IMG/VR virus record: IMGVR_UViG_3300034198_012754 | Location: 1-64,000 of that record | DNA: 64,000 nucleotides | From: a virus | Direction: 5' to 3' (one strand) | Part shown: positions 1 through 64,000 of the stretch, piece after piece | Numbering within the stretch: position 1 is the stretch's first letter | Layout: each line of letters starts with the position of its first letter | Position numbers and translations under genes: made by a program | The notes under the pieces: generated by a model | What the model was told of the DNA's origin: nothing | What the model saw: only the letters and a program-made list of their open reading frames with translations | Databases searched by the model: none

Positions 1-33
1 GTTAGTAAACAGCTATTTTAGAAAGGTAAAAAC

Positions 34-303
34 ATGAAACATTTTAATCCAGAAACAAAAACTTTTAAAGTTTTCCAAGCATTACAAGCAGGCAAAGCAT
101 TGACAGCTAGCCAAGCGTCTAAATTAGGCGTTAAGAATTTGTCAGCAGAAGTATCACGTATCCGTAGCAATGGTTTTGCAGTTTACACAAACTCACGCAA
201 AGCTGGCAACGGTGTTCAAGTAACTGAGTACGTTTTGGGCAAACCAAGCCGTAAATTAGTGGCCCTAGGCTACAAAGCTCAAGCAATGGGCATCACTCTT
301 TAA
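34..303 (+). CDS. Small helix-turn-helix-like protein
   Basis: An 89-residue basic protein preceded by a good ribosome site (AAAGG at 23-27). The segment TASQASKLGVKNLSAEVSRI (about residues 24-43) reads as a helix-turn-helix of the kind used to pick successive DNA sites, and the C-terminal half could be a wing. Short phage proteins of this build are common and are presumed DNA-binding regulators, but no target can be named. It is followed by an intrinsic terminator at 356-378, so it ends a transcription unit that begins before the window. Confidence 0.6.
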   Translation: MKHFNPETKTFKVFQALQAGKALTASQASKLGVKNLSAEVSRIRSNGFAVYTNSRKAGNGVQVTEYVLGKPSRKLVALGYKAQAMGITL

Positions 304-355
304 TATTCTTTGAAGAGTCGGAATCGCTGTTCAATTCAAACTGAACACTTCGCAC

Positions 356-378
356 AAAAGGACCTTCGGGTCCTTTTC
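356..378 (+). terminator. Intrinsic terminator with TTCG tetraloop
   Basis: A perfect 9-bp stem, AAAAGGACC at 356-364 and GGTCCTTTT at 369-377, is closed by a very stable TTCG loop, with the T-run forming the 3' arm. It separates the HTH gene from the promoter that starts only 7 bases later. Confidence 0.85.
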
Positions 379-384
379 TCTTGG

Positions 385-413
385 TTGACCAGAATCTCGC
401 CTTTTGCTATAAT
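385..413 (+). promoter_or_regulatory. Sigma70-type promoter
   Basis: TTGACC at 385-390, a 17-bp spacer and TATAAT at 408-413, preceded by TG for an extended -10 (TGCTATAAT). The same sequence family recurs through the window. It drives 444-968 and probably the following small-gene operon. Confidence 0.85.
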
Positions 414-443
414 ATATGTATATTAAGAAATTTGGAGAATTCT

Positions 444-968
444 ATGCCCAATTGGTGCTCAAATACTGTAAGACTTGAACATGAAGATCCTGCCCAAATC
501 ACTAGAGCAGTAGAAGGATTCAAGAAGGGTGAGTTTTTTCAAACTCTGGTACCAAACCCTGACAACACCTGGGACTACGATTGGTGCGTGAGCAACTGGG
601 GTACCAAATGGGACGTAGGTGGAGATTCAGATCCCATGATTGAAAGTGACACAGCAGCCGCATTCCACTTTGATTCAGCCTGGGCTCCTCCATGTGCGGC
701 CTATGACAGCCTGGTAGAGCAAGGATTTAGGGTCTATGGTATGTACTATGAATCAGGCATGTGTTTTGCCGGCGTATACGACAATGGCAATGACGATTAC
801 TATGAATTTTCCGGACACAACAGTTCAGAAGTAGCTGACATGTTGCCCACCGAACTGGATACAGAATTTGGTATTTCGGAATGCATGGCCGAATACGAAG
901 ACGAAGAGCCCTTGACTGAATGGTACGTGGAAGGAGCCAAGGCTCGAGGACTAATTAAAGATAAGTGA
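444..968 (+). CDS. Api92-like ferredoxin-fold protein
   Basis: 174 residues. The start at 444 is chosen because TTTGGAGAA lies just upstream and the protein then begins MPNWCSN, the hallmark of the Api92-like/DUF1281 family found in phages and plasmids. The domain is a ferredoxin-like alpha/beta fold without bound metal, and its function is unknown. The chain is acidic and rich in Trp, Tyr and Gly. An in-frame upstream ATG at 381 would overlap the promoter and is rejected. Confidence 0.75.
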   Translation: MPNWCSNTVRLEHEDPAQITRAVEGFKKGEFFQTLVPNPDNTWDYDWCVSNWGTKWDVGGDSDPMIESDTAAAFHFDSAWAPPCAAYDSLVEQGFRVYGMYYESGMCFAGVYDNGNDDYYEFSGHNSSEVADMLPTELDTEFGISECMAEYEDEEPLTEWYVEGAKARGLIKDK

Positions 969-995
969 ACTTACTATAAATTTGGAGAAACCGCA

Positions 996-1118
996 ATGAT
1001 ACCAATCACCAATCTTCCTCGACTGCACACACGACCAATCACAGTGCCGCGTCGTGTAGAACCAGTGGCACCTACTAACCCGACTCCAGATTCAACCACA
1101 AGATCGGACGGACGATGA
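996..1118 (+). CDS. 40-residue Pro/Arg-rich peptide
   Basis: A short frame with the same ribosome site as its upstream neighbour (TTTGGAGAAA at 981-990) whose stop overlaps the next start (ATGA). The peptide is rich in Pro, Thr and Arg with no recognisable domain. The ribosome site and coupling are the only support. Confidence 0.5.
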   Translation: MIPITNLPRLHTRPITVPRRVEPVAPTNPTPDSTTRSDGR

Positions 1119-1495
1119 GCGATACATTGATATGGGTGGGCAATGCCATGATGATTGTGGGTGTTGTTTTGATTGTGGGGCTAGTGGGACTACATATTTG
1201 GTTGAGGCATTTCAATGATCGAATGGAACAAGCTCTGACCGAATTGGTGGAGCAACTGGAAGATCAAATGATTGGACTGGAAATTGTCATTGACAACGGC
1301 GTGTATTTCTGCTACAATAGTCGAGACAAACAGTTTATTTGTCAAGGTACTGATGCTCGCGAAATCATTGATAGATTTCAAATACGCTATCCCAACAAGA
1401 TAGCGTATCTTGCTGGAGAACCAGAAGATCCGGTAATACAAAATTTGGTAGAACAGTTGATAAAGTTAAAAGATGAAACTAGCCCTAGCCAGTGA
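1115..1495 (+). CDS. Single-pass membrane protein, unknown function
   Basis: 126 residues with one strong N-terminal transmembrane helix (about residues 6-28, MMIVGVVLIVGLVGLHIWL) followed by an acidic cytoplasmic part. Start codon overlaps the previous stop, and the C-terminus overlaps the phosphoesterase gene by 23 bases, so it is part of one operon. No family recognised. Confidence 0.6.
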   Translation: MSDTLIWVGNAMMIVGVVLIVGLVGLHIWLRHFNDRMEQALTELVEQLEDQMIGLEIVIDNGVYFCYNSRDKQFICQGTDAREIIDRFQIRYPNKIAYLAGEPEDPVIQNLVEQLIKLKDETSPSQ

Positions 1496-2291
1496 TTTAC
1501 ATGTAGAATTTGGAGATATTGTTCTTAAAAATGAAGACAATGCTGATCTCTTGATTCTGGCTGGCGATATTGTCATGCTCAAAGATTTGGACAAACAAAG
1601 TGAACGTGGTGAGCGTGCAAGAAATTTTTTTCTGCGTGTGAGTCGTGACTTTCCGCAGAGCTTGTATGTGATGGGCAACCACGAACATTACTCCGGTGAC
1701 TTTGCCAAAGGTGCAGAACGTTTTCACGCATTCTGTGATGACCATGAGATTGCCAACATCACGTTGTTGGACAAATCCACAGTGACAATCAATGGCTACG
1801 AGTTCATTGGTGGAACCTTGTGGACAGACTTCAATGACCAGGACTCATTCACCATGTACAATGCTGAACGTGCCATGAATGACTACCAAGCAGTGAAGAA
1901 TACCAATGATCGAGTGAGTTGGAAATTTTTGCCCAAGCATGCTCTAAGTGATCACACACAGATGCGTGACTATTTGCAAGTATGTATGGAGAATTATAAA
2001 GAGAGTGGTCGTACAGATAACAAAATTGTTGTGATCACACATCATGCACCAAGCCCGTTGAGTGTACATGAAAAGTATGCCAGTGATCGCTTGATGAATG
2101 GCAACTTTTACTCCAATATGGATCAGTTCATCTTGGACAATCCACAGATTCAACTATGGGTACATGGACACATGCATGATCCATTTGACTATGGCATTGG
2201 CGGTACTAGAGTGGTGTGCAATCCAAGAGGCTACATTCAATATGAGCAACGAGCACAAGAATTTGAAATCAAATACATTGACCTACATTGA
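1473..2291 (+). CDS. Calcineurin-like metallophosphoesterase
   Basis: 272 residues carrying the full dinuclear metal-site set of the calcineurin-like phosphoesterases: DLH (D8, H10), GDI (about 31), GNHEH (about 68), a central HH (about 190) and GHMH near residue 233. The fold hydrolyses phosphomonoesters, phosphodiesters or dinucleoside polyphosphates, and the substrate cannot be read from the sequence. In phages such enzymes may act on nucleotides or RNA ends. It overlaps the upstream membrane-protein gene by 23 bases. Confident on family, not on substrate. Confidence 0.85.
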   Translation: MKLALASDLHVEFGDIVLKNEDNADLLILAGDIVMLKDLDKQSERGERARNFFLRVSRDFPQSLYVMGNHEHYSGDFAKGAERFHAFCDDHEIANITLLDKSTVTINGYEFIGGTLWTDFNDQDSFTMYNAERAMNDYQAVKNTNDRVSWKFLPKHALSDHTQMRDYLQVCMENYKESGRTDNKIVVITHHAPSPLSVHEKYASDRLMNGNFYSNMDQFILDNPQIQLWVHGHMHDPFDYGIGGTRVVCNPRGYIQYEQRAQEFEIKYIDLH

Positions 2292-2307
2292 CCTGCGGAG
2301 TAACGTA

Positions 2308-2490
2308 ATGCGTAAATGGATAAAATATTCTGGCGTCAGCATCAACTTGAACCTAAACCCGTGCCATTGGTATGTGATGCCATTTGCTCGCCGAGAGCAC
2401 AACAATGAATGGGGTTCGCCCTGGCGCCAGTGGAGAACAGGGTGGTTATTCCTCACGGTATTATTGTATTTGGATGATGGGAGTTGGTAA
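2308..2490 (+). CDS. 60-residue hypothetical protein
   Basis: Start chosen at 2308 because GCGGAG lies 8-13 bases upstream, whereas the longer frame from 2098 lies inside the phosphoesterase gene. Trp-rich, with a C-terminal hydrophobic stretch (WLFLTVLLYL) that could be peripheral to membrane. Its stop overlaps the next start (TAATG). No family recognised. Confidence 0.55.
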   Translation: MRKWIKYSGVSINLNLNPCHWYVMPFARREHNNEWGSPWRQWRTGWLFLTVLLYLDDGSW

Positions 2491-2672
2491 TGAATAAAAA
2501 ATTAACAGATTTAGCACTACAAGTAGGCGGCAGTCACTACCCGGCAGTGAGTCGTGGCTATTTGCCATTGACTATAAAATTAGTGGCAGAGGATGCTGTG
2601 CGCAGTTTGCAGGACAACGGCTACGATGATGCCGCCGAAGTGTTGCATCAGTATTTCAAGACCTATGAATAG
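2490..2672 (+). CDS. 60-residue phage protein with VGGSHYP motif
   Basis: Begins at the TAATG junction with the previous gene, with GGGAG upstream. Contains VGGSHYP, a short motif that recurs in small proteins of T4-like and other tailed phages, and a predicted helical C-terminus. Function unknown. Confidence 0.55.
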   Translation: MNKKLTDLALQVGGSHYPAVSRGYLPLTIKLVAEDAVRSLQDNGYDDAAEVLHQYFKTYE

Positions 2673-2889
2673 TCGTAGACCTGCTCAAGGTCAACGTGGC
2701 CTGCTGATTCGTGGCATGAATGGCCAGATATGGTTTCGCCAGTATGATGACAATCATGACTTTGTGGACTATGATATCACACACTATGATTGTGAAATTG
2801 AAATTGTAGATTCCAGTGCTGAACTGATCCGCAGTGAACACGGCGACATTTTGGATTACACCAGAGAAGCAATGGGAATTGTAAAATGA
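2665..2889 (+). CDS. 74-residue hypothetical protein
   Basis: Start at 2665 overlaps the previous gene by 8 bases. The acidic, beta-rich protein (FVDYDITHYDCEIEIVD) resembles other small phage proteins in composition only. Its stop is shared with the next start (ATGA). Confidence 0.5.
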   Translation: MNSRRPAQGQRGLLIRGMNGQIWFRQYDDNHDFVDYDITHYDCEIEIVDSSAELIRSEHGDILDYTREAMGIVK

Positions 2890-3062
2890 ACTCAAAGATT
2901 CATGAACTCAAACAACATGCGGGTATTGATCACAACCCAGATCAAAAAGGCCTGGATCTTTTTGCTAGACTCATTGCGGAAGAATGTGCTACAATAGCTC
3001 AAACAGGGCTGGCTCCTGCCGCGGCACAAGTAATAAAACAAACCTTTGGAATAGAACAATGA
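2886..3062 (+). CDS. 58-residue phage protein, tandem paralogue 1
   Basis: Starts on the ATGA overlap with 2665-2889 and ends on another with 3059-3247. The C-terminus (VIKQTFGIEQ) closely matches that of the next protein (IKKHFGVEQ), and both have an EC pair in a helix, so they look like a tandem duplication. The family is common in T4-like phages and has no known function. Confidence 0.6.
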   Translation: MNSKIHELKQHAGIDHNPDQKGLDLFARLIAEECATIAQTGLAPAAAQVIKQTFGIEQ

Positions 3063-3247
3063 ACCAACTGATTCAACAACTTGCTGAGGAAGCTAGACTT
3101 ATTACTGTCAACGGACAAACACGTTATGCCCTGGCTGATGAATTTGAACAACGGTTTGCTGAGTTAGTTGTGCAGGAATGTATCAATGCGTGTGGCTCTG
3201 ACTTTGGTACTGAATTGATCAAGAAACATTTTGGAGTTGAACAATGA
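3059..3247 (+). CDS. 62-residue phage protein, tandem paralogue 2
   Basis: Start at 3059 by ATGA coupling. The residues RFAELVVQECINAC followed by IKKHFGVEQ match a widespread small T4-like phage protein. It resembles its upstream neighbour and is coupled downstream to 3244-3870. Function unknown. Confidence 0.65.
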   Translation: MNQLIQQLAEEARLITVNGQTRYALADEFEQRFAELVVQECINACGSDFGTELIKKHFGVEQ

Positions 3248-3870
3248 AAGTATGGATATCAAACTATCGTAATCACTGGTTGAGTCCCTACACCATATTG
3301 GAACGTGTGTTGTTCTGGCTGGATTGGGACAAGATTGATTATGATGAACCCTGGGTCAAGCGTTGGGCCAATCGGTTGGAACCTGCGTGTAAAGTGCTAC
3401 AGTGGATCAGTGAGCGAGTGCGTCCAAGATTTGAATATGTAAAACTTGATCGCTGGGACACTTGGTCAATGGACTCAACCCTGGCCACAATCATTGTGCC
3501 CATGCTTCAACAACTACAGGCAACCAAACACGGTGCGCCCATGGTGGATGATGAAGATGTTCCAGAAGAACTACGCAGTACATCTGCACCCGCTACAGAA
3601 AATGAGTGGGACACAGATGCCAATCACTTTCTACGTTGGGATTGGGTGTTGGCCGAGATGATTTGGGCATTTGAACAAAAAGTTGCGGACGATGATGAAA
3701 GCAAATTCTTTGATCACAGTGAGTGTGGTGACATTACGGACTTTGTCAAGGATCCCAACAGTTACCTTGACAAAAGCCGAGTTGATTGGGACGGATTGAA
3801 ACAGCATCAAGAACGCAAACAAAATGGCTTCCGTTTGTTTGGAAAATACTACCAAGCATTATGGAATTGA
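3244..3870 (+). CDS. Conserved T4-like phage protein, unknown function
   Basis: 208 residues with the block KLDRWDTWSMDSTLA followed by IIVPMLQQLQATKHGAP and VDDEDVPEEL, which I recognise from many T4-like and marine phages as a conserved uncharacterised protein. Trp-rich and acidic, no membrane segment. Translationally coupled to the gene before it (ATGA). Confidence 0.7.
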   Translation: MKVWISNYRNHWLSPYTILERVLFWLDWDKIDYDEPWVKRWANRLEPACKVLQWISERVRPRFEYVKLDRWDTWSMDSTLATIIVPMLQQLQATKHGAPMVDDEDVPEELRSTSAPATENEWDTDANHFLRWDWVLAEMIWAFEQKVADDDESKFFDHSECGDITDFVKDPNSYLDKSRVDWDGLKQHQERKQNGFRLFGKYYQALWN

Positions 3871-4363
3871 TTTGACCAAGAAAAAAAGCAATCTCGCCGA
3901 CGGTCGCAACAGTTTTGACGTTGCGGTTGGCAATGTAGTAGTTGAGTTCTTCAACAAAAACGTTACACCATATCCTATCGAGGTAGGTGGTCCCAAGTTT
4001 GACCTAATTCCTGTGGAAAAACAAAAGGACATCATGGTCAATGTTGCCCGTATGCATGCTCAACAAGAATACAACAGAATTACCGAATTGGTTGAAGTTC
4101 TACAACGACAGGCCGCTGACCTCAAACGTAGATTGGACATCACAGACATGGTACATGCAGCCCGTTATGAGTTCCAAATCTACCATGGCCAAACCTATTG
4201 GTTGGTCAACGACACCCGACGAGGCGGAACCAGATTGACTCATAATGGACCCGAGGATTGGACCACTGGTGCTCCTGAGGAATACGACTATATTTGCCAG
4301 GTCAAATGGTTGGGTGACTACACCTGGATTGAAGTTGACCACAATGGCAATAGTGTGCTATAA
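3824..4363 (+). CDS. DUF2452 family protein
   Basis: 179 residues. The central FDLIPVEKQKDIMVNVARMH and LKRRLDITDMVHAARYEF, and the end KWLGDYTWIEV, match the DUF2452 family of bacteria and phages, whose function is unknown. The start is uncertain because the ATG at 3824 lies 47 bases inside the preceding gene and lacks a clear ribosome site, so the true N-terminus may be shorter. A promoter sits in its last codons. Confidence 0.75.
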   Translation: MASVCLENTTKHYGIDLTKKKSNLADGRNSFDVAVGNVVVEFFNKNVTPYPIEVGGPKFDLIPVEKQKDIMVNVARMHAQQEYNRITELVEVLQRQAADLKRRLDITDMVHAARYEFQIYHGQTYWLVNDTRRGGTRLTHNGPEDWTTGAPEEYDYICQVKWLGDYTWIEVDHNGNSVL

Positions 4364-4364
4364 T
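4335..4364 (+). promoter_or_regulatory. Sigma70-type promoter inside a gene end
   Basis: TTGACC at 4335-4340, 18-bp spacer, TATAAT at 4359-4364 with TG before it. The -10 overlaps the stop of 3824-4363, and the promoter would serve 4392-4682 and on. Confidence 0.7.
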
Positions 4365-4391
4365 AGCATATCCAATAACAACAAGGTAGAT

Positions 4392-4682
4392 ATGTACAAC
4401 GAGATTGACGACAACATGGGTTATCCAATACCGCTGAAGATACGCAGACGTTGGATCAACATCAACAGCATGACTTTTTTAATGAAGTGGATCAGCACAG
4501 CAATTATGCTGACTGCAGCCGTGGCCATTGTCAACGATTGGAAGCCCTACACTATCTGGTTGTTGAACGCAGGCAGTGTGAGCTGGTTGATTACCAGCAT
4601 CTTGTGGCGTGAATGGAGTTTGATTGTGGTCAATGCTGCCTTGTTGGCAGTTTACGGTTATGGTTTAATAAAGGTATTATAG
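4392..4682 (+). CDS. Membrane protein with three predicted helices
   Basis: 96 residues, start chosen at 4392 (MYNEIDD) after AAGGTAG and just downstream of a promoter. Three hydrophobic segments (about residues 31-45, 53-71, 77-95) predict an integral inner-membrane protein. No family recognised. An isolated membrane gene among soluble accessory genes could alter host membrane function, but nothing shows this. Confidence 0.6.
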   Translation: MYNEIDDNMGYPIPLKIRRRWININSMTFLMKWISTAIMLTAAVAIVNDWKPYTIWLLNAGSVSWLITSILWREWSLIVVNAALLAVYGYGLIKVL

Positions 4683-4683
4683 A

Positions 4684-4944
4684 ATGCCCGGAAAACAAGT
4701 GTTTAAACAACTGGTAGACTTTCATGACCAGGCCCTGGCCCAAGCAGGAAAAACGCATAAAACTATCAATCAAGATGATTACGAACAGTGGCGCAAAGAT
4801 TTTATTTGGGAAGCCTTGCACGGCATACGATATGGACAAAGTTTTTGCAACCACTTTGGCATAACAGACAATCACTTGTATTACAACACTGGCAGCATTG
4901 AGTGGGCCAACGACTATATCAGGAAACAGTACATTGCAAGATGA
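4684..4944 (+). CDS. Conserved small phage protein
   Basis: 86 residues; the helical, Trp/Tyr-rich sequence with EALHGIRYGQSFCNHFGI is of a kind seen in T4-like phages. Start one base after the preceding stop. No function known. Confidence 0.6.
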   Translation: MPGKQVFKQLVDFHDQALAQAGKTHKTINQDDYEQWRKDFIWEALHGIRYGQSFCNHFGITDNHLYYNTGSIEWANDYIRKQYIAR

Positions 4945-5155
4945 TGCGTTTAAATATCCTGTTGTGGTTCCTTGGAGTGCTCGGTTAGACACTGTGTCGG
5001 CCTGGAACGAAATATGTGCTCAAGGCATGGAAATGTTTGGCTTGCCAGGCGGACGTTACATTACAGATGCCAATATCACAGACATAACTTGGTATTTTCG
5101 AGATCCACAAGATGCACTCTTAATGACACTTAAATTTTCAGAGGTATTGACATGA
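4934..5155 (+). CDS. Small phage protein, probable TTG start
   Basis: The frame is open from an ATG at 4898, but a TTG at 4934 has AGGA at 4921-4924 with good spacing and gives a shorter overlap with the previous gene, so it is preferred (73 residues). Sequence includes VSAWNEICAQGMEMFGLPG. Coupled to the next gene through ATGA. Function unknown. Confidence 0.55.
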   Translation: MQDDAFKYPVVVPWSARLDTVSAWNEICAQGMEMFGLPGGRYITDANITDITWYFRDPQDALLMTLKFSEVLT

Positions 5156-5598
5156 AACATCCTACATCACTGTATTTTGCCTATGGCGCTAATATCAACT
5201 CAGACGACATGGCCAGACGTTGTCCACTCGCCGAGCCTGTTGGCGCATTTGAACTGTACCACTGGCAATTAGAACTGTACTGTCATGCTACCATTGAACC
5301 AAAACAAAATACCAGCGTACACGGAGTACTTTGGCAACTCACACGCGAATGTGAACAAGCATTGGATCGTTTTGAAGGGTATCCTAGCTACTATACCAAA
5401 CGTACTTGGAATCAAGGCGGCCAGCGGTTTTTCTTCTATGAAATGACTGATCCCAAATCAGGAACTCCTTCACCGGGATACATAGGTGGAATAGCTCAGG
5501 GATATGACCAGTGGCGGCTGCCGCAAGCAAAGTTAAAGGATGCTCTTGACAGAACCTATGACACACGGCGTGGCAATCGAGAATACATCAGCGGCTAA
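5152..5598 (+). CDS. Gamma-glutamylcyclotransferase-like (AIG2/GGCT fold)
   Basis: 148 residues. YFAYGANIN near the N-terminus is the substrate-binding YGxN loop, and DRFEGYPSYY (about residue 74) contains the usual catalytic glutamate of the GGCT/AIG2 fold. These enzymes cyclise gamma-glutamyl amines to 5-oxoproline, and phage members may act on glutathione or on modified amines. The substrate is unproven. It sits in an ATGA/TAATG coupled set with genes of unknown function. Confidence 0.8.
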   Translation: MKHPTSLYFAYGANINSDDMARRCPLAEPVGAFELYHWQLELYCHATIEPKQNTSVHGVLWQLTRECEQALDRFEGYPSYYTKRTWNQGGQRFFFYEMTDPKSGTPSPGYIGGIAQGYDQWRLPQAKLKDALDRTYDTRRGNREYISG

Positions 5599-5828
5599 TG
5601 ATACAAGATAAACCTCTAACCCGAGAAAAAACCAGTTTCAATCATGCCACTGAGATAGTCAAACCTTTTGGCATGTTGGAATCAGTGTTAGACTGGTGCA
5701 AGAGTGAACTACAAGATGACTGGCGTTGGCAACTGGTACAAACCAGTTCGGATATCAAACCCGGACGTTATATATTCTACTTTGACGACGAGCGTGATTA
5801 TTTGGCCTTTGTAATGAAATGGAGATAG
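5598..5828 (+). CDS. 76-residue hypothetical protein
   Basis: Starts at the TAATG junction with the cyclotransferase-like gene. Contains WRWQLVQTSSDIKPGRYIFY and ends FVMKWR. A similar build, ending in a short edge strand, is seen in 4934-5155, but the two cannot be aligned with confidence. Function unknown. Confidence 0.5.
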   Translation: MIQDKPLTREKTSFNHATEIVKPFGMLESVLDWCKSELQDDWRWQLVQTSSDIKPGRYIFYFDDERDYLAFVMKWR

Positions 5829-5829
5829 T

Positions 5830-6576
5830 GTGACTGTAGATAATTTTGTAGTATTAGACAGTGTGTATGGTAAATTTATTGTGCCCAGGACCTGTTTGTT
5901 TCAAGCAGAGGCTTTGGTCAAAACAGGCCGCACTCACATTGAAAGTGAATTGAACAATATCTTTGCTATTGTTGATACCTTGCCCCCAGATGCAGTTATA
6001 GTGGATGGCGGAGCCAACATTGGATTTTTTACTGTGCCAGTGGCCAATAGAACGCAGGACCGTGGAACAAGAATCATCAGCTTTGAACCACAGCGTCAAC
6101 TATTCCAGGCCTTGGGCGGAAGCCTAGCTGTCAACGGATACCGTCATGTGTATCTCCACAACCGTGGACTGGGTGCAGAGCCTGGCATTGCACAACTACC
6201 CGCAGTAGACTACAGCATAGCTCAAGACTTTGGTACTGTGTCTCTTAGTGATCAAACCACAGAGGATGAACATGGGTGGATGGCAGATCGTGTGGTAAAC
6301 ATTACCAGCATCGATGCAATGGCATTGCCCAGATTGGATTTTTTTAAATTAGACGTAGAAGGCTATGAAATCCCAGCACTCACAGGAGCACTCGAAACTA
6401 TTCGACAACATCGTCCTTGGATCTGGGTTGAATATTTTATTACCGGAGTAGACCCAATCAAACAGGTCCTGGCTGACATCGACAACTATGAGTTTTTCGT
6501 AGTGGACTACCAAAATATGCTGTGTGTGCCCAAAGAAAAACAAGGCACTATAACTATTTTGGCTGATCCAGCATAG
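5830..6576 (+). CDS. FkbM-family SAM-dependent methyltransferase
   Basis: 248 residues from a GTG start just after the previous stop. VDGGANIGFF (about residue 58) is the SAM-binding motif I of the FkbM family, and FFKLDVEGYEIPAL (about 175) is its conserved motif around the catalytic region. FkbM enzymes O-methylate sugars or small metabolites, and in viruses they are often linked to glycan decoration. A distant glycosyltransferase-like gene (36196-37074) could supply a substrate, but that is inference. Confidence 0.85.
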   Translation: MTVDNFVVLDSVYGKFIVPRTCLFQAEALVKTGRTHIESELNNIFAIVDTLPPDAVIVDGGANIGFFTVPVANRTQDRGTRIISFEPQRQLFQALGGSLAVNGYRHVYLHNRGLGAEPGIAQLPAVDYSIAQDFGTVSLSDQTTEDEHGWMADRVVNITSIDAMALPRLDFFKLDVEGYEIPALTGALETIRQHRPWIWVEYFITGVDPIKQVLADIDNYEFFVVDYQNMLCVPKEKQGTITILADPA

Positions 6577-6577
6577 G

Positions 6578-6606
6578 TTGACCAAAAATTGCCGGTTTGT
6601 TATAAT
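6578..6606 (+). promoter_or_regulatory. Sigma70-type promoter
   Basis: TTGACC at 6578-6583 followed by the AAAAA tract typical of this promoter family, 17-bp spacer, TATAAT at 6601-6606 with TG upstream. Drives 6637-7008 and following. Confidence 0.85.
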
Positions 6607-6636
6607 TATTGAACATTAATTAACTCAAGGTCAAGC

Positions 6637-7008
6637 ATGAACGAATACATACCACAAGACCTAAGAAACTATCGATTCATTGGAGAAGAAGCCGAAGCTC
6701 TTGGAACCAGATTAGATTCGGCTAGATTGGCATTGGAAAATTCTCAATCCGAGTGGGCTCAGAAGCATTGGCAACAGGTTGTTGATCGACTGTTGTTTCA
6801 GTGGAAATCATTGCCGGCCTTGCACGATGGTGCAGCTTCAATGAGTGTTATTCCTCGCTGGACCATTGATTATGATTTTTTCAGTGTAGGTAGCGAATCT
6901 GAAGGTTATACATTCACAGACAAAATATTTGATCAAATCTTTAGGACCAGTTTGGACGAATCATGGGATCGTGTGAGAGAGTCACGATTGGCCAGAGCAC
7001 AGTATTAA
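6637..7008 (+). CDS. Hypothetical protein
   Basis: 123 residues, first gene after a promoter, with AAGG about nine bases upstream. Helical and acidic, rich in Trp and Ser. No family recognised. Confidence 0.6.
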   Translation: MNEYIPQDLRNYRFIGEEAEALGTRLDSARLALENSQSEWAQKHWQQVVDRLLFQWKSLPALHDGAASMSVIPRWTIDYDFFSVGSESEGYTFTDKIFDQIFRTSLDESWDRVRESRLARAQY

Positions 7009-7019
7009 GGAATATCAAG

Positions 7020-7187
7020 ATGCAAGACGCAGTTTACAGAGATTACAATGGGAAAAAATTCGTAGTAAAAATAGTGAACCATACTGCCACAGGGTCATGG
7101 GTACACTATCAAGCCATGGGCACAGACCAGGAATACAGTTGTTTGATTGGTGCATTCGACGAACGTTTTACAAAGGTAGAAAAATGA
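7020..7187 (+). CDS. 55-residue hypothetical protein
   Basis: Start chosen at 7020 because TAAGGA lies just upstream, and the longer frame overlaps the previous gene. A small beta-rich protein (GKKFVVKIVNHT) of unknown function, coupled to the next gene. Confidence 0.55.
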   Translation: MQDAVYRDYNGKKFVVKIVNHTATGSWVHYQAMGTDQEYSCLIGAFDERFTKVEK

Positions 7188-7378
7188 TCACAGAAGAACG
7201 CGAAATGATTGTGCAAGCAGTGTTGGAAGGTGCGTTGGCCGCTGACTATTTGACTGTGGCGGAAGTAGAAGGTCTTGAATTGTTGGTATTTGATGCTGCC
7301 ATGGAACGTCAGTTAGAAGAAGCCATGCTGGCAGGCAAAGCAGTGTTTTGGGGCCTAGACGGAGATCCACTACAGTGA
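7184..7378 (+). CDS. 64-residue acidic helical protein
   Basis: Start at 7184 by ATGA overlap with the previous gene. Almost entirely alpha-helical and acidic (EEREMIVQAVLEGALAADYL). No family recognised. The stop overlaps a GTG start downstream. Confidence 0.55.
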   Translation: MITEEREMIVQAVLEGALAADYLTVAEVEGLELLVFDAAMERQLEEAMLAGKAVFWGLDGDPLQ

Positions 7379-7980
7379 ACTATCAGTTTGTTTCGACAAA
7401 ACCTGGCGCCTATCAAGAAGATAGAAAAGCTGAAATTAAAAATTACAATTTACCAATTTTACAATACATGTACATGGGTAATTGTGAAACTCCATTGGAA
7501 TGTCTTATTACAAAGACTCCTGGGTTTATAGCAGTAAATGATTTTGTAACCGGACGTCAAAAAACAAGGTTTAGATTGGATTTTAATCATATTAGACAAC
7601 GTGCCAGCGAAAATAGACATGCAGGCCATTCCGTTGATAAAGGCTCAAGAGTTCCTAGCGGAATTTTTAGAGAAACTAGATTTGACAATGACTTAAGATA
7701 TCTTTTTGAGTTTATGACCATCATGCCAATATCCACTGAGTATCATAGTTATATCAGCCAAGACAGTGCCAAAGGTGACATTACTTTGACAAATTTTAAA
7801 AAAGAATATTGGCCATGGGTATTACAATCTAAAAAAAATTATAACGACTTTTGTGGCGATTATGATCTCAATGGAGTTAAATATGAAGAATTTATTGATC
7901 ATCTAAGTCATATACATTATCCGTCCATAAACGACCGACTTCGTTACGATTATTACACAAGAACTTTTACCCTAGTATGA
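7375..7980 (+). CDS. Hypothetical protein, GTG start
   Basis: 201 residues from the GTG at 7375, which overlaps the previous stop (GTGA). The longer frame from 7348 is less likely. Tyr/Asn/Lys-rich, more A+T-rich than its neighbours, with no recognised domain. With 7977-8528 and 8518-9582 it forms a coupled trio. Confidence 0.6.
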   Translation: MNYQFVSTKPGAYQEDRKAEIKNYNLPILQYMYMGNCETPLECLITKTPGFIAVNDFVTGRQKTRFRLDFNHIRQRASENRHAGHSVDKGSRVPSGIFRETRFDNDLRYLFEFMTIMPISTEYHSYISQDSAKGDITLTNFKKEYWPWVLQSKKNYNDFCGDYDLNGVKYEEFIDHLSHIHYPSINDRLRYDYYTRTFTLV

Positions 7981-8528
7981 CTCAATTAAAACTATTGATA
8001 GAAAATTATCAACCTACAACCTATACGCGAGTAAAACGTAGCGAACAAACTCACCGGGAAAGTGCAGAACTTGCCGAACAAGAAATTTCCAGGTTGTTGA
8101 GCTTATACCAACATCAGCAAACACTTCAAGAAAAACGACTGGTACGAGATGCGATCGACCATTGGTTGCGTCGATATCACAGCTATGTAATTGGCGGCGG
8201 TATCGGCAGTCACTATGTTGAAGTTGGGGTAAATCTCAAATCTTGTATTTTTGAACATATTATCCCGGCCCGAGATGCTTTGGATATGTTGTTGCAAGGA
8301 ATTATGACTGTGAGCCAGGCTATGAATATCCCTACTTGTTTGATTAACAAAGATAACGATCAAATTCTGCGTGAATCGGGACTGTCTCAGTCTAGCCCCG
8401 ATTACTGGTTATTTTTTCAACGCTATGCAGTGTTGGATTCGCAATTTGCCACACACGATGGCACACCAATAAATCCGTTGACTTGGACCTTGGAAAAACA
8501 TTATAATTATTTTCAAAATGACCGATAA
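7977..8528 (+). CDS. Hypothetical protein upstream of ATPase-acetyltransferase
   Basis: 183 residues. The N-terminal 80 residues are charged and helical. The central part (YVIGGGIGSHYVEVGVNLKS) is followed by a helical C-terminus. Starts on an ATGA overlap and overlaps the next gene by 11 bases, implying a shared task with it. No family recognised. Confidence 0.55.
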   Translation: MTQLKLLIENYQPTTYTRVKRSEQTHRESAELAEQEISRLLSLYQHQQTLQEKRLVRDAIDHWLRRYHSYVIGGGIGSHYVEVGVNLKSCIFEHIIPARDALDMLLQGIMTVSQAMNIPTCLINKDNDQILRESGLSQSSPDYWLFFQRYAVLDSQFATHDGTPINPLTWTLEKHYNYFQNDR

Positions 8529-9582
8529 TTACCTAGAAACCATACGTACCAAGTACGATATCAAGGACCACGTAGAAACACCTGTGTCCATCCCCAAGTT
8601 GCCCACAGAAGGCATTGTGCTGATTGTGGGCACATCAGGTTCGGGTAAAACCACAATTCTTCGAACTGTGGACAACCCAAAGCCAGTGGTGATTGATAAC
8701 ACCAAGACAGTGATTGAAAACTTTAGCACAGCCGAACGTGGCGAAGAGTTATTGCTGGCCTGCGGATTACGAACCATACCCGCTTGGTTCCGTGCACCAA
8801 CAACACTGAGCAACGGTGAGTATCACAGATTTGAAATTGCCGTAGGACTGGATCAAGGTCATTCAATCATTGATGAGTTTACGTCAGTGGTGGATCGAGA
8901 CACTGCCAAAAGTCTTGCGCTAAGTGTTAGAAAGTTTTATGATCGACGCGGCAATACAGAACCATTGTATATTGCTTCATGTCACAGAGACATAGTAGAA
9001 TGGTTAGACCCGGACTACGTATATGACACGGATCTCTGTGTCTTAGAAGCCAGGAGGTCACTTTTTCGATTGGGGACCCGACCAGAACTTACATTCACCA
9101 TCCGAAGCACAAGTTCGAACTATTGGAAATATTTTAGCCGTTTTCACTATTTAGATAGTGCCATTAGTAAATCAGCTCATTACTACGTTTTACTCTTGGG
9201 CAACAAACCCATTGGGTTTCATGCTGCTATTCACAGTACCAATCGTGACATTCACTCATACTGGCGGGGCCATAGAACTGTAATACTACCAGAGTTTCAG
9301 GGCATGGGCATAGGTACAGCATTTTCCGATGCCATAGCCCAAATCTATGTTGATCGTGGACTGCGTTACTTTAGCAAAACTGCTCACCCAAGTTTTGGAG
9401 AGCATCGTGAGAAATCTGATCTATGGCGGCCTACCTCAACCAATCGACAGTCACGCAAAGGCAGTTATCTAAACAAAGATGGCTCAGTACGCCGAATGCC
9501 CGGCTATGGTGGCACTACCACTGCCCGCGATGCTGCCCGTGTTTGCTACAGCCACGAATACATTGGTAAAAAATCTCCTTAA
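8518..9582 (+). CDS. ABC-type ATPase fused to GNAT acetyltransferase
   Basis: 354 residues in two parts. The first 185 form a soluble ABC ATPase half: Walker A GTSGSGKTT (about 38-46), signature-like LSNGEYHR (about 98-105), Walker B SIIDEF (about 117-122) and a switch histidine in SCHRD. From about 190 a GNAT acetyltransferase follows, with the acetyl-CoA loop around EFQGMGIGTA. This matches the COG2401-type ATPase-acetyltransferase fusion. The likely role is nucleotide-gated acetylation of an unknown target, and the C-terminal 50 residues are Arg/Gly-rich. Confidence 0.75.
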   Translation: MTDNYLETIRTKYDIKDHVETPVSIPKLPTEGIVLIVGTSGSGKTTILRTVDNPKPVVIDNTKTVIENFSTAERGEELLLACGLRTIPAWFRAPTTLSNGEYHRFEIAVGLDQGHSIIDEFTSVVDRDTAKSLALSVRKFYDRRGNTEPLYIASCHRDIVEWLDPDYVYDTDLCVLEARRSLFRLGTRPELTFTIRSTSSNYWKYFSRFHYLDSAISKSAHYYVLLLGNKPIGFHAAIHSTNRDIHSYWRGHRTVILPEFQGMGIGTAFSDAIAQIYVDRGLRYFSKTAHPSFGEHREKSDLWRPTSTNRQSRKGSYLNKDGSVRRMPGYGGTTTARDAARVCYSHEYIGKKSP

Positions 9583-9614
9583 CAATCAATGACTTAGCAA
9601 CCCATACAAAATGG

Positions 9615-9643
9615 TTGACCAAAAACCTGCCTTTTGCTATAAT
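9615..9643 (+). promoter_or_regulatory. Sigma70-type promoter, best match to family consensus
   Basis: TTGACC followed by AAAAA, 17-bp spacer, TATAAT at 9638-9643 in TTTTGCTATAATATTA. Drives three tiny membrane or lipoprotein genes. Confidence 0.9.
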
Positions 9644-9674
9644 ATTACTATAGTCAAGAAATAGGAAAAATACA

Positions 9675-9866
9675 ATGTTTGGAATTAACAGAAACACAAT
9701 CCTTGTGGTGTTGGTATCAGTATTGTTTTTATGTGGTAGCACATTTTTAGGCTATTGTGTTGGCTGGACCCGAGGCTACGATGAAGGTAGCAAGGCAGTG
9801 ATGTATTTTTACAAACAAAGCACGGTTGACAAAAACAACAAATCAAAGGAATTGGCAAATGATTAA
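9675..9866 (+). CDS. 63-residue single-pass membrane protein
   Basis: One transmembrane helix (about residues 9-30) followed by a charged tail. TAGGAAAAA lies upstream and a promoter about 30 bases away. It heads a run of three very small envelope proteins. Function unknown. Confidence 0.6.
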   Translation: MFGINRNTILVVLVSVLFLCGSTFLGYCVGWTRGYDEGSKAVMYFYKQSTVDKNNKSKELAND

Positions 9867-9987
9867 GTTTGTGGCAGGTGTAGTAGTTGGTATTGCAATC
9901 TGTACCGTGGGCTTCTCGGGTATGGCTCGCATGTTGGACAACGGTGTAAACAAAGTTCAAGAAATCACAAAGGAAGCATCAAAATGA
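9859..9987 (+). CDS. 42-residue membrane peptide
   Basis: Frame begins 8 bases before the previous stop and ends on an ATGA overlap. Residues 1-20 (MIKFVAGVVVGIAICTVGF) form a membrane helix or uncleaved signal, followed by an amphipathic helix. Supported by position between two coupled genes. Confidence 0.55.
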   Translation: MIKFVAGVVVGIAICTVGFSGMARMLDNGVNKVQEITKEASK

Positions 9988-10148
9988 AAATTCAATATCC
10001 AGAAAAATCAGCTCTTTGGGCAGTGGTCATTGTAGCGATGGTGATCATTGCGGCACTGTCAGGCTGTGGCACCATAGCTGGTGCAGGCAAGGACATTACC
10101 CGAGCATCAGAATGGACTCAGGAAAAAATAGGTGGCTCTACCAAGTAA
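9984..10148 (+). CDS. Entericidin-like lipoprotein
   Basis: 54 residues. A hydrophobic signal (about 12-28) runs into the lipobox LSGC, and the mature part reads CGTIAGAGKDITRASEW, matching the CNTxxGxGxDI start of bacterial entericidins EcnA/EcnB. Those are small outer-membrane lipoproteins of an antidote-toxin pair that promotes lysis in stationary phase. Too short for most gene finders. It follows two other membrane peptides on one promoter. A phage copy could act in lysis or envelope change, but only the similarity is seen. Confidence 0.7.
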   Translation: MKIQYPEKSALWAVVIVAMVIIAALSGCGTIAGAGKDITRASEWTQEKIGGSTK

Positions 10149-10176
10149 TTTGGCGAACCAAAAGGATATGTTATGG

Positions 10177-10205
10177 TTGACTACAATAGTCAAATCAGCT
10201 ATAAT
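10177..10205 (+). promoter_or_regulatory. Sigma70-type promoter with inverted repeat over the -35
   Basis: TTGACT at 10177-10182, 17-bp spacer, TATAAT at 10200-10205. The -35 is part of a perfect inverted repeat TTGACTA (10177-10183)/TAGTCAA (10187-10193) with a 3-base centre, which would suit a dimeric repressor blocking polymerase. Confidence 0.8.
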
Positions 10206-10211
10206 ATATGT

Positions 10212-10234
10212 ATATGCTTGGAAATTGAGCATAT
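10212..10234 (+). promoter_or_regulatory. 5'-terminal mRNA hairpin
   Basis: ATATGCT (10212-10218) pairs with AGCATAT (10228-10234) across a 9-base loop, exactly where transcription from the promoter at 10177-10205 should begin. Such 5' stems protect messages from RNase E. The gene follows 58 bases later. Confidence 0.55.
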
Positions 10235-10292
10235 TGGCAACACAGCAAGTAGGCAACAAACTTTATTTTAAACACTAGAAAGGCAACACAAA

Positions 10293-10604
10293 ATGGCAAC
10301 AGTAGAAAAAACATTCACAGTGGCAGGTACAGCAACCAACGCAGACGGCACAGTAAAAGCTCGTTTTGCCAATGACTTGGTAGCACGTATCAAGATTTTG
10401 AACAAAGCAGGTTGTACTGATATCAACCTAATGGAATTGCCAACAGCAATGACCAAGTTAGAGGCTCTACAGTATATCCAGTCACAGGGTGTAACTGGTG
10501 ATGCAGGTTATGCAGTAGCCAACAAGTTGGCCGAGAAAACAAAGATTGCCAAGCGTGATCAAGTCAAGATCGGTTCCAAGACAAAGGTAGCTGACGAAGC
10601 GTAA
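10293..10604 (+). CDS. Conserved small phage protein
   Basis: 103 residues, well-behaved start with AGAAAGG upstream, flanked by its own promoter and terminator, so it is a monocistronic and probably abundant product. Ala/Lys/Thr-rich with a beta-rich N-terminus (KTFTVAGTATNADGTVKARF). I do not recognise a function. Confidence 0.7.
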   Translation: MATVEKTFTVAGTATNADGTVKARFANDLVARIKILNKAGCTDINLMELPTAMTKLEALQYIQSQGVTGDAGYAVANKLAEKTKIAKRDQVKIGSKTKVADEA

Positions 10605-10623
10605 TCAACTACGTGACAGCAAC

Positions 10624-10650
10624 AGCGGCATCCGAGGGTGCCGCTTTTTC
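10624..10650 (+). terminator. Intrinsic terminator
   Basis: AGCGGCA at 10624-10630 pairs with TGCCGCT at 10639-10645 across an 8-base loop and runs into TTTTTC. It ends the 10293-10604 transcript. Confidence 0.85.
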
Positions 10651-10684
10651 TTGATCGGAATAAGTATTGTAACCCAACAACCTT

Positions 10685-10924
10685 ATGTCCATCAGCACCC
10701 AACGCCACGGCGAACCTTTGTACCTAGTGATCATGCGAGACCCAAAAGCCTCTGAGCTGTTCAAGTCCTGGATTGCCGATAACCGTATCAAAAACTGCCA
10801 AATCACCGAAAACAAAATGTACCTTTACGACCAACACAGTCTAAACACGTTCATGGTCACCTGGACCGAATGGACCAACTTGGTGATCTGGGATTGTTGG
10901 AATCGACGACATATCTACATCTAA
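10685..10924 (+). CDS. 79-residue hypothetical protein
   Basis: Follows a terminator and precedes a promoter, with no promoter of its own that I can see and no strong ribosome site. Trp-rich C-terminus (WTEWTNLVIWDCWNRRH). No family recognised; a low-expression or read-through gene. Confidence 0.5.
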   Translation: MSISTQRHGEPLYLVIMRDPKASELFKSWIADNRIKNCQITENKMYLYDQHSLNTFMVTWTEWTNLVIWDCWNRRHIYI

Positions 10925-10928
10925 ATCG

Positions 10929-10978
10929 TTGACACGCAGAAATTTTCCTGTATACTAGTAAAGTGTCTAAATAGACAC
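10929..10978 (+). promoter_or_regulatory. Sigma70-type promoter with palindrome at +1
   Basis: TTGACA at 10929-10934, 16-bp spacer, TATACT at 10951-10956. The predicted start of transcription falls on the palindrome GTGTCTA/TAGACAC (10963-10978), which may be an operator or a 5' hairpin (GTGTC/GACAC with TAAATA loop). The loop also spells the late element CTAAATA, so early and late control may overlap here. Confidence 0.7.
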
Positions 10979-11000
10979 ACACATTAGAAAAGGAAACAAC

Positions 11001-11192
11001 ATGTCACAAAATCATGACGCAATCAAAACAGCATTCGAAACATACATTTCTGAGAACGAAAAGTTCACAGGCAAAGGTGTAAAAGCCGCAGCGGCCCGTG
11101 CTAGAAAAGCTCTACAAGAAATGTCAAAAGCAATCAAAGAGCGTCGCAAAGAAATCACAGCAGAAAAAGAAGCATTGACTGTCGCCAAGTAA
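11001..11192 (+). CDS. Histone H1-like (Hc1-type) small basic protein
   Basis: 63 residues. GKGVKAAAARARKALQEMSK followed by AIKERRKEITAEKE matches the Hc1-type repeat of bacterial H1-like proteins (KGNKAAxxRxRK then a KxxRKE helix), which bind and compact DNA. AAAAGGAAAC gives a strong ribosome site. Likely a nucleoid-binding protein of infected cell or virion; function inferred. Confidence 0.6.
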   Translation: MSQNHDAIKTAFETYISENEKFTGKGVKAAAARARKALQEMSKAIKERRKEITAEKEALTVAK

Positions 11193-11193
11193 T

Positions 11194-11577
11194 ATGTCAG
11201 TGGTGCTCAACCCAACTGCCAGTGTCACTGATACTATAACTGTCAGTAGTACTGGCGGTCCTTACGCATTCAACGGAGCCACTGGTATTTCAGTTCCGTG
11301 GACCGACACCAGTAGCAATACCGTTACTCTAAATACTGGTTGGAATACTGGAACATCGGGCAAGATCAAACTTGAGGGCGATAATGCTGATATCGAAGTC
11401 AACGGCAAAAGTTTGATGGGCATGATCAACGCCATTGAGCAACGTCTAAACATTTTGAAACCAAATTCAGCGTTAGAATTAGAATGGGCAGAACTTCGAG
11501 CATTGGGTGATCAATATCGAGCATTGGAAGCCGATATTGAAGCCAAGATGAAAACCTGGAATGCTATAGCCAAATAG
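11194..11577 (+). CDS. Conserved phage protein, beta N-domain with helical tail
   Basis: 127 residues, one base after the H1-like gene. N-terminal Thr/Ser/Gly beta-rich half resembles phage adhesive or decoration domains. The C-terminal coil (IEQRLNIL then LEWAELRALGDQYRALE) is a tail found on various T4-like virion proteins. Likely a minor virion or decoration protein; not proven. Confidence 0.55.
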   Translation: MSVVLNPTASVTDTITVSSTGGPYAFNGATGISVPWTDTSSNTVTLNTGWNTGTSGKIKLEGDNADIEVNGKSLMGMINAIEQRLNILKPNSALELEWAELRALGDQYRALEADIEAKMKTWNAIAK

Positions 11578-11578
11578 A

Positions 11579-11607
11579 TTGACCATTATAGGTGTTTAGT
11601 GTATAAT
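11579..11607 (+). promoter_or_regulatory. Sigma70-type promoter
   Basis: TTGACC at 11579-11584, 17-bp spacer, TATAAT at 11602-11607. It begins inside the stop of the previous gene and reads into a 460-base region without a convincing gene. Confidence 0.85.
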
Positions 11608-11635
11608 AGCAGTATATTGTCGTTAAACACCTATA
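11587..11635 (+). repeat. 12-bp perfect inverted repeat around the -10
   Basis: TATAGGTGTTTA at 11587-11598 and TAAACACCTATA at 11624-11635, separated by 25 bases that hold the -10 box and start site. The left arm is upstream of +1, so the full hairpin cannot form in the RNA from this promoter. That points to a DNA-level operator (looped or dimeric repressor) or a hairpin in read-through RNA. Confidence 0.75.
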
Positions 11636-12040
11636 TAATGGCAAAAAGTAGTAGAAAAAGAGCGATTTTTAGCTCAAGAGTGCAGTGGGTACTAAGTATT
11701 TGTGCATGTGGTAAAAACAATCTAGCTGATCTTTAGGATACAGCAGAAGATCACAATCTTAGAACCACAGCACCTCGGCTGTTTATACCGAGCAAAAAAG
11801 TAAACATAGGTACAGTGGTTGGGGTTTGTCCAAACTTTAATTGCTGTTTCGAAAGAGACCGTCGGAACGTCTCTTCGTTGACAACTAGTATTGATTGTGC
11901 TTGTAGCATTTAGGACAAAGAGCACAGTCCAAGAGAGTATGCCAAAGAAGGCCACCGAGTCTCGCTATCTATATCTCTCATTGTCAATGCGCTCATCCTG
12001 AGCACCTCCGCTGAAGAGCCCAGTATGGTTCAAAGGAGAA
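11614..12040 (+). ncRNA. Candidate structured leader or small RNA
   Basis: About 430 bases between promoter 11579-11607 and the SleB gene. Four local hairpins are visible: TGATCTT/AAGATCA (11727-11753), CTCGG/CCGAG (11774-11792), CGAAAGAGAC/GTCTCTTCG with one bulge (11850-11877) and GCTCA/TGAGC (11991-12003). No known RNA family fits, and I see no tRNA. A 32-codon frame at 11638-11736 has no ribosome site. It is either a free RNA or a regulatory leader of the hydrolase gene. Confidence 0.45.
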
Positions 12041-12044
12041 TGAC

Positions 12045-12626
12045 ATGACTTCAAAGTCAAGTAAACAACCAGCAGTAGATTTAAAAATATGGGCAGTTAA
12101 AACTTTTGGTTTTTTCTGTGTGATGTTTGCAGTGGTCATAGTAACCACTATCAAATTAGATGAATTGGCCAGCAAAAATGATGCATGGCGTCAAGGATTT
12201 GTTTCAGCAGAAGACCGTACACGGCAGTTGAAATGTATGACCCAGAACATTTACTGGGAAGCCGCTAGTGAGCCGTTTGAAGGCAAAGTAGCAGTGGCAC
12301 AGGTAACCATGAATCGCGTAGCAGACGGGCGTTTTGCCAATGATGTATGCGGTGTGGTTTATCAAAAGAATGTATTTTACGACCGAGTAGTTTGTCAATT
12401 TTCATGGTATTGTGAAGGTACTCACAGAGTCCGTCCTATACATCAGGCTTTATGGCGTGAGTCAGAGGAAGTGGCCAAAAAAGTCATGATGGAAGGATTT
12501 CGTTTACCCTCAATGAAGAAAGCTCTGTACTATCACGCAGACTACATAAATCCTCAATGGGGCAAGCCAAAGATCGACAAAATTGGCAGACATATATTTT
12601 ACAGTGAAAAAGGTGCACGCATATGA
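12045..12626 (+). CDS. SleB-type cell wall hydrolase with membrane anchor
   Basis: 193 residues. An N-terminal hydrophobic helix (about 16-36) acts as signal-anchor, then the Hydrolase_2/SleB domain begins with MTQNIYWEAASEPFEGKVAV, whose glutamate is the expected catalytic residue, followed by VTMNRVADGRFANDVCGVVY and CQFSWYC. These enzymes cut peptidoglycan glycan strands. The anchor suggests export to the periplasm (SAR-like). It is 16 kb from the main lysis cassette and coupled to a membrane gene that could be its holin. Confidence 0.85.
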   Translation: MTSKSSKQPAVDLKIWAVKTFGFFCVMFAVVIVTTIKLDELASKNDAWRQGFVSAEDRTRQLKCMTQNIYWEAASEPFEGKVAVAQVTMNRVADGRFANDVCGVVYQKNVFYDRVVCQFSWYCEGTHRVRPIHQALWRESEEVAKKVMMEGFRLPSMKKALYYHADYINPQWGKPKIDKIGRHIFYSEKGARI

Positions 12627-12925
12627 TTTCATTCAAAGAACGGGCTAATGCTTGGTTAGCTGAAAATTTACCAAAAGTAGGTGCAGATACATTGGGCTGG
12701 TTGGCAGTGATTTTGATTCATTGTGCCACAATACCTACCTTGTTGGCCTTGCTCACAGGACTCAGTGACAATGTACCCAACTTGGACATTGTGCTGTTTA
12801 TGTGGGCTGGATTGGTCCTGCTGTTTGTCAGATCAGTGGTCATGAAAGATACTCTAAACATTATCACAATTGGAACAGGCTTTATTGTTCAGGCTGTGAT
12901 AATGGCCATGATCTTGTTCAAATAA
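12623..12925 (+). CDS. Three-helix membrane protein, candidate holin partner
   Basis: 100 residues with three hydrophobic segments (about 21-45, 50-69, 77-99) and a charged N-terminus. Starts on an ATGA overlap with the SleB gene. Size, topology and coupling fit a holin or accessory lysis membrane protein, but there is no family signature, and a better holin exists at 29807-30271. Confidence 0.5.
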   Translation: MISFKERANAWLAENLPKVGADTLGWLAVILIHCATIPTLLALLTGLSDNVPNLDIVLFMWAGLVLLFVRSVVMKDTLNIITIGTGFIVQAVIMAMILFK

Positions 12926-12952
12926 TTTTGATCCAACTTTAAAAGAAATTCT

Positions 12953-13279
12953 ATGACTTATGTAGTAACTGAATCCTGTATCATGTGCAAGCACACTGAC
13001 TGTGTGGATGTGTGTCCTGTGGATTGCTTCAAAGCAGGTCCAAATTTTTTAGTGATTGATCCCACAGAATGTATTGATTGTGCAGTGTGTGTGCCAGAGT
13101 GTCCTGTGGATGCAATTTACGCAGAGGATGCTGTGCCCGACGATCAACAACACTTTATTGAGCTCAATGCCGAACTCAGTGAGTTGTGGCCTGTGTTGAG
13201 CAAACGGGTGCCAGCGCCTGCAGATGCAGAACACTGGGCTACTGTTATCAGCAAACTACATCTGTTGGACAGAGGTTGA
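12953..13279 (+). CDS. fdxA: FdxA-type 7Fe ferredoxin
   Basis: 108 residues, full bacterial length. Cysteines 9, 12, 17, 21, 25, 40, 43, 46 and 50 follow the arrangement of Azotobacter ferredoxin I: C9, C17 and C50 for a [3Fe-4S] cluster and C21, C40, C43, C46 for a [4Fe-4S] cluster. The C-terminal extension [20 protein letters not shown] is that of proteobacterial FdxA. It could feed electrons to the radical SAM enzyme encoded at 23034-23945 or keep host metabolism running. Its close match to host proteins suggests acquisition from a proteobacterium. Confidence 0.93.
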
Positions 13280-13304
13280 CCAAAAACTCCTATTTTGCTA
13301 TAAT
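13276..13304 (+). promoter_or_regulatory. Sigma70-type promoter
   Basis: TTGACC at 13276-13281 followed by AAAAA, 17-bp spacer, TATAAT at 13299-13304 (TTTTGCTATAATATTAGTATAG context). Starts in the last codon of fdxA. Serves 13333-13755 and probably the IF-1/SOD pair. Confidence 0.9.
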
Positions 13305-13332
13305 ATTAGTATAGTAAATAGGAGTTATCTAT

Positions 13333-13755
13333 ATGTCTTTTCATCTTGAAGGTCCATGGTTAAGCACCACAGGCAAGAAGAAAGGTCCAAAGAAATGGGC
13401 CAGCTCTGAGGCCAAAGCACATGCAGAACGTTTGGCACGTGAGTGGCGTGATCGTGAAGCAGAGTGGAAAAAACTAGCACCCAAATTCAGCACAAGAAAC
13501 AACACTGCTCGGTCTAATAAACCTTTGGAGCCAAAGCACACCACTCCATTGGTCAGTTCTGGGCCCAAAATACCTCCTGGTAGAGAAACTCCCAAAATTA
13601 ACAGCGTAGACACAGGTTGGGTAACTTGTAGCAAACCCACTGACAAAGAGTACACAGGTACCAAAGTCAAAGGTATCGGTACCATGCACAAGTCAAATGC
13701 TGTGCCTATTTTCTCAGATGAAGAGGCAATTGAAATAAGTACAATGCGACGCTAA
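13333..13755 (+). CDS. Basic hypothetical protein
   Basis: 140 residues. The N-terminal 60 are Lys/Arg/Ala-rich helical, the rest Pro/Thr/Lys-rich and probably disordered. First gene after a strong promoter, with TAGGAG upstream. No family recognised; a nucleic-acid-binding role is possible by charge only. Confidence 0.55.
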
Positions 13756-13769
13756 TACAAAGGAAAACA

Positions 13770-13796
13770 ATGACCGCAGAAAGTACACAACAGTAA
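13770..13796 (+). CDS. 8-codon leader peptide before IF-1
   Basis: ATG at 13770 has AGGAAAAC immediately upstream, reads MTAESTQQ and stops at 13794-13796, two bases before the IF-1 start. The IF-1 start has no ribosome site of its own, so this mini-frame probably delivers ribosomes by termination-reinitiation. Confidence 0.5.
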
Positions 13797-13798
13797 CA

Positions 13799-14017
13799 AT
13801 GGCCAAAGAAGAAGGATTTCGGATGGATGGGCAAATAATTGACGTATTGCCCAATGCTATGTTTAGAGTCAAAATAGAAAATCTTGATCAACCCGTAACT
13901 GGAGTTATATCGGGTAAAATGCGTCAACACAATATCAAAATATTGTTGGGTGACACAGTAGAAATAGAATTCAGTCCATACGATCTAACTCGTGGACGAA
14001 TCACTCGCAGAAGATAA
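13799..14017 (+). CDS. infA: Translation initiation factor IF-1
   Basis: 72 residues, the exact length of bacterial IF-1. An S1/OB fold is evident, with [26 protein letters not shown] and the terminal [13 protein letters not shown], all signature IF-1 segments. IF-1 blocks the ribosomal A site and modulates start-site selection with IF-2 and IF-3. A phage copy could bias initiation towards phage messages, such as the near-leaderless late mRNAs proposed here. The start lacks a ribosome site and lies directly after an 8-codon leader. Confidence 0.92.
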
Positions 14018-14027
14018 GTACTAGATC

Positions 14028-14570
14028 ATGAGAGAAGAAATCAACCTAATTGAAGCCAGCACTCGTCCAGCCAAACTGGAAACAACACCATTGCCCTACG
14101 GAGAACAGGACCTAGAGCCAGTGCTCAGCAAAGAAAGCCTAGAGTATCATTATGGACATTTGGCCAAAGGCTATGCCAAACGCTACAATGCCGGTGAAGG
14201 CAATGCTGATTTCAACCGTGCTGGTAGTTTTTTGCACAACAAATTTTTCCCACAACTACGTGCTCCAAAAGGTGCAAACAAACCACGTGGAGCTGTACTG
14301 GAACTGATTGAATCTAACTTCAAGACCTATGAAGATTTCAAACAAGCAGTCAAAGAAACAGCCATGAAAATTCAAGGTTCTGGATGGGTATATTTGAGTA
14401 CATCAGGAACAATTAAAACCATACCCAATCATCAGGTTCGTACAGATATATGCGTGCTTATTGATTGGTGGGAACATGTATGGGCCACTGACTATCAGTG
14501 GGACAAAGAACGTTACTTAGACAATATCTGGAAGATTATTGACTGGGACGTTTGCAACCAACGCCTGTAA
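14028..14570 (+). CDS. sod: Fe/Mn superoxide dismutase
   Basis: 180 residues. The four metal ligands of the family can be placed: H41 (EYHYGH), H70 (AGSFLH), D146 and H150 (IDWWEH). TDYQWDKERYLDNIW matches the C-terminal helix. The enzyme turns superoxide into oxygen and peroxide. The sequence is diverged from bacterial SodB (LIDWWEH for LxVDVWEH), so it is a phage lineage rather than a recent copy. It is ten bases after IF-1, in the same transcript. Confidence 0.88.
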   Translation: MREEINLIEASTRPAKLETTPLPYGEQDLEPVLSKESLEYHYGHLAKGYAKRYNAGEGNADFNRAGSFLHNKFFPQLRAPKGANKPRGAVLELIESNFKTYEDFKQAVKETAMKIQGSGWVYLSTSGTIKTIPNHQVRTDICVLIDWWEHVWATDYQWDKERYLDNIWKIIDWDVCNQRL

Positions 14571-14593
14571 TTTCAAGTCACAGCTATAGCAAA

Positions 14594-14615
14594 CTCTGGT
14601 AAATACTTGCCAGAG
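14594..14615 (+). promoter_or_regulatory. Late promoter element inside an inverted repeat
   Basis: TAAATA at 14600-14605 lies in the loop of CTCTGG (14594-14599)/CCAGAG (14610-14615). TAAATA is the core of T4-type late promoters. It heads the structural block that starts at 14627. Confidence 0.55.
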
Positions 14616-14626
14616 GACTCTAATCT

Positions 14627-14890
14627 ATGGCTCAACAAATAATCAATGTAGGAACAGCACCCAATGATGGACTGGGCGATCCTATACGTACTTCTTTTAT
14701 CAAATGCAACACCAATTTTAGCGAACTATTCAGTCGTGTGCAAACAACTCCACCAGCAACGCCTACTGGAACTATTGGTGACAGTGCTGGAATGATTGCA
14801 TATGACAACATTTATTTTTACGTCTGCGTAGCCGATTTTGACGAAACCACAGAAATCTGGCGCCGTGTAGCGTTTGACCCTACCTGGTAA
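14627..14890 (+). CDS. Small virion/tail-associated protein
   Basis: 87 residues. The N-terminus QQIINVGTAPNDGLGDPIRT followed by FIKCNTNFSEL is a conserved start of many T4-like baseplate and tail-fibre proteins, here nearly alone. It probably binds the same baseplate site as the larger proteins or represents a split N-terminal module. Late element just upstream. Confidence 0.7.
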   Translation: MAQQIINVGTAPNDGLGDPIRTSFIKCNTNFSELFSRVQTTPPATPTGTIGDSAGMIAYDNIYFYVCVADFDETTEIWRRVAFDPTW

Positions 14891-14894
14891 GTAA

Positions 14895-17756
14895 ATGGCT
14901 CAACCTATTTGGATTACTCCTGCTGGTAGTTTAGGAACCATACCCGAAGGTATATTCTATCAAACCAATATGTTGGCTGACACTGCCACAGTGGCTATCA
15001 ACACTTGCACAGCAACATCATCCTCTACCAATCTTATTACCTGTGACAGCACTGCCAATATTTGGCCAGGACTCAATGTAATATTTTCAGGTGGATTGTT
15101 TGGCGGAGTAAGTCCTGCTGTCAGATATTTTGTGTTGGCGGTGGTTGATAGCACACATTTTTCGATTGCACCATTTGAATACTCTACGGTTCCAATTGCA
15201 CTGACCACGGGCTCAGGATCAATGACCGCTACCTTTACTCAGCATGTGTTGTTTACTATACAGGCTGGAGCACTACCATCCGGAATACAAATTGCCGACA
15301 ATGGTCTAATTGAAGGTATACCCAAGGCTGTGGCCAGTATTCAAGGAGTTCCTTCACAGGTGTCAGAAGACGTTACCAGTAAATTTACTGTGAGAGCATA
15401 CACTCGATCCAGAGTAGGAACTCTGGATCGCATCAACGATAGAACGTTCACATTAACAATTACAGGACAGGATGCCCCAGAGTGGATTACTCCGGCTGGA
15501 CAAATTGCCCAGGAATACGACGGTCAACAGATTGTTCCAATACAAGTTGAATACACCGACGTTGACCCATCAGACACTGTGATTGTGTCTCTCAAAGCAG
15601 GATTGTTGCCACCTGGATTGACTGTCAGTGCTGACGGATTGATTTCGGGATTTATTACTCCGTTGAGTCCGGTGGAAGCCACAGCTGGGTTCAGTCGTGA
15701 TGGACAAGGCTATGCCGAATATCCATTTGATTTCTCAACACAAAGCGTTGATGCTAACTACGAATTTGTACTGGAGCTATCAGATGGTAAAAGTAGCAAT
15801 TTGAGAACTTTTAGTATTTTTGTTTACAGCAAGGATTCATTAACAGCGGATACCACAACTATCACAGCTGACAATACATTTATCACAGCCGATGTCAGTC
15901 CAGTGCGTGTGCCATTCATTGTGAGTCCAGCAGTTGGCAGTATTGGAACAGTGCGTAACAACAACTTCTTTGCTGTGCAATTTGTGGGTCTTGACCTCGA
16001 CGGCGACCAAGTTGAATATGACCTTGGATACGACATTGGAGATTCAACCACAATTCCGGGACTTACATTGGATCCTGGCACTGGATGGTTATACGGTTAC
16101 ATTCCTTCGTTGGGGCTAACCGACAATACCTATAACTTTTACATACGAGTTTATAAAAAAGACAATCCGGCAATTATCAGTAACGAATACAATTATTCGT
16201 TGACTATAGTTGGACCGATTGACACAGAGGTAACCTGGCTCACCAACAGTGATTTAGGCACAATTGTCAATGGCGCTACCAGTACACTGTATGTATTGGC
16301 AACCAACATAGCCGGTATACCAGTACAATATCAATTAGAATCTGGGAGCACCAGTAGTCTTCCACAAGGACTACAATTATTGCCATCAGGTGAAATTGCT
16401 GGCCGAGTGAGTTTTGATACATTTGCATTGGATTTAGGAACCACAACATTTGATGTTACATCAAATGATCTTGCGGTAACTGGTCAAAATACAGAAACTA
16501 CATTTGACATGAGTCATACATTTACCGTAAACGCTTACAGTACAGATGGATTGGTAAGTGTATTCAAAACGTTTACAATCACTGTGATTCGAGAATACAA
16601 CGAGCCATATGAGAATTTATATATTCAAGCTATGCCGCCACTGGCTGATCGAGAATTTATTGACAGTTTGATACAAAATCAAGACATATTCCAGCCGGAT
16701 CTATTGTATAGACCCACCGATCCAAACTTTGGTCGTGCTACACAAGTGATCTATGAACATGCGTTTGGATTGACAGCCAGCACCATAGAAGACTACTACA
16801 GTAGTTTGTACGAAAATCATTACTGGAAAAATCTTACTCTGGGAGAAATACGGGTAGCTCAAGCAGTGGATGCCAACGGTGTGGTTATCTACGAAGTAGT
16901 TTACAGTGCCATACAAGATAATCTGCTAAACAACCAAGGACTGAGCGTCAGCAAACAAGTTACTTTACCTTATCCTATCAATGAAGCAGATTCTACCGAA
17001 ATAAGCACAGTGTACCCAAACAGTTTGATCAACATGCGTGATCAAGTGATAGACACAGTGGGTCAAATTGCCAATGTATTACCATTGTGGATGACTTCAA
17101 AACAGGCCAATGGCCGTGTGCTAGGATTCATACCGTCATGGGTTCTGGCCTATGTCAAACCTGGACACGGTGATCAGATTGCTTATTATGTACGCACCAA
17201 GTTTGGTGAACGATTGAATTTGATTGATTTTGAAGTTGATCGTTACGAACTTGACAGATTGTTGAGTCACAACTGGGATCCAGCTGGCGATTCAACCACT
17301 GGTGCATGGGAACCTGTTGCTGCCGAAACCACATTTGACCTAGACAATCATTATCAGTTGCCTGCCCTCGACGATTCAAGTTTTGTTTTTGTGGGAGGAA
17401 CTGGATATGCAGTAGGTGATCGTATCCTTATTTTAGGCAGTCAAGTTGGTGGAGTTGATGTTACCAACAACATAACAATCACTGTAGAACAGGTGGATAT
17501 CAATGGCACTATCGAACAAGCTCAAGGCACTGGATTTGCACCCCTGTTTAGCACAGGCGATACATATACAAATGTAATAGGTACAAACATCACTGGCTCT
17601 GGAACAGGAGCCACTTGGGATATTGAGGTAGTGGGCGCAGATGCTACTACATTTGATGGATCAAGTGTAAGATTTATCGCACCTGTAGATATGTACAGCA
17701 ACACACAAGAGTACGATAAATACCTTGTATTCCCCAAGAGGACAATTTTAGGATAA
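14895..17756 (+). CDS. Large Ig-repeat tail/baseplate protein
   Basis: 953 residues. At least four putative Ig-like (He_PIG/cadherin-like) repeats are seen by their recurrent LPxGLxxxxxGxIxG core: LPSGIQIADNGLIEGIP (about 126), LPPGLTVSADGLISGFI (about 236), a degenerate IPGLTLDPGTGWLYGYIP (about 389) and LPQGLQLLPSGEIAGRV (about 491). The part after about 600 is different and probably attaches to the baseplate. Such proteins form virion adhesins. Late structural context with neighbours 14627 and 17760. Confidence 0.75.
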   Translation: MAQPIWITPAGSLGTIPEGIFYQTNMLADTATVAINTCTATSSSTNLITCDSTANIWPGLNVIFSGGLFGGVSPAVRYFVLAVVDSTHFSIAPFEYSTVPIALTTGSGSMTATFTQHVLFTIQAGALPSGIQIADNGLIEGIPKAVASIQGVPSQVSEDVTSKFTVRAYTRSRVGTLDRINDRTFTLTITGQDAPEWITPAGQIAQEYDGQQIVPIQVEYTDVDPSDTVIVSLKAGLLPPGLTVSADGLISGFITPLSPVEATAGFSRDGQGYAEYPFDFSTQSVDANYEFVLELSDGKSSNLRTFSIFVYSKDSLTADTTTITADNTFITADVSPVRVPFIVSPAVGSIGTVRNNNFFAVQFVGLDLDGDQVEYDLGYDIGDSTTIPGLTLDPGTGWLYGYIPSLGLTDNTYNFYIRVYKKDNPAIISNEYNYSLTIVGPIDTEVTWLTNSDLGTIVNGATSTLYVLATNIAGIPVQYQLESGSTSSLPQGLQLLPSGEIAGRVSFDTFALDLGTTTFDVTSNDLAVTGQNTETTFDMSHTFTVNAYSTDGLVSVFKTFTITVIREYNEPYENLYIQAMPPLADREFIDSLIQNQDIFQPDLLYRPTDPNFGRATQVIYEHAFGLTASTIEDYYSSLYENHYWKNLTLGEIRVAQAVDANGVVIYEVVYSAIQDNLLNNQGLSVSKQVTLPYPINEADSTEISTVYPNSLINMRDQVIDTVGQIANVLPLWMTSKQANGRVLGFIPSWVLAYVKPGHGDQIAYYVRTKFGERLNLIDFEVDRYELDRLLSHNWDPAGDSTTGAWEPVAAETTFDLDNHYQLPALDDSSFVFVGGTGYAVGDRILILGSQVGGVDVTNNITITVEQVDINGTIEQAQGTGFAPLFSTGDTYTNVIGTNITGSGTGATWDIEVVGADATTFDGSSVRFIAPVDMYSNTQEYDKYLVFPKRTILG

Positions 17757-17759
17757 CTT

Positions 17760-18656
17760 ATGACAAGTGCAATTAACCCAAACAACATCGACGGTACTTA
17801 CCCAGTAGCCGGACAAGATAACAATTCACAAGGTTTTCGTGATAACTTTACGAATATCAAAACCAACTTCCAGTATGCGGAAGATGAGATTACAGATCTA
17901 CAAAACAATGCAGTATTAAAATCTGCGCTGTCTGGTACCACTTTAGACAACGACATGTTGGGCAGTGGGCTGAGCAATGCTGTATTAAATGACATGGGCT
18001 ACAAACTCCTAGACCTTGGTGCCTCGCCGGGATCTTCATTTACTGTTAATTACGCTCTTGGAACATATCAAACAGTAACTCTTAATGTTGCTGCTACTTT
18101 TGGCTTTAGTAACTTTCCAGCGGCTGGTGTTGCTGGAGAAGTATACTTACAGGTTACAGTAAATAATCTAGCTCATACTCTAACATTGCCAGCCGTGGTT
18201 AGTCAAGGATTGACCGGTATTCAAGGTATCAGTGGACAAATTATCACATTTGGTGCCACAGGTACATACAATTTTAGATTCACAACCAACAATGGTGGCA
18301 CAACCGTCACTGTATACGATTTAAATCGCCCACTGAATGTTTATACCAATCCATTGTTTTTAACTGGATCTGAAGATTTGGCCGCATCTGGTGCTGCAAG
18401 TTTGAGATTGCCAGTGAGCTATTTCTCAACTGCGGCTGCTGAAACAGCAACACTAGCAGCAGGTGTCAACGGACAAATCAAAACTTTTGCAATGTATGCT
18501 CGTGTGGGCAATATGGTTATTACTGTGACCAATGCAGGATGGAAAACATCAGGTACAGGCACCATAACATTCGACGCCATCGGTGAAGGTTGTATTTTGC
18601 AATACATCAACTCAAAATGGTTTGTGATTGGCAACAACGGTTGCACATTTGCCTGA
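17760..18656 (+). CDS. Virion structural protein, tail fibre-like
   Basis: 298 residues. Opens with INPNNIDGTYPVAGQDNNSQ then GFRDNFTNIKTNFQYAEDEI, the conserved N-terminal attachment segment of T4-like tail or baseplate appendages, followed by a beta-rich Gly/Thr/Ser body typical of fibre shafts or decoration domains. Three bases after the Ig-repeat gene. Exact position in the virion is unknown. Confidence 0.7.
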   Translation: MTSAINPNNIDGTYPVAGQDNNSQGFRDNFTNIKTNFQYAEDEITDLQNNAVLKSALSGTTLDNDMLGSGLSNAVLNDMGYKLLDLGASPGSSFTVNYALGTYQTVTLNVAATFGFSNFPAAGVAGEVYLQVTVNNLAHTLTLPAVVSQGLTGIQGISGQIITFGATGTYNFRFTTNNGGTTVTVYDLNRPLNVYTNPLFLTGSEDLAASGAASLRLPVSYFSTAAAETATLAAGVNGQIKTFAMYARVGNMVITVTNAGWKTSGTGTITFDAIGEGCILQYINSKWFVIGNNGCTFA

Positions 18657-18665
18657 CCAAAATCA

Positions 18666-18694
18666 TTGACTTTGTGTTCACAGTGCTGTAAAAT
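18666..18694 (+). promoter_or_regulatory. Promoter giving a leaderless message
   Basis: TTGACT at 18666-18671, 17-bp spacer, TAAAAT at 18689-18694. The predicted +1 falls at or next to the ATG at 18701, and no ribosome site is present, so the message would begin with its start codon. Confidence 0.65.
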
Positions 18695-18700
18695 ACACAC

Positions 18701-18937
18701 ATGGAACATCCTTTACTACCCAGCTTAGACCACATGACCGTGGAAGAGCTGGGTTCTAAAATATCGGAACTCAATAAAAAATTAGGCATTGCTCATCGAA
18801 CAGGCAATGCTTATCTTTGCAATCAAATCAGGATGGCCATAGAAAGTCATCAGGTCAAGTATCAAGAAAAAACTCAAGCCATGTTCAACAAAGGCAAACC
18901 TGGCGATAACTTTGAAGACAAGATAGATATCTCATGA
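18701..18937 (+). CDS. 78-residue helical protein
   Basis: Charged, wholly helical sequence (VEELGSKISELNKKLGIAHR) consistent with a short coiled coil. It is the first gene behind a promoter and probably translated leaderless. ATGA overlap with the next gene. I recognise the type from T4-like phages as a small conserved protein without known function. Confidence 0.6.
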   Translation: MEHPLLPSLDHMTVEELGSKISELNKKLGIAHRTGNAYLCNQIRMAIESHQVKYQEKTQAMFNKGKPGDNFEDKIDIS

Positions 18938-19545
18938 ACGTAAGACTGCGTTACTCAACTGTGTTTACTGCTGGTATATTCTACGATGATCAAATGCGTA
19001 TGAACAACTATCAAGTAAAATTACACATTACTACCAACAGCGAAGAAGGTGAAGATCACAACATTGCGCTGGATCGAATCAAATACTTCCTACACAATCA
19101 ACTCAACAGCACTGTGTTTATAAACAGTGATGAGTGGGCACAGTGTCAAGCATATGCCGCAGCCGGAATCAACATAACCACATTGCCCGAAGATCCTCTA
19201 GACCAAGTGATCGGAATAATGTTATACTGTAAACTCAATGCCATACTGGAATCTAGGATGATCATTGACGAAATAGAAATTTGCAGTGAGCTTGGAGAAA
19301 ATATTGTGTATTTGCACAATGATCGAGATGCCCAAGGTCCATTTGCTGACACAGGGTGGTGGTCGGAGCCAGAGGCTGTGCATTGCGATTTAACTTTGGT
19401 TGACAATGAAAAAACCGTTGAGTTGCCTCACATTGGTGCAGGCTGGAGAGAGCTGGGATTGTGTTGGGACGAAAGTATACTGATCAATGTCAACGATGAT
19501 AACAAGGTAGTGTTTGCAGATTTTGCCAAAGATGAAACAAAATAA
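18934..19545 (+). CDS. Conserved hypothetical protein
   Basis: 203 residues, acidic, mixed alpha/beta, with no motif I can assign. Coupled by ATGA to the previous gene and overlapping the next by 14 bases, forming a three-gene unit with the Pol III alpha-like fragment. Confidence 0.6.
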   Translation: MNVRLRYSTVFTAGIFYDDQMRMNNYQVKLHITTNSEEGEDHNIALDRIKYFLHNQLNSTVFINSDEWAQCQAYAAAGINITTLPEDPLDQVIGIMLYCKLNAILESRMIIDEIEICSELGENIVYLHNDRDAQGPFADTGWWSEPEAVHCDLTLVDNEKTVELPHIGAGWRELGLCWDESILINVNDDNKVVFADFAKDETK

Positions 19546-20044
19546 CTACGGTGAAATGATTTTTGACCAAGACGATGTGTGTGACTTGATCATGCAAAGT
19601 CGTGAAATTGCGTCTTTTCGAAACATGATAGTTGACGCCAGTGTTGATCTAGAAAAAGTATCAATGTTGTTGGATGATATTCCTACAATGATCAAACACA
19701 ATACGTCAACTGAAAGCATGGAAGAGTTTGATCGCAGACTCCAAAACACTTGGCACATGCCCGAACAGTATCAGCAATTAGACATAGCACAACACATACT
19801 GAATTTATGTACCACTGACGCAGAATTACAACGGTGTGGACAGGAGTTGTTGTTGTATCAAGAACGCAACTTGTTTGACCTGTTGCGTTTTTTGAAATAT
19901 CTAGTGGATGTGATGACTGCTAACAGTGTGATCTGGGGCGTGGGTCGTGGATCAAGTGTGGCCAGTTATGTGTTGTACAAATTAGGAGTTCATAAAATTG
20001 ATTCCATGTTCTATGAATTAGATGTGGAAGAATTTCTGCGTTAA
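19532..20044 (+). CDS. Stand-alone fragment like the DnaE palm domain
   Basis: 170 residues from the ATG at 19532. The C-terminal third, with LLRFLKYLVDVM and WGVGRGSSVASYVLYKLGVH and KIDSMFYELDVEEFLR, closely follows the GPGRGSxxGSLVxYxLGI(T)xIDPxxYxLLFERFL segment of bacterial Pol III alpha (DnaE). The protein stops right where DnaE would continue into its catalytic PDID aspartates, so it cannot polymerise. The N-terminal part is unlike DnaE. It may mimic the host replicase and bind its template, clamp or other partner. Confidence 0.65.
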   Translation: MKQNNYGEMIFDQDDVCDLIMQSREIASFRNMIVDASVDLEKVSMLLDDIPTMIKHNTSTESMEEFDRRLQNTWHMPEQYQQLDIAQHILNLCTTDAELQRCGQELLLYQERNLFDLLRFLKYLVDVMTANSVIWGVGRGSSVASYVLYKLGVHKIDSMFYELDVEEFLR

Positions 20045-20047
20045 ATA
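20042..20047 (+). promoter_or_regulatory. Late promoter element
   Basis: TAAATA overlapping the stop of the DnaE-like gene, 23 bases before the 20071 start, which has its own AAGGAA ribosome site. Matches the T4 late core and recurs before other late genes. Confidence 0.5.
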
Positions 20048-20070
20048 CCAGTATTACTAAGGAAATTAAA

Positions 20071-20583
20071 ATGACCAAAAAACAATACCGATCAGCCATG
20101 GGCAAAACTGTTGACATGGGCTCACTGTTGTTACAGAATGAAAGCGTAAGAGCGGTTGGCAACATGGGAGTCAATGCCAGAGGTGATGTGATCAATAGCA
20201 ATAACCGAGTTATTGAACGCAAATCTCGACAAGTTCAACGACAAAATCGTCGTACAACCAATGTAACCAACACTCCAGTATCAACCAGTACAGCAGCCAT
20301 GAACAAGGTACGGGCCGAAGAATTGTCACCGGTGTTCAGCGAAGATACATTTGCTGATTTACCCGAGGACAACGACGTTGTTGCCAACGATGTTGTTGAA
20401 AACCTTGCAACTACCGAAGCTACCGAAACCGTTGCAACTACAGAACCGGTGGCCGCTACACCAGAAAGCCCAGTACTAGGCGGCTTAGCTGGTGCCATTG
20501 CCCGTAGTAGAACTGTGCAACAAGAACTTGAAAAAACCCCGCGCCAACTTGCACGACAAACACCCGGCGTTAGAAAACTCTAA
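20071..20583 (+). CDS. Conserved phage protein with basic N-domain and acidic linker
   Basis: 170 residues. The N-terminus (KKQYRSAMGKTVDMGSLLLQ, then VRAVGNMGVNARGDVI) is strongly conserved-looking, followed by Arg/Gln-rich residues 50-68, a Thr/Val/Glu-rich linker and a basic C-terminus. Late element upstream and virion genes nearby make a structural or assembly role likely, but I do not recognise it as a named T4 gene. Confidence 0.55.
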   Translation: MTKKQYRSAMGKTVDMGSLLLQNESVRAVGNMGVNARGDVINSNNRVIERKSRQVQRQNRRTTNVTNTPVSTSTAAMNKVRAEELSPVFSEDTFADLPEDNDVVANDVVENLATTEATETVATTEPVAATPESPVLGGLAGAIARSRTVQQELEKTPRQLARQTPGVRKL

Positions 20584-20591
20584 GAGGAACT

Positions 20592-20975
20592 ATGAACAAA
20601 GCAGCATTTGCACCACATCAAATCAAAAGAGATCAATTACAACCCATCAGAGATTGGGTTGTTGTTACCGAAATGACATTTGAACAACGCACAACCAGTT
20701 CTGGGCTTATTTTGTTGAATGACGACGGAACCGGATTGGGCATCAGGCCACGATGGGGTTGTGTGTATGCCACTGGCCCGGATCAACAAGATGTTTGCAC
20801 AGGACAATGGATCTGTGTAGCACACGGACGTTGGACTCGCGGGGTCGAAGTTGAAGACGAATCAGGAGAAAAAACTCTCCGAAAAATTGACCCAAAAGAT
20901 ATACTGCTGGTTTCAGACCATCCACCACAGGACGACACCATGAGTGATGCTGTCTACGTAGTTGCACAACAATAA
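20592..20975 (+). CDS. GroES-like co-chaperonin (T4 gp31 analogue)
   Basis: 127 residues. PIRDWVVVTEM (about 17-27) is the first beta strand of the Cpn10 barrel, the Thr/Ser/Gly-rich QRTTSSGLILLNDDG fits the mobile GroEL-binding loop, and DPKDILLVSD the closing strand. T4 gp31 replaces GroES in folding the major capsid protein, and this protein probably does the same. The rest has an extra insertion (GRWTRGVEVEDESGEKTLRK) relative to bacterial GroES. Confidence 0.75.
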   Translation: MNKAAFAPHQIKRDQLQPIRDWVVVTEMTFEQRTTSSGLILLNDDGTGLGIRPRWGCVYATGPDQQDVCTGQWICVAHGRWTRGVEVEDESGEKTLRKIDPKDILLVSDHPPQDDTMSDAVYVVAQQ

Positions 20976-21203
20976 ATGAGTTTTATCAAACGTTGGGATG
21001 TTGATGACATTGCTACTCAACTTCACCGTATGGCATTGGAAGCCAACGATCCTCGCAACGATGGTTGGACGGCAAGTGGTTGCAAAAAAGAAATATATCA
21101 AGTAAAATGCTTGATAGAAGACATTTATCAAAAACTTCCGGTCTTTCAAGGCGAGGAAGAATGGGAAAAGGAAAGAGTAGCTGAACTACTCAAACGCAAA
21201 TGA
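20976..21203 (+). CDS. 75-residue conserved phage protein
   Basis: Starts immediately after the co-chaperonin stop (TAAATG) and ends with a 4-base overlap into the next gene. Helical, charged, with HRMALEANDPRNDGWTASGC. No function known. Confidence 0.55.
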   Translation: MSFIKRWDVDDIATQLHRMALEANDPRNDGWTASGCKKEIYQVKCLIEDIYQKLPVFQGEEEWEKERVAELLKRK

Positions 21204-21682
21204 TATTCAACAAAGTTAGAGAACTCAAAGAACAAGGCAAGGTAATTGGCATTACATTCAGCCAATTTGATATGTTGCACGCCGGACATATTGCAATGTT
21301 GGCCGAAGCCAAGAATCATTGTGATTACTTGATTGCTGGCCTACAAACGGACGCATCAATTGATCGGCCTGATTCCAAGAACGCACCTATTCAAAGTGTG
21401 GTAGAACGACAGATACAATTGGCCGCAGTACGTTATGTAGATGAAATTGTTGTGTACCAAACAGAACAGGATTTGGTTGACTTGTTGTTGATTCTTCCTG
21501 TGGATGTGCGTATACTGGGAGTAGAGTATGAAAATCAAAATTACACAGGTAAAAACGAAGGACACATACGTGGTATTCGTCCAATCTTCAATGGTCGTGA
21601 TCACTCATTCAGTTCCAGCAGTTTGCGTAGGCGTGTAGTAGAAGCAGAAACTTTTCGAAATTCTAAGGAAACAACGCAATGA
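21200..21682 (+). CDS. Cytidylyltransferase (TagD/RfaE-like)
   Basis: 160 residues. The HxGH nucleotidyltransferase motif is MLHAGHIAML (H28-H31) and the C-terminal SSSSLRRR supplies the S/T-S-x-x-R phosphate loop. Length and layout match glycerol-3-phosphate or sugar-phosphate cytidylyltransferases. It is one of three HxGH-type enzymes in the window (others at 27332 and 35342). Substrate not determinable; activation of a polyol or sugar for virion or DNA decoration is plausible. Confidence 0.85.
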   Translation: MIFNKVRELKEQGKVIGITFSQFDMLHAGHIAMLAEAKNHCDYLIAGLQTDASIDRPDSKNAPIQSVVERQIQLAAVRYVDEIVVYQTEQDLVDLLLILPVDVRILGVEYENQNYTGKNEGHIRGIRPIFNGRDHSFSSSSLRRRVVEAETFRNSKETTQ

Positions 21683-21849
21683 TGCCATTGCCACAAGTAG
21701 TAGGACAGTGCGGATGCGGTCGTAGCCCCACAGGCCGGTGCATAGGATGGCACGGATTGACCGAAGAGGGTTATATGGACCGATTAAATTTATGGATTGC
21801 CCAACAGGCACAAACAGACAAGGACAACAATGAAAGAACTCTGGACTGA
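21679..21849 (+). CDS. CDGSH-like Cys/His mini-protein
   Basis: 56 residues overlapping the previous stop (ATGA) and running 20 bases into the clamp-loader gene. QCGCGRSPTGRCIGWH places three cysteines and a histidine as C-x-C-x7-C-x3-H, one residue shorter than the CDGSH [2Fe-2S] motif of mitoNEET (C-x-C-x8-C-x3-H). It may therefore bind an Fe-S cluster. Similar small proteins occur in T4-like phages, and a zinc site is the alternative. Confidence 0.6.
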   Translation: MMPLPQVVGQCGCGRSPTGRCIGWHGLTEEGYMDRLNLWIAQQAQTDKDNNERTLD

Positions 21850-22750
21850 AAAATACAGACCTCGAGACATAGATGGTTATGTGTTTAGAGATCAAGCACA
21901 AAAAGATCAAGTAGCTGGCTGGATCAAAGCTGGATCAATACCGCACTTGTTGTTTTCGGGAGCGCCAGGTGTGGGCAAGACTACCTTGGCAAAAATCTTG
22001 ATCAATCAGTTGGGTATTGACAGCTACGATGTGTTGGAGATCAATGCATCGCGTGAAAACTCGGTGGACACAATCCGTGACAAGATTACAGGATTTGTAC
22101 AAACTATGCCATTTGGCGAATTTAAGGTGGTGTTGTTGGATGAAGCGGACTATATTTCGCCCAACGGGCAAGCGGCGCTACGTGGCGTCATGGAGACCTA
22201 TCACGCCAGTGCTAGGTTTATTCTTACTTGTAATTATCCTAATCGTATCATACCAGCTCTCCACAGCAGGTGTCAAGGTTTTCATATTGAACGTGTAGAC
22301 GTCACTGAGTTCACTGCTAGAATGGCCACTGTGTTGGTCACTGAAAGCATTGAATTTGATTTAGATACCTTGGACAGTTATGTTAAAGCAACTTATCCGG
22401 ACTTGCGTAAATGCTTGAATATGTGCCAAATGAACAGCCAAGAAGGACGTTTGTCTCCACCCAATGGTGACGAAGGCGGTGCCAAAGATTGGAAACTGGA
22501 TGCAGTAAACTTGTTCAAGGCCGGCAAGATTACAGAAGCACGCAAACTGATGTGTGCCAGTGTGCGTCCAGAAGAAATGGAAGATGTATTCCGTTGGATG
22601 TACGACAACTTAGAACTATGGTCAAAAGCGCCTGAACGTCAGGATCAGGCCATTGTTATTATACGCAATGGCTTGATCAATGTGCCCATGGTAGCAGATC
22701 AAGAAATTAATTTATCAGCAACATTAATCGAACTTGCAGGACTCAAATGA
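21830..22750 (+). CDS. 44: Sliding-clamp loader ATPase, gp44-like
   Basis: 306 residues from the ATG at 21830 (MKELWTEKYRPRDIDGYV), the conserved start of gp44/RFC-type AAA+ clamp loaders. Walker A GAPGVGKTT (about 44-52), Walker B VVLLDEADY (about 103), sensor 1 ILTCNYPNRI and the SRC box LHSRCQG are all present. With gp62 it opens and loads the gp45 clamp (57679-58401). I do not recognise a gp62 in this window. The protein carries a short unusual insertion rich in Gly/Pro (about 215-230). Confidence 0.95.
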   Translation: MKELWTEKYRPRDIDGYVFRDQAQKDQVAGWIKAGSIPHLLFSGAPGVGKTTLAKILINQLGIDSYDVLEINASRENSVDTIRDKITGFVQTMPFGEFKVVLLDEADYISPNGQAALRGVMETYHASARFILTCNYPNRIIPALHSRCQGFHIERVDVTEFTARMATVLVTESIEFDLDTLDSYVKATYPDLRKCLNMCQMNSQEGRLSPPNGDEGGAKDWKLDAVNLFKAGKITEARKLMCASVRPEEMEDVFRWMYDNLELWSKAPERQDQAIVIIRNGLINVPMVADQEINLSATLIELAGLK

Positions 22751-23037
22751 GATATTTAATTTTAACTTACTATCGTAAACCTACTGGCCAAATTGACGAA
22801 GTCATGGCTGTGAGTAAAAATCTTAAACGCCGTGATCTACAAACAGCCAATGTGATCTTGGACTTTAAGGATCAACAAGTGATATTGGCCAGCATGGGCG
22901 ATGCACAAGTGCCCAAGGATTGGGACCGAATTGTTGCTTATTATTACCAACACTATGCTCATACCATTGAACGCCTGTTTGAAGAAAATGGACATCCGTT
23001 GAATATCAATGGGGAAGAAATTAACAAAGTCAAATGA
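22747..23037 (+). CDS. Conserved T4-like phage protein
   Basis: 96 residues coupled to gp44 by ATGA. LTYYRKPTGQIDEVMAVSKN and a central VILDFKDQQV are typical of a small protein that follows replication genes in many T4-like marine phages. It is too short for gp62, though that position would be expected for it. Function unknown. Confidence 0.65.
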   Translation: MRYLILTYYRKPTGQIDEVMAVSKNLKRRDLQTANVILDFKDQQVILASMGDAQVPKDWDRIVAYYYQHYAHTIERLFEENGHPLNINGEEINKVK

Positions 23038-23945
23038 TTTTACCCCAAGGGTTTCATATTGAACCTACCAATATCTGCACATTAAAATGTTCTGAGTGCA
23101 GTCGAACAAAATTTTTAAACCAATGGCCAGATCACTGGAAAAATCAATCCCTGGATATTGATGATCTATTAAAATTCTTAGACATTGATCTTGCCCGAGT
23201 TCCAATACTTCTTTGCGGCAACTATGGAGATCCAATCTATCATCCGGAGTTTATTGATTTTGTTGCAAAACTCAAAGAAAAAGGTGCGGTGCTTTGTATT
23301 GTGACCAACGGAAGTTACAAAAAAGATAGTTGGTGGAAAGAATTATGTAGTTTGTTGTCCGATCAAGATATTGTGCAATTTAGTATTGATGGATCCCCAG
23401 AAAATTTTACTCAATATCGAGTCAACGGAGATTGGGAATCTATCGAAGTAGGTATAAAAGCATGTGTGGAATCGCCATGTCAAACTGAGTGGAAATATAT
23501 ACCTTTTGGATACAATGTTGATTCTATGGAAAAAACTCGGTTATTGGCCGAACAAATGAAAGTTGACCGATTTGTTGTGAAACCTAGCAATAGATTTGAC
23601 CAAGATACTTTATCACATTTAAAAATTACAGATCCTCAATATCTAAGAAATACATATCAGCCGCAGGCGGACTGGAAAACAGCATCAAGTAAAAATTTTA
23701 CAGTTAATCCCGAATGTTACAACAATAAAAGTCATTATATTTCTGCCGGTGGATACTACAGTGGTTGTTGCAGAATAACCGATTATAATTTTTATTATAA
23801 ATCACATTTTGGTAAAAATCGGTCCGACTATAATATAAAAAATACCACTATCACTGAAGTATTGTCCCAGCAGAAGACTATACAATTTTATGATTCCATA
23901 CTTACTGCACCCGAACACGGATGCCAGTTTAATTGTCCCGGTTGA
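23034..23945 (+). CDS. Radical SAM enzyme with SPASM/Twitch-like C-terminus
   Basis: 303 residues. C15-x3-C19-x2-C22 (NICTLKCSEC) is the radical SAM cluster motif, with LLCGNYGDPIYHPEF and IVTNGSYK as the following barrel strands. The C-terminus has C-x11-G-x4-C (ending YYSGCC) and a final CQFNC, resembling an auxiliary Fe-S (SPASM/Twitch) domain used for peptide, tRNA or small-molecule modification. The substrate is unknown. The sequence is more A+T-rich than its neighbours. A ferredoxin (12953) on the same genome could be its reductant. Confidence 0.85.
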   Translation: MILPQGFHIEPTNICTLKCSECSRTKFLNQWPDHWKNQSLDIDDLLKFLDIDLARVPILLCGNYGDPIYHPEFIDFVAKLKEKGAVLCIVTNGSYKKDSWWKELCSLLSDQDIVQFSIDGSPENFTQYRVNGDWESIEVGIKACVESPCQTEWKYIPFGYNVDSMEKTRLLAEQMKVDRFVVKPSNRFDQDTLSHLKITDPQYLRNTYQPQADWKTASSKNFTVNPECYNNKSHYISAGGYYSGCCRITDYNFYYKSHFGKNRSDYNIKNTTITEVLSQQKTIQFYDSILTAPEHGCQFNCPG

Positions 23946-23970
23946 CCAGAAACTTCTGATCTGCTATAAT
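23942..23970 (+). promoter_or_regulatory. Sigma70-type promoter
   Basis: TTGACC at 23942-23947, 17-bp spacer, TATAAT at 23965-23970 with TG before it. It starts inside the stop of the radical SAM gene and serves the HAD-like gene. Confidence 0.88.
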
Positions 23971-24001
23971 AGTAGTATCAAAATAAAACAGCAGGAGCAA
24001 G

Positions 24002-24613
24002 ATGCGTAAAAAATTCAAAAATCTAGATCGACTGATCCTCACAGACTGTGACGGAGTTTGTTTGGATTGGGAATATGCGTTCACTATCTGGATGCAAGAA
24101 CACGGATTTACCGAAGTAGAAGGTAGCAAACTCAACTACGATATGAGCATACGCTACAATATTCCCAAAGAACAAGTTCGAAAACTGATCAAAATTTTCA
24201 ACGAATCGGCAGCAATTGGATTCTTGCCAGCACAACGTGATGCCATGTTTTACATCAAACGTCTACATGAAGAACTAGGATTCCGTTTTCATGCTATCAC
24301 CAGTTTGAGTTTGGATCCCAATGCTCAAAAGCTACGTGAGATGAACTTGCACAAGTTGTTTGGACCCACTGCGTTTGAACGAATTGTGTGTTTGGACACG
24401 GGTGCTCACAAAGATGAAGCCTTGGAAGAATACGAAGGCACTGGTTGCTGGTGGATCGAAGACAAGCCGGAAAATGCCGAAGCTGGATACCACGCAGGAC
24501 TGAAATGCCTTCTGATAGAGCACGGTCATAACATGCACTACTACCACGAAGGCATCCAAATTGTCAAAAACTGGAAAGAAATCTACGAATTAATTTCTTC
24601 TCAGTCGGCGTAA
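24002..24613 (+). CDS. HAD-like phosphatase/hydrolase
   Basis: 203 residues, AGGAG upstream. LTDCDGVCLDWE (about 14) contains the DxDG nucleophile motif of the HAD superfamily, FHAITSLS (about 96) the serine/threonine motif II, and WWIEDKPENAEAGY the acidic motif IV. Most such enzymes hydrolyse phosphomonoesters. In T4-like phages members act as nucleotidases or as nucleic-acid 3'-phosphatases. The gene converges on phoH, overlapping its end by 13 bases. Confidence 0.8.
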   Translation: MRKKFKNLDRLILTDCDGVCLDWEYAFTIWMQEHGFTEVEGSKLNYDMSIRYNIPKEQVRKLIKIFNESAAIGFLPAQRDAMFYIKRLHEELGFRFHAITSLSLDPNAQKLREMNLHKLFGPTAFERIVCLDTGAHKDEALEEYEGTGCWWIEDKPENAEAGYHAGLKCLLIEHGHNMHYYHEGIQIVKNWKEIYELISSQSA

Positions 24614-25341
24614 AGGTGTAACACAGAATCAATGATTCTATGTCGCTGAATGTCTCGATTGTCTAAATGACACACAGCTATACCCTTTACACCTCCTTTC
24701 TCTAATCGTGAACAAAGGTCCATCAAACCATTGTTGCCGCGATTACGATCGGCCTGTTCTACGTCGCCCGTGATTACTATTTTTGAGCCTTCGCCGATAC
24801 GGGTCATCAGCATTTTTACTTGATTGGGAGTTGCGTTCTGCATCTCGTCAGCAATGATAAAACTATCTTTGAAAGTACGTCCACGCATAAATGCCAAGGG
24901 AGCAATTTCTATAGTTTGTTCTTCCATCATTTCGGCAATATCCTGTTGTCTGTAATACTCACGCAAGATATCTGTCAATGGCCGAACCCATGGATCCATC
25001 TTGGCATTTAAGTCGCCGGGTAAAAATCCATGCTTTTCATCTTCAACACCCACTGCTGGGCGAGTTAACACAATACGTTTGCAATCGCCTTGTCTAAAGG
25101 CTTTTACTGCGGCCAGCATAGCCAAATATGTTTTTCCTGTTCCTGCTGGCCCGGCTGTGACCACTATAGACTGATCTTCGGATTGCAAAGCCAATACCAA
25201 ACGCTCTTGATTCCTTGTGCGTGGCACGATATCAATGGGCTTTTGCTTTATTGGTTTGACCTGATCAAATCTTATGGTATTTTCTTGGTTTGTCATAGTG
25301 TTGTTACGACGTTGTGCTTTTGCTGCTCTCTGTCTACTCAA
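24601..25341 (-). CDS. phoH: PhoH-like ATPase
   Basis: 246 residues and the only minus-strand gene. Start is taken as TTG at 25341 because GGAG lies just upstream of it, while the internal ATG (residue 16) has no ribosome site. Walker A GPAGTGKTYLA (about 64-74), LTRPAV, EIAPLAFMRGRT and Walker B FIIADEMQNA, then VITGDVEQ, define PhoH. PhoH proteins are RNA-binding ATPases frequent in phages; the role is still uncertain. Expression would oppose that of the surrounding operons. Confidence 0.93.
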   Translation of the reverse strand: MSRQRAAKAQRRNNTMTNQENTIRFDQVKPIKQKPIDIVPRTRNQERLVLALQSEDQSIVVTAGPAGTGKTYLAMLAAVKAFRQGDCKRIVLTRPAVGVEDEKHGFLPGDLNAKMDPWVRPLTDILREYYRQQDIAEMMEEQTIEIAPLAFMRGRTFKDSFIIADEMQNATPNQVKMLMTRIGEGSKIVITGDVEQADRNRGNNGLMDLCSRLEKGGVKGIAVCHLDNRDIQRHRIIDSVLHLYAD

Positions 25342-25367
25342 AGTGAACTCCGTTGTAGTTAAGTGTA

Positions 25368-25392
25368 ATCAACTGCAGGGATTACAGTTGAT
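25368..25392 (-). promoter_or_regulatory. Hairpin in the phoH leader
   Basis: ATCAACTG (25368-25375) and CAGTTGAT (25385-25392) form an 8-bp stem with a 9-base loop, 27 bases upstream of the phoH start. It may control phoH translation or be an operator. Confidence 0.45.
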
Positions 25393-25396
25393 AACA

Positions 25397-25403
25397 TATT
25401 TAG
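25397..25403 (-). promoter_or_regulatory. Late promoter element for phoH
   Basis: CTAAATA on the minus strand 56 bases upstream of phoH. No convincing sigma70 promoter is visible on that strand: TTGACA further upstream lacks a matching -10. Confidence 0.4.
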
Positions 25404-25515
25404 GTACTATTTTAAAAAGTTTTATGGGTGTAGATATTGTAAATCTGTGGACTAAGTATTAGACTTGGATGTCAACTAATCCAACTTCTAAAACAGCTAC
25501 GGTAATACCAAAACC

Positions 25516-25522
25516 ATAAATA
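25516..25522 (+). promoter_or_regulatory. Late promoter element, near-leaderless
   Basis: ATAAATA five bases before the ATG at 25528, with no ribosome site between. It fits the T4 late consensus TATAAATA and the window's pattern of late elements abutting start codons. Confidence 0.6.
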
Positions 25523-25527
25523 ACTAC

Positions 25528-26103
25528 ATGCGCAACAAAACAAAATTTGACCAACCAATATTCAAAGACGGTTCAGACTATTGGCAAGTGGCTGACAACA
25601 TCAAAAATATCTACATGAGTGAGGGCAGTTTGCTTACTTTGTTGGACTACGAGCGTGTGTTGGATGAACTTGATCTATATGCTTTTGCCAACTGGGAAAT
25701 TGGTGAGTTGGTAGCGGGGCCAGAGATTTCCAAATATCGTGTGACATGTACATTTTTATGGCCTGAGAAACTGATGCCAGATCCACGTGGTGCTCGTAGA
25801 TTGCTACCGTTTGACTGTGATGTAAAATACAAAAAAACCATGATGAAAGTGCCTGTGAAAATTGAAGATCCTTCGGATTACCGTCCGGGCACACACAAAG
25901 CAAAGATCATTGAAAAGAAAGTATGGTTGGTAGAAATAACCATGCCCAAGAGCTTGATGAGCGATATACGCACAGGCTCAGTAGAATTGGAAGATCAAGA
26001 CATTAATCTACAGGACCTAGACGATGCCTATGAGCAGGATCTGGACAAACAAGAATATCAAACAGATGACAACAATGCACAACAACCAACCCCCACTATT
26101 TGA
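25528..26103 (+). CDS. Conserved T4-like phage protein, late gene
   Basis: 191 residues. N-terminal helix-rich part and a central TCTFLWPEKLMPDPRGARRL followed by DCDVKYKKT are conserved-looking; the C-terminus is acidic and Gln-rich. A late element abuts its start, so a virion or assembly protein is likely. I do not recognise a named T4 homologue. Confidence 0.6.
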   Translation: MRNKTKFDQPIFKDGSDYWQVADNIKNIYMSEGSLLTLLDYERVLDELDLYAFANWEIGELVAGPEISKYRVTCTFLWPEKLMPDPRGARRLLPFDCDVKYKKTMMKVPVKIEDPSDYRPGTHKAKIIEKKVWLVEITMPKSLMSDIRTGSVELEDQDINLQDLDDAYEQDLDKQEYQTDDNNAQQPTPTI

Positions 26104-26626
26104 AAGCCTAGAATTTAAAGACATGGAAGGCTTGATCAAGCCTACTATTCATGTGGATGAATTCAGTTCAAAAATGGGCGACGATGACGATATCATTGTG
26201 GTGAGTTTTTTCCTACGCAATGCGCAAGCTGCCAAAGATCTGATGCAATGGTTTGAAAAAGGCTACGACTTTGTGCTGGATGCAGATCGATCACCGGGTG
26301 AAATAAAGCCCAACCGCTACTTGGTCTATGTAGAATTACGCAGACGTAGCACAGCCGGTGGCAATGTTGAAACACTGTTGAGTGACCTAAATACTCTCAC
26401 AGAGTTTGATGTTGCCGACTGGACCATGCACTACAAAGGCAAGGAAGTTCCATTCTCTCGCGATGAATTTGATGAGTTGGTTCCGTTAACTCCTAGAGCT
26501 TATCGTGAACGATACGAAAAAGACCTTAACGAAATGCGTTCAGTGGCTGGTCTACCCACTAAGCGTATCTACGATCCCGAAGACAAAGCACTTCAAGCAA
26601 TTCAAAGCGCTGCTGGTATCCTTTAA
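26066..26626 (+). CDS. Conserved phage protein
   Basis: 186 residues if started at 26066 (26075 is also possible); the frame is open from 26024, but that lies deep in the preceding gene. Acidic N-terminus, then VVSFFLRNAQAAKDLMQWFE and YLVYVELRRR, suggesting an alpha/beta fold. Coupled to the previous gene by overlap. Function unknown. Confidence 0.6.
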   Translation: MTTMHNNQPPLFESLEFKDMEGLIKPTIHVDEFSSKMGDDDDIIVVSFFLRNAQAAKDLMQWFEKGYDFVLDADRSPGEIKPNRYLVYVELRRRSTAGGNVETLLSDLNTLTEFDVADWTMHYKGKEVPFSRDEFDELVPLTPRAYRERYEKDLNEMRSVAGLPTKRIYDPEDKALQAIQSAAGIL

Positions 26627-26652
26627 TTTTCCATAGCGACATAAACTAGGTA

Positions 26653-26658
26653 TATAAT
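26653..26658 (+). promoter_or_regulatory. Possible -10 next to a start codon
   Basis: TATAAT ends five bases before the ATG at 26664; the -35 is poor (TTTCCA, 19-bp spacer). If used, the message would be leaderless. Confidence 0.35.
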
Positions 26659-26663
26659 TACCT

Positions 26664-27335
26664 ATGCGATTAAAAAGTTTTGGATGTAGCTTTATTTTTG
26701 GCAGTGAACTAGCCGACGATGGCAGAGATGGTCCATATGCTATGCCTAGTCAATTGACTTGGCCTTCACATTTAGCTCAATATTTAGATAAAGATTACCA
26801 GTGCTATGCCAGACCAGGCGCTGGAAATTTACAAATACTAGAACAAATTTTAAATCAGGCTGCTGACAACAATAATGTTGATTTGTTTGTTATAGGATGG
26901 ACGTGGATTGATCGTTTTGATTATTATCCTGCCAATCCAATTACGCCTAGCCGAAGCCCGTGGCGCACTATTATGCCAGTTGACACTGATTCTTTAGCTA
27001 AAACATATTATCGTGATTTACATTCTGAGTATCGCGATAAATTTACTTGTTTAAGTTATATTAAATTGACCATTGATACTCTTAATCAAAAAAACATTCC
27101 GTTTATTATGACCTACATGGACAATTTACTTTTTGATCAACAGTGGCACACTACACCGGCGGTGATAGATTTACAAGAATATGTAAAACCACATATGACT
27201 ACGTTTGAAGGGCTCAGTTTCCTAGATTGGAGTCGTATGCATGGTTATCCAGAAACAGCATCATGGCACCCACTGGAAGCAGCCCATGTTGCTGCTGGTA
27301 ATTATATGATTAAACAATACAAAGGAGTATTATGA
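26664..27335 (+). CDS. SGNH-hydrolase-like protein
   Basis: 223 residues. Block I is GCSFIFGSEL (nucleophile Ser), block II-like RPGAGNLQIL (Gly/Asn oxyanion residues), and block V near the end reads WHPLEAAHVAAG, giving the catalytic His. The family includes esterases and O-acetyl hydrolases acting on glycans or lipids. More A+T-rich than its neighbours. A second SGNH-like protein is encoded at 62252-62962. Substrate unknown. Confidence 0.65.
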   Translation: MRLKSFGCSFIFGSELADDGRDGPYAMPSQLTWPSHLAQYLDKDYQCYARPGAGNLQILEQILNQAADNNNVDLFVIGWTWIDRFDYYPANPITPSRSPWRTIMPVDTDSLAKTYYRDLHSEYRDKFTCLSYIKLTIDTLNQKNIPFIMTYMDNLLFDQQWHTTPAVIDLQEYVKPHMTTFEGLSFLDWSRMHGYPETASWHPLEAAHVAAGNYMIKQYKGVL

Positions 27336-28192
27336 CACAACGTATATTGATAATGGGCTTGCCTGGTTCAGGAAAAACCTATCTAGCAGGCGCATTGAAG
27401 AAGTATCTAGAAGACAATGGTGATTTAGAAAAAATCAACCCTCAACGAATACTAAATTACGAAGGAATTCCAGACTCCAATTTCATGAAGGTAAGAGTAA
27501 ATTGGTTCAATGCCGACGATGTTCGTAGAAAATTCAATGATTGGGATTTCTCAAACGAAGGTCGTATTCGTCAAAGTCTACGTATGTTGCAATTTGCAGT
27601 AGAGTGTTCGGGAGAATTTGTGATCTGTGACTTTGTGGCACCCTTGGTTGAAATGCGCAACAACTTCAAAGCAGACTGGACCATATGGATGGACACTATT
27701 GATGCTGGGCGTTTTGAAGATACCAACAAACTGTTTGTAGAACCAGCTGTCTATGACTTCCGAATTACAGAACAAAATGCAGAAAAATGGGCTGAATTTG
27801 TGGGCGAGCATATATTAGAAAATCGTCGTAGACCCACCTTTGATTGGCAACAAGAAACTGTACAGATGTTGGGCCGCTGGCAACCTTGGCATGCTGGTCA
27901 CAGAGCTTTGTTTGAACGTGCCATTGCCAAGACAGGACAGGTAGTCATACAAATACGTGACTGTCAAGGGTGGCAAGGATCTAACCCATTTGCTATAGAA
28001 CAAGTAAAGAGTTACATACGCAGAGATCTAGATCCTATCTATCAAGGACAGTATGAAATACAGGTCGTGCCCAACATTGTGAATATCACTTACGGACGTG
28101 ATGTGGGTTATCGAATAGAACAGGAAGTGTTTGATGAAGCAATACATTCAATCAGTGCTACAAAAATTCGTCAAGAGCTGGGCCTTAAATAA
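27332..28192 (+). CDS. Bifunctional P-loop kinase-nucleotidylyltransferase
   Basis: 286 residues. Residues 1-165 are a P-loop kinase of the APS-kinase/NTP-kinase type: GLPGSGKTYLAGAL (9-22), NADDVRRKF and ICDFVAPLVEMR. Residues 173-286 are an HxGH nucleotidylyltransferase: GRWQPWHAGHRALF and SISATKIRQ. The order is the reverse of bacterial NadR. Such fusions occur in T4-like phages and may phosphorylate and adenylate a nucleoside, for example in NAD salvage. Substrate inferred, fold secure. Confidence 0.82.
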   Translation: MTQRILIMGLPGSGKTYLAGALKKYLEDNGDLEKINPQRILNYEGIPDSNFMKVRVNWFNADDVRRKFNDWDFSNEGRIRQSLRMLQFAVECSGEFVICDFVAPLVEMRNNFKADWTIWMDTIDAGRFEDTNKLFVEPAVYDFRITEQNAEKWAEFVGEHILENRRRPTFDWQQETVQMLGRWQPWHAGHRALFERAIAKTGQVVIQIRDCQGWQGSNPFAIEQVKSYIRRDLDPIYQGQYEIQVVPNIVNITYGRDVGYRIEQEVFDEAIHSISATKIRQELGLK

Positions 28193-28394
28193 CGGCGAGA
28201 CTGCTGTACGCAGTCTTGTCAAAGCCTACAGTTATCGCTGTTGCGGTACATTGACCACTATTGCCATCAGCTATGCTATCACAGGACATTTCATTATGAG
28301 CTTAGGCATAGGAGCCACAGAAATGATTGTAAAGCCATTCATTTATTGGTGTCACGAACGTGTGTGGAGTAGAGTTAATTGGGGACGAAACTAA
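28134..28394 (+). CDS. DUF2061 membrane protein
   Basis: 86 residues. The ATG at 28134 has AGGAAG at 28122-28127, so it is preferred despite a 59-base overlap with the previous gene. AVRSLVKAYSYRCCGTLTTI, two membrane helices and WCHERVWSRVNWGR are the hallmarks of the DUF2061 family of small inner-membrane proteins, whose function is unknown. In bacteria members lie near sulfate-assimilation genes, and here it follows an APS-kinase-like protein. Confidence 0.8.
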   Translation: MKQYIQSVLQKFVKSWALNNGETAVRSLVKAYSYRCCGTLTTIAISYAITGHFIMSLGIGATEMIVKPFIYWCHERVWSRVNWGRN

Positions 28395-28418
28395 ATAGTA
28401 GTAGTTAAAGGACTACTA
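28391..28418 (+). promoter_or_regulatory. Late element and RBS hairpin of the endolysin
   Basis: CTAAATA at 28391-28397, then TAGTAGT (28399-28405) pairs with ACTACTA (28412-28418), displaying AAGG of the ribosome site in a six-base loop. The stem ends on the A of the start codon, so it may modulate translation of the lysis gene. Confidence 0.55.
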
Positions 28419-29032
28419 TGGAAATCACCCAACAACAGCTACAATCATGTATTGGTAACAATCCTTACATAGAACAATGGTGTGGAGCATTGAACGCTAT
28501 ATTACCCGACTACAGCATCGACACTCCGCAACGTGTGTCTGCTTTCATAGCACAATGCGCACACGAATCCGGTAACTTTCGATTCCTAACAGAAAATTTA
28601 AATTATCGTGCTGTAACCTTACGCAAGTTGTTCAGCAAGTATTTCCCCACAGATGAATTGGCACAACAATATGAAAAGAAACCAGAAAAGATTGCCAACA
28701 GAATTTATGGTGGCCGCATGGGCAATGGCCCCGAAGAAACAGGAGACGGGTTTAGGTATTGTGGCCGAGGCCTTATCCAGCTTACCGGCCGCAACAACTA
28801 TGAAAGTTTTGCCGACTCCATTGAATCCACTGCAGAGGAAGTAAGCGAGTACCTGGGTACATTTGAAGGTGCTGTACAATCAGCCTGCTGGTTTTGGGAA
28901 ACCACCAATCTAAATCAATACGCAGATGCAGACGATATCAGAACAATGACCAAAAAGATCAACGGTGGTTACATTGGTCTTGAAGACAGAATCAAGCATT
29001 ATGAGCACGCCAAGCATGTGTTTGGAGCCTAA
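28418..29032 (+). CDS. GH19-type endolysin
   Basis: 204 residues. The chitinase-19/lysozyme-like domain is clear: AFIAQCAHESGNFRFLTENL with E50 as the general acid, KYFPTDELAQQYEKKP, NRIYGGRMGNG and CGRGLIQLTGRNNYE. These phage enzymes cleave peptidoglycan glycan strands. No signal sequence, so release needs the holin encoded at 29807-30271. First gene of the lysis cassette and behind a late element. Confidence 0.92.
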   Translation: MEITQQQLQSCIGNNPYIEQWCGALNAILPDYSIDTPQRVSAFIAQCAHESGNFRFLTENLNYRAVTLRKLFSKYFPTDELAQQYEKKPEKIANRIYGGRMGNGPEETGDGFRYCGRGLIQLTGRNNYESFADSIESTAEEVSEYLGTFEGAVQSACWFWETTNLNQYADADDIRTMTKKINGGYIGLEDRIKHYEHAKHVFGA

Positions 29033-29035
29033 CTG

Positions 29036-29644
29036 ATGTGGCAGATACAATGGCTGTTGCAGTTAATTCCAGATTCAATATTTGTCTGGATTACCTATGC
29101 ATTATTTTTAACAGGCATAGTGCTGTACATTGCCAGTAAACTGGTATCTATTCTGCCATTTGTTGGGCAATACCGACTGATAGCAGAATTGGCCGGTGTT
29201 GCTGTGTTGATTATTTCGGCTTATTTCTATGGCGGTATTGAATATCGTCAAATGATCACAGAGTTAAAACAGCGAGTGGTTGTGGCAGAAAAACAAAGTA
29301 AAGATGCCAATGTAGCATTGGAAAAGAAAACCCGAGAAAAAGTTCAAGTAATAAAGGAAACAGTGTATGTCAACAAAACAATTATCAAAGAAACTGCTGG
29401 TCGTCAAATTGACAGCCAGTGCGTGTTGCCTCGCAGTGCTGTCGGCCTGCACGACAGTGCCAGTGCTAATCAAGTTTCCCGAGGCGCCGACGCCGCTGAT
29501 GGAACCCCCAGCACAGTTAAAGCCAGTGAGCTCCTCGAAACAGTAGTGGACAACTACGGCACCTGTCACGAAACAGCAGAAAAGCTACGCGGCTGGCAAG
29601 AATGGTATCAGACACAGAAGAAAATCTTCGAAAGCATTAAATAA
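29036..29644 (+). CDS. Rz: i-spanin (Rz-like)
   Basis: 202 residues. Two N-terminal hydrophobic segments (about 14-34 and 50-67) precede a long charged coiled coil (EYRQMITELKQRVVVAEKQS onward to about 115) and a second helical part at the C-terminus. It spans inner membrane to periplasm. The assignment rests on the o-spanin frame embedded within it and on its place after the endolysin. The extra membrane segment is unusual for Rz. Confidence 0.78.
   Translation: MWQIQWLLQLIPDSIFVWITYALFLTGIVLYIASKLVSILPFVGQYRLIAELAGVAVLIISAYFYGGIEYRQMITELKQRVVVAEKQSKDANVALEKKTREKVQVIKETVYVNKTIIKETAGRQIDSQCVLPRSAVGLHDSASANQVSRGADAADGTPSTVKASELLETVVDNYGTCHETAEKLRGWQEWYQTQKKIFESIK
29367..29546 (+). CDS. Rz1: Embedded o-spanin lipoprotein (Rz1-like)
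   Basis: 59 residues in the +1 frame entirely inside the i-spanin gene. It has its own ribosome site (AAAGGAAA at 29353-29360). A basic start (MSTKQLSKKLLVVK) leads into a hydrophobic stretch ending in the lipobox LSAC (C28), and the mature peptide is Pro-rich (FPEAPTPLMEPP), as in lambda Rz1. It would be lipidated in the outer membrane and join the i-spanin coiled coil to fuse the membranes. Confidence 0.85.
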   Translation: MSTKQLSKKLLVVKLTASACCLAVLSACTTVPVLIKFPEAPTPLMEPPAQLKPVSSSKQ

Positions 29645-29670
29645 TAACACAAACAACAAGGAGCATTGAC

Positions 29671-29787
29671 ATGTTAGACACATTATTTTGGGTAGCAGTA
29701 GGAGCATTTGTGGGTTGGAATTTTCCACAGCCATTTTGGGCTAAAATTATTCAAGCAAAAATTCAAACAATGATTTCCAAAAAATAA
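29671..29787 (+). CDS. 38-residue membrane peptide of the lysis cassette
   Basis: AAGGAG lies upstream at good spacing. One hydrophobic segment (LFWVAVGAFVGWNFPQPFW) with a basic C-terminus. Sits between spanin and holin genes, so a lysis accessory role (antiholin or pinholin-like) is possible. No family recognised. Confidence 0.6.
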   Translation: MLDTLFWVAVGAFVGWNFPQPFWAKIIQAKIQTMISKK

Positions 29788-29806
29788 CAGACAAATAGGA
29801 GCTAGT

Positions 29807-30271
29807 ATGACAGAAGCAGTTAAAAGCGAGAGCGCAAAGAAAAATGAAGATTGGATGAATTCAAAATGGCGTCCAATGATGGGTTGGTCATACATGCTGA
29901 CCTGTGTAGCAGATTTTGTGTTTTTCCCTATCCTATGGAGCTTGGTACAGGTTATCGGAGGCGGCCGTGTCGAAACACAATGGCAACCTATCACGCTACA
30001 GGGTGCAGGACTGTATCACATTGCCATGGGTGCTGTGTTGGGTATCGCGGCCTATGGACGTACCCAGGAAAAGCTGGGCGGTGCCAACAACGGCGGATTG
30101 CCTGCCGCAGGAACCACATATACACCACCTGCACCTGTGAGCACACCAGCACCAAGTTTTAGTGCACCAGCACCAACAACAAGTTTTGGTGGCAATAGTT
30201 CACAGTTCACAGCAACACCTACCTTTGGCGGCAAGCCAGGCCCAGCACAACCACCACATCCGGAGTTATAA
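29807..30271 (+). CDS. Holin (3TM/GTA holin type)
   Basis: 154 residues. WRPMMGWSYMLTCVADFVFF followed by PILWSLVQV and GAGLYHIAMGAVLGIAAYGR matches the holin family of T4-like marine phages and gene transfer agents. Two to three membrane segments lie between residues 25 and 85, and the tail is a Pro/Thr/Ser-rich disordered linker. It should make the inner-membrane holes that release the GH19 endolysin. Confidence 0.82.
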   Translation: MTEAVKSESAKKNEDWMNSKWRPMMGWSYMLTCVADFVFFPILWSLVQVIGGGRVETQWQPITLQGAGLYHIAMGAVLGIAAYGRTQEKLGGANNGGLPAAGTTYTPPAPVSTPAPSFSAPAPTTSFGGNSSQFTATPTFGGKPGPAQPPHPEL

Positions 30272-30272
30272 T

Positions 30273-30473
30273 ATGAAACATTTATTAGCTGTATTATTAG
30301 TAGCCTTTACTTCTGTTGCATTTGCAGAACCACACACAAAAGAAGTATGCAAAGACAAAAAAAATGCCAATGGCCAAGTGGTAAAAGGCAAAGATGGCAA
30401 GCCTGTGCAAGTATGCAAAACAATCAAGATACACAAAAAGCACGAAGGCACCAAAGTTCCTGACAAAAAGTAA
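30273..30473 (+). CDS. Small secreted basic protein
   Basis: 66 residues from the ATG at 30273, just after the holin stop. MKHLLAVLLVAFTSVAFA is a classic signal peptide with an AFA cleavage site. The mature ~48 residues are Lys-rich with two cysteines that could pair in the periplasm. Function unknown; part of the lysis transcript. Confidence 0.65.
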   Translation: MKHLLAVLLVAFTSVAFAEPHTKEVCKDKKNANGQVVKGKDGKPVQVCKTIKIHKKHEGTKVPDKK

Positions 30474-30476
30474 TTA

Positions 30477-30505
30477 TTGACATGTACCTGAAAAGACAGT
30501 ATAAT
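30477..30505 (+). promoter_or_regulatory. Sigma70-type promoter nested in a terminator
   Basis: TTGACA at 30477-30482, 17-bp spacer, TATAAT at 30500-30505. The -10 lies in the left arm and loop of the hairpin at 30491-30523, and +1 falls at the start of the right arm. RNA made here thus lacks the left arm and escapes termination. Confidence 0.8.
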
Positions 30506-30527
30506 TAAAGTATACTGTCTTTTTTTA
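30491..30527 (+). terminator. Intrinsic terminator overlapping a promoter
   Basis: AAAAGACAGTATA (30491-30503) and TATACTGTCTTTT (30511-30523) form a 13-bp stem with a 7-base loop followed by further T residues. It ends the lysis transcript but not that starting at 30511. Confidence 0.8.
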
Positions 30528-30531
30528 TTCA

Positions 30532-31317
30532 ATGAAAAACCATTACGAAACTCTAGGTGTAAAAACCTCTGCTGATGCCGACGAAATCAAACGTGCTTAT
30601 AGAAAGCTGGCCAGCCAACATCATCCGGACAAGGGTGGAGATGTAAAGAAGTTTCAAGAAATAGAGGAAGCATACCGCACACTGAGCGATCCACAAGCAC
30701 GAGCGCAGTACGACAATCCACAGCCTAACTTTGGCTCGTTTGGACAACACGGTGGACCGCAGGGCTTTGACTTTGACACAATATTTGACATATTTGGTGC
30801 ACGCTTTGGACAAGGACAACGCAGGCCACAGCAGGCCAGAATGAGCCTATGGATACAGTTGCGTGATGTAGCACAGGGCGGTCGTAGAACTGTATCCGTG
30901 GGCACCCAAACAGGCACACAGGCAGTAGACATTGAAATTCCTCTAGGCATTGATGATGGCGATTCTGTACAGTACCCAGGACTGGCGCCGGGTGGTATGG
31001 ATTTAATTGTTTCATTTAGAATTCATCCTGATCCGCGTTGGTTTAGGTCAGGTCTTAATTTGACAGCAGAACACACTGCCACGGTGTGGGATTTGATCTT
31101 GGGCACCAATGCCAGAATTAGAGACGTGTTGGGCACCGAAATAGTTTTCACTATTCCGCCCATGTGTCAGCCCGGAACCACGCTGCGACTACGAGGACGT
31201 GGACTACGCCATAGATCAGGTCAGCAAGGCGATATACTGATCCGGATACAAGGCAGTTTGCCCCCGAAGATTGACTCAGAATTGCTGGATCTGATTCGAA
31301 TCAAACACACCCAATAA
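30532..31317 (+). CDS. DnaJ/CbpA-like co-chaperone
   Basis: 261 residues. J domain 1-70 with the HPD tripeptide in QHHPDKGGD (stimulates DnaK ATPase), a Gly/Phe-rich linker (FGSFGQHGGPQGFDFDTIFD) and a DnaJ C-terminal substrate domain (about 105-250). The zinc finger is absent, as in CbpA. It follows a promoter embedded in a terminator and has no ribosome site. It probably directs host DnaK to phage proteins, next to the ClpA-like ATPase. Confidence 0.9.
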   Translation: MKNHYETLGVKTSADADEIKRAYRKLASQHHPDKGGDVKKFQEIEEAYRTLSDPQARAQYDNPQPNFGSFGQHGGPQGFDFDTIFDIFGARFGQGQRRPQQARMSLWIQLRDVAQGGRRTVSVGTQTGTQAVDIEIPLGIDDGDSVQYPGLAPGGMDLIVSFRIHPDPRWFRSGLNLTAEHTATVWDLILGTNARIRDVLGTEIVFTIPPMCQPGTTLRLRGRGLRHRSGQQGDILIRIQGSLPPKIDSELLDLIRIKHTQ

Positions 31318-31319
31318 GA

Positions 31320-31349
31320 TTGCGTTATAACGAAATTTCAGTGTATAAT
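31320..31349 (+). promoter_or_regulatory. Probable sigma70-type promoter for the Clp gene
   Basis: TTGCGT at 31320-31325, 18-bp spacer and a perfect TATAAT at 31344-31349. The -35 is weaker than in the rest of the family. Confidence 0.6.
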
Positions 31350-31384
31350 AATATATACATACATCAATAACAACAAAGGGCCGT

Positions 31385-33661
31385 ATGCAAAACAATCCTG
31401 AAATTGAACAAATTGTTGACGAAGCAGTCAAAATTGCTCGAACCAAGCAACATGAATATGTGCTGACAGAACATGTGTTGTTGGCCATGATTCGTCATGT
31501 TGCCTTTCGCAAAGTGTTGGAAAAATACGGCACGGATGTGGTCATGTTTGAAGAAGAATTAGAGGCATACTTAAACAGCCTGGTCAATCTAATCAAACAA
31601 GGCGACATACAACCCAAAAAGACCAATGCACTGGAACGTTGTTTTAATCGTGCTCTCACACAGGTGTTGTTCACAGGGCGTCGCAGTGTTACCACAGTGG
31701 ATCTTTATTTGGCCATGATGTCCGAGACCAACAGTCATGCTCATTACTTCTTGTTGAAGTACGGTGTAAAGAAAGCTGAGTTCGTGGACTTCTACGGCAA
31801 GAACTACAACCAAAAGGATGTCAAGCTAAACACTCAGCAGGCCACAGAAGTGTTGGAAGAACACTGTACCAACCTCACAAGATTGGCTCAAGAAAACAAG
31901 CTGGAACCCATGATTGGACGCAGTTCAGAATTGGATGAAATGATCACTGTGTTGGCCCGTCGATTCAAGGCCAATGTGCTGATGGTAGGCGATCCTGGTG
32001 TGGGCAAAACTGCCATTGTGGATGGCCTAGCACAGGAAATTATAGCAGGACGTGTGCCGGAGTTTCTTCGAGGCCACGAAGTATGGGGATTGGAAATTGG
32101 ATCTTTGTTGGCAGGCTCAAAATATCGCGGTGAATTTGAAGAGAAATTCAAGCAAGTAATTGGCGCATTGGAAAGCAAAGGCAATTGTATTTTGTTCATT
32201 GACGAAGCGCACACCATGAAAGGTGCAGGTGCTGGCAATAATTCAAGCCTGGACTTTGCCAATATGTTGAAGCCAGCCATTACCAAAGGTAGTTTAAAAG
32301 TGGTGGCGTCAACCACATGGGAAGAATACTACGAATCATTTGAAAAAGATCGTGCCCTGATGCGTCGTTTCCATAGAGTGTCTGTGGATGAACCCACAGC
32401 AGAAGTCACTGAGCAAATTCTCATTGGATTGAGCCCACGCTTGGAAACTTTCCACAATGTGATGATTGACACAGAAGCCATGACTGCTGCTGTGGAATTA
32501 TCAGGACGTTATATTCATGATCGTAAAAATCCCGACAAATCAATTGATTTGATTGATGGAGCCTGTGCTGGACAACGTGTAAAAGATCAGGGCAATGTGA
32601 CCATTACAAAAGAAATGATTATGGCACAGTTGTCCCGAGTTGCTAATATTCCCTTGGATAGATTGCAAAATGAACGTTCAGCCAAGATTGTGGATTTGGA
32701 ATCCAATATCAAGCAAAAGTTGTACGGGCAAGATGCCGCTGTTGATTCTGTGCTAGAGCGTGTGTATATCAACTTCTCAGGCATCGGCAATGAAAACAGA
32801 CCCATTGCGTCGTTCTTGTTCATGGGTCCAACAGGCACTGGCAAAACAGAATTGGCCAAATTATTAAGTGCAAATTTAGACATGCAGTTGCTGAAATACG
32901 ACATGAGCGAATATCAAGAAAAGCATACTGTATCCAGTTTGATTGGTGCTCCTCCAGGATATGTGGGCTTTGAAGACGGCAACATAGGTGGCGGCAAGCT
33001 GATTTCAGACATTTCAAAAAATCCATTTTCGATCATTCTTTTTGACGAAATTGAAAAGGCTCATCCGGACGTGATCAATATCATGTTGCAGATGTTGGAC
33101 GAAGGTAGATTGTCCAGTGCCAATGGTAAAACTGTGAATCTAAAGAACTGCATTATTGTTATGACGTCAAATTTGGGTGCCCGTGACAATGAACAAAACA
33201 ACATTGGTTTTGGACAGAGCCTGGAAAAGACAGGATCAGAAGACCGGGCCATGAAAGAGTTCTTCAAACCTGAATTACGCAATCGTATTGATCAAGTGTG
33301 CAAGTTTGTGAAATTAGACCAATTGGCCATCAAAAAGATTGTGATCAAATTTGTGGATCAATTGCAAACAAGTTTGAGTGTCAAAGGCATCCGATTAACG
33401 CTCAGCGAAGCAGTGATTGATTTGTTGGCGGAAAAAGGCTACGATCCCAAAATGGGTGCCAGACCATTGTCACGCAAAATTGATGAATTAATTCGCGTGC
33501 CACTGAGTAAACGTATTTTGTTTGACCGATTGAGTGACTGTGTGTTGCATGCCGAACTTGACGGTGACGCAGTGACATTTGTGATACAAGAACCTATACC
33601 CGTTCCGGTGGTAGATGCGGATGGATACATTGTCCTTGACCCAACAAAGCCCAAACTTTAA
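31385..33661 (+). CDS. clpA: ClpA-like AAA+ unfoldase
   Basis: 758 residues, the length of bacterial ClpA (no ClpB middle coil). N domain 1-150 (YVLTEHVLLAMI), first AAA+ with GDPGVGKTAIVDGL (about 201) and LFIDEAHTMKGAG, second AAA+ with GPTGTGKTELAKLL (about 480), LFDEIEKAHPDVI and MTSNLGAR. NNIGFGQ (about 601) occupies the place of the ClpP-docking IGL/IGF loop, so it could use host ClpP for directed proteolysis. Followed by a conserved gene overlapping by 47 bases. Confidence 0.92.
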   Translation: MQNNPEIEQIVDEAVKIARTKQHEYVLTEHVLLAMIRHVAFRKVLEKYGTDVVMFEEELEAYLNSLVNLIKQGDIQPKKTNALERCFNRALTQVLFTGRRSVTTVDLYLAMMSETNSHAHYFLLKYGVKKAEFVDFYGKNYNQKDVKLNTQQATEVLEEHCTNLTRLAQENKLEPMIGRSSELDEMITVLARRFKANVLMVGDPGVGKTAIVDGLAQEIIAGRVPEFLRGHEVWGLEIGSLLAGSKYRGEFEEKFKQVIGALESKGNCILFIDEAHTMKGAGAGNNSSLDFANMLKPAITKGSLKVVASTTWEEYYESFEKDRALMRRFHRVSVDEPTAEVTEQILIGLSPRLETFHNVMIDTEAMTAAVELSGRYIHDRKNPDKSIDLIDGACAGQRVKDQGNVTITKEMIMAQLSRVANIPLDRLQNERSAKIVDLESNIKQKLYGQDAAVDSVLERVYINFSGIGNENRPIASFLFMGPTGTGKTELAKLLSANLDMQLLKYDMSEYQEKHTVSSLIGAPPGYVGFEDGNIGGGKLISDISKNPFSIILFDEIEKAHPDVINIMLQMLDEGRLSSANGKTVNLKNCIIVMTSNLGARDNEQNNIGFGQSLEKTGSEDRAMKEFFKPELRNRIDQVCKFVKLDQLAIKKIVIKFVDQLQTSLSVKGIRLTLSEAVIDLLAEKGYDPKMGARPLSRKIDELIRVPLSKRILFDRLSDCVLHAELDGDAVTFVIQEPIPVPVVDADGYIVLDPTKPKL

Positions 33662-34322
33662 GTCCATTGACAGTGATCAATTGTTTTACGATCACTGGCA
33701 ATACTGCATACGCTTGCGGCTGAATGAAGCCACTGCGTTGCGTAACACCTTGGACATTGAAAAAATCACTGATATACTGAACCACCGAAAACAGTGGCGT
33801 GAACGTGTGCGTACTCGCTGGCCACAAAATAACTTTGTGCGCCAACATCAGCCTATTACTGATCAAACTCGTGACGAATTGTATGCGTTTGTTGACTTTT
33901 TACAACAGGTAACTGAACCCTACAAAATAGTAATTTCGGTGAATCAATGTTGGATTTACAGCAACAATTCTGTATTGCTGGAACGCATTGGACGTTTGCC
34001 TTTTGTGCGTGAGGCAAAGTACACCGAGGCTGTGGTTGTGCGTGCCAAAAATACCATTGCATTGCTCAATCCTCGACATGAATACAGAAGCTATTTCCGC
34101 AATGTCAAGCTGACTGCTGGAGAAAAAGATCAACTATTGAATTTCTTTAACAATCAGCCTGACATTAGAATTAGCCCTGCATTAAAAGCATGGTTATCAC
34201 TGCCTTTTGTACGCACACAGGATTATTTCTTTGTGGACTACAACAACCGCACTTGGTTGACCATGCTGGCATTGATCCGACCGGGATTAATTCGCAAGAC
34301 CTCACAATTGGTGGCTAAATAA
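33615..34322 (+). CDS. Conserved T4-like phage protein
   Basis: 235 residues if started at 33615 with GGTGG just upstream; a later start is possible since this overlaps the Clp gene by 47 bases. Residues YCIRLRLNEATALRNTL, NPRHEYRSYFRNVKLT and FNNQPDIRISPALKAWL are segments I recognise from a widespread uncharacterised protein of T4-like marine phages. Basic overall. Confidence 0.7.
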   Translation: MRMDTLSLTQQSPNFKSIDSDQLFYDHWQYCIRLRLNEATALRNTLDIEKITDILNHRKQWRERVRTRWPQNNFVRQHQPITDQTRDELYAFVDFLQQVTEPYKIVISVNQCWIYSNNSVLLERIGRLPFVREAKYTEAVVVRAKNTIALLNPRHEYRSYFRNVKLTAGEKDQLLNFFNNQPDIRISPALKAWLSLPFVRTQDYFFVDYNNRTWLTMLALIRPGLIRKTSQLVAK

Positions 34323-34328
34323 AACACT

Positions 34329-34505
34329 ATGGCAAAAATCAATTCAACCTCTTTAGTTATTACTGTATCAGAAATGGTACGTGACACAGATACAGCTCAT
34401 GTGTTGTTGACTCCTGAAATGGTTTCTCAACTGGAAGCAGTTGTGCAACAACTAGCGTCGGAAGCTGCAGGCAGTGCTGTTATTGTGGAAGTGCAACAGG
34501 CATAA
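34329..34505 (+). CDS. 58-residue helical protein
   Basis: Frame from 34329 ending on a TAATG junction with the next gene. Acidic helical sequence (LTPEMVSQLEAVVQQLASEA). No strong ribosome site but tightly spaced between two genes. Confidence 0.5.
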   Translation: MAKINSTSLVITVSEMVRDTDTAHVLLTPEMVSQLEAVVQQLASEAAGSAVIVEVQQA

Positions 34506-34888
34506 TGGCGTTGACCAGTATATTTTTATTGGACAATGTGGTGTCAGGCACACCGTCCGGCAACTACGACGGCAGCTCTGCTGATTTTGACTCTGACGGT
34601 GTCAAAGCAGTGGGCTATTATCAAGGACAGGGTGGTATACAAACCCTGGGCATTCGAACTACCAATTTCACAGGCACCATTACCTTGCAGGCCACAATAG
34701 ACAACGAGTGGCAAACAGCTGACTGGTTTGATATCTATGAATATGGCGACGATAGCACCATCAACGACGGCAGTAGTGCCATAACTGATCATCGTGTGTT
34801 TACAGCCACTGGCAATTATGTCTGGGTACGTGCTAGAATCACTGGCTTTGACTCTGGCACCATTAACTTTGTAAACATTGTTTATTGA
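34505..34888 (+). CDS. Probable virion decoration/adhesion protein
   Basis: 127 residues, beta-rich, Gly/Thr/Asp-rich with a jelly-roll-like pattern (TTNFTGTITLQATIDNEWQ, then YVWVRARITGFDSGTINF) similar to small phage structural proteins. Late neighbourhood. Assignment by composition only. Confidence 0.5.
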   Translation: MALTSIFLLDNVVSGTPSGNYDGSSADFDSDGVKAVGYYQGQGGIQTLGIRTTNFTGTITLQATIDNEWQTADWFDIYEYGDDSTINDGSSAITDHRVFTATGNYVWVRARITGFDSGTINFVNIVY

Positions 34889-35328
34889 TGCAACAATCAA
34901 CATTTAGTTTCCAATTAACTCCTACTAATCCTGCAGTGGCCCTGGGATTTGAATGCTGGATCAATGATCAGTGTGTGTTTGACACGGAACATGTTGCAGA
35001 CTCTGTAATAGTATCAGGTAATTTGCCCGACGACAATGTCGAAACAGATCACACATTAAAAATAGTGTTAAAAAACAAACTGCCAGAGCACACAGCAATA
35101 TCTGAATCTGGGGAGATACTGCATGATGCGTGTTTGGAAATTGCCAATTTGACATTTGATGATATTGAGTTAGGGCAAATGGTCAACGAGCTTGCTGTGT
35201 ATGAACACGATTTCAATGGCACACAACCTGTAACAAAAGAGCAATTTTTTGGAACTATTGGTTGCAATGGCACAGTGGCATTGAAATTCACCACGCCGAT
35301 TTATCTCTGGCTCCTGGAAAACATGTAA
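34885..35328 (+). CDS. Probable minor virion protein
   Basis: 147 residues, all-beta carbohydrate-binding-like appearance (FELQ/LTPTNPAVALGFECWI start, KIVLKNKLPEH, EIANLTFDDIELGQMV). ATGA coupling to the previous gene. Precedes a late promoter. Likely structural; no named homologue. Confidence 0.5.
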   Translation: MMQQSTFSFQLTPTNPAVALGFECWINDQCVFDTEHVADSVIVSGNLPDDNVETDHTLKIVLKNKLPEHTAISESGEILHDACLEIANLTFDDIELGQMVNELAVYEHDFNGTQPVTKEQFFGTIGCNGTVALKFTTPIYLWLLENM

Positions 35329-35330
35329 CG

Positions 35331-35337
35331 CTAAATA
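35331..35337 (+). promoter_or_regulatory. Late promoter element, near-leaderless
   Basis: CTAAATA four bases before the ATG at 35342, with no ribosome site between. Confidence 0.65.
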
Positions 35338-35341
35338 CTAG

Positions 35342-36142
35342 ATGCGTACAGTAGTGATATATCCCGGCCGTTTTCATCCTTTTCATCGTGGGCACAAAGC
35401 CAGCTATGATTATCTGACCAAGCGTTACGGCGATCGCAATGTATTTGTTGTGAGCAGCGACAAACAAGATCCAGAAACCAGCCCATTTTCTTTTGCAGAC
35501 AAAATGGCAATGATGACCAAATTGGGCATCAGTCCCGGGCAAATTGCGCAGGTACGTAATCCTTATCAAGCACAAGAAATCCGATCCGAAATAGACGATC
35601 CTGAAAATACTGTGTTGATATTTGCTGTGAGTGAAAAAGACATGACCGGTGAAGATGCTAGATTTACATTTGGCACCAAAAAAGACGGCACACCCAGTTA
35701 CATGCAACCCCTGCCCCTAGACAGCAAGGATCTGCAGAATATGACACAACACGCCTATGTGGCAGTGACACCCACTGTAAACTTCCGAGTACGTGGTGCT
35801 GATGCCAATTCAGCCAGTCAGATAAGAAAACAATATATTGCCGGAAATGATTCAGACCGTGATCAAATCATTGCTGATCTTTATGGTGATGTGGACCCAG
35901 GAATCCGAGATATATTTGATCTTAAATTAGGCACTGGTCGTCCAGTGGAAATAGTCAGCGAAAGCCGTGCTAGAATTGCTGAAAAAATAACCCAATTACG
36001 ACAACGCATAGCACAATTAAAAGAAAAAGAATCTGACGACTATTTGGAAGAAAAATGGAGTAAGAAATACAAGAGCTCAATCAATTGTTCAAACCCCAAA
36101 GGTTTCAGTCAACGAGCACACTGCGCCGGTCGTAAAAAATAG
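35342..36142 (+). CDS. Nucleotidylyltransferase with C-terminal Cys/Lys module
   Basis: 266 residues. GRFHPFHRGHKASYD (H15-H18) is an HxGH nucleotidyltransferase motif of the NMNAT/cytidylyltransferase family, and SASQIRKQYI the distal phosphate motif. After a helical linker (about 205-235) comes KKYKSSINCSNPKGFSQRAH followed by CAGRKK, a short basic two-Cys tail that I recognise as recurring on T4-like phage proteins. That tail may bind DNA or target the protein to the head. First gene behind a late element. Confidence 0.78.
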   Translation: MRTVVIYPGRFHPFHRGHKASYDYLTKRYGDRNVFVVSSDKQDPETSPFSFADKMAMMTKLGISPGQIAQVRNPYQAQEIRSEIDDPENTVLIFAVSEKDMTGEDARFTFGTKKDGTPSYMQPLPLDSKDLQNMTQHAYVAVTPTVNFRVRGADANSASQIRKQYIAGNDSDRDQIIADLYGDVDPGIRDIFDLKLGTGRPVEIVSESRARIAEKITQLRQRIAQLKEKESDDYLEEKWSKKYKSSINCSNPKGFSQRAHCAGRKK

Positions 36143-36162
36143 CCCCACCTGCTGTACTCTTG

Positions 36163-36168
36163 TAAATA
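36163..36168 (+). promoter_or_regulatory. Weak late promoter element
   Basis: TAAATA in GTAAATATA, 27 bases before the 36196 start, which has AAAGAGGAAAC as ribosome site. Confidence 0.4.
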
Positions 36169-36195
36169 TACACACATTTTAACAAAGAGGAAACG

Positions 36196-37074
36196 ATGTC
36201 AGACGCAATCACACAATCTCCATTACCACCACAAAACACCATACAAGTCAATGTTGATTTTTTAAAAACTACCAAAGTACATATCTGTATGCCATGCTAT
36301 GGCGGTAATTTAACTGAGTCAACATTTATGAGTTTTATCAAATGGTCCAATACTGCACGTCAGTTGGGCATTGATTGGACCATGGAAACCATGACCAATG
36401 AGTCTCTAATTACTCGTGCCAGAAACACACTCACAGCCAAGTTTTTGACCAACCCCGAATCCACACACTTGATGTTTATTGATGCTGACATTGGCTGGGA
36501 GCCATGGCATTTGTTGGTGATGTTGAATGCAGACAAAGACGTAATTGGTGGATTGTACCCAATGAAATCCTTGCCAATCAAATGGTGTGTCAACGGATTT
36601 GACGGTGCAAAGGAAGATGGCGCACTGCAAGAAGTATCAAAAACAGGCACAGGATTCCTACTGATCAAGCGTCATGTGTTTGAAAAGCTAAACAAGCATC
36701 CACACGTAATTCCATTCAAGAACGACATTGGCTTGCCTCAGGAGCTAGACGCTCACATGAAGACCTACTTTGACACAGGTGTGCGTGAAAATCGCTACTA
36801 CTCCGAAGACTGGGCATTTTGCGAAAACTGGCGTGATCTAGGTGGAGAAGTATGGGTAGACAAGCGTGTGTTGTTACGTCACTCAGGAACCTATGTGTTC
36901 AGCAATGAAAATCAAGAGCAGGCCTATAGAGATCTACATGCAATGGCATTGGCCAATCAATCGGCTGCACAGACTACACAGATTGTGCCAACAATGACCG
37001 AACCCGTGACAGCTGCTGAACCCCCGGCGCCGGTCACAGGCAAAGTAATGGCCAGCAAAAAGAAAAAGAAGTAA
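36196..37074 (+). CDS. Glycosyltransferase, GT2-like
   Basis: 292 residues. ICMPCYGGNLTESTFMSF opens a GT-A fold, and MFIDADIGWEPWHL (about 97) holds the DxD-type metal motif. A later YYSEDWAFCENWRDLGGEVW is the acceptor-side ED motif of GT2 enzymes. The last 45 residues are Pro/Thr-rich ending in KKKKK. This enzyme is frequent in T4-like phages, and may glycosylate virion proteins, DNA or host surface. Ends at a strong terminator. Confidence 0.82.
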   Translation: MSDAITQSPLPPQNTIQVNVDFLKTTKVHICMPCYGGNLTESTFMSFIKWSNTARQLGIDWTMETMTNESLITRARNTLTAKFLTNPESTHLMFIDADIGWEPWHLLVMLNADKDVIGGLYPMKSLPIKWCVNGFDGAKEDGALQEVSKTGTGFLLIKRHVFEKLNKHPHVIPFKNDIGLPQELDAHMKTYFDTGVRENRYYSEDWAFCENWRDLGGEVWVDKRVLLRHSGTYVFSNENQEQAYRDLHAMALANQSAAQTTQIVPTMTEPVTAAEPPAPVTGKVMASKKKKK

Positions 37075-37091
37075 TTCTTTTTTGATTGATC

Positions 37092-37119
37092 AAAAGAGCC
37101 GCCTAATCAGCGGCTTTTT
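37092..37119 (+). terminator. Intrinsic terminator
   Basis: AGCCGC (37097-37102)/GCGGCT (37110-37115) with 7-base loop, flanked by AAAAG and TTTTC that extend the stem. It isolates the cargo operon that starts at 37158. Confidence 0.88.
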
Positions 37120-37146
37120 CTTTAAGATGTTATAACAAAAGATCCA

Positions 37147-37153
37147 ATAAATA
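37147..37153 (+). promoter_or_regulatory. Late promoter element, near-leaderless
   Basis: ATAAATA four bases before the ATG at 37158, no ribosome site between. Heads the cargo operon 37158-45504. Confidence 0.65.
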
Positions 37154-37157
37154 CACT

Positions 37158-40100
37158 ATGAACATCACAGAATTAGATTCCTATAATTTAGCAGATGCTG
37201 TTAAATTCAACAACACTTTAAATCCAGTGGTTTGGTCCGGGCAAAAAATGAAACCCGAGGTGCGTGAGCGCCTGTTGGCAATTGCCGAGGATTTTAAAGA
37301 ATTTCTAGGACTCAGTGACATAGAAGTAAAAGACATTACTGTGTCAGGTAGCAATGCCGGATACACTTACACACCCTATTCAGACATTGATCTACATCTA
37401 GTGGTAGATATTCCTCAGGCAGATGCCGATGATGTATATCGCGAACTGTTTGATGCCAAAAAGTATCAGTACAATGATCAACACAACATCACCATTGGCG
37501 GCTATGATGTAGAGCTCTATGTAGAAGATGCCCGCAAGCAACCTGTGAGCCAGGGCATATACAGTGTGCTGAACAATGACTGGGTAAAAATTCCACTCAA
37601 GCAACGTGCCACTGTCAACGACGAAGCAGTGAAGTCAAAGTATGAAGACATTGGACACAGAATTGAATCTGCTGTGGCTTCTCAGGATGGCGACGCCATT
37701 GCAGAGTTGGCAAACAAAATCCGAAACATGCGTCAAGCTGGACTTGATGCACACGGTGAACTGGGTGCTGAAAACCTGGCCTTCAAGATGTTGCGCAATC
37801 AAGGCGCAATTAAAAAATTATACAGTGCCAGAGCAGCAGCCAAAGATGCAGAGTTGAGTTTGAATGAACGCCGCAAAAAGAAAGCCAAAAAGAAAAAAGT
37901 AAAATACGGCTTTGGTGGATATTGGTATCCCGGATTTGGATTTGCCGGTTCCGGTGAAGCTCCTGCCGACGGTGGAGGAGGCGATGGTGGTGGTGGAGAA
38001 AGCATACAGGAATCTGCACCCACCACAGAAGACACTGTCACAGACTTTGTGAACTTTTGTGTTGAAAAATTAGGTATTGAAAACACGCCCCGGATACGTT
38101 TCAAACGTGATCCTGTGTGGAGCAAACGCAACCGAACATTTGGCAGCTACAATCATGACACCAATGAATTGATTGTGAGCTTGGCCAATCGCCATGTCAT
38201 GGACATATTGCGCACAGTAGCACACGAGCTCACACATCAGCGTCAAGGTGAAGTTGCTGACATACCTGACGATGCAGGTGTCACAGGCAGTGAATACGAA
38301 AACGAAGCCAATGCTCAAGCTGGTGTGCTGATGCGTGAATACGGACAACTGCACCCTGAATTGTTTGATACTGAGCACACCATGGAAGCCACTTACAGTT
38401 TGGGCTCAAGCAAGATGTTCCAACGCGGCGACGGTGTAATTGATAACTATGGTCTCAAAATGTTGCCCAAGGGCGGAACTGTGATTCAACAGGTTGGTCA
38501 CATGGTCACCATCACAGACGCTGACACAGGTGAAACTGTGAGATTGCCGGCCAACATGCTGGTACCTTTCAAACCTCGCCGAAAGCCCACACAAGAGGGT
38601 GTAAAAGAAAAGTTAGGTGCAATAGCAGCAGCCGCATGCATAGCAGGTACTCCTGGCTGTGCTACTACAACTGCTGGCACTGTTCGAGATGCACAAACAG
38701 CGGCACGCACAGCACAAACAGTGAAAAACATGAACCGGGCCGGTGTCAAGGCCGAACTGGATCAAGAACTACAGAATTTTTTAAGAGCACAGGGTCAAGG
38801 TCCTGGATCAGCTAACGCAAAGAATCAAAGTCGTTTGTATCAGCTACAGAAACAGATGCAAAACAAAGATGATGTAAAAGAATCTTCGGGTTATATTCCC
38901 ACACGTAAACAAGCAAAGCTACCACAGTTCAGCAATGCGTTGAGTGTGGATGTTCAGCCCGGAGCAGTGGGCAAAGAAGCCAACAAGTTGAGTTTGAACA
39001 CAGACAGTCAAGGACATCCTGAGTTACTGATCAAAGGTCTTAAGAATGCCCTACGCGAGTTCAAAGAAACTGGCCGTGTGAGCTCTAAACTAGATGCTCT
39101 AGGCAACCAACGACCGCCTGGTCCAGAATTCAAACCCACAATGCCAGCTGGCACGCTACGTGTGGATGTTTCAGATGTGTACGACTGGTACAAACTGGGT
39201 CAACATATTCCAAACATGAAAGGTCTAGGGCAACACGATTTTGGACAGGGTCCTCCTAGTACCATCATCAGCTTTGGTGACGAAGATACAGAACACAAGT
39301 TCATTGGTGACATAAAAGCCACAGGGCTGGATGTCACTGACATTGATCCTGTGGATCCTGTAAAACGTCCCGGTCCAAAGATCAAAACTGACCCCACATA
39401 CAATGTGAATGAATTTGCACCCGGCCCTGGGCGTGACCGCAACGATGATGTTCCAGATCCTATTTTTGTGCTGGCCAATCGTTGGTGGAATGCCACAGAC
39501 CGTCAACCGCAAATTGAATCTGTGTTAAACAGCCTGGGCTGGAGCATACGTCAAGTAGAATCCGAAGATGATGCTGTTCAACTGCAGCACAGAGATGGCA
39601 CCACTCACTTTATTTCAGCTGATGATTTTGATCCTGACTTGTTTGAAAGTGTACAGCTAGACGAAGTCAAGATGAGTCCTTCAGCTCTGCGTAAGTTTGC
39701 TGATTCACCCGAAGCCGAAGGTATTTTGGCCGGCTTTGAAGCAGAATTGATATTCCGTGACACCAGCAGTGAAGATGACGACAGCGATGATGACATGGAA
39801 GCCGACATGGACATGGACGAACGTGCCTACAGTATTGAACAAGTTGTTGAATTTTTCTCCAACGACTACAGTGGATATGGCATGAGTGAACGTCAAGCCG
39901 ATCGATTGAGAGACAGACTGGATGAAGCCTACTTTGAGTGGCGTGATGAACAAATCATGCGTGACTTTGAACAAGAGGCCGAAGACTTGATTCGTAAGGT
40001 GCTTGTTGACGAAGGCGATTGGGACAAAGACACTGAAATACAAAAACAGTTGGAGTTGTTGGATTTAACTGATGATGAAATGAATGAGATTATTCAAGCT

Positions 40101-42404
40101 GGCGAACGGGCTCCTCGCTTTACCAAATACAGCGATCAACAAGAATACGCCAAAGAAAATCCCCTGTATCAAAAATACATGGATGCCCAGAGCGCAGCAG
40201 AAGATCTATTGGATGCTCTAGTTGAAGATGAAGTTCGCAAACAAGGTGCAAACTGGGACGCTGCACTGGATGAATTCCGCAATGGCTACGATGCGGATGA
40301 TTCTGGCTTCTTTTCAGACATAGGTCTACGCTGGATGAGCGATGTCATGAACGAGTACAATTTGGATTGGCCTTACTACACCAACACCAGCAGCAGAAAC
40401 GAAGGATCTCGTGACTGGTCTCAAATTGCTGCCGAACTTGAAACAGTACTGGGCAAACGTGTGGTTGTGGGATCAGGTTATCACTCCGCCCGTCGTGTGC
40501 CTAACGAATATGTGCTGGAGCCAGACTCAAGTTTGAGCCCAGATAATCGAGATGATGCTGGATTGGAACTTGTGAGTCCACCACTGCCATTGAATCAGGC
40601 CATTGAACAGATGGAAAAAGTGATTGCATGGGCCAATTCCGACGGTTATGCTTACACCAACGATTCAACAGGTTTGCACATGGGCATATCAATACCATTC
40701 AAAGGTGGTGATGTTGACTACTTGAAATTGATCTTGTTCATGGGTGACGAGTATGTGCTGGACAAGTTTGGACGTGCTGCCAATACCTACACTGCTTCGG
40801 CCATGAAAAAGATCAAACAAAACGTGGCCAGTGGCAGTCCTAAGATTGCCTCTGCTGTAGAGTTGATGAAGAGCAATTTGCTTGAGTTAGCACAGAAATA
40901 TGTACAGCAAGGCGTGGGTGGTTCCAAATATACATCAGCACATATCAAGCCTGGCTATATTGAATTTAGATCACCTGGCGGCGATTACCTAAGCATAGGC
41001 GATCAGGGTGAAGCAGACGTGTTGGCATCAACCATGCGTCGCTTTGCCTATGCCATGTATCTAGCTGGTCGTCCTGACTTAGAGCGTCCTGAATACTACA
41101 AAAAACTATACAAGCTAATTGCTCCTGAAGGCAACCGGGACCTGGAACTGTTCAGCAAGTTCAGTGCTGGTGAACTCACTGCTGAACAACTCAAAAAACA
41201 ATGGGCCGAAAAAGTAATCAACAAGGAAGTTCCTGATGGCACAGGAGGCAAGAGTTCGTGGAGGCTCTACAACAGATCCACCAACAAACCAGTTGAAGGC
41301 CTAGAGTTTTCAAACTACACAGAACTGGACGCACTGGAACGTGCCAAAGCTCGTGTGAGTCCGGCCAGTTCCATGATGGATTTCAAGCAGGCCTACGAAC
41401 TGCGTGATGTGGGTACCAACACAGGTCAATGGCGTGTTATGCGCAAAGACAACAACGAAACATTGGAAATCATTGATGCTGCCACACGTGGCGAAGCCGC
41501 TGATCAGGCTCGTGAAAAGTACACTGATGTCATACCATTCTACATTGAGCCCTACGGCGGAGGAAAAACTGAACCCGAACCCAAACTCAGTCGCAGAGCC
41601 AAATTGGCCAAACAAATTGCTCAACCCAAAGACTATGTGGTATTGAACAAACACAGTGGCCTACCATTCTACACATTCCAGGCATCCAGTCAGGCTCAGG
41701 CTGTGGACTTTGCGATCACATACTTGCAGGACAAGAATTTGGACACAGGCAACTTCACAGTGCAACGAGCCACCGGTGTTAAACAAGCAGTGGACAACGC
41801 TGTAGACAGCCAACGCCTACAACAACGTGTTCAGGCCACAGATCAGTACGAAATTGTGGATCGCAGAAACAATCGTGTGATACTACGGTACCGAGCAGAT
41901 GATGCGGCGGATGCTGGTGACAAGTTTAGCAATTGGCTACGCAATCAAGGCATGCCTGCAGACACAGAAAACTATGGCTGGCGAGTAGCGCAAGCAGTGA
42001 ATGATATTGAGCCAGATATAGCACAAAACTTTGACCGACCTCAAGATGCCACAGAAGTTCGCCGCAATTGGGAATTTGTGGATCGCATAACCGGACGGGT
42101 TATTCATTCAATGACCAATGCCAGTTATAACCAAGCCAATGTAGTGCAGACTAACCTGGAGCAACAGAATCCTGCGGCAGACATATATTTGCGTAGCGTA
42201 GATCCAAGACCCGAATTAGGCGAAAGCACAGAAAGTGATGCTGAACGAGCCAGAAAATTCATGAACATGGCTGCCCAAAAGAATGGCTACAGCAGTTGGG
42301 CCAGTGTGCCACAGTCAGCCAAGAATTCTGTGATGCTGTTAGCTGTGGAATACATGAACGACAAAAGACATCCTTACAACATGTTGGACCGGAAGAAAAA
42401 ATGA
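37158..42404 (+). CDS. 1748-residue multi-enzyme protein, putative injected head protein
   Basis: Residues 1-200: nucleotidyltransferase-fold domain with GSNAGYTYTPYSDIDL (64-79). 225-285: Lys-rich then Gly/Pro-rich linker. 290-430: zinc metallopeptidase-like domain, HELTH at 356-360 with E381/E383 in SEYENEANAQ. 480-530: Cys/Ala-rich stretch. 580-660: GYIPTRKQAKLPQFSNALSV block seen in T4-like virion proteins. 839-1330: amidoligase-like (COOH-NH2 ligase) domain with AGFEAELIF, PDSSLS, GLELVSPPL (1135-) and TGLHMGI (1171-). 1366-1690: about five 50-65-residue alpha/beta repeats. N-terminal ITE within MNITELDSYN fits a gp21-type cleavage site. Function inferred; domains are by motif only. Confidence 0.75.
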   Translation: MNITELDSYNLADAVKFNNTLNPVVWSGQKMKPEVRERLLAIAEDFKEFLGLSDIEVKDITVSGSNAGYTYTPYSDIDLHLVVDIPQADADDVYRELFDAKKYQYNDQHNITIGGYDVELYVEDARKQPVSQGIYSVLNNDWVKIPLKQRATVNDEAVKSKYEDIGHRIESAVASQDGDAIAELANKIRNMRQAGLDAHGELGAENLAFKMLRNQGAIKKLYSARAAAKDAELSLNERRKKKAKKKKVKYGFGGYWYPGFGFAGSGEAPADGGGGDGGGGESIQESAPTTEDTVTDFVNFCVEKLGIENTPRIRFKRDPVWSKRNRTFGSYNHDTNELIVSLANRHVMDILRTVAHELTHQRQGEVADIPDDAGVTGSEYENEANAQAGVLMREYGQLHPELFDTEHTMEATYSLGSSKMFQRGDGVIDNYGLKMLPKGGTVIQQVGHMVTITDADTGETVRLPANMLVPFKPRRKPTQEGVKEKLGAIAAAACIAGTPGCATTTAGTVRDAQTAARTAQTVKNMNRAGVKAELDQELQNFLRAQGQGPGSANAKNQSRLYQLQKQMQNKDDVKESSGYIPTRKQAKLPQFSNALSVDVQPGAVGKEANKLSLNTDSQGHPELLIKGLKNALREFKETGRVSSKLDALGNQRPPGPEFKPTMPAGTLRVDVSDVYDWYKLGQHIPNMKGLGQHDFGQGPPSTIISFGDEDTEHKFIGDIKATGLDVTDIDPVDPVKRPGPKIKTDPTYNVNEFAPGPGRDRNDDVPDPIFVLANRWWNATDRQPQIESVLNSLGWSIRQVESEDDAVQLQHRDGTTHFISADDFDPDLFESVQLDEVKMSPSALRKFADSPEAEGILAGFEAELIFRDTSSEDDDSDDDMEADMDMDERAYSIEQVVEFFSNDYSGYGMSERQADRLRDRLDEAYFEWRDEQIMRDFEQEAEDLIRKVLVDEGDWDKDTEIQKQLELLDLTDDEMNEIIQAGERAPRFTKYSDQQEYAKENPLYQKYMDAQSAAEDLLDALVEDEVRKQGANWDAALDEFRNGYDADDSGFFSDIGLRWMSDVMNEYNLDWPYYTNTSSRNEGSRDWSQIAAELETVLGKRVVVGSGYHSARRVPNEYVLEPDSSLSPDNRDDAGLELVSPPLPLNQAIEQMEKVIAWANSDGYAYTNDSTGLHMGISIPFKGGDVDYLKLILFMGDEYVLDKFGRAANTYTASAMKKIKQNVASGSPKIASAVELMKSNLLELAQKYVQQGVGGSKYTSAHIKPGYIEFRSPGGDYLSIGDQGEADVLASTMRRFAYAMYLAGRPDLERPEYYKKLYKLIAPEGNRDLELFSKFSAGELTAEQLKKQWAEKVINKEVPDGTGGKSSWRLYNRSTNKPVEGLEFSNYTELDALERAKARVSPASSMMDFKQAYELRDVGTNTGQWRVMRKDNNETLEIIDAATRGEAADQAREKYTDVIPFYIEPYGGGKTEPEPKLSRRAKLAKQIAQPKDYVVLNKHSGLPFYTFQASSQAQAVDFAITYLQDKNLDTGNFTVQRATGVKQAVDNAVDSQRLQQRVQATDQYEIVDRRNNRVILRYRADDAADAGDKFSNWLRNQGMPADTENYGWRVAQAVNDIEPDIAQNFDRPQDATEVRRNWEFVDRITGRVIHSMTNASYNQANVVQTNLEQQNPAADIYLRSVDPRPELGESTESDAERARKFMNMAAQKNGYSSWASVPQSAKNSVMLLAVEYMNDKRHPYNMLDRKKK

Positions 42405-43489
42405 GAGCTCAAGAGTTCGTAACTGAGATTCGTGCTAACGAATTTGAGTCTGGCACATCGCAAAAAGCTATGATTTTGTACAATCTCATGATGGATGCTC
42501 TGGACAACAGTGACGGTCATGTGCCCAATATGGATCAGGCCAGACAAATTATGAAACAGTTGATCATGCTGGGCTATACCATAGAACCCAGTACCAACAG
42601 ATTGGTACGCATTAAACGCCCAATGAACGATAAAGTAAATGAAATCAGTAGAGATAAGTTGGAACGCTATCTTGATCGTGCTGGCCGTCAGGTTGACGCT
42701 AGACAAGAACGCATGGCTCGTGTACGTGACAGACTCAACCGAAGCTATGAAATCTATCATGCCGAAACACCTGATAAAATAGTTCACAGTTTTGAAGCTG
42801 ACACTCCTGCTGACGCCAAACGCTATTACGACGATTTTATTACCAAATACGAAAGCGATCGAGACTATGATTTGAGATTGCGTAGAGCCACTGGTATAAT
42901 GGAAGTGACCATGGTCAACACACAATCCAAAAGCAAAAGAGAACATTTGGATCTCATGCCCAATGATGGCAAACCTATTCCCTCAGGCAAAGAGTCTGAA
43001 TACTTAGGCAATTTAGTTGCTGATCTTGGTGACGGGTTCGAACTATGGTCATGGAACAATCGTGGCACAGTCACATACTATGTGTTTAACACCAACACAC
43101 GCACCAGTCAATTGGGCACCACAGGTCGTCCTTATCGATCAAACCCCAACAGCTTTGTCATTCAGGGTGTTTATTCAGGTCCTCGAAATCAATACCGTGC
43201 TGCAGATTTGTATGCTTTTTTGATACTGGACCAGGGACTCACACTGATCAGCGACAACAAGCAAAGTGAAGGTGGCTATCGTGTGTGGCAAGAACTAGAA
43301 CAGCGTTATGGTCGTAAGTTGAACATACACGGCTTTGACACACGCACCGATGAGCCTGTTAATGTAACAACCCAGGACGAACCCGACACTCATGTGTCAC
43401 GTGCAGACGTCAAACGTGCTGGCCCCAAAATGAAAAAAGAGTTGGGATCTATCAGTAGAGACTTACGTTTTGTAGCGAGTGCCCGATGA
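42401..43489 (+). CDS. Putative capsid-targeted protein with repeat domain
   Basis: 362 residues from 42401 (ATGA overlap). N-terminus MRAQEFVTEIR has the T4-like capsid-targeting form with VTE cleavage site. Residues about 115-165 (YEIYHAETPDKIVHSFEADT, then YDLRLRRATG) are one copy of the repeat found at the end of 37158-42404. The C-terminal half has ISDNKQSEGGYRVWQELEQR and LNIHGFDTRT, a block I recognise from other T4-like virion proteins. No catalytic motif seen. Confidence 0.65.
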   Translation: MRAQEFVTEIRANEFESGTSQKAMILYNLMMDALDNSDGHVPNMDQARQIMKQLIMLGYTIEPSTNRLVRIKRPMNDKVNEISRDKLERYLDRAGRQVDARQERMARVRDRLNRSYEIYHAETPDKIVHSFEADTPADAKRYYDDFITKYESDRDYDLRLRRATGIMEVTMVNTQSKSKREHLDLMPNDGKPIPSGKESEYLGNLVADLGDGFELWSWNNRGTVTYYVFNTNTRTSQLGTTGRPYRSNPNSFVIQGVYSGPRNQYRAADLYAFLILDQGLTLISDNKQSEGGYRVWQELEQRYGRKLNIHGFDTRTDEPVNVTTQDEPDTHVSRADVKRAGPKMKKELGSISRDLRFVASAR

Positions 43490-44304
43490 GAGCTCGAGAA
43501 TTCCTATTAGAATACAAACTGTTGATCAGTCGGAATGCAGACGGTGTAGCTGTCAAAGCTACTGCCGGTGGTAAAAATTTAGGCCATGCAGAATTTTTCT
43601 TTGACCAAGAGGGTCGATTGGATCCACAAACTGTATGGGTTGATGAACGTTATCACGGTCAGGGCATTGCGGCCAATATGTACGATTACCTAAAAGACAA
43701 TGGCTATACCATTGTTAGAAGTTGGGATCAAACCGATGCAGGCCGGGGATTTTGGGACAAACACCGTGGTGATCAAAGAGTTTGGGAAGATCAAGAAACT
43801 CTCAATGAATTTGTGCCACCTGAACATGACCCGTGGGGAGGCAACGACTACAATCTAAGTTGGAATGACATACTCAACATATATCGTGTGTTTTTTGACA
43901 GTCAAGGTTGGGATCAGGAATTGGGTGCCAACTCTGCACACTTCTTCAACAGAGACAACAAGATTTTCAGCATACAACGCGGTACCAGCTCCAAGATATA
44001 TCAGTATGCGATGGTTCAACAGGATCGAACAGTGATGAAGGGTTTTTCACATGCCACCTTGAGCAGTGTGAATCATGTGATTGATCGAGTGAGAAATCTA
44101 ATACAGGGCAAGACCACCAACGAAAACTTTGCTGACGGTAAAGTTAAAGGCAAAAGCCGTCCAGGACGTGTGAAACGTGCAGGTGCCAGTTGTGCAGGAT
44201 CAGTAACTGATCTACGTCGCAAGGCTAAAAATGCATCGGGAGAAAAAGCCAAGATGTATCATTGGTGTGCCAATATGAAGTCTGGAAAAAAGAAGAATAA
44301 GTAA
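43486..44304 (+). CDS. Putative capsid-targeted GNAT acetyltransferase
   Basis: 272 residues. MRAREFLLEYK carries the targeting motif and LLE cleavage site. Residues 25-100 are a compact GNAT domain: VWVDERYHGQGIAANMYDYL includes the acetyl-CoA-binding RxxGxG/A loop. The middle is uncharacterised. The last 55 residues (GKSRPGRVKRAGASCAGSVT, then DLRRKAKNASGEKAKMYHWC) form a basic module that recurs on virion proteins of T4-like phages. Coupled by ATGA to its neighbour. Confidence 0.7.
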   Translation: MRAREFLLEYKLLISRNADGVAVKATAGGKNLGHAEFFFDQEGRLDPQTVWVDERYHGQGIAANMYDYLKDNGYTIVRSWDQTDAGRGFWDKHRGDQRVWEDQETLNEFVPPEHDPWGGNDYNLSWNDILNIYRVFFDSQGWDQELGANSAHFFNRDNKIFSIQRGTSSKIYQYAMVQQDRTVMKGFSHATLSSVNHVIDRVRNLIQGKTTNENFADGKVKGKSRPGRVKRAGASCAGSVTDLRRKAKNASGEKAKMYHWCANMKSGKKKNK

Positions 44305-44310
44305 TATATT

Positions 44311-44538
44311 ATGAGATTACGTGAGTTCGTAACAGAATCCGCCCGACTTTGGACAGCCAAAGTTCGTGTCAATCAACCCAACTATGTGGGCTATGTTGAC
44401 GCACAGGTCTGGGCACCCAACGCACAAATTGCAAGAACCATACTCAAACAACAGTATCAAATACAAGACCACCATGTGGGATCAGTAAAAGAATTAAAAA
44501 CAAAACAGTTAGTACAAGAGTCAGTGGACTTTGAATAA
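44311..44538 (+). CDS. 75-residue putative capsid-targeted peptide
   Basis: MRLREFVTESARLW has the same N-terminal motif and VTE site, followed by one small alpha/beta domain (KVRVNQPNYVGYVDAQVWAP, with ARTILKQQYQI helix). It might be a single-domain effector or a solitary repeat. Sits between two GNAT-encoding genes. Confidence 0.6.
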   Translation: MRLREFVTESARLWTAKVRVNQPNYVGYVDAQVWAPNAQIARTILKQQYQIQDHHVGSVKELKTKQLVQESVDFE

Positions 44539-45504
44539 ATGCGAGCTTGTGAATTCTTAGTTGAAAACACAGGTACAGCACAGGCCTGGATAGATCAGGT
44601 CTACAGTCAGTACCCAGAATGGCCCTATGGTCAAGCTGATCGAGTCATGGTTTGGGGCACAGGTCAAGATCAACAGTTTGCTGCATTCAAACTCAAACCC
44701 GGCATTGATTCTAACACAGTGGAAATAGATTGGCTAATGGCCGGTCCTGAGCAACGCAAGGGCATAGGCAGTCGTGCCATCAAAGAACTGCAACGTCAAG
44801 CACAGTCGGCGGGCATTACATTAACATTGTACCCTTGGGCCAAAGGAAAAATAAGTCAAAAATCATTGACCAAACTATACCAGCGCCACGGATTCAACCC
44901 TATCACCAAAGGTGCCAAAGCAATGACTTGGCAACCAATCAACGAAATCAACGACGAAGATGAATTGTCAGTTAGTCAGCGCATACAAGATTACTTTGTT
45001 GATCGTGGCTATGGTTATCTTGGTGAAGGCCGTGATCAAATAGCATTTCTAAGCCCACGTGGCACAGTGCTCAAAGTTGTGGGCATTGGCGAAGACGAAC
45101 GTGAAGACATAGTAAAAACTTATGTGGGCTTTTTTCTGCGTAATCAACGCAATCCACACTATCCAAGAATTTACAACGCTGGTGATTTTGAGGTGGATGG
45201 CGAAACCTACTTTGTGTACGAAATGGAATATCTTGGCCCTGTGTCAGGCGAAGACCAGGTACTGGAATACATTGAAGATCTAATGAGTGCCCTACCTCGT
45301 GGTGAACAAGCCCTGGCAGCATTCTACCAAAACAAAAAAAGACCGCTGGGATTGTCAGAAGAACAAGTAGACGGATTGGTCATGGCCACACAGGATCTCG
45401 AAGATGCCGTTGGCGGACTAGCACCGTTGGATTTGCGTTCAATTGAAAACTTGGGTCGTAGAAAAGACGGCCAAATTGTGATCATAGATCCATTTAGTCT
45501 TTAA
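44539..45504 (+). CDS. Putative capsid-targeted GNAT plus kinase-fold protein
   Basis: 321 residues directly after the previous stop. MRACEFLVEN: motif with LVE site. Residues 35-135: GNAT domain with WLMAGPEQRKGIGSRAIKEL as acetyl-CoA loop. Residues 150-321: a kinase-like fold with GEGRDQIAF (glycine loop), VLKV (lysine strand), FVYEMEYL (hinge), and LDLRSIENLG then IVIIDPF as catalytic-loop and DFG-like elements (D, N and D present). Acetyltransferase and kinase on one chain suggest a host-modifying effector; unproven. Confidence 0.68.
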   Translation: MRACEFLVENTGTAQAWIDQVYSQYPEWPYGQADRVMVWGTGQDQQFAAFKLKPGIDSNTVEIDWLMAGPEQRKGIGSRAIKELQRQAQSAGITLTLYPWAKGKISQKSLTKLYQRHGFNPITKGAKAMTWQPINEINDEDELSVSQRIQDYFVDRGYGYLGEGRDQIAFLSPRGTVLKVVGIGEDEREDIVKTYVGFFLRNQRNPHYPRIYNAGDFEVDGETYFVYEMEYLGPVSGEDQVLEYIEDLMSALPRGEQALAAFYQNKKRPLGLSEEQVDGLVMATQDLEDAVGGLAPLDLRSIENLGRRKDGQIVIIDPFSL

Positions 45505-45524
45505 ACTCTTAAAATTCAAAACCG

Positions 45525-45531
45525 CTAAATA
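45525..45531 (+). promoter_or_regulatory. Late promoter element, near-leaderless
   Basis: CTAAATA four bases before the ATG at 45536, no ribosome site. Heads a second coupled late operon that continues to 52807. Confidence 0.65.
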
Positions 45532-45535
45532 CAGC

Positions 45536-45832
45536 ATGGACAAGAAATTCGTGCGAGTGCTGTGTGATGTGCATTGCGATTGGGAGGGATTGCCCCCGGT
45601 TTATCGTGTGTATGTCAATGACGAGTTGTTCACAGAACGCACTTGGATTTGGAACAATGAATATCTTGAAGAACTGATCCAGATCAATGCCGAACCTGGC
45701 CAATACCAAATCCGTCACGAACTTGTGCCCCCACATTTAGCACAACTTACAGTGGCGAACATGCGTGTAGAGTTGGGCGATGCCAATATCAAAGGCGAAA
45801 ATTTACTGAGGATCTACAATGAAAATTCGTGA
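45536..45832 (+). CDS. Conserved late phage protein
   Basis: 98 residues, beta-rich, with YRVYVNDELFTERTWIWNNE, a segment I recognise from T4-like phages. Its function is unknown; a small virion or assembly factor is possible. It is the first gene of the operon and overlaps the next by 14 bases. Confidence 0.6.
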   Translation: MDKKFVRVLCDVHCDWEGLPPVYRVYVNDELFTERTWIWNNEYLEELIQINAEPGQYQIRHELVPPHLAQLTVANMRVELGDANIKGENLLRIYNENS

Positions 45833-46022
45833 AATAATGGAAAATGCTTCGGCGGGATCCACTGGATCCGGTGCCATAGCCACAGTGGCTGCACCCATGG
45901 GCGGCATGATCACAAGAAATGGTGGAAACTTCTTTACAGGTAAATACTCAACAGGCTCAGATCCAACACCAAACACGCCTAAAGAATACAAAAAGAAACA
46001 GGGAAAAAAGAATGCTAAGTGA
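45819..46022 (+). CDS. Small putative capsid-targeted protein
   Basis: 67 residues. MKIREIMENAS has the motif with an IME site (residues 6-8), followed by a flexible Gly/Ala/Ser body (ASAGSTGSGAIATVAAPMGG) and a Lys-rich tail. Similar small Gly-rich proteins occur in T4-like virions. Overlaps genes on both sides. Confidence 0.6.
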   Translation: MKIREIMENASAGSTGSGAIATVAAPMGGMITRNGGNFFTGKYSTGSDPTPNTPKEYKKKQGKKNAK

Positions 46023-46452
46023 TTTATTAAAACAGTTATTGGCCAGCAATTTTGCTTATTATTTAAAGGCACACATGTTTCATTGGAACGTGGAAGGGCC
46101 AGATTTTGGACAGTTGCACGAATTCTTTGCTGAAATCTATCAAGATGCCTACGGTGCAACAGATGCCATAGCTGAATATATCCGTACCTTGGAAGAATAT
46201 GCTCCTGGAAGTTTTGAGCGTTTTCAAGAACTATCAATCATACCACCACAGACCAAAGTTCCACGTGCCAGACTTATGTTGGAAGAATTGTTGGCAGACA
46301 CACAGACCATGAAAGATTTGGTCATGCAAGTGTTTGCTGTTGCACAGTCCGAAAAACGTGAGGACATCGCCAACTTCATGGCCGAACGTCAGTCTGCACA
46401 CGGCAAATATTATTGGCAACTCAGCAGCTATCTAAAGGACGCAAGAGCATAA
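46012..46452 (+). CDS. Dps/ferritin-like protein
   Basis: 146 residues from 46012 (the longer frame lies inside the previous gene). AHMFHWNVEGPDFGQLHEFF then DAYGATDAIAEYIRTL reproduces the ferroxidase and fold signature of Dps: His in HWN, His in LH, Asp and Glu downstream. Dps proteins store iron and shield DNA from oxidants. Without a targeting motif it is probably made in the cell or in the head with a different signal. SOD elsewhere supports oxidative-stress handling. Confidence 0.83.
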   Translation: MLSDLLKQLLASNFAYYLKAHMFHWNVEGPDFGQLHEFFAEIYQDAYGATDAIAEYIRTLEEYAPGSFERFQELSIIPPQTKVPRARLMLEELLADTQTMKDLVMQVFAVAQSEKREDIANFMAERQSAHGKYYWQLSSYLKDARA

Positions 46453-46453
46453 T

Positions 46454-47164
46454 ATGAGCAATGACATTCGCGATATCATTGAACGTTTGGCCAAGTTGGA
46501 AGGACGTATCACTCCTGTGGATGTCACGCACGGATTGAATGCGGACCAAAAAAGTGTCAAGCAGTTGCCGGCACTGTTCAAACCAAAAACACAGAAGATA
46601 CTGGGCGGCAATCCCAACGCCAAGAACCCCATGAGCGGCTACATGGTAGGCGACAGTGTTGAACATGATGAAGAGGCGGACAAAGAAGTTGTTGAAGAAG
46701 CTCAAGTCGAAGAAGAAAAACTTCTAGACAAAGTCAAAAAGAGTTTGATAGATTATTTAGAAAGTGTTGAAGAGACATTGGAAAAGAAAATAGATCGTGA
46801 CCTAGGTCAAAAGCCAGTGGATCGAGGCATTGGCAAAAAAGACAAAAACAACCGGGATCTTGTGGCCAAGGCAAAAGAAATTGCAGAAGACCCCACAGAA
46901 GAAGATCCGGTGATTCAGGACCCAACGCCCCTAATGCAAAATCCTACCTATGCTGAATCAGCCTGTGTCAAATCCATGATGTTGGAAAATGGCGCTATGT
47001 TTGAAATACACGGCAATGAACGCACAGGATTTGAAATACGTCACGGCAATCGCACCATGAAGTCCAGATTCAAAAACATTGACGAAGCTGCCATGGCCAT
47101 TGAGATGTTCCGTGCAAGACAAAAAAAGAACAACCAGTCACAAGACTATATTGAAGAAGCGTAA
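46454..47164 (+). CDS. Acidic late phage protein, putative head-related
   Basis: 236 residues. The N-terminus DIRDIIERLAKLEGRITPVD and GLNADQKSVKQLPALFKPK is a conserved start in T4-like phages. The middle is strongly acidic and helical (about 70-145) like a scaffold or core protein, followed by a small alpha/beta end. An IIE cleavage site lies at residues 8-10. Role inferred from composition and place. Confidence 0.6.
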   Translation: MSNDIRDIIERLAKLEGRITPVDVTHGLNADQKSVKQLPALFKPKTQKILGGNPNAKNPMSGYMVGDSVEHDEEADKEVVEEAQVEEEKLLDKVKKSLIDYLESVEETLEKKIDRDLGQKPVDRGIGKKDKNNRDLVAKAKEIAEDPTEEDPVIQDPTPLMQNPTYAESACVKSMMLENGAMFEIHGNERTGFEIRHGNRTMKSRFKNIDEAAMAIEMFRARQKKNNQSQDYIEEA

Positions 47165-47166
47165 TT

Positions 47167-50079
47167 ATGATTGTATTTGACCTATTTGAAACTCCCGGCA
47201 CTCCCGAAGGAGATCCAAGACCAAAATCTAGCTATATGCCGGTCAATCCAGAAAAAGCAGGAAGCCAACATCGTGCATTGGGCAATGCCAACATGGGAGC
47301 ATTGATCAATGCTATCAATTATGAACCCAAAGGCAAACCAGCCCAGCTGACATTTTTAGATGATCGCACATACAGCATTGATCCAAAATATTTCCCTGAC
47401 ATCATTGCCTACTACGACAGCTTGCCAGACATGGGCAAATTTAATTTTATGTATCGGGTATTGACCAGCTATAATCAAACAATAAAAATGTTGAATCACA
47501 TAGCACAAATGAAATTGTTTGAGAAGAAAAACAAAGAACTCAGTGGAAAAACTGCTTCAGATGCACAGGTAGCAAGAGAACTACAAAAAATTCGTGCAAA
47601 ATATCCATCGGCCAACAGTGACATTGAAGCTTTGGTCAAAGACGAGTTTGCAAATCAAGAAAAAACTGAAAAAAATATTTCTGATCTCAAAGGAGTCAAC
47701 CGTCAACAGGATGAGTTGTTGAAACAGATCACTGCAATCAATCAACAACAAGACACAGAAATTGACAACCTAGAAGGTGAAGAACGTAGCTTGCAACAGA
47801 CTGTTCAACAGTTGCGTCAGGCCAATGCTGTGTTAGCCCAACGTCTGACTTCAATGAGTCAACGTCGTACAGAACCAACGCCGGCACAACCGGGTGTGAG
47901 TGTGGCCACAGACAAAATTCCATTGTATGTTGAACCCAGTACGCCGCAGACCAGTGCTCCAGATTTTACTCCGTTGGATGTTGGTGCAAGAGCACAAGTG
48001 GCTGGCCTCAAGAAAGAAATTGACACACTCAAGAGTCAAAAATCTATGTGGGACGCTCTTCTGAATCAAGGCGAAAAGGTTGATCCAGCGCAGGTCAAAG
48101 AACTCAACAAGTCAATTGAAGAATTACAAGCACAAGTTAAAAAACTTGAAAAATCATCCAGTGTAATGAAGCAGTTGCAAACTCGCAAAGAAAAACAGTC
48201 TGCTCAAGCTGGACGTGCTGCTATGTCAGCAATTGCTCAGGCCGCCGGTCGGGCTCCTGCAGAAACTCCTGATGCAGAACAATCTGCTGCAGAAATACCT
48301 GAACCGGCCAGTGGAGAAAAAGCTCGAAAAGTTCAACGACCTGTTCCTTTGAGTCTGGTTCAGACAAATAAAGCAACCGCAGGCACTGACACAAAGAAAA
48401 CCAGACAAACAACCGCAACTGCTGCCGACAATGCTGCCAACGATACATTGGGCCAAATGGCCTCTGGGCTGGAAGAAAATGCCGTGCCACGTGCAGTTGA
48501 TCCAAAAAGCACATTGGCCAAAGCCAATCTACTGAGATTTGTTGATGCCTATATGAAAGGATTGAACACCGTAGAGATCGACGGCATTGGCGGTATGCGT
48601 CCATTGTTTATCAAGAAAAAACACATTAAAGAATTGTATAGTATTCTCAACACTTTGCCAGAAGGAGAAAGTAAAAGAAATTTAGTATTCAACCTGTTCA
48701 GTGATCCAACTTTCTTGAGTCAATTCATCTATGAATACATCATACAAAAAGGTGCGTATGTTGAACCTCTTTCCACACCTGATCAGTCGTTGCTTGAAAA
48801 TATTCCTGTCAAAAGTGTGATTCAAGGTTACACAGTGGACTACAGTCCCGACACAGGTCGTGTCACTGTGAGCCGCGGTGGTCGAATTATTGGCACAGGA
48901 ACCAACAAAGCTGGCAATCCAAAATATCACTCCACATTGATCAACCGAATTATCAACAGTGAAGAAGAAGACAAGTATCCTGAGGACATTGACGACAGAG
49001 ATGTAGCACTGCCAATGCGGCGAGTGGCTGAAGCATTACCGGACAAGGCTGCAAAAGAGTTGCATCGTTGGAAAAATCAACAGACCCAACCCACAGCATC
49101 AACAGAAGTTGTTTCTGTAGAACCACAACCCATTCCAACCCGCCTGAGTGATTTACAAAGCAAAAAACAACGTATTGATAACTTGGCCAGTATCAAACAA
49201 GACATAGAACGACTACAAGCTCGTGCCACACGTGGTGGACGTATGTTACCACGTGGATTGGCAGCCGACTTGGAAGATTATTTTACCACAGCCGACATTG
49301 ACACTGCCTATGATGACATGATGGCCAAGTATCAACGGCAGTTAGGCGCATTGCAACAGTACCTGGGCATGCGTAAAGCCCTATGGTCACCCCGGAAAGA
49401 TGTACACGAAATAAAAGCAAAAGAACTGAACGCCGATGAAGAAAATGTTTTAAATCAATATGTACAAGATTTAAGAGATCCAAATGGTGCTCCAATGAAA
49501 GCATTAAAATATAGTTTTCCAAAGTTTGCTAAAATACGTGATGCACTTGCTCAAAAGTATGCTGATGAGTTTGGCATTGATGTTGAAAAATTTCACAATG
49601 CCGCGGCAGTTGATCTAGCTAGACAAATGTACTCTAAGAAAGAATTAGAACTAAAAGAAAGCGGCCCAGAAACTTGGACTGTGCATTTTACAGATGGTAC
49701 AACCACAAGACTACGTGTGCCCAGCGATGAAACTGATCCGGCGCTGGTTCGCAAGCACTATGCCAACAAAGGCAAGACTGTGAAGAAATTTGATTATGGA
49801 TTTGGCACAGATTCTGAGACAGGTTCAGAACCAGAGCCACACGAACCCGGATCCAGCACAGCTCGTAGTGCTAGAACAGGCGAACGTTTACCCGAGGCTG
49901 ACACATTTAACCGTGGCGGAAACAACAAGTTACGTGACAAAAATGATTACTATGACAAACGTGAGCATTTGGCAAAACAATTAGACACACCAGGTTATAG
50001 TTATGCTGATCGACAACTCATTAGAGATCGTATGACGCAACTAGAAAAAGCAGCACGTATGCAAGGATTCATAGAATGA
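47167..50079 (+). CDS. 970-residue coiled-coil putative head protein
   Basis: N-terminus MIVFDLFETPG contains LFE, a gp21-type site. Residues 1-120 share a phage-type domain (ALINAINYEPKGKPAQLTFL). About 115-240 and 275-345 are long charged coiled coils, and 240-430 an Ala/Pro/Thr-rich linker. A second helical part (about 640-830) precedes a charged C-terminus. A short module, VIQGYTVDYSPDTGRVTVSR (about 551), recurs in the next gene. No catalytic motif; resembles a structural core or internal protein. Confidence 0.6.
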   Translation: MIVFDLFETPGTPEGDPRPKSSYMPVNPEKAGSQHRALGNANMGALINAINYEPKGKPAQLTFLDDRTYSIDPKYFPDIIAYYDSLPDMGKFNFMYRVLTSYNQTIKMLNHIAQMKLFEKKNKELSGKTASDAQVARELQKIRAKYPSANSDIEALVKDEFANQEKTEKNISDLKGVNRQQDELLKQITAINQQQDTEIDNLEGEERSLQQTVQQLRQANAVLAQRLTSMSQRRTEPTPAQPGVSVATDKIPLYVEPSTPQTSAPDFTPLDVGARAQVAGLKKEIDTLKSQKSMWDALLNQGEKVDPAQVKELNKSIEELQAQVKKLEKSSSVMKQLQTRKEKQSAQAGRAAMSAIAQAAGRAPAETPDAEQSAAEIPEPASGEKARKVQRPVPLSLVQTNKATAGTDTKKTRQTTATAADNAANDTLGQMASGLEENAVPRAVDPKSTLAKANLLRFVDAYMKGLNTVEIDGIGGMRPLFIKKKHIKELYSILNTLPEGESKRNLVFNLFSDPTFLSQFIYEYIIQKGAYVEPLSTPDQSLLENIPVKSVIQGYTVDYSPDTGRVTVSRGGRIIGTGTNKAGNPKYHSTLINRIINSEEEDKYPEDIDDRDVALPMRRVAEALPDKAAKELHRWKNQQTQPTASTEVVSVEPQPIPTRLSDLQSKKQRIDNLASIKQDIERLQARATRGGRMLPRGLAADLEDYFTTADIDTAYDDMMAKYQRQLGALQQYLGMRKALWSPRKDVHEIKAKELNADEENVLNQYVQDLRDPNGAPMKALKYSFPKFAKIRDALAQKYADEFGIDVEKFHNAAAVDLARQMYSKKELELKESGPETWTVHFTDGTTTRLRVPSDETDPALVRKHYANKGKTVKKFDYGFGTDSETGSEPEPHEPGSSTARSARTGERLPEADTFNRGGNNKLRDKNDYYDKREHLAKQLDTPGYSYADRQLIRDRMTQLEKAARMQGFIE

Positions 50080-51677
50080 TACTGAATGATTTATTTGAAG
50101 ACCAGTTTGTGTTGTTGACCAAACACTATGTGGTTGGTGCCGATCCGCAAACAGTGCAACACTATAGATTGAAAAAAGACAATCGTGGTTATTATCTACC
50201 ACAGTGGAATACCAGTGGCACAGGGTTTGACCGTGCTTATTCAGAATTAAAACGCAGTGGTTATCAAATAGTCAGCAAGCCTCACACACCTTACACACAG
50301 GTTCAACGTCGTGCTGCTCAAACACAGAAGAACATGAACCGTGCATATGGAACTCATAAGGGACCAGTGGGCTATCAATTAGACATGTTCAGCAAAGATA
50401 ACATGGACGATGTTCCTTTTGAAGATATCAGAATCAAAGAAGGTCGCATGAAGGACATTGATATTGAATATCAAGACTTTTTACGCAGCCGCGGCCGCAA
50501 TGCCATGACAGACAAACAGTTTCAAGATGCCTATGGTATGACACGAACAGAATGGGCCAAGAAGAATCGAGCGTGGACTCAACAAAAAGAACGACTCTCT
50601 ATAACACCAGACACACACTTGTTTCACGAAGAAAATCAAAATGACCGTAATGCCAGAATTATTGCTGGTGAAATCGAAGATGCTCGCCGCGCCGGCAATG
50701 AAAAATTGGCTCAGAAAAAAATTAAACAGTTGTTTGATGTGGGCTACACGTTAGACAACCAAGGTCGTCTGCAACGCTTGGGCATGTATGAGCAAGACAC
50801 AGCTCGAGAACGTTGGAACAAAGCATCAGCACAGCGTGAAAAGAAACACAATGAAATTGAAGCTCGCCGTCGAGAGTCGGCCAAACAAGGTCGCACAGAC
50901 GTACCAGGTGCTATCAGTCGTTTGGAAAAATTATTGAATCGACCAGTAGCAGAAGGTGCTGTCAAAGATCTATACACTGAGTTGGCTGAAAAATATCAAG
51001 AACTGGCACCTAAAATTGAACGCAATCGTGACAGTTATCTTGCTGGTCAACTGTATGATGCCTTGGAAGCCATTGCTATCGAGCATGGTGCTGAATTAGA
51101 ACTCAAACGCATGATGACCGGCGCCAGAAATCGTGCTCACATGGACTATGATACCAATCCAGGCGGTTTTCAAAACTGGTTCTGGTATTTGCCATTTGAA
51201 GATGAATTAAGTGAAGAGTTGATGAAATCACAATATGGTTCTACAAAGGCTCCTGTAAAAGAAACACAAGAAATTCCAGCCAAAATGGTGATGCAGAGTT
51301 TTGTGGTTGAATACAATCCTACTACCAGAACTGCGACCATCAGCAAACGCAACCAAGAGCTGGATCGCTTTCAATTCAAAGGCGTTCCTAATTTGAGAAG
51401 TTTTCAACGCACAGTCAGCAACCGTATTGAAAATCTTGAAGATGATCTCTATGGTGACAACGACAAAGCCAGTGTTGCAAGTTCAAGCCCTATAAAAATT
51501 CCCGGACGTGGATATGGGTATCAGGATCTAGATGATAAATTACGCGAAGAACAAGATGCCTGCTATCACAAAGTAAAAAGTCGCTACAAAGTTTGGCCGT
51601 CAGCCTATGCATCAGGTGCCTTGGTTCAGTGTCGTAAAAAAGGTGCTGCCAACTGGGGCAACAAAGCAAAAAAATGA
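50076..51677 (+). CDS. 533-residue putative capsid-targeted protein
   Basis: N-terminus MILNDLFEDQF (LFE site) parallels that of the upstream protein. Body is basic, helical and Arg/Lys/Gln-rich (about 70-330). Module SFVVEYNPTTRTATISKRNQ (about 408) matches VIQGYTVDYSPDTGRVTVSR in the previous gene. The end has DACYHKVKSRYKVWPSAYAS followed by GALVQCRKKGAANWG, a two-Cys basic module that I recognise from many T4-like phages. Function unknown. Confidence 0.62.
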   Translation: MILNDLFEDQFVLLTKHYVVGADPQTVQHYRLKKDNRGYYLPQWNTSGTGFDRAYSELKRSGYQIVSKPHTPYTQVQRRAAQTQKNMNRAYGTHKGPVGYQLDMFSKDNMDDVPFEDIRIKEGRMKDIDIEYQDFLRSRGRNAMTDKQFQDAYGMTRTEWAKKNRAWTQQKERLSITPDTHLFHEENQNDRNARIIAGEIEDARRAGNEKLAQKKIKQLFDVGYTLDNQGRLQRLGMYEQDTARERWNKASAQREKKHNEIEARRRESAKQGRTDVPGAISRLEKLLNRPVAEGAVKDLYTELAEKYQELAPKIERNRDSYLAGQLYDALEAIAIEHGAELELKRMMTGARNRAHMDYDTNPGGFQNWFWYLPFEDELSEELMKSQYGSTKAPVKETQEIPAKMVMQSFVVEYNPTTRTATISKRNQELDRFQFKGVPNLRSFQRTVSNRIENLEDDLYGDNDKASVASSSPIKIPGRGYGYQDLDDKLREEQDACYHKVKSRYKVWPSAYASGALVQCRKKGAANWGNKAKK

Positions 51678-52036
51678 GATATCGCGAGATCCTTGAGGCC
51701 TGCTGGAAAGGTTATCACAAAGAGGGTATGAAGACCATGTTTGGAAAACGATATCCTAACTGTGTGAAAAATACCAACGAGGAACTAGAAGAAGATCTGC
51801 GCAAGTGGTTCAAAGAAAAGTGGGTACGCTTTGGCCCTGATGGCAAGATTCGTGGCGACTGTGCCAGAGGATCCAGCAAAGAAGGCAAACCCAAATGTTT
51901 GCCACAATCAAAAGCACAGGCTCTGGGCAAAAAAGGTCGTGCCGCCAGTGCTGCCAAGAAACGTAGACAAGATCCCAATCCTGAACGTAGGGGCAAGGCA
52001 AAGAATGTTGCTACCAAGGTACGTGAACAAAAATGA
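51674..52036 (+). CDS. 120-residue basic protein with Cys-containing domain
   Basis: MRYREILEACWK: targeting-like start with ILE site. Two short segments with Cys (CWKGYHKEGMKTMFGKRYPN C) and a KWVRFGPDGKIRGDCARGSS motif followed by KPKCLPQSKAQALGKKGRAA resemble a DUF5872-like module. The C-terminus is Lys/Arg/Pro-rich. The whole looks like a small DNA-binding protein suited to packaging in the head. Confidence 0.6.
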   Translation: MRYREILEACWKGYHKEGMKTMFGKRYPNCVKNTNEELEEDLRKWFKEKWVRFGPDGKIRGDCARGSSKEGKPKCLPQSKAQALGKKGRAASAAKKRRQDPNPERRGKAKNVATKVREQK

Positions 52037-52665
52037 GGATCTCCGACTTCCAAATTCACAATCATGATAAGTTAGATTCAATCTTGACAAAACTGTGTGA
52101 ACTGGTGATTCAAGGACAGTACGGAAATCAAAACTTGGGCATGGTTGGCGCTGCAGTGTTGGATCCCAACAACAACTGTGTAGTGGGTATCAATCGTCCT
52201 GCGCAAGACGGTCGTCGAACACATGCCGAACGTGCAGCAATTGACAACTACACTGCCAGGTTTGGACCCGTACCAGAGGGCAGTATTGTGATAACCACAC
52301 TGAGTCCTTGCAACGAGTTCATGGCCGAACGTGAAGGCAAAAGTTGTCAGGATCTGATTGAACAGCACGGTATACACAAAGTTTATTGCGGTTATAAAGA
52401 TCCTGCTCAGACATTTGAAGGCAAACAGTTTCACACACAATATACACGCAACACCAAGATTCGAGAGTTATGCAAGGCATTTGCTGATACCTTTCTCAAG
52501 GATCAGTTGGACGAGTTGAGTTTTTTGGGCAGTGAATGTACCAAGGATTGTTCTGGACACAGAGCCGGATACAACTGGTCAAGAGCACGTGGCGGAGTAG
52601 ATGGAATGAGTCCATGGTCGCCCAGTTTCAACAAAGGAGCAGCCCTAGCAAAGGCTGGAAAATAA
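52033..52665 (+). CDS. Cytidine/dCMP deaminase-like with C-terminal module
   Basis: 210 residues. THAERAAID (about 57-65) is the zinc-binding HAE motif and SPCNEFMAEREGKSC the downstream PC...C zinc motif of the deaminase superfamily, with a longer than usual gap between the cysteines. The end CTKDCSGHRAGYNWSRARGG then SPWSPSFNKGAALAKAGK is a module that recurs on phage proteins. Start is MRISDF with no (L/I/V)xE site, so it need not be capsid-targeted. It may deaminate a nucleotide or base; substrate unknown. Confidence 0.78.
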   Translation: MRISDFQIHNHDKLDSILTKLCELVIQGQYGNQNLGMVGAAVLDPNNNCVVGINRPAQDGRRTHAERAAIDNYTARFGPVPEGSIVITTLSPCNEFMAEREGKSCQDLIEQHGIHKVYCGYKDPAQTFEGKQFHTQYTRNTKIRELCKAFADTFLKDQLDELSFLGSECTKDCSGHRAGYNWSRARGGVDGMSPWSPSFNKGAALAKAGK

Positions 52666-52666
52666 C

Positions 52667-52807
52667 ATGACTGATCAACAACGTCAACAAATCATAAACA
52701 ATCGTAATGTATGGAATGATCCAGAGTCAGCATCGCAAGATCGCTATCCTGTTGTGCCAGAGCCAACCGAATACGACCTGCCTCAAAATCCCTACAGCGA
52801 AGTCTAA
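52667..52807 (+). CDS. 46-residue hypothetical protein
   Basis: Frame starting just after the deaminase stop, Pro/Asn/Gln-rich C-terminus (VVPEPTEYDLPQNPYSEV). No ribosome site of note. Placed in the coupled operon, no family recognised. Confidence 0.5.
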   Translation: MTDQQRQQIINNRNVWNDPESASQDRYPVVPEPTEYDLPQNPYSEV

Positions 52808-52845
52808 AAGAATTATAGAATTTGGCCTTAGGACCGAATGGCTGT

Positions 52846-52903
52846 TCCCCGAGCCTTAACAACTAAGATTCGCTACCTAAGTTGTTATTAACAGGGGATT
52901 TTT
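52846..52903 (+). terminator. Long two-part hairpin with U-rich tail
   Basis: Inner stem TAACAACT (52857-52864)/AGTTGTTA (52880-52887) and outer stem TCCCC (52846-52850)/GGGGA (52894-52898), followed by TTTTTATTT. It ends the cargo operon and may also be a structured element at the border of the inserted endonuclease gene. Confidence 0.6.
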
Positions 52904-52925
52904 ATTTGATTTTTACATCAATAAG

Positions 52926-52932
52926 CTAAATA
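52926..52932 (+). promoter_or_regulatory. Late promoter element
   Basis: CTAAATA 21 bases before the endonuclease ATG at 52954, which has AGAGG at 52945-52949. Confidence 0.5.
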
Positions 52933-52953
52933 AACACATACTAAGAGGTGTTT

Positions 52954-53703
52954 ATGTTCTACGTTTATGCACATTACAAAGCTGACGATCCTACCGGAGA
53001 TCCATTTTATATCGGTAAAGGAAAATCAAAGAGAGAGTTATCCAATAAAAGAAATCCGTTTTGGAAAAATATAGTTTCTAAGCATGGGTTTATATCTAAA
53101 AGACTTGCAGAAAATCTAACAGAACAAGAGGCATGGGATTTAGAAATAAGCCTTATATCTCAATATGGCAAATTATCAGACGGAACAGGATGTTTGTGTA
53201 ATTTAGCTAATGGTGGTGAGGGTGCCAGTGGAACGATCCACACAGATAAAACTAAAGCAAAATGGTCTCTTGCTAAAAAAGGAAAAACATGGGAGGAAAT
53301 TTATGGAGTTGAACAAGCACAACGGATGCGAGAACAACGAAAGACAACCGGTAGAAAACCTCATACAGAAGAAACTAAGAAAAAAATGTCAGCTTCAAAA
53401 AAAGGACAAAAAAATCCTATGTTTGGTAAATCTCCTAGCCCGGAGCATAGTCGTAACTTATCCAAAGCAAAGATTGGAAAACCATCTAATACTAAAGGTA
53501 AAAAACATTCAGAAATTGCTAGACAAAACTATAAGAAAGCTGCTATAATAAGAGCAAGCAATCCAGAATTGAGAAAGAAAATATCCGAAAGCAGTATGGG
53601 TAAAAGAGATTCAGAAGAAACAAAAGCAAAAAAATCAGCAGCAGCAAAATTAAGAGAAGCAAAAAAGAAGTTATTAACTACAAAGGAAATTAAAAATGAG
53701 TAA
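52954..53703 (+). CDS. GIY-YIG homing endonuclease
   Basis: 249 residues from the ATG at 52954. Start FYVYAHYKADDPTGDPFYIG is a diverged GIY-YIG nuclease motif, followed by NUMOD3-type DNA-binding repeats: HTEETKKKMSASKKG, SPEHSRNLSKAKIG, HSEIARQNYKKA. The gene is Lys-rich and A+T-rich compared with neighbours and sits between a terminator and dsbA, as for a mobile segE/F-type freestanding endonuclease. No intron detected. Confidence 0.85.
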   Translation: MFYVYAHYKADDPTGDPFYIGKGKSKRELSNKRNPFWKNIVSKHGFISKRLAENLTEQEAWDLEISLISQYGKLSDGTGCLCNLANGGEGASGTIHTDKTKAKWSLAKKGKTWEEIYGVEQAQRMREQRKTTGRKPHTEETKKKMSASKKGQKNPMFGKSPSPEHSRNLSKAKIGKPSNTKGKKHSEIARQNYKKAAIIRASNPELRKKISESSMGKRDSEETKAKKSAAAKLREAKKKLLTTKEIKNE

Positions 53704-53956
53704 TCGCGTATTTACAGCAGAACAGACTATGAAATTGACTCAGATTCTCAATGAAGGTAGCCAAGTCATGCACGAAATTGAAACACTGTCAGGTGGATTG
53801 AACGACACAATCAAAGCAGTAGCCGAAGAAATGGAAATCAAACCCGGTATTCTCAAGAAAGCAGTCAAACTTGCGCACAAGGCCGGATTTGGACAGGAAC
53901 AATCAGATTATGAATTGCTTGAGCAAATTTTGACCATGACCGGCAAGACACTATAA
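53696..53956 (+). CDS. dsbA: DsbA-like dsDNA-binding protein
   Basis: 86 residues, overlapping the endonuclease end by 8 bases with AAGGAAAT upstream. The helical sequence GGLNDTIKAVAEEMEIKPGI then LKKAVKLAHKAGF matches the T4-like DsbA family of double-stranded-DNA-binding proteins that boost late transcription. It precedes the polymerase here, unlike T4. Confidence 0.8.
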   Translation: MSNRVFTAEQTMKLTQILNEGSQVMHEIETLSGGLNDTIKAVAEEMEIKPGILKKAVKLAHKAGFGQEQSDYELLEQILTMTGKTL

Positions 53957-54029
53957 GTACTGTTTTACAACAGCGAGTCGTTCACGTTACGAACATGAAT
54001 CACGGCCAACCAGCCATAATTGGAGATAG

Positions 54030-56687
54030 ATGAGTTATATTGATGCACTATTTGATCGTGAACACGATCGCATACATGTAGTTGAGCGCCGGGATGGACG
54101 CAGAGAGTATCGCGAATATCCGGCCAACTACATTTTCTATTATGACGACCCCCGAGGCAAGTTCCAATCAATCTATGGAACACCTGTGAGTCGATTCTCA
54201 ACACGCAACAACAAAGAGTTTCGAAAAGAGATGCGTATCCAGTCAGGCACGCAATTGTATGAGTCTGATATTAACCCTATCTTTCGTTGCCTAGAAGAAA
54301 ACTACAAAGGACAAGACGGTCCAAAATTACACACAGCATTTTTTGATATTGAAGTAGACTTTGATCCAGAACGTGGTTTTAGTCGGCCCGATGATCCATT
54401 CAATCCAATTACTGCTATCTCAGTGTACTTGGGCTGGTTGGAACAAATGGTCACTCTAGTCATTCCTCCCAAGCACATGAGTCGGACCACTGCTGAAGAA
54501 ATTACCGGAGAGTTCTCCAACACTATGTTGTTTGACAACGAAGCAGACATGCTTAAAGTATTTTTGGACCTAATCGAGGATGCTGATGCCCTTTCAGGGT
54601 GGAACTCAGAAGGCTTTGATATACCTTACACTATCAATCGTATCACTAGAGTTCTAAGCAAGGACGACACTCGTAGAATGTGCCTGTGGAATCAGTATCC
54701 CAAAAAGCGTGTGTTTGAACGCTTTGGTGCTGAACAAGAAACTTATGACTTGATTGGTCGTGTGCATATGGACTATATGCAACTGTATCGCAAGTACACA
54801 TACGAAGAACGCCACAGTTACAGTTTGGATGCCATCGGCGAATATGAACTAGACGAACGAAAAACAGCATTCGAAGGCACACTAGATCAGTTGTACAATC
54901 AAAACTTCAAAACGTTTATTGAGTACAACAGACAAGATACCTTGTTGTTGGCCAAGCTGGATGCCAAGCTGAAGTTTTTGGATCTGGCCAATACTCTAGC
55001 ACATGAAAACACTGTGTTGCTACAAACAACAATGGGAGCTGTGGCCGTAACAGAACAAGCCATTATCAATGAAGCACACGAACGTGGTATGGTTGTACCT
55101 AATCGCAAAGAAAGACTTACCGATGAAGATACTCAGGCTGCAGGTGCCTACGTTGCTTACCCTAAAAAAGGTATCCACGAATACATTGGATCAATTGACA
55201 TCAACTCACTGTATCCGTCGGCAATCCGTGCTCTCAACATGGGGCCAGAAACAATTGTTGGTCAACTCAGACCCACAATGACTGATCGTTACATCTCCGA
55301 CAAAATGCGTGGAGGTGCCAGTTTTGCAGCAGCCTGGGAAGGTTTGTTTGCCAGTCTAGAATATACTGCTGTGATGGATCAACAACGTGGCACAGAGATT
55401 ACTATCGACTGGCAAGATGGTGACGAGTCGGTACACAGTGCCGCCGAAGTGTGGAAGATTGTGTTTGACTCAAACCAGCCCTGGATCATTTCGGCCAATG
55501 GCACTATCTTTACCTTTGAGAAAGAAGGTATCATTCCTGGTTTGTTAAAGCGTTGGTATGCCGAACGTAAAGACATGCAGGCCCGATTAAAACTATGTGA
55601 GAACAAAGAAGATGAAGAATACTGGGACAAAAGACAGTTGGTTAAAAAGATCAATCTTAACAGTTTGTATGGCGCTATTCTTAATCCTGGTTGCAGGTTT
55701 TTTGACAAGCGTATTGGACAATCAACAACACTTACTGGACGTGCCATTGCCAAGCACATGGATGCTTATGTAAATGAATGCGTCACAGGCAAATACGATC
55801 ACACAGGCGAAACTATTATCTACGGTGACACAGACTCTTGCTACTTTTCAGCTTGGCCAGTGTTGAAAAAAGAAGTAGAAGAAGGCCGACTGGAGTGGTC
55901 CAAAGAAACCTGCATTGCGTTGTATGATTCAATTGCTGATCAAGTTAACCAAAGTTTTCCAGGCTTTATGGAACAGGCATTTCATTGTCCAAGAGAAATG
56001 GGCGAAGTAATCATGGGTGGTCGAGAAGTCGTAGCTTCCAAAGGTTTGTTTATTACCAAGAAACGCTATGCTGTGATGATCATAGACAAAGAAGGTCGAC
56101 GTCTAGATACCGACGGCAAGCCCGGCAAAGTAAAAGCCATGGGGCTAGATCTAAAACGATCGGATACTCCAGTGGTTATTCAAAACTTCTTGAGTGATGT
56201 TTTGCACAGTGTTCTAACAGGTGCTGGCAAAGAACAAGTGGTGGAAAAGATTCGAGAGTTTAAATACTTGTTCAAAGAACGACCGGGCTGGGAAAAAGGT
56301 AGTCCTAAACGTGTGAACAACTTGACCATGTATGGCAAGAAAGAAGAACGTGAAGGCAAGACCAATATGCCCGGACACGTTCGTGCTGCACTTAACTGGA
56401 ATAACTTGCGCAGAATGAACAGCGATAATTATTCATTGCAGATTGTGGATGGTATGAAAACCATTGTGTGTAAGTTGAAATCAAATGCACTTGGGTGGAC
56501 TTCAATCGGATACCCCACAGATGAGTTACACCTGCCGGCATGGTTCAAAGAACTACCGTTCGACGATGCTGAGATGGAAGCCACTGTGATTGACGGCAAG
56601 GTTGACAACTTATTGGGTGTACTGGATTGGGATTTAGCGTCGGCTACCAACACAGACAACACCTTCCAAACTTTGTTCGAGTGGTGA
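54030..56687 (+). CDS. 43: Family B DNA polymerase, gp43
   Basis: 885 residues. The 3'-5' exonuclease motifs are AFFDIEVDFD (ExoI), LSGWNSEGFDIPY (ExoII) and YNRQDTLLLAKL (ExoIII). Polymerase motif A is SIDINSLYPSAIR, B KKINLNSLYGAIL and C IYGDTDSCYF, with KKRYAV downstream. Both acidic pairs are intact, so it should be active and proofreading. It pairs with gp44/gp45. TTGGAGAT lies upstream of the start. A short hairpin at 53982-53996 is too weak to call a T4-like autoregulatory operator. Confidence 0.97.
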   Translation: MSYIDALFDREHDRIHVVERRDGRREYREYPANYIFYYDDPRGKFQSIYGTPVSRFSTRNNKEFRKEMRIQSGTQLYESDINPIFRCLEENYKGQDGPKLHTAFFDIEVDFDPERGFSRPDDPFNPITAISVYLGWLEQMVTLVIPPKHMSRTTAEEITGEFSNTMLFDNEADMLKVFLDLIEDADALSGWNSEGFDIPYTINRITRVLSKDDTRRMCLWNQYPKKRVFERFGAEQETYDLIGRVHMDYMQLYRKYTYEERHSYSLDAIGEYELDERKTAFEGTLDQLYNQNFKTFIEYNRQDTLLLAKLDAKLKFLDLANTLAHENTVLLQTTMGAVAVTEQAIINEAHERGMVVPNRKERLTDEDTQAAGAYVAYPKKGIHEYIGSIDINSLYPSAIRALNMGPETIVGQLRPTMTDRYISDKMRGGASFAAAWEGLFASLEYTAVMDQQRGTEITIDWQDGDESVHSAAEVWKIVFDSNQPWIISANGTIFTFEKEGIIPGLLKRWYAERKDMQARLKLCENKEDEEYWDKRQLVKKINLNSLYGAILNPGCRFFDKRIGQSTTLTGRAIAKHMDAYVNECVTGKYDHTGETIIYGDTDSCYFSAWPVLKKEVEEGRLEWSKETCIALYDSIADQVNQSFPGFMEQAFHCPREMGEVIMGGREVVASKGLFITKKRYAVMIIDKEGRRLDTDGKPGKVKAMGLDLKRSDTPVVIQNFLSDVLHSVLTGAGKEQVVEKIREFKYLFKERPGWEKGSPKRVNNLTMYGKKEEREGKTNMPGHVRAALNWNNLRRMNSDNYSLQIVDGMKTIVCKLKSNALGWTSIGYPTDELHLPAWFKELPFDDAEMEATVIDGKVDNLLGVLDWDLASATNTDNTFQTLFEW

Positions 56688-56688
56688 T

Positions 56689-57645
56689 ATGAAACTTAGT
56701 GATCTTGTTGCGTATAAATCTGCGTTAGATCAAGTGTCTGTGGACTCAATTCAAGTTCCCGCCGATCTTGCCATAAAAAAAATTGCACACTTAGTGGATT
56801 CACAACCAGAACAAATGGGTACGTTTCAACAACAACTGTGTCAACATAACAATATAATAAATCAAGAATTTAAAAAACTTTCCGACACAGTTGATCAGTT
56901 AAGCCTACAGGTACAGCAACAAATTGAAATTCAAGAAAAGTACTGGTTGCAGGAAAGTTACAGGTTGTTCGAAAATGAGATGAGGAGCGAACACCACGAT
57001 TACATCCTTAATCGACGACCCCAAATTACTCCAGAAACAATATTGCGTTCTCGATTAAGGATGTATTGTGATTGGAAATATCCAGGAATGATTATTCGCC
57101 CTGGTCTCGAGACGTTGGCAAGCGAAATGGTTGGATTTGACCCATTATATTTGATTGACACCAGTCCTGATTTATTAGGCAAAGTTTCGTCAATCAATAA
57201 TTTTTCCGACGAGTATCAAGCCAGATTAAGAAACATTGTTATACAAGAAACTCTGGATTCTGAAATATTAGAAAAGATCCCCAATAACCAATTTGGACTG
57301 TGTCTGGTTTACAACTTTTTTAATTTCCGCCCTTTAGAATATGTTCGTAAATATCTCAACGAAATCTATCAAAAATTAAAACCCGGTGGTGTTTTAATTA
57401 TGACCTACAATGATTGCAGTCGAGTGCCCGGAGTACTATTGGCAGAGAAACATTTTGCGTGTTATACCCCCGGAAGATTGATCACTGATTTGACCGAGCA
57501 CATTGGATTTGACAGATTGCATACGTGGCACAATAATGGACCCAGTACCTTTTTAGAAATACGCAAACCTGGCGAACTGTCCAGTCTACGCGGTGGTCAA
57601 ACTTTGGCAAAAATTATTCACAAATCAGTTGCAGAATCTAAATAA
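56689..57645 (+). CDS. Methyltransferase-like protein between polymerase and clamp
   Basis: 318 residues. The N-terminal 100 form a coiled-coil-like helix. From about 130 a class I SAM-methyltransferase fold is suggested: LYLIDTSPDLLGKVSSINNF (motif I/II region), GLCLVYNFFNFRPLEYVRKY and the strongly typical YQKLKPGGVLIMTYNDCSRV. The motif I glycines are not evident, so it may be inactive or bind SAM differently. Gene position between gp43 and gp45 hints at replication. Function not proven. Confidence 0.65.
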   Translation: MKLSDLVAYKSALDQVSVDSIQVPADLAIKKIAHLVDSQPEQMGTFQQQLCQHNNIINQEFKKLSDTVDQLSLQVQQQIEIQEKYWLQESYRLFENEMRSEHHDYILNRRPQITPETILRSRLRMYCDWKYPGMIIRPGLETLASEMVGFDPLYLIDTSPDLLGKVSSINNFSDEYQARLRNIVIQETLDSEILEKIPNNQFGLCLVYNFFNFRPLEYVRKYLNEIYQKLKPGGVLIMTYNDCSRVPGVLLAEKHFACYTPGRLITDLTEHIGFDRLHTWHNNGPSTFLEIRKPGELSSLRGGQTLAKIIHKSVAESK

Positions 57646-57657
57646 ACCAGTTATACT
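57629..57657 (+). promoter_or_regulatory. Probable promoter of the clamp gene
   Basis: TTGCAG at 57629-57634, 17-bp spacer, TATACT at 57652-57657, within the last codons of the previous gene. CTAAATA (57638-57644) lies in the spacer. The clamp start has TAGGAG upstream. Confidence 0.5.
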
Positions 57658-57678
57658 TAAACACAATAGGAGAAACAC

Positions 57679-58401
57679 ATGAGAGATCATTTATTAGACT
57701 TAGTAGAACACACATTGAAATTGGGTTGCATTGACCTAGTGAAAATCACAGGCGATGCCAACGAGACATTGATTGCAGGCATGGCCGAAGATCGTAGCGT
57801 GGTAGTGGAAGGCAAATATTCAGCACCAGTGGCAGAGTTTGTGGGCACATTCGGTATGCCAAACTTGACCAAACTAAACATCTTGTTGAACATTCAAGAG
57901 TACAAAGAAAATGCCAAGTTATCAGTGACACGCAAGGATACTGGTGCGCCAGATGGCATCAACTTTGAAAATGCCACTGGTGACTTTAAAAACAACTATC
58001 GTTTTATGGCATCAGAAATTGTTAACGAAAAACTCAAAACAGTCAAGTTCAAAGGTGTAAACTGGCATATTGAGTTTGAACCAACGGTGGCCAGTATTCA
58101 GCGACTAAAAATGCAGGCCAGTGCCAACGCAGAAGAAGTAAACTTTCAAGCCAAAACAGAAGATGGCAACCTAAAGTTCTTCTTTGGCGATCATTCAACA
58201 CACGCAGGTAACTTTGTGTTCCAGCCGGATGTTACAGGACAATTAAAACGTTCATGGGCATGGCCAATTAAAACTTTTATCAGCATTATGGATCTAACAG
58301 GCGACAAAGTGGTCAAGATCAGCGATGATGGTGCAGCAATGATCACTGTAGATTCAGGCATGGCAACTTATAACTATATTCTTCCAGCACAAAGCAAGTA
58401 A
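57679..58401 (+). CDS. 45: DNA polymerase sliding clamp, gp45
   Basis: 240 residues, the usual gp45 length (T4: 228), with the two-domain pattern and KFVFQPDVTGQLKRSWAWPI near the second half and ending in YILPAQ. The clamp trims polymerase to DNA and also activates late transcription with gp55/gp33. TAGGAGAA upstream. The stop overlaps the next start (ATGT...). Confidence 0.93.
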   Translation: MRDHLLDLVEHTLKLGCIDLVKITGDANETLIAGMAEDRSVVVEGKYSAPVAEFVGTFGMPNLTKLNILLNIQEYKENAKLSVTRKDTGAPDGINFENATGDFKNNYRFMASEIVNEKLKTVKFKGVNWHIEFEPTVASIQRLKMQASANAEEVNFQAKTEDGNLKFFFGDHSTHAGNFVFQPDVTGQLKRSWAWPIKTFISIMDLTGDKVVKISDDGAAMITVDSGMATYNYILPAQSK

Positions 58402-60203
58402 TGTCTCAAGACAACCTAACCGCAAAGCAAAATGACTATGCTGTGTTCTTGCCGGCTATCTCAGGTTTCTATGCCACGTTTATAGGCAAACAACGAGATC
58501 CAGCAAGTCCGCCATATGTAGATCCTGCACGTATGCCAGCAGGATTAGATATGGAAATGATGAACTGGCTCAATGATCAAAAGGCTCTGTTTCCTTATAA
58601 ATGGTCATTGTACTCCGGTGGACATGCCAACTTAGATTTAACCAAACAAGATTGGTCAGAAGACATGGTTCGCAATCGCGATCCTAGTACCTTGATTCTA
58701 GGTGACTCTGGTGGATTCCAGATTGCCAAAGGTCTATGGGAAGGAGAGTGGCGCGATCCTACTAGTGCAGAAGTCACCCAAAAGATGGCAGATTTGGTAA
58801 AAGCTGGTGTTGAGGTACGCCCGGTATTGGACAAAAATGGCAAACCTGTTGCAGACAAAAAAGGTAACCCTAAAACCGTCACAATTGATCATGCTAAAAA
58901 TTATCAAAAGTTAATCAACGCTGCCCAGACCAAACGAGAAGCGGTGCTTAAATGGCTAGATGGTGTCAGCGACTATGGCATGATTCTTGATATCCCAACC
59001 TGGGTCATACACGACAAAAAAGCGTCAGCGGCCTGCGGTATTACCGAATATCAAGAAGCTGTGGAAGCTACCAAATACAACAACGAATACTTTATGAAAC
59101 ATCGTAAAGGCGTTAAAAATGGCGGTGCCAAATTCTTAAACGTGTTACAAGGATCCAATCACGAAGAGGCCGAAGATTGGTATCAATTGATGAAGGATTA
59201 TTGCGATCCTAAAAAATATCCCGATACGCATTTCAATGGCTGGTCCATGGGTGGTCAGAACATGTGCGATGTACACTTAATTCTCCAGCGTCTTGTGGCT
59301 CTTCGTCACGATGGATTGTTACAAGAAGGCGTACACGATTGGATGCACTTTTTGGGTACAAGTAAGCTAGAGTGGGCAGTATTGTTGACAGACATTCAAC
59401 GTGCTGTACGCCGGTATGTAAATCCAAATTTCACCATCAGCTTTGACTGTGCGTCACCTTTCTTGGCCACAGCCAACGGACAGGTATATCATCACATTGA
59501 CTTGCCACACAACGACAAATGGTGTTATAGAATGAGTCCAATTGTTGATGATAAGAAGTATAGCTCTGATACACGACCATATGGTCAAGCAGTGGTAGCA
59601 GATGGACTGATTGATCATTTTGACGAATCACCGATTTCCAAGTTGTTACAAATGAAAGATATTTGTATCTATAAACCTGGTGATTTAAACAAAGTTGGCA
59701 AAGAAGGTACCACCAGTTGGGACAGTTTCAGTTATGCCCTGCTGATGGGTCATAATGTTTGGATGCACATTGAAGCAGTTCAACGAGCCAATCGAGAATA
59801 CGATGCTGGCAAATGGCCGCACATGATGAGATTTACAGGAACCAAAAAGAAACTAGGCGACAACAGTATGTTCAAGGACATTGTAGATGCTATTTTTGCC
59901 ACAGGCAGTAGAGAAGAATCCGAAGCCATAATTAAACACTACAGCAGATACTGGATGGACATTCCTGGCACACGTGGATTCAAAGGTGACAAAACCATTA
60001 ATCCTCACACCAACGCCAACAAGCATTTTGTCATTGAGGCAAACCTGACCAAAGAGAAACCAACGGAACCAGAGAAGCCAACTGAGTCTACATTTACCGA
60101 TTTATTTGACATTGAAGAAGCGGATAGTGTACAATTAGAGCATGGTGAAGACTTTTCCCAAGATGAAGTTGCCAAATTAGATCAGTTAGAGAAAAATGGA
60201 TAG
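58401..60203 (+). CDS. dpdA: TGT-like (DpdA-type) 7-deazaguanine transglycosylase
   Basis: 600 residues. It carries the catalytic signature of the tRNA-guanine transglycosylase barrel: LILGDSGGFQIA (D102), DIP (197-199), FLNVLQGS (246-252), GWSMGG (280-285), HFLGTS (316-321) and ISFDC then ANG (about 346-360, D349), the equivalent of TGT's FDC...NG. The zinc-binding Cys/His cluster of tRNA enzymes is not visible, as in DpdA proteins that insert 7-deazaguanines into DNA. It overlaps the clamp by one base and four partner genes follow. DNA modification is likely but inferred. Confidence 0.82.
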   Translation: MSQDNLTAKQNDYAVFLPAISGFYATFIGKQRDPASPPYVDPARMPAGLDMEMMNWLNDQKALFPYKWSLYSGGHANLDLTKQDWSEDMVRNRDPSTLILGDSGGFQIAKGLWEGEWRDPTSAEVTQKMADLVKAGVEVRPVLDKNGKPVADKKGNPKTVTIDHAKNYQKLINAAQTKREAVLKWLDGVSDYGMILDIPTWVIHDKKASAACGITEYQEAVEATKYNNEYFMKHRKGVKNGGAKFLNVLQGSNHEEAEDWYQLMKDYCDPKKYPDTHFNGWSMGGQNMCDVHLILQRLVALRHDGLLQEGVHDWMHFLGTSKLEWAVLLTDIQRAVRRYVNPNFTISFDCASPFLATANGQVYHHIDLPHNDKWCYRMSPIVDDKKYSSDTRPYGQAVVADGLIDHFDESPISKLLQMKDICIYKPGDLNKVGKEGTTSWDSFSYALLMGHNVWMHIEAVQRANREYDAGKWPHMMRFTGTKKKLGDNSMFKDIVDAIFATGSREESEAIIKHYSRYWMDIPGTRGFKGDKTINPHTNANKHFVIEANLTKEKPTEPEKPTESTFTDLFDIEEADSVQLEHGEDFSQDEVAKLDQLEKNG

Positions 60204-60726
60204 ACCAGGACACGAAGATACCCGTTTCTTTATTGGCACAGAAGTAGAACATACGCCAGCGTTTGGCATGAAGACTTTGTTTGTTGTAGGTGTACAAGAT
60301 CCAGCCAAAATACATGCTACAGCACTGGCACACAAATGTGATCATATCTATTTTGGTGCCAATCAAAGTTTTCCAAAGTTAGACATTGACAGCAACAAAT
60401 GGAAGCCTTGGGAAGACATGGTAGGACTATTGTTACGTAGTGGTCACGGTGGCGATCACTATTATATGTGTACACTAGATATTGATGTTAGTTGCTCAGA
60501 AGGATTGATAGAGGGTCCATTGGTTGAATACAATAACTTTATTCCAATGATCAGTGTCAAGCTACCATATATCAAACAACTAGGCTACAACGCTACATTG
60601 AAGTTAGACGACAAAGACTTTAGAGCAACAAATCCCGGCGTGTGGTGTCATAACATACACGATTTACAAGATCGATCAGTATTCACAGACTGGTCTAGAT
60701 ATACCAAGGATGAAACACTAAAATGA
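60196..60726 (+). CDS. Conserved partner of the TGT-like protein
   Basis: 176 residues overlapping the dpdA-like gene by 8 bases. Sequence has DRPGHEDTRFFIGTEVEHTP, DHIYFGANQSFP, LDIDVSCSEGLIEGPLVEYN and NPGVWCHNIHDL. I know no annotated family that fits. The start resembles proteins of T4-like marine phages adjacent to TGT-like genes. It could bind the modified base or supply precursor; not established. Confidence 0.55.
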   Translation: MDRPGHEDTRFFIGTEVEHTPAFGMKTLFVVGVQDPAKIHATALAHKCDHIYFGANQSFPKLDIDSNKWKPWEDMVGLLLRSGHGGDHYYMCTLDIDVSCSEGLIEGPLVEYNNFIPMISVKLPYIKQLGYNATLKLDDKDFRATNPGVWCHNIHDLQDRSVFTDWSRYTKDETLK

Positions 60727-61304
60727 AAAAAGCCAGAGTAAGCGTTATCAAAGATAATATTACCCAAGGAACTAGTATTCCTAGTTTTACAAATGATTGT
60801 GATATTGGTCAGTGGGCCGACAACCTGATGGAAAACAAAGGTCATGCCATTGACAAAAACGGTTTAGTAGATCACCCTCAGTATGGCATTGACAATAAAA
60901 CTCGGCGCAAAGGTAGTAAAGCAGCCCACACTGTTGGATCAATGACCATTGACGCAATCAAAGTTGCGGACAAGTGGGAAGATACCCGTTACTATCATAA
61001 AACTCAAAATCAAAATCAAATCACTTATGATACAGACTTTCTTGAAGTTTCGTCGGTTAAGTTAGTTGATATGGCAATAGACACCACACAGGAAAAATTA
61101 GCTGCTGGGTATTATGATTGCCGAGATCAAATTATGTCAAATTGCCGAGACAAAACTATCAAGTCAAAAAATGGTTGGGTAATTTTAGATGGATACGGTC
61201 ATCATAATTCTTACAGAATGCGTATTACTGATAAAGCTATGAAACAAATACATAACATTTCTGGTGCCAGAGATACATTCATGAAACATTTTGAGAAACA
61301 ATAA
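60723..61304 (+). CDS. Hypothetical protein, possible nuclease-like fold
   Basis: 193 residues coupled by ATGA. HPQYGIDNKTRRKGSKAAHT has D-x-K after a Tyr/Gly strand, reminiscent of the PD-(D/E)xK nuclease core, with TIDAIKVADKW as following helix. It may act on unmodified DNA, which would pair with the DNA-modifying neighbour, but no full nuclease motif set is seen. Confidence 0.5.
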   Translation: MKKARVSVIKDNITQGTSIPSFTNDCDIGQWADNLMENKGHAIDKNGLVDHPQYGIDNKTRRKGSKAAHTVGSMTIDAIKVADKWEDTRYYHKTQNQNQITYDTDFLEVSSVKLVDMAIDTTQEKLAAGYYDCRDQIMSNCRDKTIKSKNGWVILDGYGHHNSYRMRITDKAMKQIHNISGARDTFMKHFEKQ

Positions 61305-61306
61305 TT

Positions 61307-61573
61307 ATGAGATGGATTAAAAAACGTCTACGCAATTGGGTCAACAACAATGATGATTTGATTCAGTTAGACGACTACCACCATTCAGATCGAATTGACG
61401 CTCATGGATTTCAACTAAAAGTCTATAAAGCCAATGGAGGTACTATTGTCGAAACCTCTAGCTACAATATCCGAAAAGATCACACAAACTCAGGATTGTA
61501 TGTTATACTTGACACGCAGGATCTTGGAACAGAGATTGGTAAAATTATCACTATTGAAGGTTTGAAAACATGA
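61307..61573 (+). CDS. 88-residue hypothetical protein
   Basis: Two bases after the previous gene, with ATTATGAG start region and ATGA overlap to the next. Mixed alpha/beta, basic N-terminus, no family recognised. Part of the TGT-like operon. Confidence 0.5.
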   Translation: MRWIKKRLRNWVNNNDDLIQLDDYHHSDRIDAHGFQLKVYKANGGTIVETSSYNIRKDHTNSGLYVILDTQDLGTEIGKIITIEGLKT

Positions 61574-62013
61574 TCAACGAAGAACGAGTACAGGCCATGC
61601 GTATTATCAACGAAGCTGAACGAAAGATTTGGGTAACGTTTAAAAAAGAAGGAATTCATCGTTATCCAGATGCAGCCACAAATCCCTTGTTGGCCACCGG
61701 AGATGAATATGACGTTAGTTTCTTGGCCAATCCACATCGTCACATATTTCACTTCCGTGTGTGGATTGATGTATTCCACAATGATCGAGACATTGAGTTC
61801 ATTCAATTCAAACGCTGGCTGGAAAACTTATACTCTACAGGCACTCTTAAACTAGACTACAAAAGTTGCGAGATGATTGCTGATGACATATATATTAAGA
61901 TCGCAGAACGATACCCCAATCGTGCTGTGTGGATCGAAGTGGCCGAAGATGGCGAGAACGGCTGTTTGATCAAATACGAATTATCTCGTCCTAACCTTTC
62001 AATCAAAATCTAA
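61570..62013 (+). CDS. QueD-like (T-fold) protein
   Basis: 147 residues. NPHRHIFHFRVWIDVFH (54-70) has the His triad H56, H58, H61 that would bind zinc as in 6-pyruvoyl/6-carboxytetrahydropterin synthases, FIQFKRWLENL corresponds to their DF..LK segment and WIEVAEDGENG (E126) to the pterin-binding glutamate. QueD makes the precursor of preQ0/7-deazaguanine, so it fits the operon of a TGT-like protein. Match is partial: the catalytic Cys is doubtful (C100). Confidence 0.5.
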   Translation: MINEERVQAMRIINEAERKIWVTFKKEGIHRYPDAATNPLLATGDEYDVSFLANPHRHIFHFRVWIDVFHNDRDIEFIQFKRWLENLYSTGTLKLDYKSCEMIADDIYIKIAERYPNRAVWIEVAEDGENGCLIKYELSRPNLSIKI

Positions 62014-62023
62014 AGGAAACACC

Positions 62024-62245
62024 ATGGGTAAGCAAGTATATCGTCCTAGTGCTAGAGCTCTAGCCATTCATGGCGACTTGGAAAAGTTCTTAGACTTCTG
62101 TGTAGAGTACGGCTATCGTTTCAACGAAGGTGATCTTTACAACTTCAAGAGCTATGCCTGGCAACAGTACAACAAATTCACACAAGGCAAAAATGCCAAA
62201 AACATGTGGTTTGAAGACGGTCGCCGATTCGCAGGATACAGATAA
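62024..62245 (+). CDS. 73-residue conserved phage protein
   Basis: AAAGGAAAC upstream. Helical with HGDLEKFLDFCVEYGYRFNE, then a Trp/Tyr/Lys-rich part. A conserved small protein of T4-like phages without known role. Confidence 0.55.
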   Translation: MGKQVYRPSARALAIHGDLEKFLDFCVEYGYRFNEGDLYNFKSYAWQQYNKFTQGKNAKNMWFEDGRRFAGYR

Positions 62246-62251
62246 CTTTCC

Positions 62252-62962
62252 ATGCTGTATGTAAATGGCGACAGTTGGTCATTTCGGCACAAAGAATATA
62301 CTTTTCCAATTTGGCCAGAATTAGTTGCGGAACATCTGGGCCTGGAACTATGTAATCAAAGTCTCGGATGCGGCAGTAACTCTCGTATTATTGATTGTTT
62401 AAGCAATCAATGGTTGTCAGGAATGAACCCATCGATAATGATTTTTGGTCTCACTACGCACCAACGGTATCATCTTCCGGCGCCAGATTTAGGAAGTTGG
62501 GTTTTAAACTTCAAGAGTGCTCATAATGAACATACTAACGAAGTTAACAACAACCTTTCTAATTTTTTCTATTCTAAGTGTTATAAAGAAATTGATTCAA
62601 TATATCGCTATTATAAAAATATCTGGACAATACATAATTATTGTAAAAAGTTCAACAGTAAGTATTTGATTTTTCAAATGTGGGATTCTCAATTGGACGA
62701 ATTAAATTTGCTTTCGTCCAGTGAAAACATTTATAATTATGTTATCAAGCATTACCCGGAACAGGATATATATGCGGAACAGTATATGCTATTGTTTGAA
62801 AAATTAAAACAACTAAAATTGCAATGGAACTATATTGAGAAGCCAGCATCAACAAATTTGATAGCAACAGATTTTGATGCTACCAAACACCCTAATAAAT
62901 TAGGACACAAAAAACTAACAAATGTAGTGTTAGACCACCTTGAAAGACTTAACGTAATATGA
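62252..62962 (+). CDS. SGNH-hydrolase-like protein
   Basis: 236 residues. NGDSWSFRHKEY is block I (GDS), LGCGSNSRII the block II Gly/Asn, and ATKHPNKLGHKKLTN the C-terminal block V with His. More A+T-rich than neighbours. Same fold class as 26664-27335 but low similarity. Function uncertain; could de-acylate glycans. Confidence 0.65.
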   Translation: MLYVNGDSWSFRHKEYTFPIWPELVAEHLGLELCNQSLGCGSNSRIIDCLSNQWLSGMNPSIMIFGLTTHQRYHLPAPDLGSWVLNFKSAHNEHTNEVNNNLSNFFYSKCYKEIDSIYRYYKNIWTIHNYCKKFNSKYLIFQMWDSQLDELNLLSSSENIYNYVIKHYPEQDIYAEQYMLLFEKLKQLKLQWNYIEKPASTNLIATDFDATKHPNKLGHKKLTNVVLDHLERLNVI

Positions 62963-64000
62963 GAAAACTTTTTTACATGGGCCTTGAACCCTACGAAGGC
63001 CGTTATACACTTCAGTTGCAACAATGGAACGAAGCTGTGTTTAAGAAGCGCAAAATCAATTATGTTGTAGTTCCAGGTTCAACCATCGACAATACCCGAG
63101 CAATCTCTGTTGGCCAAGTGTTAGATGCACATGGTCGCAGTTTCTTTGGTATGAGTCAAATGATGAACTTGGTTCAACTGATGCGCAGTGGTGAATGTAG
63201 CGGTGAAGATGTAGTATACTTCGAAGACATGTTCCAACCTGGCATTGAATCATTGCCATACATCATGGATCAAATTCCAGCAGAGCAAAGACCACAAATT
63301 TATGTACGTTGTTTGGCACAGGCCATTGACCCCGATGACTTTGTACACGTATGGGGTATGAGCAAGTGGATGAGCTTGTATGAACAGATGGTCAATGAGT
63401 TTGCCACTGTGCTGGCCACCAACGAAGAGATGGTGGCTCACATGCGTATTGCTAACTGGACTGCTCCTATCTACAATATCAGTGGCTTGGCATTTGGCAA
63501 ACAAGAAGTTCTAGGCCGCGTTAATAACTTGGTTAAACCATGGGCAGAACGCAGTAACCGTGTTGTGTTTGCTGCACGCTTTGATCAAGAGAAACAACCA
63601 GACTTTTACATGGACTTGATTGAACAAGTTAAGTCCACTGAGTGGGGCAAGGACTATGAGTTTGCTGTGTTAAGTGGCGGGCCGTTGCGCAGTAACAATC
63701 AACGTTACTTGGATCGTGCTTACAAATTAGAAGCTGAAGGCACGCTAAAGATCTACAAAGATTTGCAGAAGAATGACTATTACAATATTGTTAATGACAG
63801 CAAAGTACTGTTCAACTGTGCGTTGCAAGACTGGGTGTCAAACACTGTCAGCGAAGCAGACACACTAGGTTGTAATGTTCTGTATCCTGCATACAGAAGT
63901 TTTCCAGAAACCTTTGCCAACGATGCCGATCGTTTGTACATTCCTTGGTCAATGGATGATGCTGTTGCCAAGTTACAGAAACTAATGCAAGCACCACACG
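62959..64000 (+). CDS. Glycosyltransferase-like protein, cut by window end
   Basis: ATGA overlap with the SGNH-like gene; the frame is open to the last base (347 codons present). YMGLEPYEGRYTLQLQQW start, VLSGGPLRSN in the middle, and WVSNTVSEADTLGCNVLYPA then YRSFPETFANDADRLYIPWS near the end resemble the C-terminal domain of GT-B enzymes (E-x7-E region). Probably modifies DNA bases or virion/host glycans. The C-terminus lies beyond the window. Confidence 0.6.
   Translation, partial: MRKLFYMGLEPYEGRYTLQLQQWNEAVFKKRKINYVVVPGSTIDNTRAISVGQVLDAHGRSFFGMSQMMNLVQLMRSGECSGEDVVYFEDMFQPGIESLPYIMDQIPAEQRPQIYVRCLAQAIDPDDFVHVWGMSKWMSLYEQMVNEFATVLATNEEMVAHMRIANWTAPIYNISGLAFGKQEVLGRVNNLVKPWAERSNRVVFAARFDQEKQPDFYMDLIEQVKSTEWGKDYEFAVLSGGPLRSNNQRYLDRAYKLEAEGTLKIYKDLQKNDYYNIVNDSKVLFNCALQDWVSNTVSEADTLGCNVLYPAYRSFPETFANDADRLYIPWSMDDAVAKLQKLMQAPH

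Follow-up and report, generated by a model that had tools for sequence, protein, structure and literature searches.

The SleB locus and its upstream interval

The window analysed here, a stretch of 64,000 nucleotides, is part of an 84,997-base IMG/VR virus record (IMGVR_UViG_3300034198_012754, positions 1 to 64,000), the source of which is a freshwater phage. On its plus strand, positions 12045-12626 encode a SleB-type cell-wall hydrolase, i.e., an endolysin (Pfam PF07486 Hydrolase_2, E = 1.5e-24; PHROG 938, endolysin). Upstream lies a putative sigma70-type promoter on the same strand, recognized by sequence match as TTGACC-17-TATAAT at 11579-11607, with TATAAT at 11602-11607 and a predicted transcript start at about 11612-11614; it is near-consensus and one among several such promoters in the same part of the window. 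No gene is found in the interval from the promoter to 12045, where SleB starts, the longest plus-strand open reading frame (ORF) there measuring 45 amino acids. Further, no terminator-like (intrinsic) site was found inside this leader interval. Hence, the leader RNA and SleB can share one transcript, and control of translation is likelier than attenuation at an intrinsic terminator.

The neighborhood additionally carries several phage copies of other genes: a histone H1-like Hc1 protein (11001-11192), a ferredoxin with DUF3470 (12953-13279), a translation factor IF-1 (13799-14017) and a Fe/Mn superoxide dismutase (14028-14570). In two related loci a radical-SAM gene is inserted directly before the leader RNA (L001, 1136-2557; L051, 1084-2496), and a link of the RNA to this upstream gene was rejected, the gene being absent from the window.

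A family of structured RNAs tied to SleB

Comparison with SleB relatives, which were taken from viral contigs as the comparison set, indicates that positions 11612-12040 constitute a conserved structured RNA. The noncoding stretch is 87.6% identical to its counterpart in L001 over 452 nt, above the values for the neighboring genes (71-83%), and 70-74% identical over its 3' half to those of L051, L008, L006 and L005. A search with an invariant-hairpin pattern retrieved eight contigs, namely these five and the new L083, L087 and L088, in all of which the match lies directly before SleB. Searching additional SleB loci with R1, a covariance model of the core, then added nine more members (76-127 bits), and a second model (R3) twelve more, one of them partial; R3 also matches L102 and L103, divergent members spotted by eye that lay outside its training set. 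The R3 scores are slightly low owing to an offset of helix H3 by one column, and its matches were checked by position and by independent pair counts over 30 sequences. In total, the family comprises 31 full members, including the window, and one partial member, with homologues in 31 further IMG/VR contigs.

Across these 32 viral contigs the leader RNA always lies directly 5' of SleB. Its 3' end is the Shine-Dalgarno (SD) sequence, AGGAG at 12034-12038 (plus strand) in the window, and the spacing from the end of the SD to the SleB start codon is nearly fixed, at 2-5 nt and mostly 4, in all 31 full members. Each of the 20 whole viral records searched either carries one copy, always at SleB, or gives no significant match, with the qualification that R1 misses the divergent L017 in the whole-record search; no second significant copy was seen in these records, and none of the loci and records searched had the RNA away from SleB. 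Wider DNA patterns run against viral and bacterial genome contigs returned only chance matches beyond the family, and isolated phage genomes gave no DNA match. A near-consensus promoter precedes the RNA in about 20 of the 31 members, in eight of them at 144 nt from the core, while none was found upstream in about a third of the members, some of which may instead rely on read-through. In about half of the loci bearing the RNA the SleB start codon is TTG, not ATG, often as TTGA.

The sequence-only reading had recognized no known RNA family here, and the database searches agree: Rfam 15 gives no match in the window, the best relaxed match (E = 1.2) being to unrelated eukaryotic families, nor does Rfam match nine homologous loci at E up to 0.5. 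A description of the RNA was likewise not found in the literature searched, which is weak evidence given that subscription papers and preprints lay outside its scope. The leader RNA is a new family of structured RNA, absent from Rfam.

Fold of the leader RNA and its covariation

Taken singly, the interval folds only modestly better than its shuffles (z = -2.3). The consensus fold reaches z = -7.7 against column-shuffled alignments (alifold). When 30 distinct sequences were aligned by machine, 91.6% of the pair cells were paired in a structure of 37 pairs that takes in both pseudoknots, as compared with 75.0 +/- 0.8 in shuffles and at most 45.4% when the partners are slid, and both sides have changed in 24 of the 37 pairs. 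Each of four covariation alignments (A3-A6) likewise exceeds its shuffles and slid controls. As judged from these alignments, the covariation is decisive for the leader fold, and the compensatory changes whose absence had been named beforehand as a refutation of the sequence-only reading are present in the relatives. The four hairpins of that reading also exist, its stem of about nine pairs being H3 (below), but they are an incomplete part of a much richer fold that is visible only by comparison. In addition to several helices, this fold has two H-type pseudoknots, a probable kissing loop and, as an optional 5' module, a three-way junction, all on the plus strand.

Toward the 5' end, a motif conserved in relatives, ACTAAGTA, occupies 11691-11698; relatives with short leaders carry (G)TAAGTA just before the SleB start codon. 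It is followed at 11704-11772 by the three-way-junction module, formed by H0 (11708-11712/11764-11768), Ha (11725-11728/11741-11744) and Hb (11748-11751/11756-11759). Pair counts and the covariance model R2 support this module (92.3% paired, both sides changed in 9 of 15 pairs), and it stands alone before SleB in L007, L025 and L153. The first H-type pseudoknot, PK1 (11774-11805), pairs 11774-11778 with 11788-11792 and 11781-11786 with 11800-11805. In hand-picked strands from 17 sequences with very different strands, 72 of 72 and 99 of 101 of its pairs are standard; on account of that selection the machine alignment gives the fairer count, namely, for helix 1, 72.8% paired with both sides changed in 5 of 6 pairs.

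Downstream, hairpin H2 (11813-11846) presents an apical GUCC (11828-11831) that probably kisses GGAC at 11913-11916 (PK2). By eye, the partner pairs have changed to UUCU/AGAA in L006 and CUGAA/UUCAG in L011, and the L104/L143/L160/L175 clade lacks both H2 and the kissing pair; the sequences thus lend this kissing loop moderate support. Hairpin H3, CGAAAGAGAC/GUCUCUUCG at 11850-11877, with a C-NUCG-G + AA loop, is 97.3% paired with two pairs changed on both sides. The long-range helix H4 (11878-11987) joins UUGACAA (11878-11884) to UUGUCAA (11981-11987) and is 87.0% paired with little variation. Within H4 lie H5 (11896-11901/11921-11926; 98.7% paired, both sides changed in 6 of 6 pairs), H7 (11933-11936/11974-11977), identified by eye, and the weak H6 (11941-11943/11950-11952; 76.5%). 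Support for the kissing loop, H6 and H7 is weaker than for the remaining helices.

Hairpin H8 (GCUC-AUCCU-GAGC, 11991-12003) is 100% paired with both sides changed in 4 of 4 pairs, and beside the SD lies the second H-type pseudoknot, PK3 (12006-12031), in which GCUG (12010-12013) pairs with CAGU (12021-12024) and GAGCC (12016-12020) with GGUUC (12027-12031). PK3 is 92.6% paired, with both sides changed in 8 of 9 pairs and a covariation of 0.626 against 0.212 +/- 0.039 in shuffles and at most 0.117 in the slid control, and in nearly every member its end lies 1-3 nt ahead of the SleB SD. Further, CUCC at 12006-12009 is predicted to pair with the SD. Such a helix, in which the SD would pair with a CUCC 26-32 nt upstream and enclose PK3, is predicted in the window, L001, L088 and L143, and is absent or reduced to 2-3 pairs in L006, L104, L121 and the L105 group. 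Masking of the SD is hence not universal and can be only part of the story; as a riboswitch-type platform the CUCC-SD helix, modelled in many members and not all, is a candidate.

Alternatives to a regulatory leader

About half of the members keep one forward frame open over 107-144 codons, and the conservation could on that account reflect a small gene or gene remnant, not an RNA. Against this, substitutions among close relatives are spread evenly over the codon positions (116:113:106 when summed), the partly open frames of relatives show neither the third-position excess nor the frame-preserving indels of a coding sequence, the frame shifts between near relatives (L143/L236 and L105/L106), stops interrupt it in the window, L001 and L088, and the base pairs covary massively. 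The small-gene explanation is thus largely refuted and we regard it as very improbable. A gene ending at the SleB start was rejected on the codon-position counts and frame shifts, and the open frame is a by-product of RNA conservation. Two smaller coding candidates were also rejected: a minus-strand ORF at 11722-11955, as its frame breaks in relatives, and a leader peptide at a conserved AUGG, which is ACG in L083 and L051 and meets a stop after 7 codons in L088 and 6 in L241.

A diverged tmRNA or tmRNA substitute presents a different case, as the leader RNA resembles the permuted (two-piece) tmRNAs (RF04321/RF01850) in its several pseudoknots, its length and its position. A permuted tmRNA sits directly before SleB in L067/L204 and L195, and about 1 kb before it in L191. 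Those preceding the SleB start codon occupy 2555-2943 in L067, 2112-2500 in L204 and 2165-2401 in L195, with the tags ANDSRFALAA and ANDAFYQEDYALAA. However, neither ARAGORN nor Rfam finds a tmRNA in the leader interval, even at relaxed E-values, while Rfam does find those of L067, L195, L191 and the window's own record; conversely, R1 gives no match at the tmRNA loci. Unlike permuted tmRNAs, the SleB leader lacks a tRNA-like domain, a tag frame and a match to either covariance model. Moreover, the window phage already carries a separate permuted tmRNA, outside the window at 83565-83791 of its record (G000; 108.7 bits to RF04321), as do the leader carriers G002 and G005, and of 34 related viral records, 18 have a tmRNA that scores above the cut-off. 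Descent from or replacement of a tmRNA was rejected on these grounds. The shared spot is probably a property of the locus, and a tmRNA origin, now largely refuted, retains next to no likelihood.

The tmRNAs at this position nevertheless bear on another explanation, in which a trans-acting or structural RNA is released from the SleB transcript by cleavage to act on another target (the ribosome, a host RNA or a protein), with SleB as a mere operon partner: the permuted tmRNA, itself trans-acting, fills the same spot in L067/L204 and L195, the size and number of pseudoknots of the leader RNA resemble those of free noncoding RNAs, and co-transcription could also explain the constant linkage. GOLLD and ROOL are larger, free noncoding RNAs. 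The leader RNA is akin to these ornate RNAs in that they too are large, elaborate noncoding RNAs of phages and environmental DNA (PMC12286853), but it is a leader linked to a gene and has no Rfam match. A separate RNA would, however, not need a 3' end that is the SleB SD with PK3 fixed 1-3 nt before it, nor has the RNA been found away from SleB in the loci and records searched. Hence, we consider a trans-acting role unlikely, though less so than the coding and tmRNA explanations.

The inverted repeat at the promoter

The perfect 12-bp inverted repeat that the sequence-only reading placed around the -10 box, TATAGGTGTTTA/TAAACACCTATA at 11587-11598 and 11624-11635, is indeed present, with a 12/12 match and arms 25 nt apart flanking TATAAT. 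As arms of at least 12 around a random position have P ~0.001, the repeat exceeds chance locally. Its left arm lies in the promoter spacer and is untranscribed from that promoter. The right arm belongs, on comparison with relatives, to a conserved leader element, TAAACACCTATATAATGGCAAAAAG (11624-11648, plus strand); elsewhere (L058, L010, L036 and others) it supplies the 3' side of a hairpin located where the transcript starts, followed by TAAYGGYAAAAA.

This repeat could be a DNA operator bound by a phage or host repressor, with the RNA downstream being incidental, as its perfection and its place at the promoter would suggest. However, the left arm is replaced in L001 and L088, the two closest relatives, within otherwise similar promoters, which makes a conserved operator unlikely; the repeats of 4-7 bp at the remaining SleB promoters tested are close to the background level, and the sequence has no second copy within the window. 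A site conserved or repeated at co-regulated promoters, as expected of an operator, is thus not seen, and the operator-like role proposed from the single sequence finds no support in the comparison. Among 11 strong promoters of the window, three have unusual repeats around the -10 box, of 12, 11 and 9 bp (random P for at least 9 = 0.009). That of 11 bp (13285-13326) spans the promoter at 13276-13304 ahead of a gene at 13333-13755 (PHROG 27048); its right arm holds the SD, and in the closest relatives L087, L160, L008, L051 and L175 the arms change in sequence while keeping their complementarity. Its different sequence and inclusion of the SD fit a role in RNA, not a shared repressor, and we hold an operator at SleB to be improbable.

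A read-through hairpin is the better guess for the repeat by analogy with phage T4, where the SD of gene e (lysozyme) is hidden in read-through RNA and free in promoter-born RNA (PMC3014915), with similar precedents in soc, 49 and I-TevI (PMC3014915). On this proposal the repeat would fold only in RNA from upstream genes, altering the 5' end of the leader, whereas the left arm is missing from RNA started at the 11579 promoter; the proposal concerns the repeat only and is compatible with a regulatory leader. The likeness to gene e lies in a promoter-spanning repeat, both arms of which occur only in read-through RNA, and in a phage lysis enzyme controlled through its leader RNA (PMC3014915), as we propose for SleB. 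The 13276 promoter shows this geometry too, with SD-bearing and compensating arms, which lends weight to the proposal, but that closer match to T4 belongs to another gene. At SleB the right arm is without an SD and lies about 400 nt from it, and the left arm is specific to the window and not conserved, so that a read-through role there is possible but doubtful. The third strong promoter with a repeat of at least 9 bp flanking the -10 box, at 30491-30523, is followed by a T run, and this repeat could be a hairpin or a terminator overlapping the promoter.

Probable role in endolysin expression

The constant position and orientation of the RNA 5' of a single gene, with a ribosome-binding site at its end in 31 of 31 full members, and the compensatory changes in its helices are the pattern of a cis-acting leader. 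We therefore consider it likely, on comparative grounds, that the endolysin mRNA carries this interval as its transcribed 5' leader, a new structured-RNA family that most likely sets SleB translation. Lying always directly ahead of SleB alone, the RNA probably helps set how or when the phage makes its lysis enzyme. The earlier idea of a small RNA or regulatory leader controlling the hydrolase is borne out as regards a structured, SleB-linked leader, by its homologues, covariation and fixed SD and start spacing, but the control itself remains a deduction. Transcription would start at the 11579 promoter, and the RNA would fold into the 5' three-way junction and then a core of PK1 and the probable kissing-loop domain closed by H4, followed by PK3 ending 1-3 nt before the SD. 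PK3 and the weak CUCC-SD helix may either compete with 30S binding or assist it, and the domains upstream of them could sense a factor (a protein, a metabolite or a ribosome state) that would shift this balance and so delay or boost endolysin synthesis.

For a lytic phage, when to lyse is a central decision, and the usual explanations invoke holins and transcription. If this reading is true, a new route of control would be at work here, through a large RNA that contains two well-supported pseudoknots and is linked to the endolysin gene. A more speculative version, which we consider possible but less than likely, is a lysis-timing switch, in which the leader senses a late-infection molecule or state and frees endolysin translation via PK3, acting as a riboswitch-like clock of large freshwater phages built from separable modules (short leader, three-way junction and core). 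The carrier phages are known from contigs of up to ~340 kb. As a precedent for autoregulation, the leader pseudoknot of the T4 gene 32 mRNA acts in control by gp32, and is a short element ~67 nt upstream of the start codon of an ssDNA-binding-protein gene (PMC3014915). In contrast, the SleB leader is a 430-nt fold with two covarying pseudoknots and a probable kissing loop, lies before an endolysin gene, and has its last pseudoknot touching the SD.

Additionally, the family supplies a strongly covarying RNA missing from Rfam and models for finding further members, and it illustrates how leaders of one gene gain or lose RNA modules between related phages. Short SleB leaders in L010, L012, L021, L029, L030, L036, L042 and L022 end in (G)TAAGTAAAA/TAAGTAACA just before ATG; being without a clear SD, they may provide SleB with an unusual ribosome-binding site.
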